In this document: positions 1 to 37,553 of the stretch, piece after piece
How the letters are laid out: the number at the start of each line of letters is the position of its first letter
Numbering within the stretch: position 1 is the stretch's first letter
Source: Candidatus Aenigmatarchaeota archaeon
GTDB lineage: Archaea > Aenigmatarchaeota > Aenigmatarchaeia > GW2011-AR5 > JACRAC01
Length of the DNA stretch: 37,553 nt
Assembly (NCBI GenBank): GCA_016187395.1
Contig: JACPJV010000031.1
Coordinates: 1 to 37,553 of the forward strand
Direction: 5' to 3'
Notes under the pieces: model-generated
What the model was told of the DNA's origin: nothing
Database searches by the model: none
Seen by the model: only the letters and a program-made list of their open reading frames with translations
Translations under genes and position numbers: made by a program

Positions 1-1
1 G

Positions 2-430
2 CCTCAAAGAGGAAGGGAGGTTCTGGTGAAGGCTCACCCTACAAGAGAGAATGAAGGCGAGCTTAGAGCGGTATGTTCGGGCTTTGGAGAGGGTTTTGTT
101 GTAGTCAAGAAATATGACCCAAGGCGGGCTTTCATGGCATCAGATCTTGTTTTGACTCCATTTTCCACTGTCGCAACAGAGGCATTGTATTGCGGGAAGC
201 CTGTTATAAGTGTCCAACCAGGATTGGTTGGAGAGGACTTTCTTATAACCAATAAGCTGGGAGTAAATCCGGTTGTGTACAGAAAAGAGGATCTGAAACC
301 GGCTCTTGAAAGGGCTATGAACGATCCCGCCTATCAGGAGGAGATGGCAAGAATGCGGGAAGGGTTTGTTCCGGAGGGCAGGGCAACAGAGCGCGTCACA
401 AGGCTTGCTTACGAAATGCTCAATGCCTGA
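2..430 (+). CDS. Glycosyltransferase/epimerase-like protein, C-terminal part (5' truncated by window edge)
   Basis: Open frame continues to the left edge; ...VLTPFSTVATEALYCGKPVISVQPG... resembles the GT-B/UDP-GlcNAc-2-epimerase-like donor-binding region. Confidence 0.5.
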   Translation, partial: PQRGREVLVKAHPTRENEGELRAVCSGFGEGFVVVKKYDPRRAFMASDLVLTPFSTVATEALYCGKPVISVQPGLVGEDFLITNKLGVNPVVYRKEDLKPALERAMNDPAYQEEMARMREGFVPEGRATERVTRLAYEMLNA

Positions 431-983
431 TGAATTCGAAATTCTTCAGCCGGCCGTTTTCCACAACAAACCTGCCTATGAAACCCTGGTTTGTTGCGCA
501 TTCAGACATTTCTTTATGCAGAATTTCTGAGAGGACTATCCTCGTCGGACCTTCATGCGTAACAATGAGCACAGGACCTGTTTCTTTTCTTTCAAGCTCC
601 GTTATAAACGACAGTGCTCTATCCCTGATTTGATGAAGATTTTCGCCGCCTTGTGGAGCTTTATTTAGATCCCAAAAATCACCCAAGGCTTTTTCCACTT
701 CAGCAGCAGGCCTGCCGTTGCATACCCCGAAGTTTCTTTCTCTAAGTTTGCTGATATAAGAAACAGGCAAATGGAGAAAACTGTTTATTATTTCGGCTGT
801 CTGGGAAGCGCGTCCTAAATCGCTGCTGTAAATTATTTTTATGCCGCGATTTTGTAGAATCTTTCCTTTCTCTTCCGCGTCCTCCTTTCCCTTATCTGTC
901 AGGGGAGAATCCATATGTCCTTGGTGTATTTTCTTCAGGTTCCACTCAGTTTCGCCGTGGCGCACAAGGTAGCAGATAAGCAT
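420..983 (-). CDS. Histidine phosphatase (phosphoglycerate mutase-like) family protein
   Basis: N-terminal LVRHGETEWN motif, later VTHEGPTR second catalytic His. Confidence 0.9.
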   Translation of the reverse strand: MLICYLVRHGETEWNLKKIHQGHMDSPLTDKGKEDAEEKGKILQNRGIKIIYSSDLGRASQTAEIINSFLHLPVSYISKLRERNFGVCNGRPAAEVEKALGDFWDLNKAPQGGENLHQIRDRALSFITELERKETGPVLIVTHEGPTRIVLSEILHKEMSECATNQGFIGRFVVENGRLKNFEFIRH

Positions 984-1040
984 GGAAAATTATGGGACGA
1001 ATAAGTTAATAAGTTCAAATAATTTTTCAACGCTCATTAG

Positions 1041-1301
1041 ATGATGGCGGTGATTGGTTTCAGATTCGCATTATACATAAAAACGGACATGGTGCCTTAC
1101 AGACATCTAAGGAATGTCATCTATTTTCTTTTTCCGGATATTAGTGAAGAAAGAGCTCTTTTCAGAAGGAAAAGGCTGGCTGAAAGGTATGGCCTGCCCG
1201 AAGAACGCATAGAGGGGCACATAGAGATTTACAGCAGGTCGCGGTTTGATTCTGCCCAGAAGCGCGAAGGCAACGGGAGTAACTTATTTAAGCGCGGCTA
1301 A
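1041..1301 (+). CDS. Hypothetical protein
   Basis: 86 aa ORF in a non-overlapped position. Confidence 0.4.
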   Translation: MMAVIGFRFALYIKTDMVPYRHLRNVIYFLFPDISEERALFRRKRLAERYGLPEERIEGHIEIYSRSRFDSAQKREGNGSNLFKRG

Positions 1302-1346
1302 ATGGATCGGCAATAAATAGATTTATTACAAGTAATAGACGATCGA

Positions 1347-1610
1347 ATGGGTTACAGTTCAAATCTTCATGATCCCCGGGAATATCTGAGCCTTGCCAGA
1401 AGTGAAATAAGCGCTGCAGTTGTAGCAGGACTTTACACGGCAGGCTTTGGAATCGCAGCATATGGAGGATTCAGATCAAATCAACCAGCAGGCGCCTCTC
1501 TAGCCATGGTTTGTGCGTTGCCATTTGCTGCCATATCCTTATCCGCCCTTGGAGAGGCGTGCTGCCACGTCGGAAGTTTTGTAAGAGCGTACAGGTCCAG
1601 AGGTGTTTGA
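1347..1610 (+). CDS. Small membrane protein
   Basis: 87 aa with two hydrophobic segments. Confidence 0.5.
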   Translation: MGYSSNLHDPREYLSLARSEISAAVVAGLYTAGFGIAAYGGFRSNQPAGASLAMVCALPFAAISLSALGEACCHVGSFVRAYRSRGV

Positions 1611-1611
1611 A

Positions 1612-2292
1612 ATGGATGAAGTTCCTTCTTATAGGGAAGAGGATTATGCACAGATGACGTACGCCGATGAGGAAAAATCATCGGTAGAATCCCAGATAGC
1701 GGAGATAAAAGAAGATATGGGAAAAAACCTTGAGGCACCGAAGGAAGAAAAGAAACGCATAAAGGTTGCAGTTGGAAGCAGGAATCCGACTAAGGTTCAG
1801 GCGTGCCAGACTGTTTTTGGCCGCGCACTTGGAGATGCAGAGGTTATTTCTGTTGAAGTTGATAACAAAGTTTCACGCCAGCCGATGAGCGAAGCTGAGG
1901 CGGTTGAGGGGGCGATAAACCGTGCGAAAAATGCACAAAGGCAGACAGGCGCGGATTACGGCGTCGGGATGGAAGGGTGCATATACGAGACGACGAAAGG
2001 ATATTTCCTTACAGGGTGGTGCGCTGTTGTGGGTAGAAAAGGCAATCTAGGTCTCGGAAGCGGCGGGCATATAGAAGTTCCGCTCAATGCTGTGGATATG
2101 ATAATGCTGAAGAGAAAAGAACTCGGAGAGGCAATGGACGAGATTACAGGCGAGAAAAACATCAAGCAGCGCATGGGGACGATAGGCATATTAACAAAGC
2201 AGCACGACGACCGCGAGAGCTCGTGGGAGACGGCGCTCCTCTACGCGCTGGCGAAGATAATAAATCCGGAGATGTACGAGGTGGTTGTATGA
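1612..2292 (+). CDS. Inosine/xanthosine triphosphatase-like (DUF84/YjjX family) with N-terminal extension
   Basis: IKVAVGSRNPTKVQA...DYGVGMEGCIYE...TGWCAVVGRKG...GSGGHIEVP typical of the DUF84 NTPase family. Confidence 0.85.
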   Translation: MDEVPSYREEDYAQMTYADEEKSSVESQIAEIKEDMGKNLEAPKEEKKRIKVAVGSRNPTKVQACQTVFGRALGDAEVISVEVDNKVSRQPMSEAEAVEGAINRAKNAQRQTGADYGVGMEGCIYETTKGYFLTGWCAVVGRKGNLGLGSGGHIEVPLNAVDMIMLKRKELGEAMDEITGEKNIKQRMGTIGILTKQHDDRESSWETALLYALAKIINPEMYEVVV

Positions 2293-2633
2293 GCAACGAA
2301 AGATTAATTGTAGAAGGTGTAAGGGCTAAATGGCGCCGTATAGGCGAATACATTGGACAAGTGTTTGATATGGGTACTGATCTCTGTAATTTATACAGAG
2401 ACTACATAATAGGAACTAGAGAAAGAGATTGGGATAATCACAGAAGAAGGGCAGATACCCATAACTTCTGGAGAGAAGTCCAATCCATTTTGCCCCCTTA
2501 CCTTCATTTTACAGAAGAAGAGATGAATCTGGTTGAAGGCGATGTTGCTGCAGCAGACCAGATGGCTATCGCATTGGGACGTTATCACCCTGAATTTTCA
2601 AGACTTGGCACTGAATTTCATGTGAGGAAATAG
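2289..2633 (+). CDS. Hypothetical protein
   Basis: Start overlaps the stop of the DUF84 gene (ATGA); 114 aa. Confidence 0.6.
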   Translation: MSNERLIVEGVRAKWRRIGEYIGQVFDMGTDLCNLYRDYIIGTRERDWDNHRRRADTHNFWREVQSILPPYLHFTEEEMNLVEGDVAAADQMAIALGRYHPEFSRLGTEFHVRK

Positions 2634-2660
2634 AATGATAAGCGATTGATGTGAAATAAA

Positions 2661-3179
2661 TCATTTCTTCTTCCTGTCCCTTATCAGAAACTTTTCCGGG
2701 GTTTCGTCAAGGTCGGCAAACAGATCAGCCGCCTCCTTCAGCTTCGCAGACGTGCTTTTGCCAAAGGCAACCACTTCTACGCGGCAGCCGACAGCCCGCT
2801 TCAGGTGATCAACCAATGGCACGTAATCACCGTCGCCGCTCACGATGACGACGACATCAAGCTTAGGTCCAAGCTCAATTGCATCCACTGCCAGGCCGAC
2901 ATCCCAGTCGCCTTTCTTCTGGCCACCCGGGAATATCTGCAAGTCCTTTGACTTCACTTCCCAGTTTGCACTCCTCAATGCCTCGAAAAATTTCTCTTCG
3001 CCGAGCTCATCCGCTTTCACTACATATGCAATGGCACGGATAAGCTTGCGGCTGTTAAGAGATCTTTTCATAAGCTCAAAATAATTCACCTTTGCCTTGT
3101 ACAGATGCTTTGCTGAATAGTATAAGTTCTGCACGTCTACAAAGATTCCGACACGCTGGTTTTCGTAAGCCTGCTGCAT
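2661..3179 (-). CDS. NYN/LabA-like PIN-fold protein (DUF88)
   Basis: GIFVDVQNLYYSA...KGDWDVGLAVDAIEL...VVIVSGDGDYVPLVDHLK. Confidence 0.9.
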   Translation of the reverse strand: MQQAYENQRVGIFVDVQNLYYSAKHLYKAKVNYFELMKRSLNSRKLIRAIAYVVKADELGEEKFFEALRSANWEVKSKDLQIFPGGQKKGDWDVGLAVDAIELGPKLDVVVIVSGDGDYVPLVDHLKRAVGCRVEVVAFGKSTSAKLKEAADLFADLDETPEKFLIRDRKKK

Positions 3180-3242
3180 GCAGATAAATAGAATTCCATG
3201 TATAAAAGCGGTTTGGAATCTTAACCGATTGCGTTTACTTAA

Positions 3243-3367
3243 GGTATGGTAAATAGGAAGCCTCTGTGAAATCAGTGGGGCTTGAGAATAGGCTGTTTCA
3301 ATCCATGAAAGTTCCTTCTATCAAAGGAAACAGCCATTTCCTGAGGCGACATTTACAACATGCCTCC
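3243..3367. ncRNA. Candidate structured RNA
   Basis: Outer helix GGTATG/CATGCC + GTAAAT/ATTTAC, then GCCTC/GAGGC, plus internal hairpin GGCTGTTTC...GGAAACAGCC; no ORF. Confidence 0.4.
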
Positions 3368-3414
3368 CTACTTTCTTGCTCGGTTAAATCATACGTTAAG
3401 TTAATAAAACCATC

Positions 3415-3849
3415 TTAACTTGTTTCATCGTGGGTCCTGAATTCCGACCAGCCTACTTTCTTGTCGAGGACAGCCTTTTTTATTTCATTCTGGTTTTTTG
3501 TAAGATGCGAAGATCCGGACTTTACTTCGCAGAATACTATTTTGTTTATTTTGCCTGCGCTATTGCCATCGAATATAACAAGATCTACCGGATCGCCTAT
3601 CCATCTTACATCATGAGGATCGTAAGGAAATTTATCCAGAAAAGGAACGAGCTTTTCAAGTGTCTTGCCTGACAGAACGCGCCCACTCCGCGCAGCTGCA
3701 TCAGTGCGTATGCGCACTTCTTCTTTCTCAAGAAATTCCTTTACACGCTGTTCAAAGCTTCTTTGCAGTAAACGATTCTGAAACCAGAAATAAACGGCAA
3801 CGAAAATAAATATAATTGCAAATATTCCAAAGACAATCTCGAGCACCAT
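3415..3849 (-). CDS. Membrane-anchored predicted endonuclease (Holliday-junction-resolvase-related)
   Basis: N-terminal TM; GDPVDLVIFDGNSAGKINKIVFCEVKSGSSHLTKNQNEIKKAV = PD-(D/E)XK pattern. Confidence 0.75.
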   Translation of the reverse strand: MVLEIVFGIFAIIFIFVAVYFWFQNRLLQRSFEQRVKEFLEKEEVRIRTDAAARSGRVLSGKTLEKLVPFLDKFPYDPHDVRWIGDPVDLVIFDGNSAGKINKIVFCEVKSGSSHLTKNQNEIKKAVLDKKVGWSEFRTHDETS

Positions 3850-3918
3850 GATAATGAATATGCAATTACTTATTTATTCCTTGCAGCACTATAATTATAA
3901 ATAGCCTGTAAAGGCAAA

Positions 3919-4584
3919 TTGATTACGATGAGGCGAATTTTTGCGAGCAAGGACTCGTTTGCGCCTGCTGCCGGTGTTATATTTCTACTTCTCATAGCAG
4001 TGCTGTTTGCCGTATACGCTGATACTTCTTTAAATCCGTCGGGGCTGCTTCATGGCGGAAGCAGTGCTCCAGAATGCAGTGATCACGTGGATAATGACGA
4101 TGATGGTTATACAGACTACAATTCAGATCCCGGATGCTCAAGCGCGACAGATGCAAGCGAGTATGGAAATAAATGTGACAACGGCATAAACGACGACAGG
4201 GACGGGCTTATAGACTATCCTGACGATCCTGGCTGCTCAAGCATCAAAGACCTGAACGAATATGCATCTCCTCTTGTGCACTGCGATAATGGAGTAGATG
4301 ACGACAAGGACGGAAAGATGGACTGGCCTGCAGATGAGCAATGTGAGAATGCAGAAGACAAGACAGAGGCAGACGATTCTTGCACAGACTCAGACCGAGG
4401 TAAAAGTTACAAAATCAAAGGGGCAATATACGGAATAAACAATGATACAAAATTCAACAGGACGGATTATTGCACAAATGCAACCCATTTGCAGGAATTC
4501 TTCTGCAGCGGAATGAAAACAAACCAGATAACCAGCAGGTGCAGATACGGATGCCTAAGCGGAGGATGCAAGACATCACGGTAG
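3919..4584 (+). CDS. Secreted Cys-rich protein with CxDxxDNDxDGxxD repeats
   Basis: Signal/TM segment then repeats CSDHVDNDDDGYTDYNSDPGCS / CDNGINDDRDGLIDYPDDPGCS / CDNGVDDDKDGKMDWPADEQC. Confidence 0.85.
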   Translation: MITMRRIFASKDSFAPAAGVIFLLLIAVLFAVYADTSLNPSGLLHGGSSAPECSDHVDNDDDGYTDYNSDPGCSSATDASEYGNKCDNGINDDRDGLIDYPDDPGCSSIKDLNEYASPLVHCDNGVDDDKDGKMDWPADEQCENAEDKTEADDSCTDSDRGKSYKIKGAIYGINNDTKFNRTDYCTNATHLQEFFCSGMKTNQITSRCRYGCLSGGCKTSR

Positions 4585-4585
4585 A

Positions 4586-5947
4586 CTATTTGTACGCATC
4601 TCTCTTCTTTTCATCACGCTTTGATGTGTAAACGCCTGCTTTACCAGCGTAGGCTTCGCCTGCATGGAATCCTGCATAAGCAGATCGCGAGAAGGCTGAG
4701 TAATCGCCGATACCAACGGCTTTTCCTTCATAACCACCTTTTTTGCCTTGTTCTTGCATAGCTGCACCGGTCTCAGGCTTCCACTGCAAGTTAAGATATT
4801 TTTGCCTGAACATTTCAAATTCATCAATCCATTTTATGAATTTTGGAGCAGACGGCGGCATGCCTGTCATGAATTTCCACAGGAGTTTAGGGTTTTTAGG
4901 GTCGCTGATGTCAAAGGCGTACATATGAGCGTCCCATGAGCCGACATAAAGGATATTCTCGGAAACAACAGGCGGCGATAAGACAGGACCTGCTGTCTGG
5001 AAGCGCCAGATGAGCGACCCATCCGCAGTATTCAGGGCATAGATGTTGCCGTCGTTGGAGCCTGTGTATAGAATGCCTTTATGAACAAACGGAGTGTCGT
5101 AAAGTATCCTGTCACCTGTCGCATATCTCCACATTTGTGTCGCATCTTTCATGGAAAATGAATATACATTGGAGTCGAAGGATGTTGCGAATATTTTTCC
5201 ATTTTCTATCGTCGGGGAACTTAATTTTGCCCCTACATCTTCTTTCCAAATGGTTTTTCCCTCGTCATTCACCAAATAAAGCCTGTTGTTCCAAGAACCG
5301 AAAGTTAATACGAAGTCACTGCACTCCACACCTTTGCGGCTTCTTACGTCTGCGATAAATCTGCCGTCAGGGCTTGCGAATGCTCCATTCGTTGGCCAAT
5401 GCTCCATGTTTACTTTCCATAAAACTTTGCCATCAGGCGCTATGCACTGATAGTTTCTTTCAACCCACGATCCTACAAAAACGTTGCCATTCACCACGTC
5501 AGGCGAGATGATGATGGGCTTGCCCATATAATGTTTCCACTTCAATGTTCCGCCGGAATCGAGGCAGTAAAGGTATCCGTCCATGGACGTCACAAATATT
5601 TTGTCCTCAAAGGCTGCCGGAGAGGTAAAGATAATATCATTTGTCCTGAATTCCCAGAGAAGGCTTCCTGTTTTTGCTTCCAGGGCGTAGACAAAACCGT
5701 CTGTCGAACATGCATAGAGAACGCCCTTGTCAACAACAGGAGAGGACAACCCAACCATACCCCGAGTGCGGAATTTCCAGTTTAGTTTTCCATTATTCTT
5801 GTTCAAGGAATATACATGGAAATCAGAGGAGCCGAAGCAGATGTCGTTGCCGTCAACAAAGGCGTAAGAGACAATACTTCCGCCAGGTTCAATTCCTTCC
5901 AGAAGCCTGAAAGGGTCTGGCTCTGCGATTTCGGAGATGTCAGCCAT
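4586..5947 (-). CDS. PQQ-like beta-propeller repeat protein
   Basis: Repeated GxLxWxFxT blades (NGKLNWKFRTRG, TGSLLWEFRTND, DGSLIWRFQTAG). Confidence 0.85.
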   Translation of the reverse strand: MADISEIAEPDPFRLLEGIEPGGSIVSYAFVDGNDICFGSSDFHVYSLNKNNGKLNWKFRTRGMVGLSSPVVDKGVLYACSTDGFVYALEAKTGSLLWEFRTNDIIFTSPAAFEDKIFVTSMDGYLYCLDSGGTLKWKHYMGKPIIISPDVVNGNVFVGSWVERNYQCIAPDGKVLWKVNMEHWPTNGAFASPDGRFIADVRSRKGVECSDFVLTFGSWNNRLYLVNDEGKTIWKEDVGAKLSSPTIENGKIFATSFDSNVYSFSMKDATQMWRYATGDRILYDTPFVHKGILYTGSNDGNIYALNTADGSLIWRFQTAGPVLSPPVVSENILYVGSWDAHMYAFDISDPKNPKLLWKFMTGMPPSAPKFIKWIDEFEMFRQKYLNLQWKPETGAAMQEQGKKGGYEGKAVGIGDYSAFSRSAYAGFHAGEAYAGKAGVYTSKRDEKKRDAYK

Positions 5948-5955
5948 AAAATAAA

Positions 5956-6600
5956 ATGGCAAGAGCGGATTTAAGATTGAGCCTCTATATTGCTGATCAT
6001 ATGGCAAGAGCGATTCCAGGGCTTTTGATGGTAGACAGTTTTGATGTTACACCTGAAGTGACTTATGGCGCAGATGGGCGCGCAAGAATACTTCAAACGT
6101 ATTGCGTCTTTAATGGTGTATGCAGAATGGCTTCAGTTTATGAGATTCGAGACGACGGAACAATTACAGAATGGCACCAGGATCCTGAGCACGGCGACTG
6201 GCCAGAACCGGTGCCAATGAGCAGAGAGAGATTAAGCGATTTGAGAAGGTACAATTCAGGCACTGTGCATGTCGATGATGTGTTGGGTCGTTCCAAAGAA
6301 GAGGTCGAAAGAGTTTTTGCTAGAAAAAAGAGACCAGTCAAGCATATCGATTCACCAATGCCTGTAGAAGAGGAAAATCCGATAGAAGCGGCATTGTATT
6401 TGACGCATATCGGAGGCGAATGGGCAATACTTTCTCATCGACCAGAAAGGCCAAAAACATTCTATAAAGAATATAGATTTCCTGATCTTAGATACAGAGA
6501 AGCTGTTGGCCTTGCATTAACATTAGCTATGTCGCTGAAAGGTAAAGATCCCGACGAAGTCGACTTGCCAGAAAAATTACCATTCGACCCAGAGCAATAA
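5956..6600 (+). CDS. Hypothetical protein
   Basis: 214 aa uninterrupted ORF, low competing coding. Confidence 0.6.
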   Translation: MARADLRLSLYIADHMARAIPGLLMVDSFDVTPEVTYGADGRARILQTYCVFNGVCRMASVYEIRDDGTITEWHQDPEHGDWPEPVPMSRERLSDLRRYNSGTVHVDDVLGRSKEEVERVFARKKRPVKHIDSPMPVEEENPIEAALYLTHIGGEWAILSHRPERPKTFYKEYRFPDLRYREAVGLALTLAMSLKGKDPDEVDLPEKLPFDPEQ

Positions 6601-6618
6601 TTACATTCTCCCGCGTTC

Positions 6619-6634
6619 ACAAAGCTTATATAGT
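6619..6634 (+). promoter_or_regulatory. Putative rRNA promoter (BRE/TATA)
   Basis: AAAGCTTATATAGTTTATT about 320 nt upstream of the 16S 5' end. Confidence 0.5.
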
Positions 6635-6775
6635 TTATTAAGGGTATACAATGGTTCGCAGGGTAGAGTATTTCTATGATCCTGCTGGCCTGTAAGCGAA
6701 GCTTATGGGTGAATTTTTGTGATGCCTAAATGCGCGAGCTATGGGTATCTATCGAGAGCTCTTCGGAGCGATGAA

Positions 6776-6849
6776 GGCCGTAGCAACCGGCGTGACTAGA
6801 AGTATAAGCCTTCGGCTTGCTATGATCAGTCGCGTGACCAGCTACGGCC
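6776..6849 (+). other. Long leader hairpin upstream of 16S
   Basis: GGCCGTAGC ... GCTACGGCC with nested ATAAGCC TTCG GGCTTGCTAT hairpin. Confidence 0.5.
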
Positions 6850-7648
6850 AAATATGAGCGCCTTATCTCATGATAAGGCATGATAGAGGTATGAGTGACG
6901 AATCGCAGGGACAATAATTAAACCAATAGTGCATAAACCCGCAAATTCTGGTTGATCCTGCCGGAGGTCACTGCTATCAGGGTTCGGCTTAGCCATGCGA
7001 GTCATTGTTGCAAGACAAGGCGTACTGCTCAGTAACACGTAGCTAACATGCCGTTTCGAGGGGGATAATCCCGGGAAACTGGGAATAATACACCATAGGC
7101 GAGGGATGCTGGAACTGCGCCCTTGCTGAAAGCCAGAGATGAATGGAGCGATGCAAAGCATCGCTCAAGTCGATTCTGGCACGAAACGATTGGGCTGCGG
7201 CGGATTAGGCTGTTGTTGAGGTAAAAGCCCAACAAACCGATAATCCGTACGGGTCATGAGAGTGATAGCCCGGAGATGGCTTCTGAGACATGAAGCCAGG
7301 CCTTACGAGGCGCAACAGGCGCGAAACCTTCCCAATGCGCGAAAGCGTGAGGAGGGAACCCTGAGTGATGCAGGTTTTCCTGCATCTTTTGCTTACTGCA
7401 AAATGCATTCCGGTGCTTCGCACCGGAGGTTTGTTTAGGTAGGCGAATAAGGGGTGGGCAAGACGGGTGCCAGCCGCCACGGTAATACCCGCGCCCCAAG
7501 TGGTGACCACGATTATTTGGCCTAAAGCACGCGTAGCCGGGCCGGCGGGTCTCTGGTGAAATCTGGCAGCGAACTGTCAGAATGGCCAGGGAAACTACCG
7601 GCCTAGGGACCGGGAGAGGTCTGGGGTACGTTGGAGGTAGGGGTAAAA

Positions 7649-7749
7649 CGAGCCTCTTTCTTTTATAAAAAGAAAGACCCTCGGGAGAAAGAAAACTTTG
7701 CGAGCTTTGCCCGCATGTTATTAATAGAACGGAAAGAAGGCTCTTACAT
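7649..7749 (+). other. ORF-less insertion (mini-intron candidate) in 16S at ~E. coli 695
   Basis: GGTAGGGGTAAAA | insertion | TCCTTTAATCTCCAACGG. Confidence 0.75.
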
Positions 7750-7857
7750 TCCTTTAATCTCCAACGGACCACCTGTGGCGAAGGCGCCAGACTAGAACGG
7801 ATCCGACGGTGAGGCGTGAAAGCTAGGGGAGCGATTGGGATTAGATAAGCTTTTTCT

Positions 7858-7954
7858 TTTAAGGGCGAATGGACGTTTTCCTGCAGGAAAACGTCAGTTT
7901 GTTCGCGAAAAACCTTGGAATAAGAAATATTGTATAAAGAAAAAGTTCTAAACA
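7858..7954 (+). other. ORF-less insertion (mini-intron candidate) in 16S at ~E. coli 787
   Basis: GGGATTAGATA | insertion | CCCCAGTAGTCCTAGCTGTAAACGATG. Confidence 0.85.
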
Positions 7955-8054
7955 CCCCAGTAGTCCTAGCTGTAAACGATGCCCGCTCGGTGTTGCAAGA
8001 CCTTAGGGGTTCTGTAGCGCCTCAGCGAAGGCGTTAAGCGGGCCGCCTGGGGAG

Positions 8055-8120
8055 AGAGAAGTCGCAGCGATAAGCTTTATACACTTCACTGTGTAAACCA
8101 TGTTGTGGCATTTCCCCGAA
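8055..8120 (+). other. ORF-less insertion in 16S at ~E. coli 888
   Basis: GCCGCCTGGGGAG | insertion | TACGATCGCAAGGTTGAAA. Confidence 0.75.
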
Positions 8121-8139
8121 TACGATCGCAAGGTTGAAA

Positions 8140-8959
8140 TCAGTGGTTTGAATGGATCAATTAGAATTGAAGAAACTAACCGCGGCTATGAACAAAGCAA
8201 TTAAGAAACAAAAGGTTGAGCGATTTATTGCTATGAAACCCGAGGCCGTACTTATCATAAGACTCTCTCTTGGATTGAGTCAACGTGAATTTGTTAAGCT
8301 ACTAAACGGCAAACTTTCGCAAGTTACACTTGTCAAGTATGAGAAAGGAAATGCAAATAAAATACAAGCACATATAGCCAAGAATGTAGCTTCTATTGCT
8401 CCTAAAAGATTAAAGGTAGATGCTGTTTTGCGAAATTATAAAAGATTTTCAATGATGCACAGAGGCTATATGCCTAGGGGAAGAGCCAGAAAATTGCAAG
8501 AACTTTCCCTTAAGAAAACAACTAAAATGCAAAGAAAGCTTTGGGGGCGTTTGGGAGCAATGAAGGCTAATGCAAAACAAAGGCCAACAGAGCAGGAAAT
8601 GCAAATACAAAATCTTCTGGAGAAATTGAAGATTTCATATACTACACACGAATTGATAGAATCTTCCGGTTTGAAATTTAACATAGATTTTGTAATTCGA
8701 AAGGGAAATCGCATTTGTTTTCTTGAAGTAAGCAAACGAAAACACGATATCTCAATACTTGCCCAAGCTTATGGATATAGATCCAGAGTTCTACGAGAGA
8801 CCTATCCCAGAGCGAAATTTGTAGCAATTTTTGATGAAATACCTTTAGGGCCTTCAGAAATACTTAATAAGGAATTTGATTTGATTTCAGATTCAAATTC
8901 TCTCAAAGTCGTGGAAGAGTTTCTTCTTTCTTTTTGATTCTCGAACTTCTGACAACTAA
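8140..8959 (+). mobile_element. Intron with endonuclease ORF in 16S at ~E. coli 908
   Basis: AAGGTTGAAA | 820 nt | CTTAAAGGAATTGGCGGGGGAGCAC; near the known archaeal 908 intron site. Confidence 0.85.
8152..8937 (+). CDS. Intron-encoded protein: HTH-like N-terminus plus PD-(D/E)XK-like nuclease domain
   Basis: LIIRLSLGLSQREFVKLL...LVKYEKG (XRE-like HTH); FNIDFVIRKGNRICFLEVSKRKHDI (D...ExxK pattern). Confidence 0.7.
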   Translation: MDQLELKKLTAAMNKAIKKQKVERFIAMKPEAVLIIRLSLGLSQREFVKLLNGKLSQVTLVKYEKGNANKIQAHIAKNVASIAPKRLKVDAVLRNYKRFSMMHRGYMPRGRARKLQELSLKKTTKMQRKLWGRLGAMKANAKQRPTEQEMQIQNLLEKLKISYTTHELIESSGLKFNIDFVIRKGNRICFLEVSKRKHDISILAQAYGYRSRVLRETYPRAKFVAIFDEIPLGPSEILNKEFDLISDSNSLKVVEEFLLSF

Positions 8960-9545
8960 CTTAAAGGAATTGGCGGGGGAGCACTACCAGGGGTGGAGGC
9001 TGTGGTTCAATTGGATTCAACGCCGGGAACCTCACCAGGGACTTGAAGAGAAATGGAATTTCTCTTAATTTTCCAACTCTTCGAGCTGGAAAAGACAGCA
9101 GAATGAGGGTCAGCCTGAAGGGCTTACCTGACAAGCTGAGAGGAGCTGCATGGCCGTCGTCAGCTCGTGGTGTGAACTGTCGTGTTAAGTCACGAAACGA
9201 GCGAGACCCACACTGCTATTTGCTACGTTTCTCTCCGGAGAAACAGCACTATAGCGGGACCGCTGGTGCTAAGGCGTATGAAGTTGCGAAGCAACTTTTT
9301 CGCAGCAAGACCAGAGGAAGGAGTGGTCGACGGCAGATGGAAGAAGTTTTTCTTCCAGCCGAAGTCTGTATGGCCCGAATTTCCTTGGGCTACACACGGC
9401 CTACAATGCGCAGGACAATGGGATGCAACACCGTAAGGTGAAGCCAACCTCTTAAACCTGCGCCTAGTTCGGATTGGGGGCTGCAACTCGCCCCCATGAA
9501 GCCGGAATCCCTAGTAAGCGAGGGTCATCATAACAGCAAGTTGAA

Positions 9546-9688
9546 TGATTGCTGGGCCAGTGCAAAAACAAACAGATGATGAAATATTAATGGCTTGACC
9601 AAGATGTTTGCAAGTGAATGGACGTTGCAGAGCAACGTCAGTTCGCGCTTTGCATATAGCAGCTCTATGATGGGCTTGCTGTTTGTGA
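9546..9688 (+). other. ORF-less insertion in the 3' domain of 16S (~E. coli 1345-1365)
   Basis: AAGCGAGGGTCATCATAACA | insertion | CTCGCTGAATACGTCCCTGCTCC. Confidence 0.6.
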
Positions 9689-9719
9689 AATCTCTCGCTG
9701 AATACGTCCCTGCTCCTTA

Positions 9720-9750
9720 AGCTGCCAGTTGCGTGCTGGCTGCTGGAGAA
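9720..9750 (+). other. Short insertion near 16S position 1391
   Basis: GTCCCTGCTCCTT | AAGCTGCC...GCTGGAGAA | GCACACACCGCCCGTC; known archaeal intron site 1391. Confidence 0.6.
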
Positions 9751-9965
9751 GCACACACCGCCCGTCAAGCCAATCGAGCGGGGTCTAGGTGAGGCTTGCG
9801 CTGAGCAAGTCGAGCCTGAACTCTGTAAGAGGGGCTAAGAGTGCGTTAGCAAAAGCTAGCGCTCTAGCAATCGTAACAAGGTAACCGTACGGGAACGTGC
9901 GGTTGGATCACCTCTTTTTTTATCTTCGGATAAAAATTGAAGGGGCGATTTGATTTCGCTATCTA

Positions 9966-10027
9966 AGCGAAGATGATAGAAATCGCCGTGTGTAAAACGC
10001 AAGACTGCGTTAAAACTCATACCTCTG
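9966..10027. repeat. Direct repeat copy A flanking MazEF
   Basis: GCGAAGATGATAGAAATCGCCGTGTGTAAAACGCAAGACTGCGTTAAAACTCATACCTCT, matching 10723-10783. Confidence 0.85.
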
Positions 10028-10064
10028 TTTTATTTTTTATTGACTCAGCACTAAGATCGCAAAT

Positions 10065-10418
10065 TCAGGGCTCTATTATTCCAAGACTGATTTTTATTGC
10101 CTCGTCTACCTCCTTCATTTTCTTTCTAGACAGCCTGCCGATTTTTCTGACGAGTCTTTTCGTGTCAACGGTTCTTATCTGGTTCAGCAAAATCGTGGAA
10201 TCTTCGCTCAATCCGGATTCTTCCTTGGGAACAAAGACATTTGTTGGGAATTCCTTTTCGAAAATCCTGGAAGTCATTGCGGCAACTATTGTAACAGGAC
10301 TGTATCTGTTCCCTATATCATTCTGTATAACAACAGCTGGCCTCGTCTTTCCCTGCTCAGAGCCGATTACAGGGTCCAGATTCACCAGAAATATATCGCC
10401 CCTCCTGATTTCCATCAA
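10065..10418 (-). CDS. MazF/PemK-family toxin
   Basis: MEIRRGDIFLVNLDPVIGSEQGKTRPAVVIQNDIGN... Confidence 0.95.
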   Translation of the reverse strand: MMEIRRGDIFLVNLDPVIGSEQGKTRPAVVIQNDIGNRYSPVTIVAAMTSRIFEKEFPTNVFVPKEESGLSEDSTILLNQIRTVDTKRLVRKIGRLSRKKMKEVDEAIKISLGIIEP

Positions 10419-10426
10419 AACGCCTG

Positions 10427-10627
10427 TTAACTGCGGTTTTCCAAATCAACAATTTCCCATTCCTTGGCTATTTCCACAGATTCCTTTGCCATTGCTATAT
10501 AGCCCTCTTCCAATAGTTTTGAAATGTTCCTTCGGCCATTTGTCCGGGAGCCCCCGAGCATTTCAAACTCTTCCTTCGACAGCAGCACGTACTCGCCCTT
10601 TTCTTTTATATGCAGTATTTCCGACAT
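10427..10627 (-). CDS. Cognate antitoxin of MazF-type toxin
   Basis: MSEILHIKEKGEYVLLSKEEFEML... directly upstream of the toxin in the same orientation. Confidence 0.75.
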   Translation of the reverse strand: MSEILHIKEKGEYVLLSKEEFEMLGGSRTNGRRNISKLLEEGYIAMAKESVEIAKEWEIVDLENRS

Positions 10628-10722
10628 GTTATCACAATTATCATAGCTCCCATCAATTATTAAAAGGCACAGTAGGCTTCTCAATGAAATATCATCTGAA
10701 AGGAAATAGAGATATTTGTCTT

Positions 10723-10783
10723 GGCGAAAGATGACAGAACGCCCGTGTGTAAAGCGCAAGACTGCGTTAAAACTCATGCCTCT
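10723..10783. repeat. Direct repeat copy B flanking MazEF
   Basis: GCGAAAGATGACAGAACGCCCGTGTGTAAAGCGCAAGACTGCGTTAAAACTCATGCCTCT. Confidence 0.85.
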
Positions 10784-10868
10784 ATCTGATTTTACTTATG
10801 AATTACTATATCCCATAGCGATCTACAAATCCCTATTTAAACATAGTGCAGAAATAATCAGGGTCTTT

Positions 10869-12086
10869 ATGAAAGGGATACTAGGTTTTGCGGGAACATT
10901 CGCCTTTTCGGTATCAATCGCACTTGGTAATAATTGTATCCCAGCATATGAAAGCCGCCCAGCGCCATATTGCGGCGTGGAAGGCAGTCTTGCATGGCGG
11001 CCCAGCACGGGTGTTGACCCAGAGCTTCTTCTCTTCATTAACCAGACAGAAAATGAAGAAGATATAGTATGGCTGAGAACAGACGGCGCGGAGTACGATC
11101 GCTGTTGCCCACCAGACATCAGGGTGGTTGATGCTGTATATAACGATGGTGAAATTAATTGCAACTCCGATACCTTTTTCTTGCTTGCCCGATCTGGTTA
11201 CAATACCGGCAAAGATCACATTTACGAAATCCGTTTACCGGCAGCGGATCCGCCCATCACTAGTAGTCTCTACTGCAACCCTTGCGGCGGAACGGGTGAG
11301 GAAGAAGTTGCCTGCGACCTTGGCAAAAACTGTCCGGTCTTGAGAAAATTCACTTTTGGCTTCACCAACGATGCAGTTGGCATTACTATAGCACGACCAT
11401 CCTTTGCAGACAGGCCCTTACTTGTCGTATCTCGCGGGTTAGGGCTTTACTTCCTTGATCCGACTCAGTCTTCCTGTGATGCAGAAGAAATAGAGCCTCT
11501 GGGTAAATGCGGCAGACTCGAGTATGATGGAAAGATACTCGTTCCTTCTTCGCTAATCTGGCTCGGCGATGACAATCTCCTTGGAATAACACAAGACCGC
11601 GAAGCAATAGAAATTGCGCTTGGAGAAGGATACTCCTGCACAATTACGTCTTACTGTGCGGATATAATTCCTTCCGGATGGACAAATATGGCAACCCTAA
11701 ATGGAGATGGAAATATTTTATTTGGGTCAACAGACTTTAATTATTATAATATGAGTCGAGCACAGGCTATCTACAACCTGCCTAGTCCATTTCCCCAGCC
11801 ATCAGATGTTGGAAATGCCCTGAGGGTCACTCGAAGAGAGGGGGATGTGGTTCTTGACTGGTCGCGTACGACATGTTGTGGCCCTGACCAGCGTTTTATA
11901 GTCGGGCGGTGGAGTGCCCTCGCCAGAGATGAAAATGATATACAATCCCTTCGTCAAAGCTTCCGACAAAACCCAACAGGAACAGAGATAATATGGGGTC
12001 CAGAGGCAGGGCTACAGGCAAACGATGCCGGTGCAGCGGAGGACGGCTCATATCTCCGGTGTTATAGAATTTTTCCCTGCCCTTGA
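10869..12086 (+). CDS. Secreted Cys-rich hypothetical protein
   Basis: Signal peptide MKGILGFAGTFAFSVSIALGNNC; many Cys; long ORF. Confidence 0.8.
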   Translation: MKGILGFAGTFAFSVSIALGNNCIPAYESRPAPYCGVEGSLAWRPSTGVDPELLLFINQTENEEDIVWLRTDGAEYDRCCPPDIRVVDAVYNDGEINCNSDTFFLLARSGYNTGKDHIYEIRLPAADPPITSSLYCNPCGGTGEEEVACDLGKNCPVLRKFTFGFTNDAVGITIARPSFADRPLLVVSRGLGLYFLDPTQSSCDAEEIEPLGKCGRLEYDGKILVPSSLIWLGDDNLLGITQDREAIEIALGEGYSCTITSYCADIIPSGWTNMATLNGDGNILFGSTDFNYYNMSRAQAIYNLPSPFPQPSDVGNALRVTRREGDVVLDWSRTTCCGPDQRFIVGRWSALARDENDIQSLRQSFRQNPTGTEIIWGPEAGLQANDAGAAEDGSYLRCYRIFPCP

Positions 12087-12099
12087 AAATGAAGATTTG

Positions 12100-12369
12100 T
12101 CAGCAGCTTGCAAGTTCTCTTTCAATGGATTTTTTCAATTTAGAAACACTTTCATCAATCCAGTCAGCAGTCCGTTCCGCCTGGACATTGAACCATATTC
12201 TTCTTTGCTCTTTCCATAAAGTTATTTCAAGGGTCCCGCGCTGCCTGCCTTTCTTGAAATGCCAGTGGATGCATTCTGGATATTTAGAAACGGTGCCTTT
12301 CATTTTCATTGATAAGCCTTCATGCTTGCAACAAATCTCGATAATTTTCTGCTTTTGAAATGTCAGCAT
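12100..12369 (-). CDS. Hypothetical protein
   Basis: 89 aa ORF between convergent genes. Confidence 0.5.
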   Translation of the reverse strand: MLTFQKQKIIEICCKHEGLSMKMKGTVSKYPECIHWHFKKGRQRGTLEITLWKEQRRIWFNVQAERTADWIDESVSKLKKSIERELASC

Positions 12370-12451
12370 TATTTGCTACATCCACATCAATCTCAATCAC
12401 AAGGGAACTTCACATTTTCAATTTAAATTCTTTCAGCTTCAAACTTGTGCT

Positions 12452-13081
12452 ATGAAACTCTCCTTCATCGGCTGCGGGAACATGGGCGGCGCGCTTGCGA
12501 GGCGCCTTGCAGGGGCAGGGCATGAAGTCATGGTTTCTGCGCGGCATGAAGACAAGGCAAAAGCGAAAGCAGAAGAATGCGGGAAGAATTCGAAGGCTGG
12601 CTCGGTGCCTGAGGCTGTGGCTTTTGGAGATGTAATTTTTCTCGCCGTTCCATACGGCGAAATATCATCTGCGATAAAAAGCGCGGGCGATTTGAAAGGC
12701 AAGGTGCTTGTGGACATAACAAATGCCCTGACTCCTGATTTTTCAGGCCTTGCTATAGGATTCACAGACAGCGCTGCAGAGCAGGTGGCTCGGCTTGCGC
12801 CTGTGGCGAAGGTGGTGAAGGCTTTCAATACGGTGTTTGCGCAGGTTGTTGCTAACCCGAAATTTGCAGAAGGAAAACCCTCGGCTTTTGTGGCTTCTGA
12901 CCATGCTGATGCGAAAGAAAAGGTGATGCGGCTTGCGTCCGATATAGGCTTTGAGTCGCTAGATGCAGGCCCGCTCAAGAATGCGCGACTGCTTGAGCCG
13001 CTCGGTATGATGAACATATTTTTAGGATATGTGCAGGGACTGGGTGCGGATAAAATTGCATTCAGGGTGATGAGGAGATAG
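12452..13081 (+). CDS. NADPH-dependent F420 reductase-like / NAD(P)-binding oxidoreductase
   Basis: MKLSFIGCGNMGGALARRLAGAGHEVMVSAR Rossmann; VKAFNTVFAQV...FVASDHADAKEKV. Confidence 0.85.
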   Translation: MKLSFIGCGNMGGALARRLAGAGHEVMVSARHEDKAKAKAEECGKNSKAGSVPEAVAFGDVIFLAVPYGEISSAIKSAGDLKGKVLVDITNALTPDFSGLAIGFTDSAAEQVARLAPVAKVVKAFNTVFAQVVANPKFAEGKPSAFVASDHADAKEKVMRLASDIGFESLDAGPLKNARLLEPLGMMNIFLGYVQGLGADKIAFRVMRR

Positions 13082-13709
13082 CGATTTTCCTTTTTCTCAT
13101 GAATGCAAATTTGGCGACCACCCACCCGAACACAAACCCGCCGATGTGAGCGAAAAATGCAATGCCGCTGCCTATGCCGCCAGCAAGGCTGGCGAAGCCA
13201 AAGATGAGCTGAAGCAGAAACCAGAAGCCTATCACCATCTTCGCGTTGACCGTGCCATGATAATAATATGATGCCACCCGAATGCGCACGTCCGGGAAGA
13301 ACGCAAGATAAGCGCCCAGCACGCCTGAAATGGCGCCTGAAGCGCCAATTGCAGGAATTTCTGAACCGAGGTTGGTCACGAGATGCGTGGCTGTTGCCGC
13401 AATGCCTGATAAAAGATAAAACAAAATGTATTTGATTTTGCCCAGCTTGTCTTCCACATTGTCGCCAAAGAGCCAGAGGTACCACATGTTCCCGAAGATG
13501 TGGTCGAAACCGCCATGCAGGAACATGCTGGTGAATATGGTCAAAAATGATATTTCGGCAGGGACGAAGCCGTATTTCAAAATAATATTGTCAAAGTCCG
13601 TGAGGCTCCAGATGAAGATTATGACATTGATTGCTATTAGCGCGTAAGTGATGTAGGGCTTTGTCTTTGAAACATTCTCGTCCTTGTAGGGGAAGAATTG
13701 GCCTTTCAT
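13062..13709 (-). CDS. Rhomboid family intramembrane serine protease
   Basis: MFLHGGFDHIFGNMWYLWLFGDNVEDKLG...AIGASGAISGVLGAYL...AHIGGFVFGWV. Confidence 0.93.
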   Translation of the reverse strand: MKGQFFPYKDENVSKTKPYITYALIAINVIIFIWSLTDFDNIILKYGFVPAEISFLTIFTSMFLHGGFDHIFGNMWYLWLFGDNVEDKLGKIKYILFYLLSGIAATATHLVTNLGSEIPAIGASGAISGVLGAYLAFFPDVRIRVASYYYHGTVNAKMVIGFWFLLQLIFGFASLAGGIGSGIAFFAHIGGFVFGWVVAKFAFMRKRKIAISSSP

Positions 13710-13711
13710 AA

Positions 13712-13862
13712 TGGACCGAGTGGGACTCGAACCCACAACCTCCTGCTTGCAAAGCAGATGATCTTTCTTGCCAAGCAATGCCTTCCGCGCTCGCTGCGTT
13801 CGCAGCGGTCGCAAGCTCCCTTGCTCACTTTGCTCGCTTGGATCCAATTGATCTATCGGCCC
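13712..13862 (-). tRNA. tRNA-Ala(UGC) with ~75-80 nt intron
   Basis: GGGCCGA...TCGGTCC acceptor; D-stem GATC/GATC split by insertion; anticodon loop TTTGCAA; T-arm GTGGGTTCGAGTCCCAC. Confidence 0.85.
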
Positions 13863-13936
13863 TTGAGAGATGATAATTAAGAAAGCGATTTAAATAAGCG
13901 CACATGGCTATAAAACAGAAAAACTAAAAAACCAAT

Positions 13937-14413
13937 CTAATCCACCAGAATCGTATTCGTGCCTTTCTTCTCTTCGAGCCTTGACGCCATCTCCTGCAGG
14001 GCGTTGTATGTGGTTTCGGCTGCACGCCCTTTGAGACCGATGTCCCTCAGCACGCCCATTACGTAGCTTTTTGGAAGTTCTCCGCGTATCTCCCATGTTA
14101 CGTAGGTTCTCTTGCATTCGCGCTGCTCTGCTATGATGTCTCGCAGCTCCTCAGCCATCTCGGGGTGTATCCTGGAGAACTCCTCTACGCCGAGTTTGTA
14201 TCCTCTTGCGGTTGCACCAGTCTCCCAGTCAAGCTGCGCGTACACATGCCCTTCGTTTGTTTGCTGTCCGTCTGCAAGCCTTTCGTAGAGCTCTCTGGCT
14301 GCAGGCTTAAGCTTCCTGCTGGCGCGCAGGTGGTACGAATTCAAGGGCCTGTTTACGGATGCAATGGATGCCACCCTCAAGGCAGCTTCCTCGACTTTCC
14401 TAAGTTCTGTCAT
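13937..14413 (-). CDS. Hypothetical protein
   Basis: ~158 aa, start at MTELRKV with AGGTGAG just upstream. Confidence 0.65.
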   Translation of the reverse strand: MTELRKVEEAALRVASIASVNRPLNSYHLRASRKLKPAARELYERLADGQQTNEGHVYAQLDWETGATARGYKLGVEEFSRIHPEMAEELRDIIAEQRECKRTYVTWEIRGELPKSYVMGVLRDIGLKGRAAETTYNALQEMASRLEEKKGTNTILVD

Positions 14414-14517
14414 TTTTCTCACCTCTTCCAAGTGCCCGACAAATCGTAAGAAAAAGTGTGGTGCAGAGATTCACCACAGTAGAAAACGTTATAAGCAGCG
14501 AAAACAGGTATTCATTA

Positions 14518-15245
14518 TGGAAAAAACCGACCTTATGGAAGCTCTCATCCAGACAGGTCTGACTTCAACTGAGGCAAAGGTATACCTTGTTATGCTGAAG
14601 GGCGGACCTTCGCTTGCCAGCGAGATAACGAAAAAAGCAGGGCTGCACAGGCGGACTGTTTATGACGTCATGCCAAGGCTCCTTGAAAAGGGAATCATTA
14701 GCACGATGCTGAAGAACAACCGCAACGTGTACGAAGCAGCGTCGCCGCAGAAGATGATGGAATTGCTAAAACAAAAAGAAAGCGCATTAGAAGAATCCCT
14801 TACAGAACTCACGCGGATTTATAGTGCCCAGCTCAAGAAAGAAAAAACGAGATTTTTCCAGGGCAGAAATGGACTAAAAACTGTGCTTGAGGAGCAGATA
14901 AGCGAAGGCAAGCCTGTGCATGTGCTTCTCGCATATCCGGGTGCGGATGAGATTCTAAAGTATCATTTCAAGTGGTACAACAGGGAAAGAAAAAGAGCAA
15001 AAATACCAATGCGGCTGATATTCGATTCTTCTGCGCGAGGGAGGCACGAGAAAATACCTCTGGCGCAGGTGAGATACATATCAGGCTACGAGTCAAGCCC
15101 TGCCGCCACCAATATCTATGGCGATAAGGTTGCTATCATACTTTGGAGCGCCGAGAACCCGTTTGCGATTGTGATAGAGAACAAGGATATCGCAGATAAC
15201 TACAGGAAGTTCTTTGAAATACTCTGGAAGAAGGCTAGGAAATAG
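14518..15245 (+). CDS. TrmB-family transcriptional regulator
   Basis: MEKTDLMEALIQTGLTSTEAKVYLVMLKGGPSLASEITKKAGLHRRTVYDVMPRLLEKGII... Confidence 0.92.
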
Positions 15246-16043
15246 AGAATAGAAGTGTAGAAAATCTACAAGCCTATCCAAAGAACTACCGGTTTCTTTT
15301 TACAAGCCTTAAATAGTTCACTTTCTATAAAAACGGTAGTATAACTTCAATTGAAATTAAAATTGCTGCCCTTTGCATAAGGGTGCAGTTAAATTATTCT
15401 GCCTGTTCCGAACCGGGATGGGCGCGATAGGTTAGGGCGAATGGAACGTTGCAAGGCAACGTTCAGTTTGTCTGGGCAAAACTAAAGCTGGTCAGAGTCG
15501 GCTTTGCATTGTGGCAGATGCAGGTTGCAGCGGAGGTTGGTGTCTGTCTCTAGACACTACACTATGCGGAACTGATTTCTGGCTGTTTGACAATAAGTAA
15601 AGACGGAAGAAAAGAAGGGTTGTGGAAATTCAACTTGATGCAAAACACTGCAAGAAAAATAAAAAGACACCCTTCTAATTTTCGCCTTAAAAAAGCTCTG
15701 ATCACGGTCGCACGCGAAAGAGCAATCTCAGCCGGTAAGCTTCTGCTTACTAATGCGGAATTTTCCGCAAGGTGTTGTGCAAAGCTTCTGCATGCTTCCC
15801 AGCAGCAGCGGCGATGAAACTATCACAGGTCCGGAGGAAGATAGCTAGCTCCCAAGCTGTCTGGTGGATGGCTTGGCTCGGTAAGGCGATGAAGGTCCTG
15901 GCAAGCTGGGATATGCCGCGGCAAGACGCATGCAGTCTTTGACCCGCGGATCGCCGAATGGGACATCCCATACATTCCCGATAGGAGAGGTCCTGTTGGG
16001 AAGGCGAACGCCCTGAATTGAAGCATCTTAGTAGGGGCAGGAA

Positions 16044-17132
16044 ACACGGTTGGGGCTTAGCAGGTCTTGGCTCGGCGCCACTTATTCTCCTTTTCGGTCT
16101 GCGGACACGAAAAGTAGATAAGGGCGCCTCGCCTAAGTAACAAACATGAAATCAAAAGATTTCATTGATAAATTCAGCAAAGCTGAATTAGAGAAATTCA
16201 AGGAAATAAAAGATAGAGCAATATTCAAAAAAGGAGAACAGAAGCGCTTCCTAAAAGAAGCCAAAGTTAAGCTTGGAATAAAATGGACTGAATTTGAAGA
16301 TCTGGTTTTGAAAGCCGGATATTCTGATGGAAGTCTCAGAAATTGGAGGTCTGAAACTTGTTCAATTCCACTATCAATTGTCCATCTGATTTCTTCAATT
16401 TCAGAAGTTAAAATGCCTGAAGCCGAGATTAGGCATGAGCAATGGGGGAGAATTAAGGGCGGCAAAGGTGCTTTAGAAAAGCTTGGCCTTAACGAACTTA
16501 GAAAACGAGCACAGAAAGGAAGAAAAGTAACTTTGGAAAAACACGGCTTGGATGCATTTCAGAAATTTGCTTCTTCAGGAGGTTCAAAAGCAAGTAAAAT
16601 GAAATTAGGAATTTTTGCGGATGCCAATAAAGAAAACGCCAAAGAATGGCGAAAGATTCCTTTCAAGGAGAAAATTGGCATATTCGATAAGAAATACGAC
16701 GGAGATAGAAATTCTTGGAGATTCAAAGGGTTTCTAAATAGCCCTAAAAGGAATGTACCAACGAAACTTGGAATAAAAGTTCGCTCTAAAGATGAAAAGA
16801 GAATCTTGGAGTTTCTCAGTGATAGTGGCTTTCAAGTGAATTACGAAAAATGCCAAGTGTTTGCAAAGGACAATCATATCGTACCTGATTTTGGATTTGC
16901 GGATAGACCGAAATTATTTGTCGAATATCTTGGCAGAAGCGATGATGCCTACTGGAAATATAAAATCCCACGTTGGCGTAATGTTTTGAAGAATTGCAAT
17001 GCGAAATTTATTATCATATCTTATGATTTAGAAAAGGCAAAGGCTGAATTTGACAAACTTTCAAATGTTATTGGAATTTTAAAATTCGGTCAATGGCGAG
17101 AGCTAAAAGACCTGCTTTCCAACTATGCCTGA
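16044..17132 (+). mobile_element. Intron/insertion with endonuclease ORF in 23S domain I
   Basis: GAAGCATCTTAGTAGGGGCAGGAA | insertion | GAAGAAAGCAATCGCGATGCGGCTAGTAAGGGCGA. Confidence 0.8.
16146..17132 (+). CDS. Intron-encoded PD-(D/E)XK-like endonuclease with Gly-rich repeats
   Basis: Repeats GGKGALEKLGLNELRKRAQKGRKVTLEKHGLDAFQKFASSGGSKAS; C-term IVPDFGFADRPKLFVEYLGRSDDAYWKYKIPRW...KFIIISYD. Confidence 0.7.
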   Translation: MKSKDFIDKFSKAELEKFKEIKDRAIFKKGEQKRFLKEAKVKLGIKWTEFEDLVLKAGYSDGSLRNWRSETCSIPLSIVHLISSISEVKMPEAEIRHEQWGRIKGGKGALEKLGLNELRKRAQKGRKVTLEKHGLDAFQKFASSGGSKASKMKLGIFADANKENAKEWRKIPFKEKIGIFDKKYDGDRNSWRFKGFLNSPKRNVPTKLGIKVRSKDEKRILEFLSDSGFQVNYEKCQVFAKDNHIVPDFGFADRPKLFVEYLGRSDDAYWKYKIPRWRNVLKNCNAKFIIISYDLEKAKAEFDKLSNVIGILKFGQWRELKDLLSNYA

Positions 17133-17599
17133 GAAGAAAGCAATCGCGATGCGGCTAGTAAGGGCGACTGAAAACCGCGTAGGACAAACCGAATCCTTTT
17201 GCGATGAGCAAGAGGAGATGTGGAGTTTGGACCAGGGTTCTGTCTAGTTTTCCTATCCGAAGTCTGCTGGAAAGCAGCGCGACAAAGGGTGATAGCCCCG
17301 TAGGGAAAAGGAAAGAAGTCAGATACCTGGTATCCAGAGTAGGGCTCCCTGAATAGGGAGTCTGAATACGGGGGTATCTACCTCTAATCCTAAACACTCA
17401 CCGAGTCCGATAGCGGATTAGTACCGCGAGAGAAAGCTGAAAAGTAGGGTTAACACCCGGTGAAAAGAATCTGAAACCAGGCAGCTATAGATAGCCGGCG
17501 AATGCCACGCGCAAGCGTGGAGTAAACCGGTGTCCGTTTTGAAAAACGGGGCAGGGAGTATATCTTCGTGGCGAGGCGAAAGCCGTAGCGAAAGGCGGA

Positions 17600-17995
17600 A
17601 CTGGGAATGCAAAATTTCACGGAAAACAGGCAAGATAATCCAAAACTTGTACAGACATTATAGTGTACTCACAGCGACAAGGTTAGGTTTATATGACCTG
17701 CTTTCCATGAAAAGAGAAAGGTGAAGTGATGGAAGAAGTCGGACACAACTTAACTAGAAACCTGAGACTAAGACCTTTGGACGCAAGACACGGAAATTTG
17801 GTTCCACTGGAGGGTTTGGATGAACTGAATGGAGGTTTTTTGTTTGCAGACCCCAATGGAATTGTCTATACACATAGAGGGGAAGGCTATACACCCATCG
17901 GAAAACTTCGTGAAGGACCTTATCCTTTACTCAGCTAGCCAGCTTTCTTTATTTTTCATTCTATTAATTATCCTAATTCTGCCCGCTAGAGCGAG
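17600..17995 (+). other. 23S insertion (helix 25 region) carrying a small ORF
   Basis: Lies between GGCGAAAGCCGTAGCGAAAGG and TTAGTCACGGGGATATGACCCGAAACTGGGTGATCTAG. Confidence 0.6.
17726..17938 (+). CDS. Small ORF nested in a 23S insertion, no recognisable nuclease motif
   Basis: 70 aa ORF MMEEVGHNLTRNLRLRPLDARHGNLVPLEGLDELNGG...; AGGTGAAGTG upstream and a TATA-like TTTATATG. Confidence 0.5.
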   Translation: MMEEVGHNLTRNLRLRPLDARHGNLVPLEGLDELNGGFLFADPNGIVYTHRGEGYTPIGKLREGPYPLLS

Positions 17996-18138
17996 TGTGA
18001 AAGCGCGTTAGTCACGGGGATATGACCCGAAACTGGGTGATCTAGGCCTGGGCAGGGTGAAGCGCCGCGAAAGCGGCGTGGAGGCCCGTTACCCATTATG
18101 GGACGACCCTTTGGGGTGACCTGGGTCTAGGGGTGAAA

Positions 18139-18475
18139 TTCGGGGAGGAGAAAAGAATACATGGGGATAAATAGATTTAGACAAATAATCTTTAGGGATT
18201 AATATGTCAGTAGCTGAACTTGCGTATGGAATAATTCCTTTTGCAGCAGGATTCGGCGGCATGGTATATGAATCCCGCCGAAGAGAAGAACTAGGGCTAC
18301 GTTTCAGAGACATGGTTCCAATCTTTGGATTTGGAACATGGACTCAACGCAATTTGGGCGAAATGAGATATCCATTTCGACGACTCCTTACTGAAATGAG
18401 TCTCTTAATTCCATATAATATTGCGGTTCTTTACGAAATTGATAAAATTTTTTAATCTTCTCCCTGAACACCAAA
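18139..18475 (+). other. 23S insertion (before GCCAATC) carrying a small ORF
   Basis: GGGGTGAAA | TTCGGGGAGGAGAA ... TTCTCCCTGAA | AAGCCAATCGAACCCAGTGATAGCTGG; complementary termini. Confidence 0.75.
18204..18455 (+). CDS. Small hydrophobic protein nested in a 23S insertion
   Basis: 83 aa MSVAELAYGIIPFAAGFGGMVYESRRREE...; upstream ATAAATAGATTTAG. Confidence 0.5.
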   Translation: MSVAELAYGIIPFAAGFGGMVYESRRREELGLRFRDMVPIFGFGTWTQRNLGEMRYPFRRLLTEMSLLIPYNIAVLYEIDKIF

Positions 18476-18980
18476 AGCCAATCGAACCCAGTGATAGCTG
18501 GTTCCTTCCGAAATGCATCTAAGTGCAGCCTTGCCTTTGGCTGCTGATGGGGTAGAGTTACTGATCAGAAGGCCAAGAGGGGAAACCCTCAGTTTTCTTG
18601 TCAAACTCCGAATCCATCAGCGCGCAGGCAGGAGTGAGGGCATCTGGAGTAATTTCGATGTCCGAAAGGGGAAAAACCCAGACTATGGTTAAGGTCCCGA
18701 AATGCTGGCTAAGTGTGATTGAAAGGAGTTTGGAATCTCAGACAGTGGGGATGTAGGCTTAGAAGCAGCCACCATCTAAGCAACGCGTAACAGCGGACCC
18801 ATCGAGATTCTGGGCCCTGAAAATGGACGGGGCTAAGCCAGCTGCCGATACCATAGATTTGCTGCAAATGCAGTAAGTGGTAGGAAGGCGTGCCGCGGGG
18901 GCAGAAGCATCCTTTTGAGAGGGTGTGGACCCTGCGGCAATGAGAATCCTGCTGGGAGTAGCATAGAGTAGGGCGAGAAA

Positions 18981-19270
18981 TGGTAGAAGAAGGAATAAAA
19001 GGATTGCGATGAAGTATCAATATGGATAGAGGAACGACATCCGGTCTCATTGTAGGAGGGATAGGGTTATTTGCTGGTTTAGTCACGGTAAACAAAATGT
19101 CCTATGATTGGACACGTGATGAAATTGTAGCAAGAAGAAACAAAGGGCAAAGTGATGAAGATATAAGGGGGTTATTCGGTAAAAATCCAAGGTTTTCTCT
19201 TTTTATAACGTATCCAGGATACAAACTCGCAAGATATGTTTATGGTATCTAATCTTCTTCTTCCACTCAA
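18981..19270 (+). other. 23S insertion in a hairpin loop carrying a small ORF
   Basis: GTAGGGCGAGAAA | TGGTAGAAGAAGG...CTTCTTCTTCCACTCAA | TTCCCTACCACC; complementary termini. Confidence 0.75.
19022..19252 (+). CDS. Small membrane-type protein nested in a 23S insertion
   Basis: 76 aa MDRGTTSGLIVGGIGLFAGLVTVNKMSYDWTRDEIV... Confidence 0.5.
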   Translation: MDRGTTSGLIVGGIGLFAGLVTVNKMSYDWTRDEIVARRNKGQSDEDIRGLFGKNPRFSLFITYPGYKLARYVYGI

Positions 19271-19659
19271 TTCCCTACCACCTGAAAGAGCTTAGTCTAG
19301 GCTAGGCTCTGGGGATGGGGCAAGGGTTTCCACTTAAAGTTTATCTGAGTGGAGTTAGCCGGTCCTAACTGCAACTCTAACTGGGCTTGCGGGAAAGGGA
19401 AGCAGGTTAATATTCCTGTGCCAGTCTGCATTCGTCGAAGCTGTGCAAAACACCGCGGGATAGCCTGAGCGCGGCCGTCGCTGCGTTCAAGCGTTGAAGC
19501 AGGGGGAGCGCCGTCATGGCGAGAACCTTGCGAATGCGTGAGTAGGCTGCCGTATGGTAGCTTCAGGCAAATCCTGGGGTCCGTGAAAATTGTGCAGTGG
19601 AGGATGCAGATTGTCCGTACCAATAACCGACAGTCAGGTTGGTGAAAGGAATTTAAGGA

Positions 19660-19960
19660 TTTCGGGCAAATAAATGTTGTGATAAAATGTCTGTAGAGAA
19701 AGTGCGATTTGTTTTGCTTGAAGAAGACCTACATGGAGCAAGTATTGTGGGCACTGGAATGGAAGGGAGAGCAATACGATATCGCGGCCCGCGAGGTCAA
19801 GTAAGGCAAGTCTATGCTAACGACATAGAAGGCGCAGGATATTCGACAGTTCCAAAAACAATCAAGTTGGTAACAGATGTTGCCCAAAATCCAAACAGAA
19901 AGCCTGTAAGAGATTGGGCTTAATTAATTCTATCACCAGCCCGGCCGGGAAACAGGTGCC
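19660..19960 (+). other. 23S insertion carrying a small ORF
   Basis: CGGGC...GTGATA ... TATCACCAGCCCG complementary termini around the ORF; rRNA resumes before CGGGATAATCCAGCCTAGGGAAATCGGCAAG. Confidence 0.65.
19687..19923 (+). CDS. Small soluble protein nested in a 23S insertion
   Basis: 78 aa MSVEKVRFVLLEEDLHGASIVGTGMEGRAIRYRGPRGQVRQVYANDIEG... Confidence 0.5.
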   Translation: MSVEKVRFVLLEEDLHGASIVGTGMEGRAIRYRGPRGQVRQVYANDIEGAGYSTVPKTIKLVTDVAQNPNRKPVRDWA

Positions 19961-20012
19961 CCTCGCCGAGAAGGCGAAGGTGTTCGGGATAATCCAGCCT
20001 AGGGAAATCGGC

Positions 20013-20120
20013 AAGAGCTCCTTTTCTTTGTAAAGAAAAGTAGCTCGCAGTCAAAAGAAACATTGCGGACTTCGTTCGCATGTCATTTTGTATTTGCGAA
20101 AAGGAGTTCCCGAAAAACTA
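20013..20120 (+). other. ORF-less 23S insertion (mini-intron candidate)
   Basis: AAATCGGCAAG | AGCTCCTTTTCTTTG...AAAAGGAGTTCC | ...GGCGTATCTTCGG. Confidence 0.65.
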
Positions 20121-20472
20121 GCGGCGTATCTTCGGTACAAGCCGTGCCTGCTCAGCGATGAGCAGGTCGCAGTGACAAGGGAGATCGGACTGTTTAACAA
20201 ACGGAGAGACGGGCTTTTGATTTTGGAAAGCGCGCAAGTCCGACGTTTTCATCATCTCATCTCTTCGGTTGAGAAACACAGCCGAGTGCTAAGTGAAAAC
20301 GCTTTGTATACTCGGTGAGTCGTGGCCACTAGCGGTGTGTGAAAGCTCATTTCAATGGGCCTATGCCCCGCTGTAGGCCGGCGGTAACTCTGACCGTCTT
20401 AATCGAGATGGTCGTAACAGTCAGCAGAAAAATGGTCACCTCGAAGACAGAGGTAGCGTAATCCCTTGCCAG

Positions 20473-20605
20473 TTAAATAAGCCTTTTTTTCTTGTAAGGG
20501 CGAATGGACGTTTTCCGCAGGAAAACGTCAGTTTGTCCGCAAAAAGACCCTTGGGAGAAAAAGAACTATGCGCCCTTCGGTCGCATAATATCAAGAAGAG
20601 GCTGT
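20473..20605 (+). other. ORF-less 23S insertion at ~E. coli 1951 (mini-intron candidate)
   Basis: CCCTTGCCAGTTAAATA | AGCCTTTTTTTCTTG...GAAGAGGCT | GTAACAGCTGGCCTGCATGA. Confidence 0.75.
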
Positions 20606-20967
20606 AACAGCTGGCCTGCATGATAGACTAACTAGATCTTCGCTGTCCCGGGCTGGAACCCGGCGAAACTATCTTTCCAGTGATTAGTCTGGAGACCTCC
20701 GGTGGGAAGAGTAGACCCCGTGGATGAGGGCAAGCAATATGCTTCCCTCAGCGGTTAGCTTTACTACAGCCTGTTGTTGTGGTGTGAATGGGACTGTAAA
20801 GTGTAGGCAGGAGGCGTCGAAGCTGCGGCGCAAGCTGCAGCTGAGCCACCAAGGACGCGACACATCTTCGATGCGTCGGTCGGTGACTGTGACACTGCCC
20901 TGTTTTGTTCACACTGCTTACGCCCTGGCAACAGGGTGGACAGCATCAGGTGGGTAGTTTGGCTGGG

Positions 20968-21659
20968 AGTCTATAGAGGAGCTAACTTGAGAGAGATTTC
21001 AGAGGGATAAAACCAACGAGATCCAGAAAGCGTTTGACACAGCTCCTTCCAGAAACGAAAACAGCTTTGTCAGAACTCCTGCTAGGTATTTCTAGAAGTT
21101 CCAGACATTGTGAAATCTGTTTCCTTAGCAAAGGATGATAGCATGTCAATTCGACTCGTATTATGCCATATCTTTTGCTTTGGTAGAGTGAGCCATCACC
21201 AGAAGCGTAACCCTTAAGAAAGGAGGCTGCAAAGTCTTTGTTGCCTAGAATTTTTTCAGGAACCCTACAGGCAGGAAATTTCTTGGATTTCCAAATAAAA
21301 TGCTCGTGCCAACGGCATTCGGTACTTTTTGGAAAGTTATCGCATGCTTTGGTTCTGAATGAAGGAGAATAAGAGTGCAAGATTTCTGCAATTCGCAATG
21401 AAAAGGTTCGTATGGAGAACGCATTTTTGCATTTGACTTTATGAAATCTCACGTCTCCAAAACATTCGGTCATCAACTCTTTAAAGAGGTCGAGCAAGAT
21501 TTCATTTTTGTTCGTGAATTGAACACAATACGTTCTTTTGGAACGATCAAAATAAACGGATCCATCTGAAATAAGGAGACCGAGTAACAAAGATAATTTT
21601 TCGTCCATAATCATTTATGGAATCTCTCAATGAAAAGGTTTATCCTCTTGGACCAGCAA
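20968..21659. mobile_element. Homing-endonuclease intron in the 23S P-loop (~E. coli 2252)
   Basis: GGTGGGTAGTTTGGCTGGG | insertion | GCGGTACTCCCCTGA; termini pair (GAGAGATT/AATCTCTC). Confidence 0.85.
20982..21614 (-). CDS. LAGLIDADG homing endonuclease, antisense to the rRNA
   Basis: Two motifs LLLGLLISDGSV and SFLKGYASGDGSL. Confidence 0.92.
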   Translation of the reverse strand: MIMDEKLSLLLGLLISDGSVYFDRSKRTYCVQFTNKNEILLDLFKELMTECFGDVRFHKVKCKNAFSIRTFSLRIAEILHSYSPSFRTKACDNFPKSTECRWHEHFIWKSKKFPACRVPEKILGNKDFAASFLKGYASGDGSLYQSKRYGIIRVELTCYHPLLRKQISQCLELLEIPSRSSDKAVFVSGRSCVKRFLDLVGFIPLKSLSS

Positions 21660-21766
21660 GCGGTACTCCCCTGAAATGATATTGAGCGCGGCTCAGTATA
21701 TCGTTTCGCTACGCTCAACGATATATCAGGGGACCTCAAAGTCCGGCTCCGAGCGGTCAGAAACTG

Positions 21767-22283
21767 CAGAAGGAATTTAAGATTTAATAGCCAGTAAAAA
21801 GAATGAGCAGAGAATCAGCTGCGCCGATAACAGCGGAAACGGAAAGGCTTCTGTCTACATACCCTGAACATTCCAGGTACATCAAAAGAATGTACAATCT
21901 TGATTCGAGAGAAGGGAGTGTAGACTTTGTTTTTTCTGTGCCTAGAAAAGGCCGCGGAGAATACGTGTCAAGTGAAAAATTCCTTACGTGTTCAAATCAA
22001 GCAGCGTATGCCCTCACCGAGTTGCTAATAAGGAATGGCCATCCAATAACAACCCTCCTTACCCTGGAACTCTATGAAAAGGCCAAGGAAGCATTGGAAC
22101 TAAGTTTTCACAAGGCAGTTCTCTGGGAAATAAGGAGGCATACAAAATGGGATGAAGAATTTGCCATCTCTGCGAGATTGAAGCGGTTTAGGCGCAGGGG
22201 AGACAAGGGAGTCATTTGGATAGAATTTGACGGCGATTGCAGAGGCTCTATATTCTACTATGTTGCATTTCCTTCCAGCAGCT
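21767..22283 (+). other. 23S insertion (domain V) carrying a 160-aa ORF
   Basis: GAGCGGTCAGAAA CTGCAGAAGGAA ... TTTCCTTCCAGCAG ctgaacat CGCTCTAAGAGTG; complementary termini. Confidence 0.75.
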
Positions 22284-22285
22284 GA
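21803..22285 (+). CDS. 160-aa protein nested in a 23S insertion, no recognised domain
   Basis: Long ORF MSRESAAPITAETERLLSTYPEHSRYIKRMYNLDSREGSVDFVFSVPRKG... Confidence 0.7.
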   Translation: MSRESAAPITAETERLLSTYPEHSRYIKRMYNLDSREGSVDFVFSVPRKGRGEYVSSEKFLTCSNQAAYALTELLIRNGHPITTLLTLELYEKAKEALELSFHKAVLWEIRRHTKWDEEFAISARLKRFRRRGDKGVIWIEFDGDCRGSIFYYVAFPSSS

Positions 22286-22423
22286 ACATCGCTCTAAGAG
22301 TGTAAGCGCAAAAGCCGGATTGATTGGATTCCGCTCAGCGTGGAATCCAAAGGTGAAAGCCTGAGCTAGCGATACACAGGTACCTCTAGATGGGGGCCTG
22401 TGACCTGAGAAAATCGGAATGTT

Positions 22424-23294
22424 CCACGGGGTTCAGCAAAACTTTAAATTCCAAAGAATACAACTAACAGTATGTTGAAAAACAAGTTACTCCAGAGATT
22501 AAGAAGAGACGGGACAATGCGGGTAGAGCTTGCAGACAGCGCTGTAAATAAAATTACAGCGAACACAAACAACCTAAGAAAATGGAAGAGATTAAATTCA
22601 TTTCCATTGCAGTTTATTTACAAAGAATACAAAGAACTTCTGCCCTCTATAACACATGTAAAATCAGGAACTGGTAGAAGCTTTTCAAGAGTGAAGATTC
22701 CAGAAAACTTGACGGAAGAGCTTGCATACATTCTTGGTGCAATGAGAGACGGTTCTTTGATAAATGTCAGCAGAAAACATTGGGTGCGTTTGTATGATTC
22801 TGCAGAGTCAAAATGGATTGAAAACGTATTACCATTGTTTCAGAAAACATTTGAGGTGAAACTACATTTAAGGTATCAGAAACAAATAAGCGAGAAGTAT
22901 CTGGACATTTCATCGAAGCCTTTGTTTTCAATGATAACTTTACTTGTAGATGGAAAACTTCACAAGGATGTCCCATCAATAATAAAGAAAGCAAATACAA
23001 AAATCAAAATTGCCTATATAGCTGGGTTTTTTGATGCAGAAGGCTCTGTTCCATCACCTAACGTCAAAAATAAGCGATTTAGAATATCGTTCAGCCAAAA
23101 AAACAGTGCATCATTGAACTTCATCAGATCAACATTAGAATCTCTTGGAATAAGACCATCAAAGGTATCTCATTATTCCTTTGACATCTATGGTCAAGAA
23201 AAGATAAGAAAGTTTCATACTAATTTTAATTTGCTGAACCCTAAGAAGTCCGCGCGTCTTGGACTTCTTTTAAAATGAATATTCCGGTCTCAAG
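22424..23294 (+). mobile_element. Homing-endonuclease intron just upstream of the 23S PTC loop
   Basis: GACCTGAGAAA | CGGAATGTTCC ... GAATATTCCG | AAGCTACCCCGGGGATA. Confidence 0.8.
22472..23278 (+). CDS. LAGLIDADG homing endonuclease
   Basis: ELAYILGAMRDGSL and IAYIAGFFDAEGSV motifs. Confidence 0.95.
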   Translation: MLKNKLLQRLRRDGTMRVELADSAVNKITANTNNLRKWKRLNSFPLQFIYKEYKELLPSITHVKSGTGRSFSRVKIPENLTEELAYILGAMRDGSLINVSRKHWVRLYDSAESKWIENVLPLFQKTFEVKLHLRYQKQISEKYLDISSKPLFSMITLLVDGKLHKDVPSIIKKANTKIKIAYIAGFFDAEGSVPSPNVKNKRFRISFSQKNSASLNFIRSTLESLGIRPSKVSHYSFDIYGQEKIRKFHTNFNLLNPKKSARLGLLLK

Positions 23295-23311
23295 AAGCTA
23301 CCCCGGGGATA

Positions 23312-23344
23312 GTTCTGCTAGCGTTGAGTAGCGGAACCTCTAAA
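23312..23344 (+). other. 33-nt hairpin insertion within the PTC sequence GGGGATA^A
   Basis: CCCCGGGGATA | GTTCTGCTAGCGTTGAGTAGCGGAACCTCTAAA | ATGGTGTCGTGGCGGGTGAGAGTTCA. Confidence 0.65.
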
Positions 23345-23370
23345 ATGGTGTCGTGGCGGGTGAGAGTTCA

Positions 23371-23441
23371 TTGAGCTTTTTCTTTTCAAAAAGAAAAACC
23401 TCGGAAAAAGAAAACCTTATAATTTGAAAGAACTCGAACAA
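23371..23441 (+). other. ORF-less 23S insertion (~E. coli 2476; mini-intron candidate)
   Basis: GAGAGTTCA | TTGAGCTTTTTCTTTT...AACTCGAACAA | ATCGACCCC. Confidence 0.75.
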
Positions 23442-23501
23442 ATCGACCCCGCGCGTTGCGGCGTCGCTGTCGGCTGGTCTTCACCTGGCTGTGCAGTAAG
23501 C

Positions 23502-23855
23502 TGCGGACATGACATCCGGGTAAATGGGTCCTCTTCCTACCTTTTCCTACGGTGACGATTCCCGTCCCAGATTGATGCGAAGGCAAAAAACATTGCTACG
23601 CAATGTCATACGCCTCTGCAGATGACAAGATTGGGTAGCTTCCGAGTAGGTTATTCTTCAGTCGCTGGATAATGCGAAGCAAACATTTGCTTCAAATATA
23701 GTGCACAAGAAAAAATCATTACAATCCTTTCTTGTTAGCACTATATTGCTATCTTGCTCTGTTTAGCACAAGGTAGGTGTGAGACTCGAACTGGATTTTG
23801 ATCAAACCTTTCAAGAGGTTTGAGATGAGAAGCAACTTGTCCGTTGCCTGAATGC
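23502..23855 (+). other. ORF-less ~350-nt 23S insertion in domain V
   Basis: Region between CTGTGCAGTAAGC and GCCAAGGGTACTGGGG; contains a TATAGTGC hairpin. Confidence 0.5.
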
Positions 23856-23979
23856 AGCCAAGGGTACTGGGGTCTACAGGTTAAAAAGGCACCTTAGCTG
23901 GGTTCAGAACGGCGTGAGCCAGTTTGGTCTATATCTGCCGGAGGTGCTTCGGCCTGAGAGGAAGGAGGGGTAAGTACGA

Positions 23980-24010
23980 AATGTGCTTACGCTTTGTAAA
24001 CACACGTAAA
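23980..24010 (+). other. ~30-nt insertion in the sarcin-ricin loop
   Basis: GGAGGGGTAAGTACGA | AATGTGCTTACGCTTTGTAAACACACGTAAA | AGGAACATCCCTTC. Confidence 0.7.
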
Positions 24011-24232
24011 AGGAACATCCCTTCGTGGCCTCTGGTGTACCGGTTGTCTGACAAACGTATGAGGAGAATGCAAAAACCTCTTTGCGGTCAATGGCATTGC
24101 CGGGCAGCTACGCCATAGCGGATAAGCCCTGAAGGCATCTAAGGGCAAAGCCATCCTCGAAAATAGGCCGCTGGCACGTGCAAGACGACGCGTTCATGAA
24201 AGCGGGGTGTAAGATTCGAGCTTCGGCGAGAA

Positions 24233-24320
24233 TTTCAGCCTGCGCTTTCCACGCCTATGCTAGCCTTCAATATGCAAAAGTTGCGACTTTTGCTTCCGCG
24301 CAAGCGGCTCCGGACCTGGG
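24233..24320. repeat. 23S 3' end, repeat copy 1
   Basis: TTTCAGCCTGCGCTTTCCACGCCTATGCTAGCCTTCAATA + hairpin + CTCCGGACCTGGG. Confidence 0.9.
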
Positions 24321-24368
24321 ATAGTTATTTTTTCTACAATATTTATTCATACGAAACAATAATCGAGC

Positions 24369-24587
24369 ATGAGGATAATTTATACCGATCATGCCAGAGA
24401 GAGGTTAGAAGGAAGAATAATCAGGAAAGAATGGGTTGAAGAAACTCTGAAGAATCCAGACAGATTAATCGATGCAGAATATGGCAGAAAACAAGCCATC
24501 AAAAGAATAAACGGCCAGGAAATAAGCGTTATATATGTTATGGAGAATGATAATATCATCGTTATAACGGTATTTTGGGGTGAATGA
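24369..24587 (+). CDS. DUF4258-family (RelE-like) putative toxin
   Basis: MRIIYTDHARERLEGRIIRKEWVEETLKNPDRLIDAEYGRKQAIKRINGQEISVIYVMENDNIIVITVFWGE. Confidence 0.85.
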   Translation: MRIIYTDHARERLEGRIIRKEWVEETLKNPDRLIDAEYGRKQAIKRINGQEISVIYVMENDNIIVITVFWGE

Positions 24588-24588
24588 A

Positions 24589-24717
24589 ATGGAAATTAAG
24601 TTGGATTTAAAGGCTGATGCATTATACATCAAGTTCCAGGAAGGAAAGTTTGCTAAAAATAAAAGAATTGATAAAGACACGGTTATAGATATGGATGCTA
24701 AAGATCGAGATGCTTAA
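24589..24717 (+). CDS. DUF2283-family putative antitoxin, apparently frameshifted
   Basis: MEIKLDLKADALYIKFQEGKFAKNKRIDKDTVIDMDAK...; the +1 frame continues IEMLNVTKKVPIEDLSDVSVKLPLKASS. Confidence 0.7.
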   Translation: MEIKLDLKADALYIKFQEGKFAKNKRIDKDTVIDMDAKDRDA

Positions 24718-24803
24718 CGTGACCAAAAAAGTTCCTATAGAAGACCTGTCAGATGTGAGTGTAAAATTGCCTTTGAAGGCGTCTTCGTAAGGAGTTCTGG
24801 GTG

Positions 24804-24899
24804 TTTCAGCCTGCGCTTTCCACGCCTATGCTAGCCTTCAATACGTAAAAGCTGCGGCTTTTACGTCTCCGAAAGGAGCTCCGGACCTGCGGAAATTCG
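24804..24899. repeat. Duplicated 23S 3' end, repeat copy 2
   Basis: TTTCAGCCTGCGCTTTCCACGCCTATGCTAGCCTTCAATA identical to copy 1; then hairpin + CTCCGGACCTGCGGAAATTC. Confidence 0.9.
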
Positions 24900-24903
24900 A
24901 AGG

Positions 24904-24951
24904 GTAAAAATATACCCAAACTATTTAAAGTTTTGGGTATAGAATATACCC
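24904..24951 (+). promoter_or_regulatory. Palindromic operator/promoter of the HEPN-MNT module
   Basis: ATACCCAAACTATTTAAAGTTTTGGGTAT plus ATACCC/GGGTAT repeats directly before ATG. Confidence 0.55.
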
Positions 24952-25383
24952 ATGAGCTCGATAGCTGACCACAAAAGGCGGATAAAGGAGCATCTGGAAG
25001 AGCTGCAGGATGCCCTGAATGTAGGACTGGAGAAAAGGCCTGCGTCCGTAGGGTTTCATGCCTCTGCCTGTGCATGCGAGATTCTCGAGATGTACATGCA
25101 TCTGGCTAATCTCATTTCCACGGGGAAGAAGGTCAACCACATATGGTTCAAGCGACCCAAGGAAGAGCAGAAGATAGAGCCACTCATCGAAAGGAAAATG
25201 CCTGTCAGCTTTCCAGGCAAGGAGGACGTCTATGAGCTTATCTACACTATAGAGGACCACAGGGACAACCTCATATACGGCAAGCCTGCGAAGGGCGAGG
25301 TGGAGATTGTTTTCAGGGCATTCCAGAGGCTGAAGGCAATTCTTGAAAGCAAAATTGCGGAAAGGGGTGATAGCATTGAATAG
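24952..25383 (+). CDS. HEPN-like protein (putative toxin of HEPN-MNT pair)
   Basis: All-helical 143 aa ORF overlapping the nucleotidyltransferase start; DHRDNLIYG region. Confidence 0.65.
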   Translation: MSSIADHKRRIKEHLEELQDALNVGLEKRPASVGFHASACACEILEMYMHLANLISTGKKVNHIWFKRPKEEQKIEPLIERKMPVSFPGKEDVYELIYTIEDHRDNLIYGKPAKGEVEIVFRAFQRLKAILESKIAERGDSIE

Positions 25384-25984
25384 GAACCTTATGCTCTCCT
25401 ACACCCAGGCGTTTGCGAGCTTCCTGTTCAGAACTCCCGGCATAAAGGCAGATAAAATAAAATCCATATTTGTCTTCGGCTCTGTTGCACGCGGAGATTT
25501 TGACAAGGAAAGCGATGTGGATATCTTTATTCATACAGAAAAGGCAAATGAAAAGGAAATAACGAAGCACGCGAAAATTGCTCTTGCAAAATTTTACCGC
25601 TCTGATGAGTACGAGAAATTCCGCATACTCGGCATAATAAACCCCATAAGCATAAAATGCGGCGATGTGGGAAAATGGCAGCTGTTTAATTCGATAAAAC
25701 ATGAAGGAATTGTCATCTATTCATCTTCAATATCGCCATTTTTCAGCAAGCATTTCCTTGTGGAAGTAAAGCCGATAAGTGATATAGCCAAAAGAAACAA
25801 AATAATCAGAAAGCTTGCCGGGAGAAAAGAGAAAGGCAGAAAGGAAAGAGGCGCGATAGAGCTTATGGGCGGCTCTGTTCTTGATTCGAGGCACTACATC
25901 ATTCCTGCAGAAAGGCTGACTGAAATAACGAAAATCTTCTCCAAGGAAAAGGTATTCTACGAACTCAGGGAGGTGTGGATGTGA
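25376..25984 (+). CDS. Minimal nucleotidyltransferase (MNT-type, putative antitoxin)
   Basis: IFVFGSVARGDFDKESDVDIFIHTE = GSxxRGxxxxxSDxD; TTG start overlapping the upstream stop. Confidence 0.85.
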   Translation: MNRNLMLSYTQAFASFLFRTPGIKADKIKSIFVFGSVARGDFDKESDVDIFIHTEKANEKEITKHAKIALAKFYRSDEYEKFRILGIINPISIKCGDVGKWQLFNSIKHEGIVIYSSSISPFFSKHFLVEVKPISDIAKRNKIIRKLAGRKEKGRKERGAIELMGGSVLDSRHYIIPAERLTEITKIFSKEKVFYELREVWM

Positions 25985-26008
25985 AATCCGAACCTGCGGG
26001 AGAATTCA
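25985..26008. repeat. Partial third copy of the 23S-end repeat
   Basis: AATCCGAACCTGCGGGAGAATTC resembles CTCCGGACCTGCGGAAATTC of copy 2. Confidence 0.5.
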
Positions 26009-26404
26009 TTCTATAAAGGGTATCCCAGCTGAGTCAAAGGTTTCCTTTGCTTTTCTTTCGAATTCATCAGGAATATAACCCCAAGATTTCTTCAGCAGTC
26101 TTTTCTTTTCCCCCTCATCTCTAAGTTCCGCATCAAGAGGAAGGATACTTTCCCTGTCTAATTTAGTTCTATATTCATTTCCAAGCCTTATGGCTTCTCT
26201 TGCGGCTTCGCTGTCAACTTCTACGCTTCTCCATCCTGTCCCTTCTGCATCTCATTCTGCCAGCCACCTTACTGATTCATGGCCTGTGGCGTCTTTTGCG
26301 TGAAGGCCGTAGGCGAACCTGCCATCTCTATAGACGACCATGGAATCTTCTTCGAGGAAAAGCAGCAGATGCATTTCCTTTCTTTCCTTGCGGTAGGCTT
26401 GCAT
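26006..26404 (-). pseudogene. Hypothetical protein gene with a single in-frame TGA (26252-26254)
   Basis: MQAYRKERKEMHLLLFLEEDSMVVYRDGRFAYGLHAKDATGHESVRWLAE*DAEGTGWRSVEVDSEAAREAIRLGNEYRTKLDRESILPLDAELRDEGEKKRLLKKSWGYIPDEFERKAKETFDSAGIPFIE. Confidence 0.7.
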
Positions 26405-26408
26405 GACA

Positions 26409-27002
26409 TCACCTTTCCCTAATTACTCTCGGTCTGAGCGCCTGAGCAGCTGCATAGACTGATAGAGGTATGCAGTTTACTCCATCGTCTTGAATTCTAC
26501 CCATTTTTTCAAGGAAGAACGTGCCTTTTTCGTATCTGGATTCCACAAGATAGTCTGGTAGAGAATATCCCTGTGGCTTCTTTGTTCGTTGTTTCATCCA
26601 TGCATGTAAAATATCTCGCGTGACTGTCATGCCATGTGGGTCGTCTGCAATATAACCGAAAGGATAATGTTGAATTCCTTCTCTCATAGGATCGTAAATC
26701 CCTACATCATTTCTGTCAACATGCGTTAAAAATGTCTGGTGCCAGCCACTTACAAAGAAAGCGCTGTTTCTTATTCCTAATGTGTTGCACATAAATGTCA
26801 GATCTTCGGTGCTAAGCCATGCATTCGTTGGATCATCTAAGAATCCTTGCAAGCCCGTTATTTTTTCAAGATGAAGGTCTCCTTCTACAGATGTCAGCAG
26901 ATACTGCCGCATCCATCGTGCAAATTCGTATGGCTCCATTTTCCAGACATCGCTCAGCTGATGAGCAACCCTGATTCTCCGACCTTTCTTCACGGATGGC
27001 AT
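26409..27002 (-). CDS. Putative Ulp1/C48-like cysteine protease
   Basis: GWHQTFLTHVDRNDVGIYDPM ... GRIQDDGVNCIPLSVYAAAQAL (H / D / Q / C order of the C48-type fold). Confidence 0.45.
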   Translation of the reverse strand: MPSVKKGRRIRVAHQLSDVWKMEPYEFARWMRQYLLTSVEGDLHLEKITGLQGFLDDPTNAWLSTEDLTFMCNTLGIRNSAFFVSGWHQTFLTHVDRNDVGIYDPMREGIQHYPFGYIADDPHGMTVTRDILHAWMKQRTKKPQGYSLPDYLVESRYEKGTFFLEKMGRIQDDGVNCIPLSVYAAAQALRPRVIRER

Positions 27003-27008
27003 GATAAT

Positions 27009-27764
27009 TCACCTTTCCAAATCTTCCCCCAAGACAGCCAAAGCTCCTTCGAATTGCTCCTGAGAAATAAAATCATACTCCCGCAATAAACCAAGCTTTT
27101 GCCTGTACCGCGCGTCTTCGGGATCGGCTTTCCTGAAATTGCCGAAGTCCGGAGCGTAGATTTCTTCGACATATGTGGCAACGTCCTCGTGCCATATCCC
27201 ACAATAGCGCTTGGTTCCGTATCCTCTTACAAAACCATGACGAGGCTCTTCCCATTCCTCGCCGAACATTTCTTCAAACATTTCTTCATATAAGCCTGAC
27301 GGACGGGGCATTTCTCCGACTATCCCTGCCCATCTATCAGTAAATTCATGATTTCCCTGAAATTGTTTGGCATGAGCCATTTCATGCGGCAAATTAGAAA
27401 AGACATATTGATATTCGTCTGTTATCGGAACAACTCTACGGCGTTCTTCATCAATTTCATAACGAGCTCCGCGTCCAATTAGTATTGTTTCTACATCCTT
27501 TGGATCAAAAAGTCCCTCACCCAGAACTAATTGGTCCGTGAAAACAATTGTTCTGGTCGGCAATAACAGCGGAGGATAAACTCTTCCGAGATCATTCATC
27601 ACAGCTTCGGCTGCCTCGTCATCTACCATGCCTTCTATAGAGACACCATATCTATCCTTTATTTCAGAGCGAACGCGGGCTGCTTTAAGGACAGATAACA
27701 TAACAGGGTCGTTCGACAATCCTTCATGATTCTGCAATGACACCGCTTCCATGCGAAACACCAT
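27009..27764 (-). CDS. Putative zinc metallopeptidase
   Basis: LPHEMAHAKQFQGNHEF (HExxH) followed by IWHEDVATYVEEIY. Confidence 0.65.
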   Translation of the reverse strand: MVFRMEAVSLQNHEGLSNDPVMLSVLKAARVRSEIKDRYGVSIEGMVDDEAAEAVMNDLGRVYPPLLLPTRTIVFTDQLVLGEGLFDPKDVETILIGRGARYEIDEERRRVVPITDEYQYVFSNLPHEMAHAKQFQGNHEFTDRWAGIVGEMPRPSGLYEEMFEEMFGEEWEEPRHGFVRGYGTKRYCGIWHEDVATYVEEIYAPDFGNFRKADPEDARYRQKLGLLREYDFISQEQFEGALAVLGEDLER

Positions 27765-27840
27765 CTATTACTATCTCTAAGTAGCGAAATCTTTAAATAC
27801 TTTACGGTCTATTATTAGTAACCATAAAGTGGTGATAAGA

Positions 27841-28026
27841 ATGACAGAAAGAAAAATGGAAATAAGAGAACCTTACAGAGCCGCTGTTCAGAGTCCAAAG
27901 GCTCCGGATCTGATGGCTCTGGATGATCCATTTGCTGGCGCTGATTTTCAGGAGTTTTTAGGAGAGGTAGCAGATGCGTTGCCCCTATACAAGGGAGCTC
28001 GGCGCGGATGCTATCCAAAGGAGTAG
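27841..28026 (+). CDS. Small hypothetical protein
   Basis: GGTGATAAG upstream, 61 aa. Confidence 0.5.
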   Translation: MTERKMEIREPYRAAVQSPKAPDLMALDDPFAGADFQEFLGEVADALPLYKGARRGCYPKE

Positions 28027-28050
28027 TTTCGTTTTGTGGGGTGTGTAACT

Positions 28051-28176
28051 ATGAAAAGAAAAGAATGGATGTCAGGAAGGCATTCCTGTGGTGGAGGCTT
28101 CAGGGGACATCAGGTCACGAGCCAGAACAAGGGCATAACCTTCTGCAACCTGTGCGGGAAGGAGAGACGGCTCTAA
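28051..28176 (+). CDS. Small zinc-binding protein (41 aa)
   Basis: MKRKEWMSGRHSCGGGFRGHQVTSQNKGITFCNLCGKERRL. Confidence 0.5.
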   Translation: MKRKEWMSGRHSCGGGFRGHQVTSQNKGITFCNLCGKERRL

Positions 28177-28213
28177 ATAAAGCGCATCGGATGAAAACGT
28201 TGGGGTGCTATCT

Positions 28214-28441
28214 ATGGATGCAATACAAAGATTTACGCTTGCTCTTTTAGAAGAGCCAAGAGCAGTCAGACATGTTGATGTTGCAACAGCAACCTCGCAT
28301 TATCGATGCCTTTTAGGCGGCGATTCTAGTGCGTTAGAGTCTCTCGGGCCTCCTGTTTATGATTTGGATGCTTCCAGTATTAGCCGGGCAGAAAGACTTG
28401 AGCCTGGGACAGCGGCTTATCTTCTGCTTTCAGGTTTGTGA
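28214..28441 (+). CDS. Small hypothetical protein
   Basis: 75 aa from MDAIQRFTLALLEE. Confidence 0.5.
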   Translation: MDAIQRFTLALLEEPRAVRHVDVATATSHYRCLLGGDSSALESLGPPVYDLDASSISRAERLEPGTAAYLLLSGL

Positions 28442-28451
28442 GGGTGTTGGT

Positions 28452-28889
28452 ATGGGTATGAAAGGGTTTCTGAGCGGAGCTTTGATTGCAGCGCTGGCAG
28501 GAGGCTTTGTAGCTGAACAGCTTCCAGGATACAGAGGCCATCATGCAAAATGGCTTCAAAACAGGGCGGGGATTGTAAAGGAAGCTGCGAAAGAGGTTTT
28601 AGGCGTAGCTGAAACTGGCGGGATTAGCACGGATGAAAGAGCCATTCTTGATAATCTGAAGGGACGCGCGAGTTCTTACGACAGGAGAGCGCAAGCAACG
28701 GAAAACAGCTATCTAAGAATGGTATTGGATCATATAGCGCATCCTGTGCAGGGTTTTGACAGCGTTACAGACTATAGACCGACTATTTTTCCTTCTGACT
28801 CTGGCGAGAGAAAGGCTGCTGGATGGGGCGCTGCGCTGGGCGCAGGCTTGTATGCTGTTGGATTTGCAAGAAGAAGACTAAGGTCTTGA
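28452..28889 (+). CDS. Hypothetical protein with N-terminal and C-terminal hydrophobic segments
   Basis: MGMKGFLSGALIAALAGGFVAEQ...GAALGAGLYAVGFARRRLRS. Confidence 0.65.
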   Translation: MGMKGFLSGALIAALAGGFVAEQLPGYRGHHAKWLQNRAGIVKEAAKEVLGVAETGGISTDERAILDNLKGRASSYDRRAQATENSYLRMVLDHIAHPVQGFDSVTDYRPTIFPSDSGERKAAGWGAALGAGLYAVGFARRRLRS

Positions 28890-28920
28890 AATATTTGCAT
28901 CGAGCAAAGGGGTGTTATAA

Positions 28921-29376
28921 ATGAATGATTTTGGTGCTAATAGTGACTCTATGCCTGTAGATAACAGTGCTTCCAGCAGTCTGGACAGGTACGCAAGGCT
29001 GAGAAGGAAGGTAGACGAGATGGCAGTATATTTAGTTGAGGGAACGGAAGAAGATCTCCCGCCCAATTACAGGCGTGAGGAGTTGGAGGAATCGGGCATA
29101 TCAGAAGAATTATATATGGACTTGGTGGGGAGAAAGGTTGCGGCTGGGGCTCATTTGAAGGCAGTGGTGAATACCCTTAAAGTTTCGACGGAAGACCTTA
29201 ATAACAAATATATGAATGGCGAGATAACAGGCGATGACCGCGCAGATGAAATTGCAATGGATATGGCTGGCGAGCTCCACAGAATACTTTTTGATGCGGC
29301 AAAAAGTTTTGCAGAGATAGAGGAAAGATACGTGGATAACGTGCTGAGGCGGATATGCGGCGTGGCTGAAAGCTAG
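28921..29376 (+). CDS. Hypothetical protein
   Basis: 151 aa helical ORF. Confidence 0.65.
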   Translation: MNDFGANSDSMPVDNSASSSLDRYARLRRKVDEMAVYLVEGTEEDLPPNYRREELEESGISEELYMDLVGRKVAAGAHLKAVVNTLKVSTEDLNNKYMNGEITGDDRADEIAMDMAGELHRILFDAAKSFAEIEERYVDNVLRRICGVAES

Positions 29377-29395
29377 GAGAATAAGAGGTGTCTTT

Positions 29396-29650
29396 ATGGC
29401 TGGCAAAGTTGTAAGGTGCCTGACTACTGACGAGCACGGAAAGGTTTATGAGTGCTGGATAACTCCCGATGGAGTTGAAGGCTTCTGGGAGTTTGCTGAA
29501 GATGCTAGCTACAGACCTCACGGAGTAATATATGCAGATATCCCAGAAGTAAAAAGGGCATCGCCAGCAGACATGGCGCAGAGATTCGTTTCTGAGTTGG
29601 TCAGAGGCACGGCCTGGAAAAATACCAGGCGCCTGCGCTACAGGGTATGA
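29396..29650 (+). CDS. Hypothetical protein
   Basis: 84 aa, AGAGGTG upstream. Confidence 0.6.
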   Translation: MAGKVVRCLTTDEHGKVYECWITPDGVEGFWEFAEDASYRPHGVIYADIPEVKRASPADMAQRFVSELVRGTAWKNTRRLRYRV

Positions 29651-29800
29651 TTCCTTTCTATATCAGACTTCAGATAAGAAGCTTTTGCATACATTATCGT
29701 CCTACCAGGGGCTCTGGCTGGCGAGAGTTTCCCAGTTCATATTGACATCATAATATCAAAACTATTCAAAGTTTTGTTATCCGGATATCAGATTTTTCTA

Positions 29801-29822
29801 CATAAGCTCCCCGCTGCCTGAG
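29801..29822. repeat. Direct repeat copy A flanking VapBC
   Basis: CATAAGCTCCCCGCTGCCTGAG, identical to 30527-30548. Confidence 0.9.
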
Positions 29823-29885
29823 AGGATGAGGCATGCGGCGATATATATTTATATACTTATTCTACTTAGTATACAAAGTGGTAAA

Positions 29886-30125
29886 ATGTACAAGACAGTG
29901 AAGTTGGATGAGAAAACCTATAAAAAATTGAACAGGGTTGCAGGGCTTCTGCGCTCGAAGGAGCATAAGCCTGTGTCGCTGAATGAGGCCATGAGCATAG
30001 TCCTGTCCAGATCCGAGGAGCTTGACATGGAAGACTTTGCCGGAAGCTGGGACATGACAGACGAGGAAGCGGCTGAAATGGAAAAGGATATAACGAGGCA
30101 CTGGAGAACATGGAAACCAAAGTAG
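29886..30125 (+). CDS. VapB-type antitoxin
   Basis: MYKTVKLDEKTYKKLNRVAGLLRSKEHKPVSLNEAMSIVL; overlaps the PIN gene. Confidence 0.85.
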   Translation: MYKTVKLDEKTYKKLNRVAGLLRSKEHKPVSLNEAMSIVLSRSEELDMEDFAGSWDMTDEEAAEMEKDITRHWRTWKPK

Positions 30126-30514
30126 TTCTGGACACGAATGTAATCGTGGATTTTCTAAGAAACAAATCTGAAATAATCAGGAGAATCCATGAAATGAGGC
30201 TGGATGGAGTTACGTTTGGTACAACCCATATAAACGTTTTCGAACTTTTTCATGGAGCATACAAAAGCAGCCATACCGAAAAGAATCTGTCTGCAGTAAA
30301 GGGATTTCTGAAATCAGTATTCCTTCTTGGAACAACCCCCGAGAGCATGGAGATTGCAGCCAAGATGCTGGCTGAGCTGGAAAGGAAGGGCTTGCCCATA
30401 GAAATGAGGGACATCCTCATCGCATCTATATGTCTTGTGAGTTCATTTGCAATTATGACAAAAAACGTCTCTCATTTCGAAAGAATACCGGGATTAGAAA
30501 TTATAAAATTATGA
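30110..30514 (+). CDS. VapC PIN-domain toxin
   Basis: VVLDTNVIVDFLRN...FELFHGAY...IEMRDILIASI.. Confidence 0.93.
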   Translation: METKVVLDTNVIVDFLRNKSEIIRRIHEMRLDGVTFGTTHINVFELFHGAYKSSHTEKNLSAVKGFLKSVFLLGTTPESMEIAAKMLAELERKGLPIEMRDILIASICLVSSFAIMTKNVSHFERIPGLEIIKL

Positions 30515-30523
30515 TTACTGACA

Positions 30524-31183
30524 TTACATAAGCTCCCCGCTGCCTGAGCGGGTAAGCCAGATGGTGCAGTCTAGTTCTGCTGTGGTCATGCCTAACGCCT
30601 TAGCCAGGCCTGCGAATTTTGCCTCTGCCTGCAAATATGCATTCTTTGAGAGGCCGCCGTTTGCCTGATTCATGATTCCAAGTTCCTGCATCTCGCGGAG
30701 GATGTGGACATCTAATATTGCCAATTCGTCGCCCAGGCCGATGTTGCGCAAAAAGTGAGAGGCTTCCTTGAAGCCAAAGCCCATGACATTCTCAGCCAGC
30801 CATTCCCTCAATTCTCGCGGCTGACGCTGAAGCTCAAGGATTTTCCGGTAGATTTCATCAAAGTGCTCCCTGGCCATTATTATATAGTCGCTTTTCTTGT
30901 CATTGAACCGCACTGGTTGCATGTAGTTCAATAACTGCTGCTTTGTGCCGATCCAGAGCAAGCCATCATCTTTCATTCTTAATACGGCATCCCTGCAGTA
31001 TACGGCTTTAGACTGCGGCGTGCACAGGCAAAAAACAAGCTCGAAGAAGACCTTTTCCAGGTCCAGGTGCAAATCACGCACGCGCTGGAAGAAATCATCG
31101 ATAAGATAGCGGTGCTTGGACAGATTCTCTTTCAGCTTTTGATGCTGCTCTGTTTCGATGAATTCTGCGATGGCGGAGTCCAT
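30524..31183 (-). CDS. N-glycosylase/DNA lyase (Ogg2-like)
   Basis: FELVFCLCTPQSKAVYCRDAV...LAENVMGFGFKEASHFLRNIGLGDELAILDVHILREM. Confidence 0.9.
   Translation of the reverse strand: MDSAIAEFIETEQHQKLKENLSKHRYLIDDFFQRVRDLHLDLEKVFFELVFCLCTPQSKAVYCRDAVLRMKDDGLLWIGTKQQLLNYMQPVRFNDKKSDYIIMAREHFDEIYRKILELQRQPRELREWLAENVMGFGFKEASHFLRNIGLGDELAILDVHILREMQELGIMNQANGGLSKNAYLQAEAKFAGLAKALGMTTAELDCTIWLTRSGSGELM
30527..30548. repeat. Direct repeat copy B (3' end of the Ogg2-like gene)
   Basis: CATAAGCTCCCCGCTGCCTGAG. Confidence 0.9.
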
Positions 31184-31383
31184 GACAGCTAATATGCAAG
31201 GAAGGGATTAAAAGAAATCAGGCATTTTCCCACGCTTCGTCTTCCTTACTATCCCAAAGCTCTTTCATTTTTGGCTTTTGCGCCACGCGAAGGAATTTAT
31301 TGAACATGACGATCCCAAAAGTCTTAATAATAAGTAATACAAAAGTATAAATATCTAGTTATACTATTATGCAAGGTGATTGG

Positions 31384-31659
31384 ATGGTGAAAATAACGGA
31401 AGAGATGAAGATAGGCCCGAAAGGACAGGTTGTTATACCGAAGATTTTCAGGAAGGCGATGGGGTTTCATCCCGGCTCTACAGTGGTCTTCGAACTGGAG
31501 GACCATAAGCTTCTGATTGAGAAGCCTGCTGTTGAGGCAGATAAAATCTTTGAGAGCATAGCCAAGTCCATTAATTTTAAGGGAAAAATTGACCCTCATG
31601 AGGCTTACGAAGAGGAGATGGAACACAGATGGAAAAAAGCCGAGAGGGGTAAGAAATGA
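31384..31659 (+). CDS. AbrB/MazE-fold antitoxin
   Basis: MKIGPKGQVVIPKIFRKAMGFHPGSTVVFELEDHKLLIEK. Confidence 0.92.
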   Translation: MVKITEEMKIGPKGQVVIPKIFRKAMGFHPGSTVVFELEDHKLLIEKPAVEADKIFESIAKSINFKGKIDPHEAYEEEMEHRWKKAERGKK

Positions 31660-32054
31660 TTTATCTGGATTCCAATGTGTTTATAACAGCGACCATAAAA
31701 TCCGATGAAAGGGGACAGAAGTGCAGGGAACTGATCAGGGATATAGCAACAGGAGAAACAAAGGCAGCCAGCTCGGCCCTGACTTTTGACGAGATTTTCT
31801 GGAGGGTCAAAAAGGAAGGCGGGTTTGACATGGCTCTTATTGCTGCCAGAACATTTCTGGAGATGCCGAATCTCGTCATAATCGAAACCAACGAAACTAT
31901 TCTTCTGGAGGCATACAACCTGATAAAGAATTACAAGTTAGATCCGCGGGATGCTATTCACGCCGCTTCTGCCATAGTCCATGGGATTTTTACTATAATT
32001 TCAGACGACCCTGATTTTGACAGGATAAAGGAAATGAACAGGAAGAGGATATGA
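31656..32054 (+). CDS. VapC PIN-domain toxin
   Basis: MIYLDSNVFITATIKSDERG...LDPRDAIHAASAI...IISDDPDFDRI. Confidence 0.93.
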   Translation: MIYLDSNVFITATIKSDERGQKCRELIRDIATGETKAASSALTFDEIFWRVKKEGGFDMALIAARTFLEMPNLVIIETNETILLEAYNLIKNYKLDPRDAIHAASAIVHGIFTIISDDPDFDRIKEMNRKRI

Positions 32055-32108
32055 TTTGGGAGGGGATTAAAGAGAAAATATGCTTTTCTCCTGCTCTAAC
32101 TCTAAACT

Positions 32109-32360
32109 TTATCTCTCTGCATTAAATAGCAAGGCAGCTTCAATACCAGGTAGTCCCCTTATCAAATAAGTTCTAGTGAGTACCGAACCATTTTCATAAG
32201 CTTCCACAAAATTTCTTCTTATGGAATCCTTGGAATAACCGGTTTCTATGATCTTGTCGGTAACGTAGTATCCTGCTATGCTTGGAGGTCCGAAAAAGAC
32301 GCTACCAACCAGCGCAAGAACACCAACAACTTGCCTTGCTCTACAGTCCATATCAATCAC
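32109..32360 (-). CDS. Small membrane protein
   Basis: 83 aa with one hydrophobic segment; abuts TFB. Confidence 0.5.
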   Translation of the reverse strand: MIDMDCRARQVVGVLALVGSVFFGPPSIAGYYVTDKIIETGYSKDSIRRNFVEAYENGSVLTRTYLIRGLPGIEAALLFNAER

Positions 32361-33379
32361 TCCACTCCCTCTTCCACAGCCTTCTTCTCGACTTCATCTT
32401 CGATTTCGAGGGCTTCGGCGATTTCCTTGTATCTGTTGCGGATGGTGACTTCTGTGACGCCGACTACGTCAGCCACTTCGCGCTGCGTCTTTCTTTCGCC
32501 TTCCAGCACGCTGGCTATGTAGATAGCCGCAGCTGCGCAGCCTGTTGGTCCTTTGCCACTAATCACATCTTTGTCCTTTGCCTGCTTGAGAATCCTGATG
32601 GCGCGCATCTGGATTTTGTCGCTTAGCTTCAACATGCTTGAGAAGCGCGGGATGTACGTCTCTGCGCGCGCCGGCAGAATTCTGAGCTCAAGTTTTCTGC
32701 TTATGTATCTGTATGTGCGGCCAAGCTCACGCTTGCCGATACCAGATGCCTGCGAGATTTCAGTAAGTGTTCTCGGTGACTCGTATTCTCTTGCCAGAGA
32801 GTATACCAATGCAGCAATTATGCTTTCAATACTTCTCCCCCTTACGAGTCCTTTCTGCAATGCTTCCTCGTAGAGCTTTGCAACCTCCTCGTGCAGCGTC
32901 TTTGGAAGGCCAAGATATGAGACAAGACGCTGAAGCTCGCTTAACGCGAAAGACATGTTGCGGTCCTTGCTGGTGAGAAGGCGCTTTTGCCATCTCCTTA
33001 TCCTGAAAAATTGAGAGCGTTTCTTTGCAGGCACTTTGAATAGCTCTGTGGAGCCTTTGCCTATCTCCGTACTCAAGCCTTTGTCATGCCTTTTATGGGT
33101 CAGGGGTGCGCCTGTTCTTGCACGCTTCATTTTCTGGTCATGGTCGAAGGCACGCCACTCCTGACCAAGATCAACCATAGATTCCTCCACAACTGTGCCG
33201 CATTTAGCACAAATACGCTCCGCGCGGTCAGGGTCGTGGAAGAAATGAGTAGAACCACATTCAGGACACTTGAAAGAACCTGTTCCAAAGTCTGCGTCTG
33301 CCTGCGGCTTTGCCTTTGCCACGTGCTTTGCGTGCTTTGCACGCTTTTTTGCGGCTTTGGAAATCTTTTTCTTTTTAGC
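32357..33379 (-). CDS. tfb: Transcription initiation factor IIB (TFB)
   Basis: KCPECGSTHFFHDPDRAERICAKCGTVVEESMVDLGQEWRAFD and two cyclin-like repeats. Confidence 0.97.
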   Translation of the reverse strand, partial: AKKKKISKAAKKRAKHAKHVAKAKPQADADFGTGSFKCPECGSTHFFHDPDRAERICAKCGTVVEESMVDLGQEWRAFDHDQKMKRARTGAPLTHKRHDKGLSTEIGKGSTELFKVPAKKRSQFFRIRRWQKRLLTSKDRNMSFALSELQRLVSYLGLPKTLHEEVAKLYEEALQKGLVRGRSIESIIAALVYSLAREYESPRTLTEISQASGIGKRELGRTYRYISRKLELRILPARAETYIPRFSSMLKLSDKIQMRAIRILKQAKDKDVISGKGPTGCAAAAIYIASVLEGERKTQREVADVVGVTEVTIRNRYKEIAEALEIEDEVEKKAVEEGVE

Positions 33380-33558
33380 TGCCATCACACCCACCTTTAT
33401 AATGCAAATTAACTCCCTATGAGTAATTGTTAATTTAGCAACTTATCTGTTGTAGAAAAAGTATTTAAAGCTTTCGTTTTTACTTTTAGTATTTAAATGG
33501 ATATATTCACCTTATAGTAGTGGAAAAGCTTTTAAAGGTTTCCCGCATACTAAATCGC

Positions 33559-34089
33559 ATGATTAAAAGCAGAAGGCTGATGGCGCCGCTTGGACTGGCG
33601 GCAGCCTTGCTAAGCGGCTGCGCACAGCGGTCAACTGAAGCAATATCAGAGGCGGAAGAGCCTGCACAGCCTGCGCCGCAGACGGCGACAGGTGAAGAGA
33701 AGGTCGGCTATAAACAAACTGAGCATTGCGAGGGCAACATACCGACCAATTATGCAATGTGCAAATTTCCAGAAGAAGGAAAGGAATATGGTGTTTTGTT
33801 TGGAATCGATCTTAGTGGGAACGGTTCCTATTATCTTGAGGTGAAAAGAAAAAACGAGAACAGACAAGGAGAACCATCTCAATTTAACGCTCATTACACC
33901 ATGGGTACAGAAGGAAGATATTTAGGATGGCACAGTTTTGGAGCGTATAATGCAAAGGGCAAGACCATATGCCGGGATGAACTCGAACCATACGAGCCAT
34001 GCACTGATGGTATGAAAGAAAGGCTGAAGCCGGAGCTGCTCAGGGGCAAAGAGCTGTTTGAGCAGGAATGGAATGCGCCCCAGGACTAA
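33559..34089 (+). CDS. Putative lipoprotein
   Basis: LGLAAALLSGCAQRS lipobox; 176 aa. Confidence 0.65.
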   Translation: MIKSRRLMAPLGLAAALLSGCAQRSTEAISEAEEPAQPAPQTATGEEKVGYKQTEHCEGNIPTNYAMCKFPEEGKEYGVLFGIDLSGNGSYYLEVKRKNENRQGEPSQFNAHYTMGTEGRYLGWHSFGAYNAKGKTICRDELEPYEPCTDGMKERLKPELLRGKELFEQEWNAPQD

Positions 34090-34140
34090 GAGATTTTTCT
34101 CATCTCTATTTAAGTATTTTTCAAAGTAGAACATATTTCT

Positions 34141-35289
34141 ATGCAAGGAGTTATACTGGCAGCAGGGAACGGCACGCGCCTGAAGCCTTTGACTATCGCC
34201 AGATCCAAGGCCATGATTACTGTCGCAAACAAGCCGTGCGTGGAGTGGATTTACGAGGCGATGAAAAGGCACGCCAAGGAGGTATTCTTTGTTGTGAGGC
34301 AAGACCAGCAAGATATAATAAAGCATTTTGAAGGCAGGGCGCAATTCATTTTTCAGGATAAACCTCTAGGCACAGGCGACGCTGTTCTGAGATGCAAAGA
34401 CAGGGTAGGGGGCAGATTTATTGTCTCAAACGGTGACATACTTGTCACAAGGGATGATATGAGGAAAATCGCGAAAAGCAAGGAACCTGCTGTTTCTGCG
34501 TTCAGGGCGGAAAACCCGCAGGAATACGGAATCTTCGAAGAAAGCGGCGGAAGTGCCATAGGCATCGAAGAAAAGCCGAAAAAGCCGAGGGGCGATCTTG
34601 CAAATGCAGGCATTTACGTCTTTGATGATGATATTTTCGAAAGGCTGGAAAAAAACAAAAAAAGCCAGAGGGGCGAGAGAGAGCTTACGGATGCGATAAA
34701 GTTTCCTGCAAAGATGCATGTAATCGAAAAGCGATGTGAAATCACGTTCCCATGGGAAATCCTTGATGCGAACAAGTTCATTTTGGAAGAGCATGGTTCG
34801 CAGATTCATCCCAGCGCAGAGATACGGGAGGGCGCTTTTATAGAGAAGAACGTGGCTATAGGCGCAAAGGCTGTGATTGGACCGAACTGCTTTATACGCG
34901 GCTATTCCTCTGTTGGCGAAAACTGCAAGGTCGGGAACGCTGTGGAGGTCAAGAATTCGGTCATAATGGAGAATTCTTTTATCTCGCACCTGAGCTACGT
35001 GGGTGATTCTGTCATAGGAAGCAACTGCAACGTAGCAGGGGGGACTATATTCGCAAACCTGCGCCTGGACCAGAAAAACATCGGGATGAAGATAAACGGC
35101 AAATATGTCGACAGCGGCAGGAAAAAACTGGGCGCGATTGTCGCGGATGGCGTGCAGTTTGGAGTCAATTGCACAGTAATGCCCGGGAAGCGCATCTGGC
35201 CTAATCTGCTCATACCGCCGTGCACGATTATTGCGAAGGACATAGAAAAACAGCCTTCACTGAAGGTGTGGAAGAGGGTGCTGGATTGA
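34141..35289 (+). CDS. Bifunctional sugar-1-phosphate nucleotidylyltransferase/acetyltransferase (GlmU-like)
   Basis: MQGVILAAGNGTRLKPLTIARSKAMITVANKP... plus left-handed beta-helix hexapeptides. Confidence 0.95.
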   Translation: MQGVILAAGNGTRLKPLTIARSKAMITVANKPCVEWIYEAMKRHAKEVFFVVRQDQQDIIKHFEGRAQFIFQDKPLGTGDAVLRCKDRVGGRFIVSNGDILVTRDDMRKIAKSKEPAVSAFRAENPQEYGIFEESGGSAIGIEEKPKKPRGDLANAGIYVFDDDIFERLEKNKKSQRGERELTDAIKFPAKMHVIEKRCEITFPWEILDANKFILEEHGSQIHPSAEIREGAFIEKNVAIGAKAVIGPNCFIRGYSSVGENCKVGNAVEVKNSVIMENSFISHLSYVGDSVIGSNCNVAGGTIFANLRLDQKNIGMKINGKYVDSGRKKLGAIVADGVQFGVNCTVMPGKRIWPNLLIPPCTIIAKDIEKQPSLKVWKRVLD

Positions 35290-35329
35290 AGACACTTAAA
35301 CTTTTCGGTGATAACATTTAGTGATAATC

Positions 35330-36049
35330 ATGGCATTGGAAGCAGTTGAAGAAAGAGGGTATGTTGCCATACCGAGAGGCGAAGCCAGAGGCACGCCACG
35401 AAGGCGCGTGCTGCCAGCCTACTCTCTGGCAAAAGAAATGGAAGGGTTTGGAACCGTATACGGAGATATAGCACCAAAATCGCCCCTGCCCATCCAGCTA
35501 AGGCACGCGTATCTCAGCTCGCCTGAAATCAGGCAGAGCATTCTCGAGGGATGGAAGGGCGAAACTTTCCGTATCGCCATAGGGCCTGCGGACAGAAAGC
35601 CAAAAAGTATGATTCTCCGGGAGGGTGAGACTGCTGTGACTATTGTGTCGCCTGTTGAGAAATTTGTCAGGGCCGAAAGCGGCTTGTGGCAGGCAGAAGG
35701 AAAGAGAAAGATAGCAAAGCTGCCAGCAGGAGACAGATGGCAAGGCCCTGATGGAAACATATTCTGGGACGAGCATGGATTTCCTGCCAGAAGTTACTCC
35801 AGCAGGCCGGAGGCAATAGCAGCATGGGAGAAGGCAGAATTCTCTCCTGAAGAGGCAAAGAACCTTGCATCATATTTCTGGCGCAGAAGTGAATACAAAG
35901 ATTTCGCGGCCGTGTACCGTTTTTCGTACCCTGTTTACGGTCCTTGGAGCCTGTCTGCCGACTGGAGCCCGGACGACGGGTACGGGCGCGTGGGCTTCCG
36001 CGCCGTAAGCGGTTTGCCGAGCGCGGAGCGCTCGGCGGGACTTGGATAG
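35330..36049 (+). CDS. Hypothetical protein
   Basis: ~239 aa ORF. Confidence 0.65.
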   Translation: MALEAVEERGYVAIPRGEARGTPRRRVLPAYSLAKEMEGFGTVYGDIAPKSPLPIQLRHAYLSSPEIRQSILEGWKGETFRIAIGPADRKPKSMILREGETAVTIVSPVEKFVRAESGLWQAEGKRKIAKLPAGDRWQGPDGNIFWDEHGFPARSYSSRPEAIAAWEKAEFSPEEAKNLASYFWRRSEYKDFAAVYRFSYPVYGPWSLSADWSPDDGYGRVGFRAVSGLPSAERSAGLG

Positions 36050-36110
36050 GGGCGTAATCATAAAAATCAACTAAATAAAAACAAAAACGAATGCTTATCA
36101 AAACGAGGAA

Positions 36111-36275
36111 TTAAAACTTCCTTCTCTTTGCATAGCAATCTCTGCAATAAACAGGCTTACCTTCTGTAGGCTTGAATGGAACTTCACATTCACTACCACA
36201 TTCGGCGCAAACTGCTTTATGCATCTCGCGAGGTCCGCGGTCGAAACCTCCACCTCCTCTTCTGAAATCTCCCAT
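36111..36275 (-). CDS. Small CxxC...CxxC zinc-ribbon protein (54 aa)
   Basis: MGDFRRGGGGFDRGPREMHKAVCAECGSECEVPFKPTEGKPVYCRDCYAKRRKF. Confidence 0.8.
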   Translation of the reverse strand: MGDFRRGGGGFDRGPREMHKAVCAECGSECEVPFKPTEGKPVYCRDCYAKRRKF

Positions 36276-36371
36276 TGTTTCACTTTATAGTGGATGGAAC
36301 GAAAACTTTTTAAAGGGTATATTTTCGGGATTTTACGGCTGTACGCAGCGCAGGGCGAATCATCCGTATTT

Positions 36372-36542
36372 TATAGTGCTGCAAGGAATACAATGAGGAA
36401 CTCCGTTCCTCATGTACAGCAGAAGCTTTGCTTCTGCTTGTAAATCAGGATTAGTCAGATATAATAATTCCTTGCGCACTATATGTGAAACAAGAATTAT
36501 CATATCCGACACTGTCGGTATTAATTCCTTGTTTCACTATAT
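36372..36542. repeat. Paired-hairpin element with TATAGTG...CACTATA termini
   Basis: TATAGTGCTGCAAGGAAT ... ATTCCTTGCGCACTATA then TATGTGAAACAAGAATTA ... TAATTCCTTGTTTCACTATA. Confidence 0.7.
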
Positions 36543-37334
36543 TCCCAACACCGAAAATGCCAGCACGCGCTTTATCATCTCTGCGGCTAAAAATCCTGAC
36601 TTGCTTGGAAGTTCTGTATCTGCGATTTCGACGACGTCCATGCTTGAGAATCTTATGCTGCTGAGTATCGGATGTACGTCCTCCGGTCGCAGCGTACCCT
36701 CGAAATACCCTGTCTTGCCGATAAACGAAGGGCTGAAGCAGTCTATATCAAGGCTTAGATGCACAGGCCTCTTGAGAGTCAGGCTAGGCAGGTCCTCTAT
36801 TTTCAGCTGATGGAGCTTTCTGTCCTCTTCCTCTTCTTTCCCCCATGTCCGCGTTCCGAAGAAGTATATCTCTGCGTTTCTCTTTGCGTGGCGTGCCCAC
36901 GTAGCATGACTGTGTTCAACTTCCATCTTATTAAGATCGTCGTGCGCATCCAGGACTACAACGGTTTTTGCCTTGAGACCCTGAACGATAGGCAGGGTCA
37001 CAGAGTGATCGCCGCCGATGAAGATCCAGAAACGCGGCTTAGCCTCCTCTTTGACATGCCTTATAGTTTGTTTTATACGCCGGGACGTGACGTCAAAGGA
37101 TCCGTGCACGCAATTCACGTCGCCTATGTCGCATATCCTAAGCTTTTCAAACAGATGCATGTTTTTCTGCGATATGTAATCTTCTGCAACAGCAAGCGAG
37201 CTTCTCACCATCACAGGTCCGTACGGCGCTGCGTAGTTTGTTGCAGTGGACACGAAGGGCACGCCTGCAAATATGACCTGCGCCTCCTTCAGCGGCCAAT
37301 TATAGTCCAGAAAGGTTGTTCGCGTGTGAAGCAT
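36537..37334 (-). CDS. Agmatinase/arginase-family ureohydrolase
   Basis: FIGGDHSVTLPI...VVLDAHDDL...HATWARH...LSLDIDCFSPSF. Confidence 0.92.
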   Translation of the reverse strand: MLHTRTTFLDYNWPLKEAQVIFAGVPFVSTATNYAAPYGPVMVRSSLAVAEDYISQKNMHLFEKLRICDIGDVNCVHGSFDVTSRRIKQTIRHVKEEAKPRFWIFIGGDHSVTLPIVQGLKAKTVVVLDAHDDLNKMEVEHSHATWARHAKRNAEIYFFGTRTWGKEEEEDRKLHQLKIEDLPSLTLKRPVHLSLDIDCFSPSFIGKTGYFEGTLRPEDVHPILSSIRFSSMDVVEIADTELPSKSGFLAAEMIKRVLAFSVLGI

Positions 37335-37472
37335 GGATTAGATTCGATGGAAGGATTTAAATGCTATTGCTAATTTTCTTTCATGATGCACAAAGAACTT
37401 CGCAAACTCCTCACTTTAGACACCATGTAGAACTCTTTCTTTAACAAAGCCCATAAATGATCTGGTGATACG

Positions 37473-37553
37473 ATGGAAACAGTATTTGTAGGTCTGGACG
37501 TGCACAGGCAGAGCATCTCTGCGTGTGCGATGAGCGAGGACGGGGAAATCCTC
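37473..37553 (+). CDS. IS110-family transposase N-terminus (truncated by window edge)
   Basis: METVFVGLDVHRQSISACAMSEDGEIL, DEDD/RuvC-like N-terminal motif. Confidence 0.85.
   Translation, partial: METVFVGLDVHRQSISACAMSEDGEIL

Follow-up and report, generated by a model that had tools for sequence, protein, structure and literature searches.

A vapBC pair behind an archaeal ogg gene may be one of a set of toxin–antitoxin cassettes inserted at gene 3′ ends without a transposase

In a Candidatus Aenigmatarchaeota genome, a vapBC toxin–antitoxin (TA) pair lies between two copies of the 3′ end of the neighbouring ogg gene, and on the evidence of sequence comparison we lean towards reading it as a TA cassette inserted behind ogg, one of a set that would have entered gene 3′ ends by homology-guided, transposase-free insertion. 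The pattern points to a possible transposase-free spread of such pairs via recombination at gene ends, and bears on an old question, namely the means by which solitary chromosomal TA pairs pass from genome to genome with no visible mobile element. Here, one genome carries several unrelated TA types whose insertion scars are still readable, and relatives show both empty and filled states. The scars explain how TA genes can settle behind essential genes, even those for rRNA or tRNA, without breaking them; a short-homology crossover at gene ends is made directly testable as the mode of entry, and its signature can be searched for elsewhere. The stretch of DNA analysed (hereafter the window; 37,553 nucleotides of contig JACPJV010000031.1) is archaeal, with Rfam archaeal SSU and LSU rRNA genes that are both greatly lengthened. 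Its assembly (G000) comprises 982 kb in 42 contigs and is 79.6% complete.

The first-pass annotation had placed two 22-bp copies of the ogg 3′ end at 29801 and 30527, with the VapBC pair between them. Sequence, Pfam and repeat comparison bear this out, and the full exact match is 24 nt long (TACATAAGCTCCCCGCTGCCTGAG; copies 726 bp apart), with likeness continuing to 35 nt at 89% (Table 1). The right-hand, proximal copy is the end of the ogg coding sequence, running through ...RSGSGELM into the stop codon, while the left-hand, distal copy reads LILSGSGELM on the minus strand, followed by TAG where ogg has TAA. Nothing but the VapBC operon and its TATA-like leader lies between them, with gaps of about 10 bp after vapC and about 50–60 bp, including the TATA-like stretch, before vapB. 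The vapC product contains a PIN domain (Pfam E 2.1e-8), its nearest PDB chains are VapC tRNA(fMet) endonucleases (E 5.6e-16), and the small upstream vapB overlaps it; no Pfam antitoxin family was found in vapB. VapC is a putative toxin that VapB would neutralise, and the role of addiction is presumed. A third copy of the 24-mer with at most three mismatches was found neither in the window (0 expected from 100 shuffles) nor in the 982-kb assembly (0 in the reversed-pattern control). The whole-assembly search thereby excludes that the 24-mer stems from a REP-like repeat or from a motif common across the genome, the latter being what the first-pass annotation had named as speaking against its reading. 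On the other side of ogg, a second antitoxin–PIN pair, with a MazE-like antitoxin (Pfam), occupies 31369–32054 without flanking repeats.

Table 1. Features of the three repeat-bracketed TA sites in the window.
Feature	Position	Strand	Evidence or remark
16S 3′ trailer (processing-stem strand), proximal copy	9970–10036	+	Repeat comparison
MazF/PemK toxin	10065–10418	−	Pfam PemK_toxin, E 2.3e-37
ORF with probable MazE antitoxin, true start inside	10427–10777	−	No Pfam hit
16S trailer, distal copy	10728–10793	+	Repeat comparison
23S rRNA 3′ end and downstream hairpins, proximal copy	24233–24318	+	Repeat comparison
DUF4258 toxin-like gene	24369–24587	+	Pfam DUF4258, E 3.5e-13
DUF2283-like antitoxin reading frame, apparently frameshifted	24580–24790	+	ORFs 24580–24717 and 24695–24790; family by eye
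23S 3′ end, distal copy	24804–24889	+	Repeat comparison
Distal (detached) ogg 3′-end copy	29799–29833	−	24 nt exact (29799–29822), then 11 nt with 4 differences
AT-rich TATA-like stretch before vapB, putative promoter	29843–29858	+	Sequence
vapB antitoxin, 79 aa	29886–30125	+	No Pfam hit; assigned from position and vapC overlap
vapC toxin, PIN domain, intact	30110–30514	+	Pfam PIN; PDB VapC matches
ogg, Ogg-HhH DNA glycosylase, intact host gene	30524–31183	−	Pfam Ogg-HhH, E 2.6e-46
Proximal copy, the true ogg 3′ end	30525–30548	−	Sequence and repeat search

Repeat comparison also upholds the earlier claim that a MazEF pair and the modules at the 23S rRNA end are bracketed in the same manner. 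The two 23S-end copies are identical over 40 nt and then differ, over 46 nt, by compensatory hairpin changes (86 nt, 87% overall). Between them, the DUF2283-like antitoxin is split across two frames, by either a frameshift or a sequencing error. Immediately after the distal 23S-end copy comes a putative HEPN/nucleotidyltransferase pair (24952–25984), the first protein of which is identical at 47 of 136 positions to that of the pair at the scpA site described below; beyond this pair, no third copy of the 23S end was found. The rRNA gene spans themselves (SSU 6945–9916, 3.0 kb; LSU 16897–24269, 7.4 kb) go far beyond model lengths and hold several ORFs, some of them LAGLIDADG-like by eye, so that both genes appear to carry introns or insertions.

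The same anatomy recurs elsewhere in the genome. We scanned 392 kb (the window and six further contigs) for direct repeats 300–2500 bp apart, counting pairs with a score of at least 20 as strong, and obtained 20 strong pairs; two control ranges of distance gave 8 and 1. Several of the 20 are repeated protein domains, tandem paralogues or a diversity-generating retroelement (DGR), and most of the remainder enclose TA-like gene pairs. An intact gene, a TA pair and a detached 3′-end fragment stand in this order at six sites, with five TA types. In all firm cases the intact gene lies on one side and its own detached 3′-end fragment (for the rRNAs, an end-region fragment) on the other, these second copies being about 24–90 nt long. 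Among the sites are an LSM gene with VapBC (24-nt core), scpA with a putative HEPN–MNT pair, consisting of a nucleotidyltransferase and its presumed HEPN partner (46 of 46 nt exact, stop codon included), and a flavin oxidoreductase gene with DUF5678 and an aspartyl protease (39 of 41 nt, 95%); the scpA and oxidoreductase copies have sharp ends. Key identities are backed by Pfam, and those of the HEPN partner, the DUF2283-like antitoxin and VapB come from position and inspection by eye.

Random placement would rarely put PIN genes inside the kept repeat pairs as often as was seen (n = 3, P = 0.004). PIN-domain genes are numerous here, 23 in 0.98 Mb compared to 6 and 9 in two genomes of the same family, and 20 of the 23 have no clear flanking repeat, which counts against our main explanation; older scars may have eroded. 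A further VapBC pair (L052, on contig C31) was kept off the firm list as ambiguous, since its repeats come from a repetitive gene family that contains a dispersed hairpin repeat. An 81-nt, 94% repeat on contig C25 (copies at 18714 and 19029, extent 18714–19109) was set aside as different in kind: it is a promoter/5′-end duplication, with TATA box and start codon, around a 66-aa ORF, and forms a 5′-end counterpart of the pattern. We consider an assembly artefact unlikely, given that the same anatomy occurs in the two-contig assembly of G016, a genome of the same order, and that most repeats are short.

Comparison with other genomes, of the same family or order at nearest and some from the wider class, gives the direction of change at two sites. 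The scpA gene abuts scpB in G002 and G010, and in this genome the two are separated by the TA pair, by the scpA fragment and by an additional gene. As this additional gene (contig C34, 33373–34059) sits between the scpA fragment and scpB, the junction took a second insertion. Likewise, no TA genes follow the 3′ end of the TFB-side gene (a convergent HTH gene beside TFB) in G017, G018, G022 and G024. In G014 it is followed by UPF0175–DUF3368 and in G016 by HTH, GNAT and peptidase genes, bracketed in each by a 31-nt copy of its end. Gene order thus shows the polarity at scpA and at the TFB-side gene to be insertion. The empty sites anticipated by the first-pass annotation are therefore present at scpA–scpB and at the TFB-side gene but not, in the strict sense, at ogg: in the nearest genomes (same family, 45–49% identity) ogg has unrelated genes downstream and no vapBC, and a search of genome contigs with the Ogg protein found no close relatives. 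The missing ogg empty site counts against our main explanation.

Repeats of equal extent around different cargo in two genera could mark a site-specific boundary at the TFB-side gene, which would tell against our main explanation. In other genomes the TFB–HTH interval contains MazEF or VapBC-like pairs without a detectable repeat. The interval (L165–L174; G016:C2:119400–123300) is a hot spot, containing VapBC, MazEF, UPF0175–DUF3368 or PIN with an AbrB-like antitoxin according to genome. Since the TFB-side gene carries such varied cassettes, some sites are used repeatedly. G016 also has a PIN gene, a VapBC pair and an AbiEii-like pair bracketed likewise, the last (assigned by eye, no Pfam hit) by 33 exact nt of the 3′ end of a tRNA-Thr. 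As the HTH–GNAT–peptidase case demonstrates, TA genes make up most of the cargo but not all of it. The habit is not general, as the G050 sample held no bracketed cassettes and the G004 (same order) and G017 samples no bracketed TA cassettes, although in G017 a single bracketed cassette carried a NUDIX gene in place of TA genes. We dismissed a 23-nt repeat downstream of the G002 flavin oxidoreductase gene, since one of its copies lies inside another gene.

The detached fragments carry information on how the cassettes may have arrived. The LSM fragment differs from the resident gene at 1 of 24 positions inside the core and at 19 of 42 ungapped positions outside it, mostly at third codon positions if a one-base shift is allowed, and it is about as far from the LSM of G001. 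At the G016 PIN site, a fragment of about 170 nt encodes the same protein end in clearly diverged form, and its core matches at 24 of 25 positions. At ogg, the oxidoreductase gene and the TFB-side gene, the two copies end in different stop codons. Near-identical cores in diverged surroundings, stop codons of their own and the compensatory changes in the 23S-end hairpins make the fragments look like homologous gene ends from other lineages that meet the resident gene in a short stretch of identity. Where this can be judged from the sequences, several distal fragments are diverged homologues and not simple target-site duplications. The scpA copies are fully identical, as simple duplication would give; they do not discriminate and count against our main explanation.

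We propose that incoming DNA would carry a TA operon adjoining the 3′ end of a homologous gene, and that the cassette would be added by crossing over within a short stretch of identity (about 24–46 nt) at the end of the resident gene. The resident gene would stay intact, one homologous 3′-end fragment would be left beyond the TA genes, and addiction would oppose loss of the cassette through recombination between the repeats. Short homology would pick the site, with no need for a dedicated transposase or integrase. We infer both the crossover step and the form of the incoming DNA, either a small circle entering by a single crossover or a linear fragment. Such addition of a TA-bearing molecule by short-homology recombination would account for the mosaic copies, the cores poor in shared motifs and inverted repeats, the lack of a tyrosine recombinase in this assembly and the varied cargo.

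Tyrosine-integrase elements that enter tRNA or other gene 3′ ends keep the gene intact with one att copy and leave the second at their far end, and the sites described here likewise combine an intact gene with a far-end copy. The repeats might therefore be attL/attR scars, left by larger elements eroded to their addiction genes or by minimal TA cassettes on which an integrase worked in trans. The tRNA-Thr case and the equal 31-nt repeats with different cargo behind one gene in two genera fit such scars, as does targeting of gene 3′ ends as a whole, and yet we regard this origin as unlikely. No tyrosine recombinase (PF00589) was detected in G000 or G017, although one may have been missed in G000, given its 42 contigs and 79.6% completeness, and no integrase gene lies in or near the cassettes. 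The cargo is mostly a TA pair alone; there are no leftover element genes, and in most cases just 0–30 bp follow the final TA gene. Nine cores share next to nothing (only one 6-mer is common to three of them) and show no excess of inverted repeats, and in the LSM and G016 cases homology reaches upstream of the core.

Less likely still is homology-facilitated illegitimate recombination of linear foreign DNA, in which one side would recombine homologously within the gene or upstream of it and the other would be end-joined inside the final codons of the resident gene, turning the resident 3′ end into the distal fragment. The process is described in bacteria, according to the account in PMC3240628, and it would accommodate the diverged fragments and the absent machinery; it leaves unexplained the near-identical core inside diverged surroundings and the regularity of the junctions.

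Integron gene cassettes are compact, comprise one operon and carry a recombination site beside the last gene, with attC structure and IntI. The cassettes here are also compact, one-operon units, perhaps sometimes in series, as at the 23S end; unlike integron cassettes, they have a putative promoter of their own, target ordinary gene ends and show neither attC structure nor IntI. We give little credence to a dedicated, undescribed route of this integron-like kind, by which TA operons would enter gene 3′ ends as cassettes with a defined boundary, possibly serially, without integrase genes in the host assembly.

The closest known parallel is the insertion of restriction–modification genes with long target duplication (Nobusato et al. 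2000, summarised in PMC3874152 and PMC3031569); the direct repeats of the six sites in this genome measure 24–86 nt. As those summaries present it, that system also involves an addiction-type pair, no transposase, long direct repeats of variable length (on the order of 100 bp) and evidence from genome comparison; the present cases differ in being archaeal TA cassettes, in lying always at gene 3′ ends (protein, rRNA, tRNA) and in that several fragments are diverged homologues, not plain duplications. Simple long target-site duplication, with a staggered break filled on both sides and a distal copy free to decay, suits the sharp ends at scpA, where the copies do duplicate the target, and at the oxidoreductase gene, but is very improbable overall, and unlikely for the diverged LSM, 23S and G016 PIN sites in particular, because the second copy should start identical and decay at random, which the different yet proper stop codons, the mostly third-position changes, the compensatory hairpin changes and the diverged 170-nt fragment all contradict.

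In Microcystis, a single ParDE-like TA operon lies downstream of a gene with an identical 152-bp direct repeat on either side (PMC7935541), which makes it a partial parallel. Its repeats, in contrast, are intergenic, contain inverted repeats, do not derive from the neighbour's coding 3′ end and occur at a single locus. No report of TA cassettes with gene-3′-end fragments in archaea was found in the literature searched, which included few subscription papers; this is weak evidence of novelty.

Two other kinds of repeat were seen in the scanned DNA. A probable DGR (G000:C6:118670–120475; also L048 87–557) adjoins the LSM/VapBC insertion; it comprises a reverse transcriptase ORF (119318–120475) and a repeat pair at 118670 and 119191, with five mismatches in a 41-nt core and A in the same copy each time. 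A dispersed hairpin repeat, consisting of GGCGAATGGAC, a palindrome and GTCAGTTTGC, has seven copies in the 392 kb, at 7864 and 20499 in the window, at 12607, 30635, 31421 and 67493 on contig C31 and at 106381 on contig C6; two of the seven lie inside the 16S and 23S rRNA gene spans.
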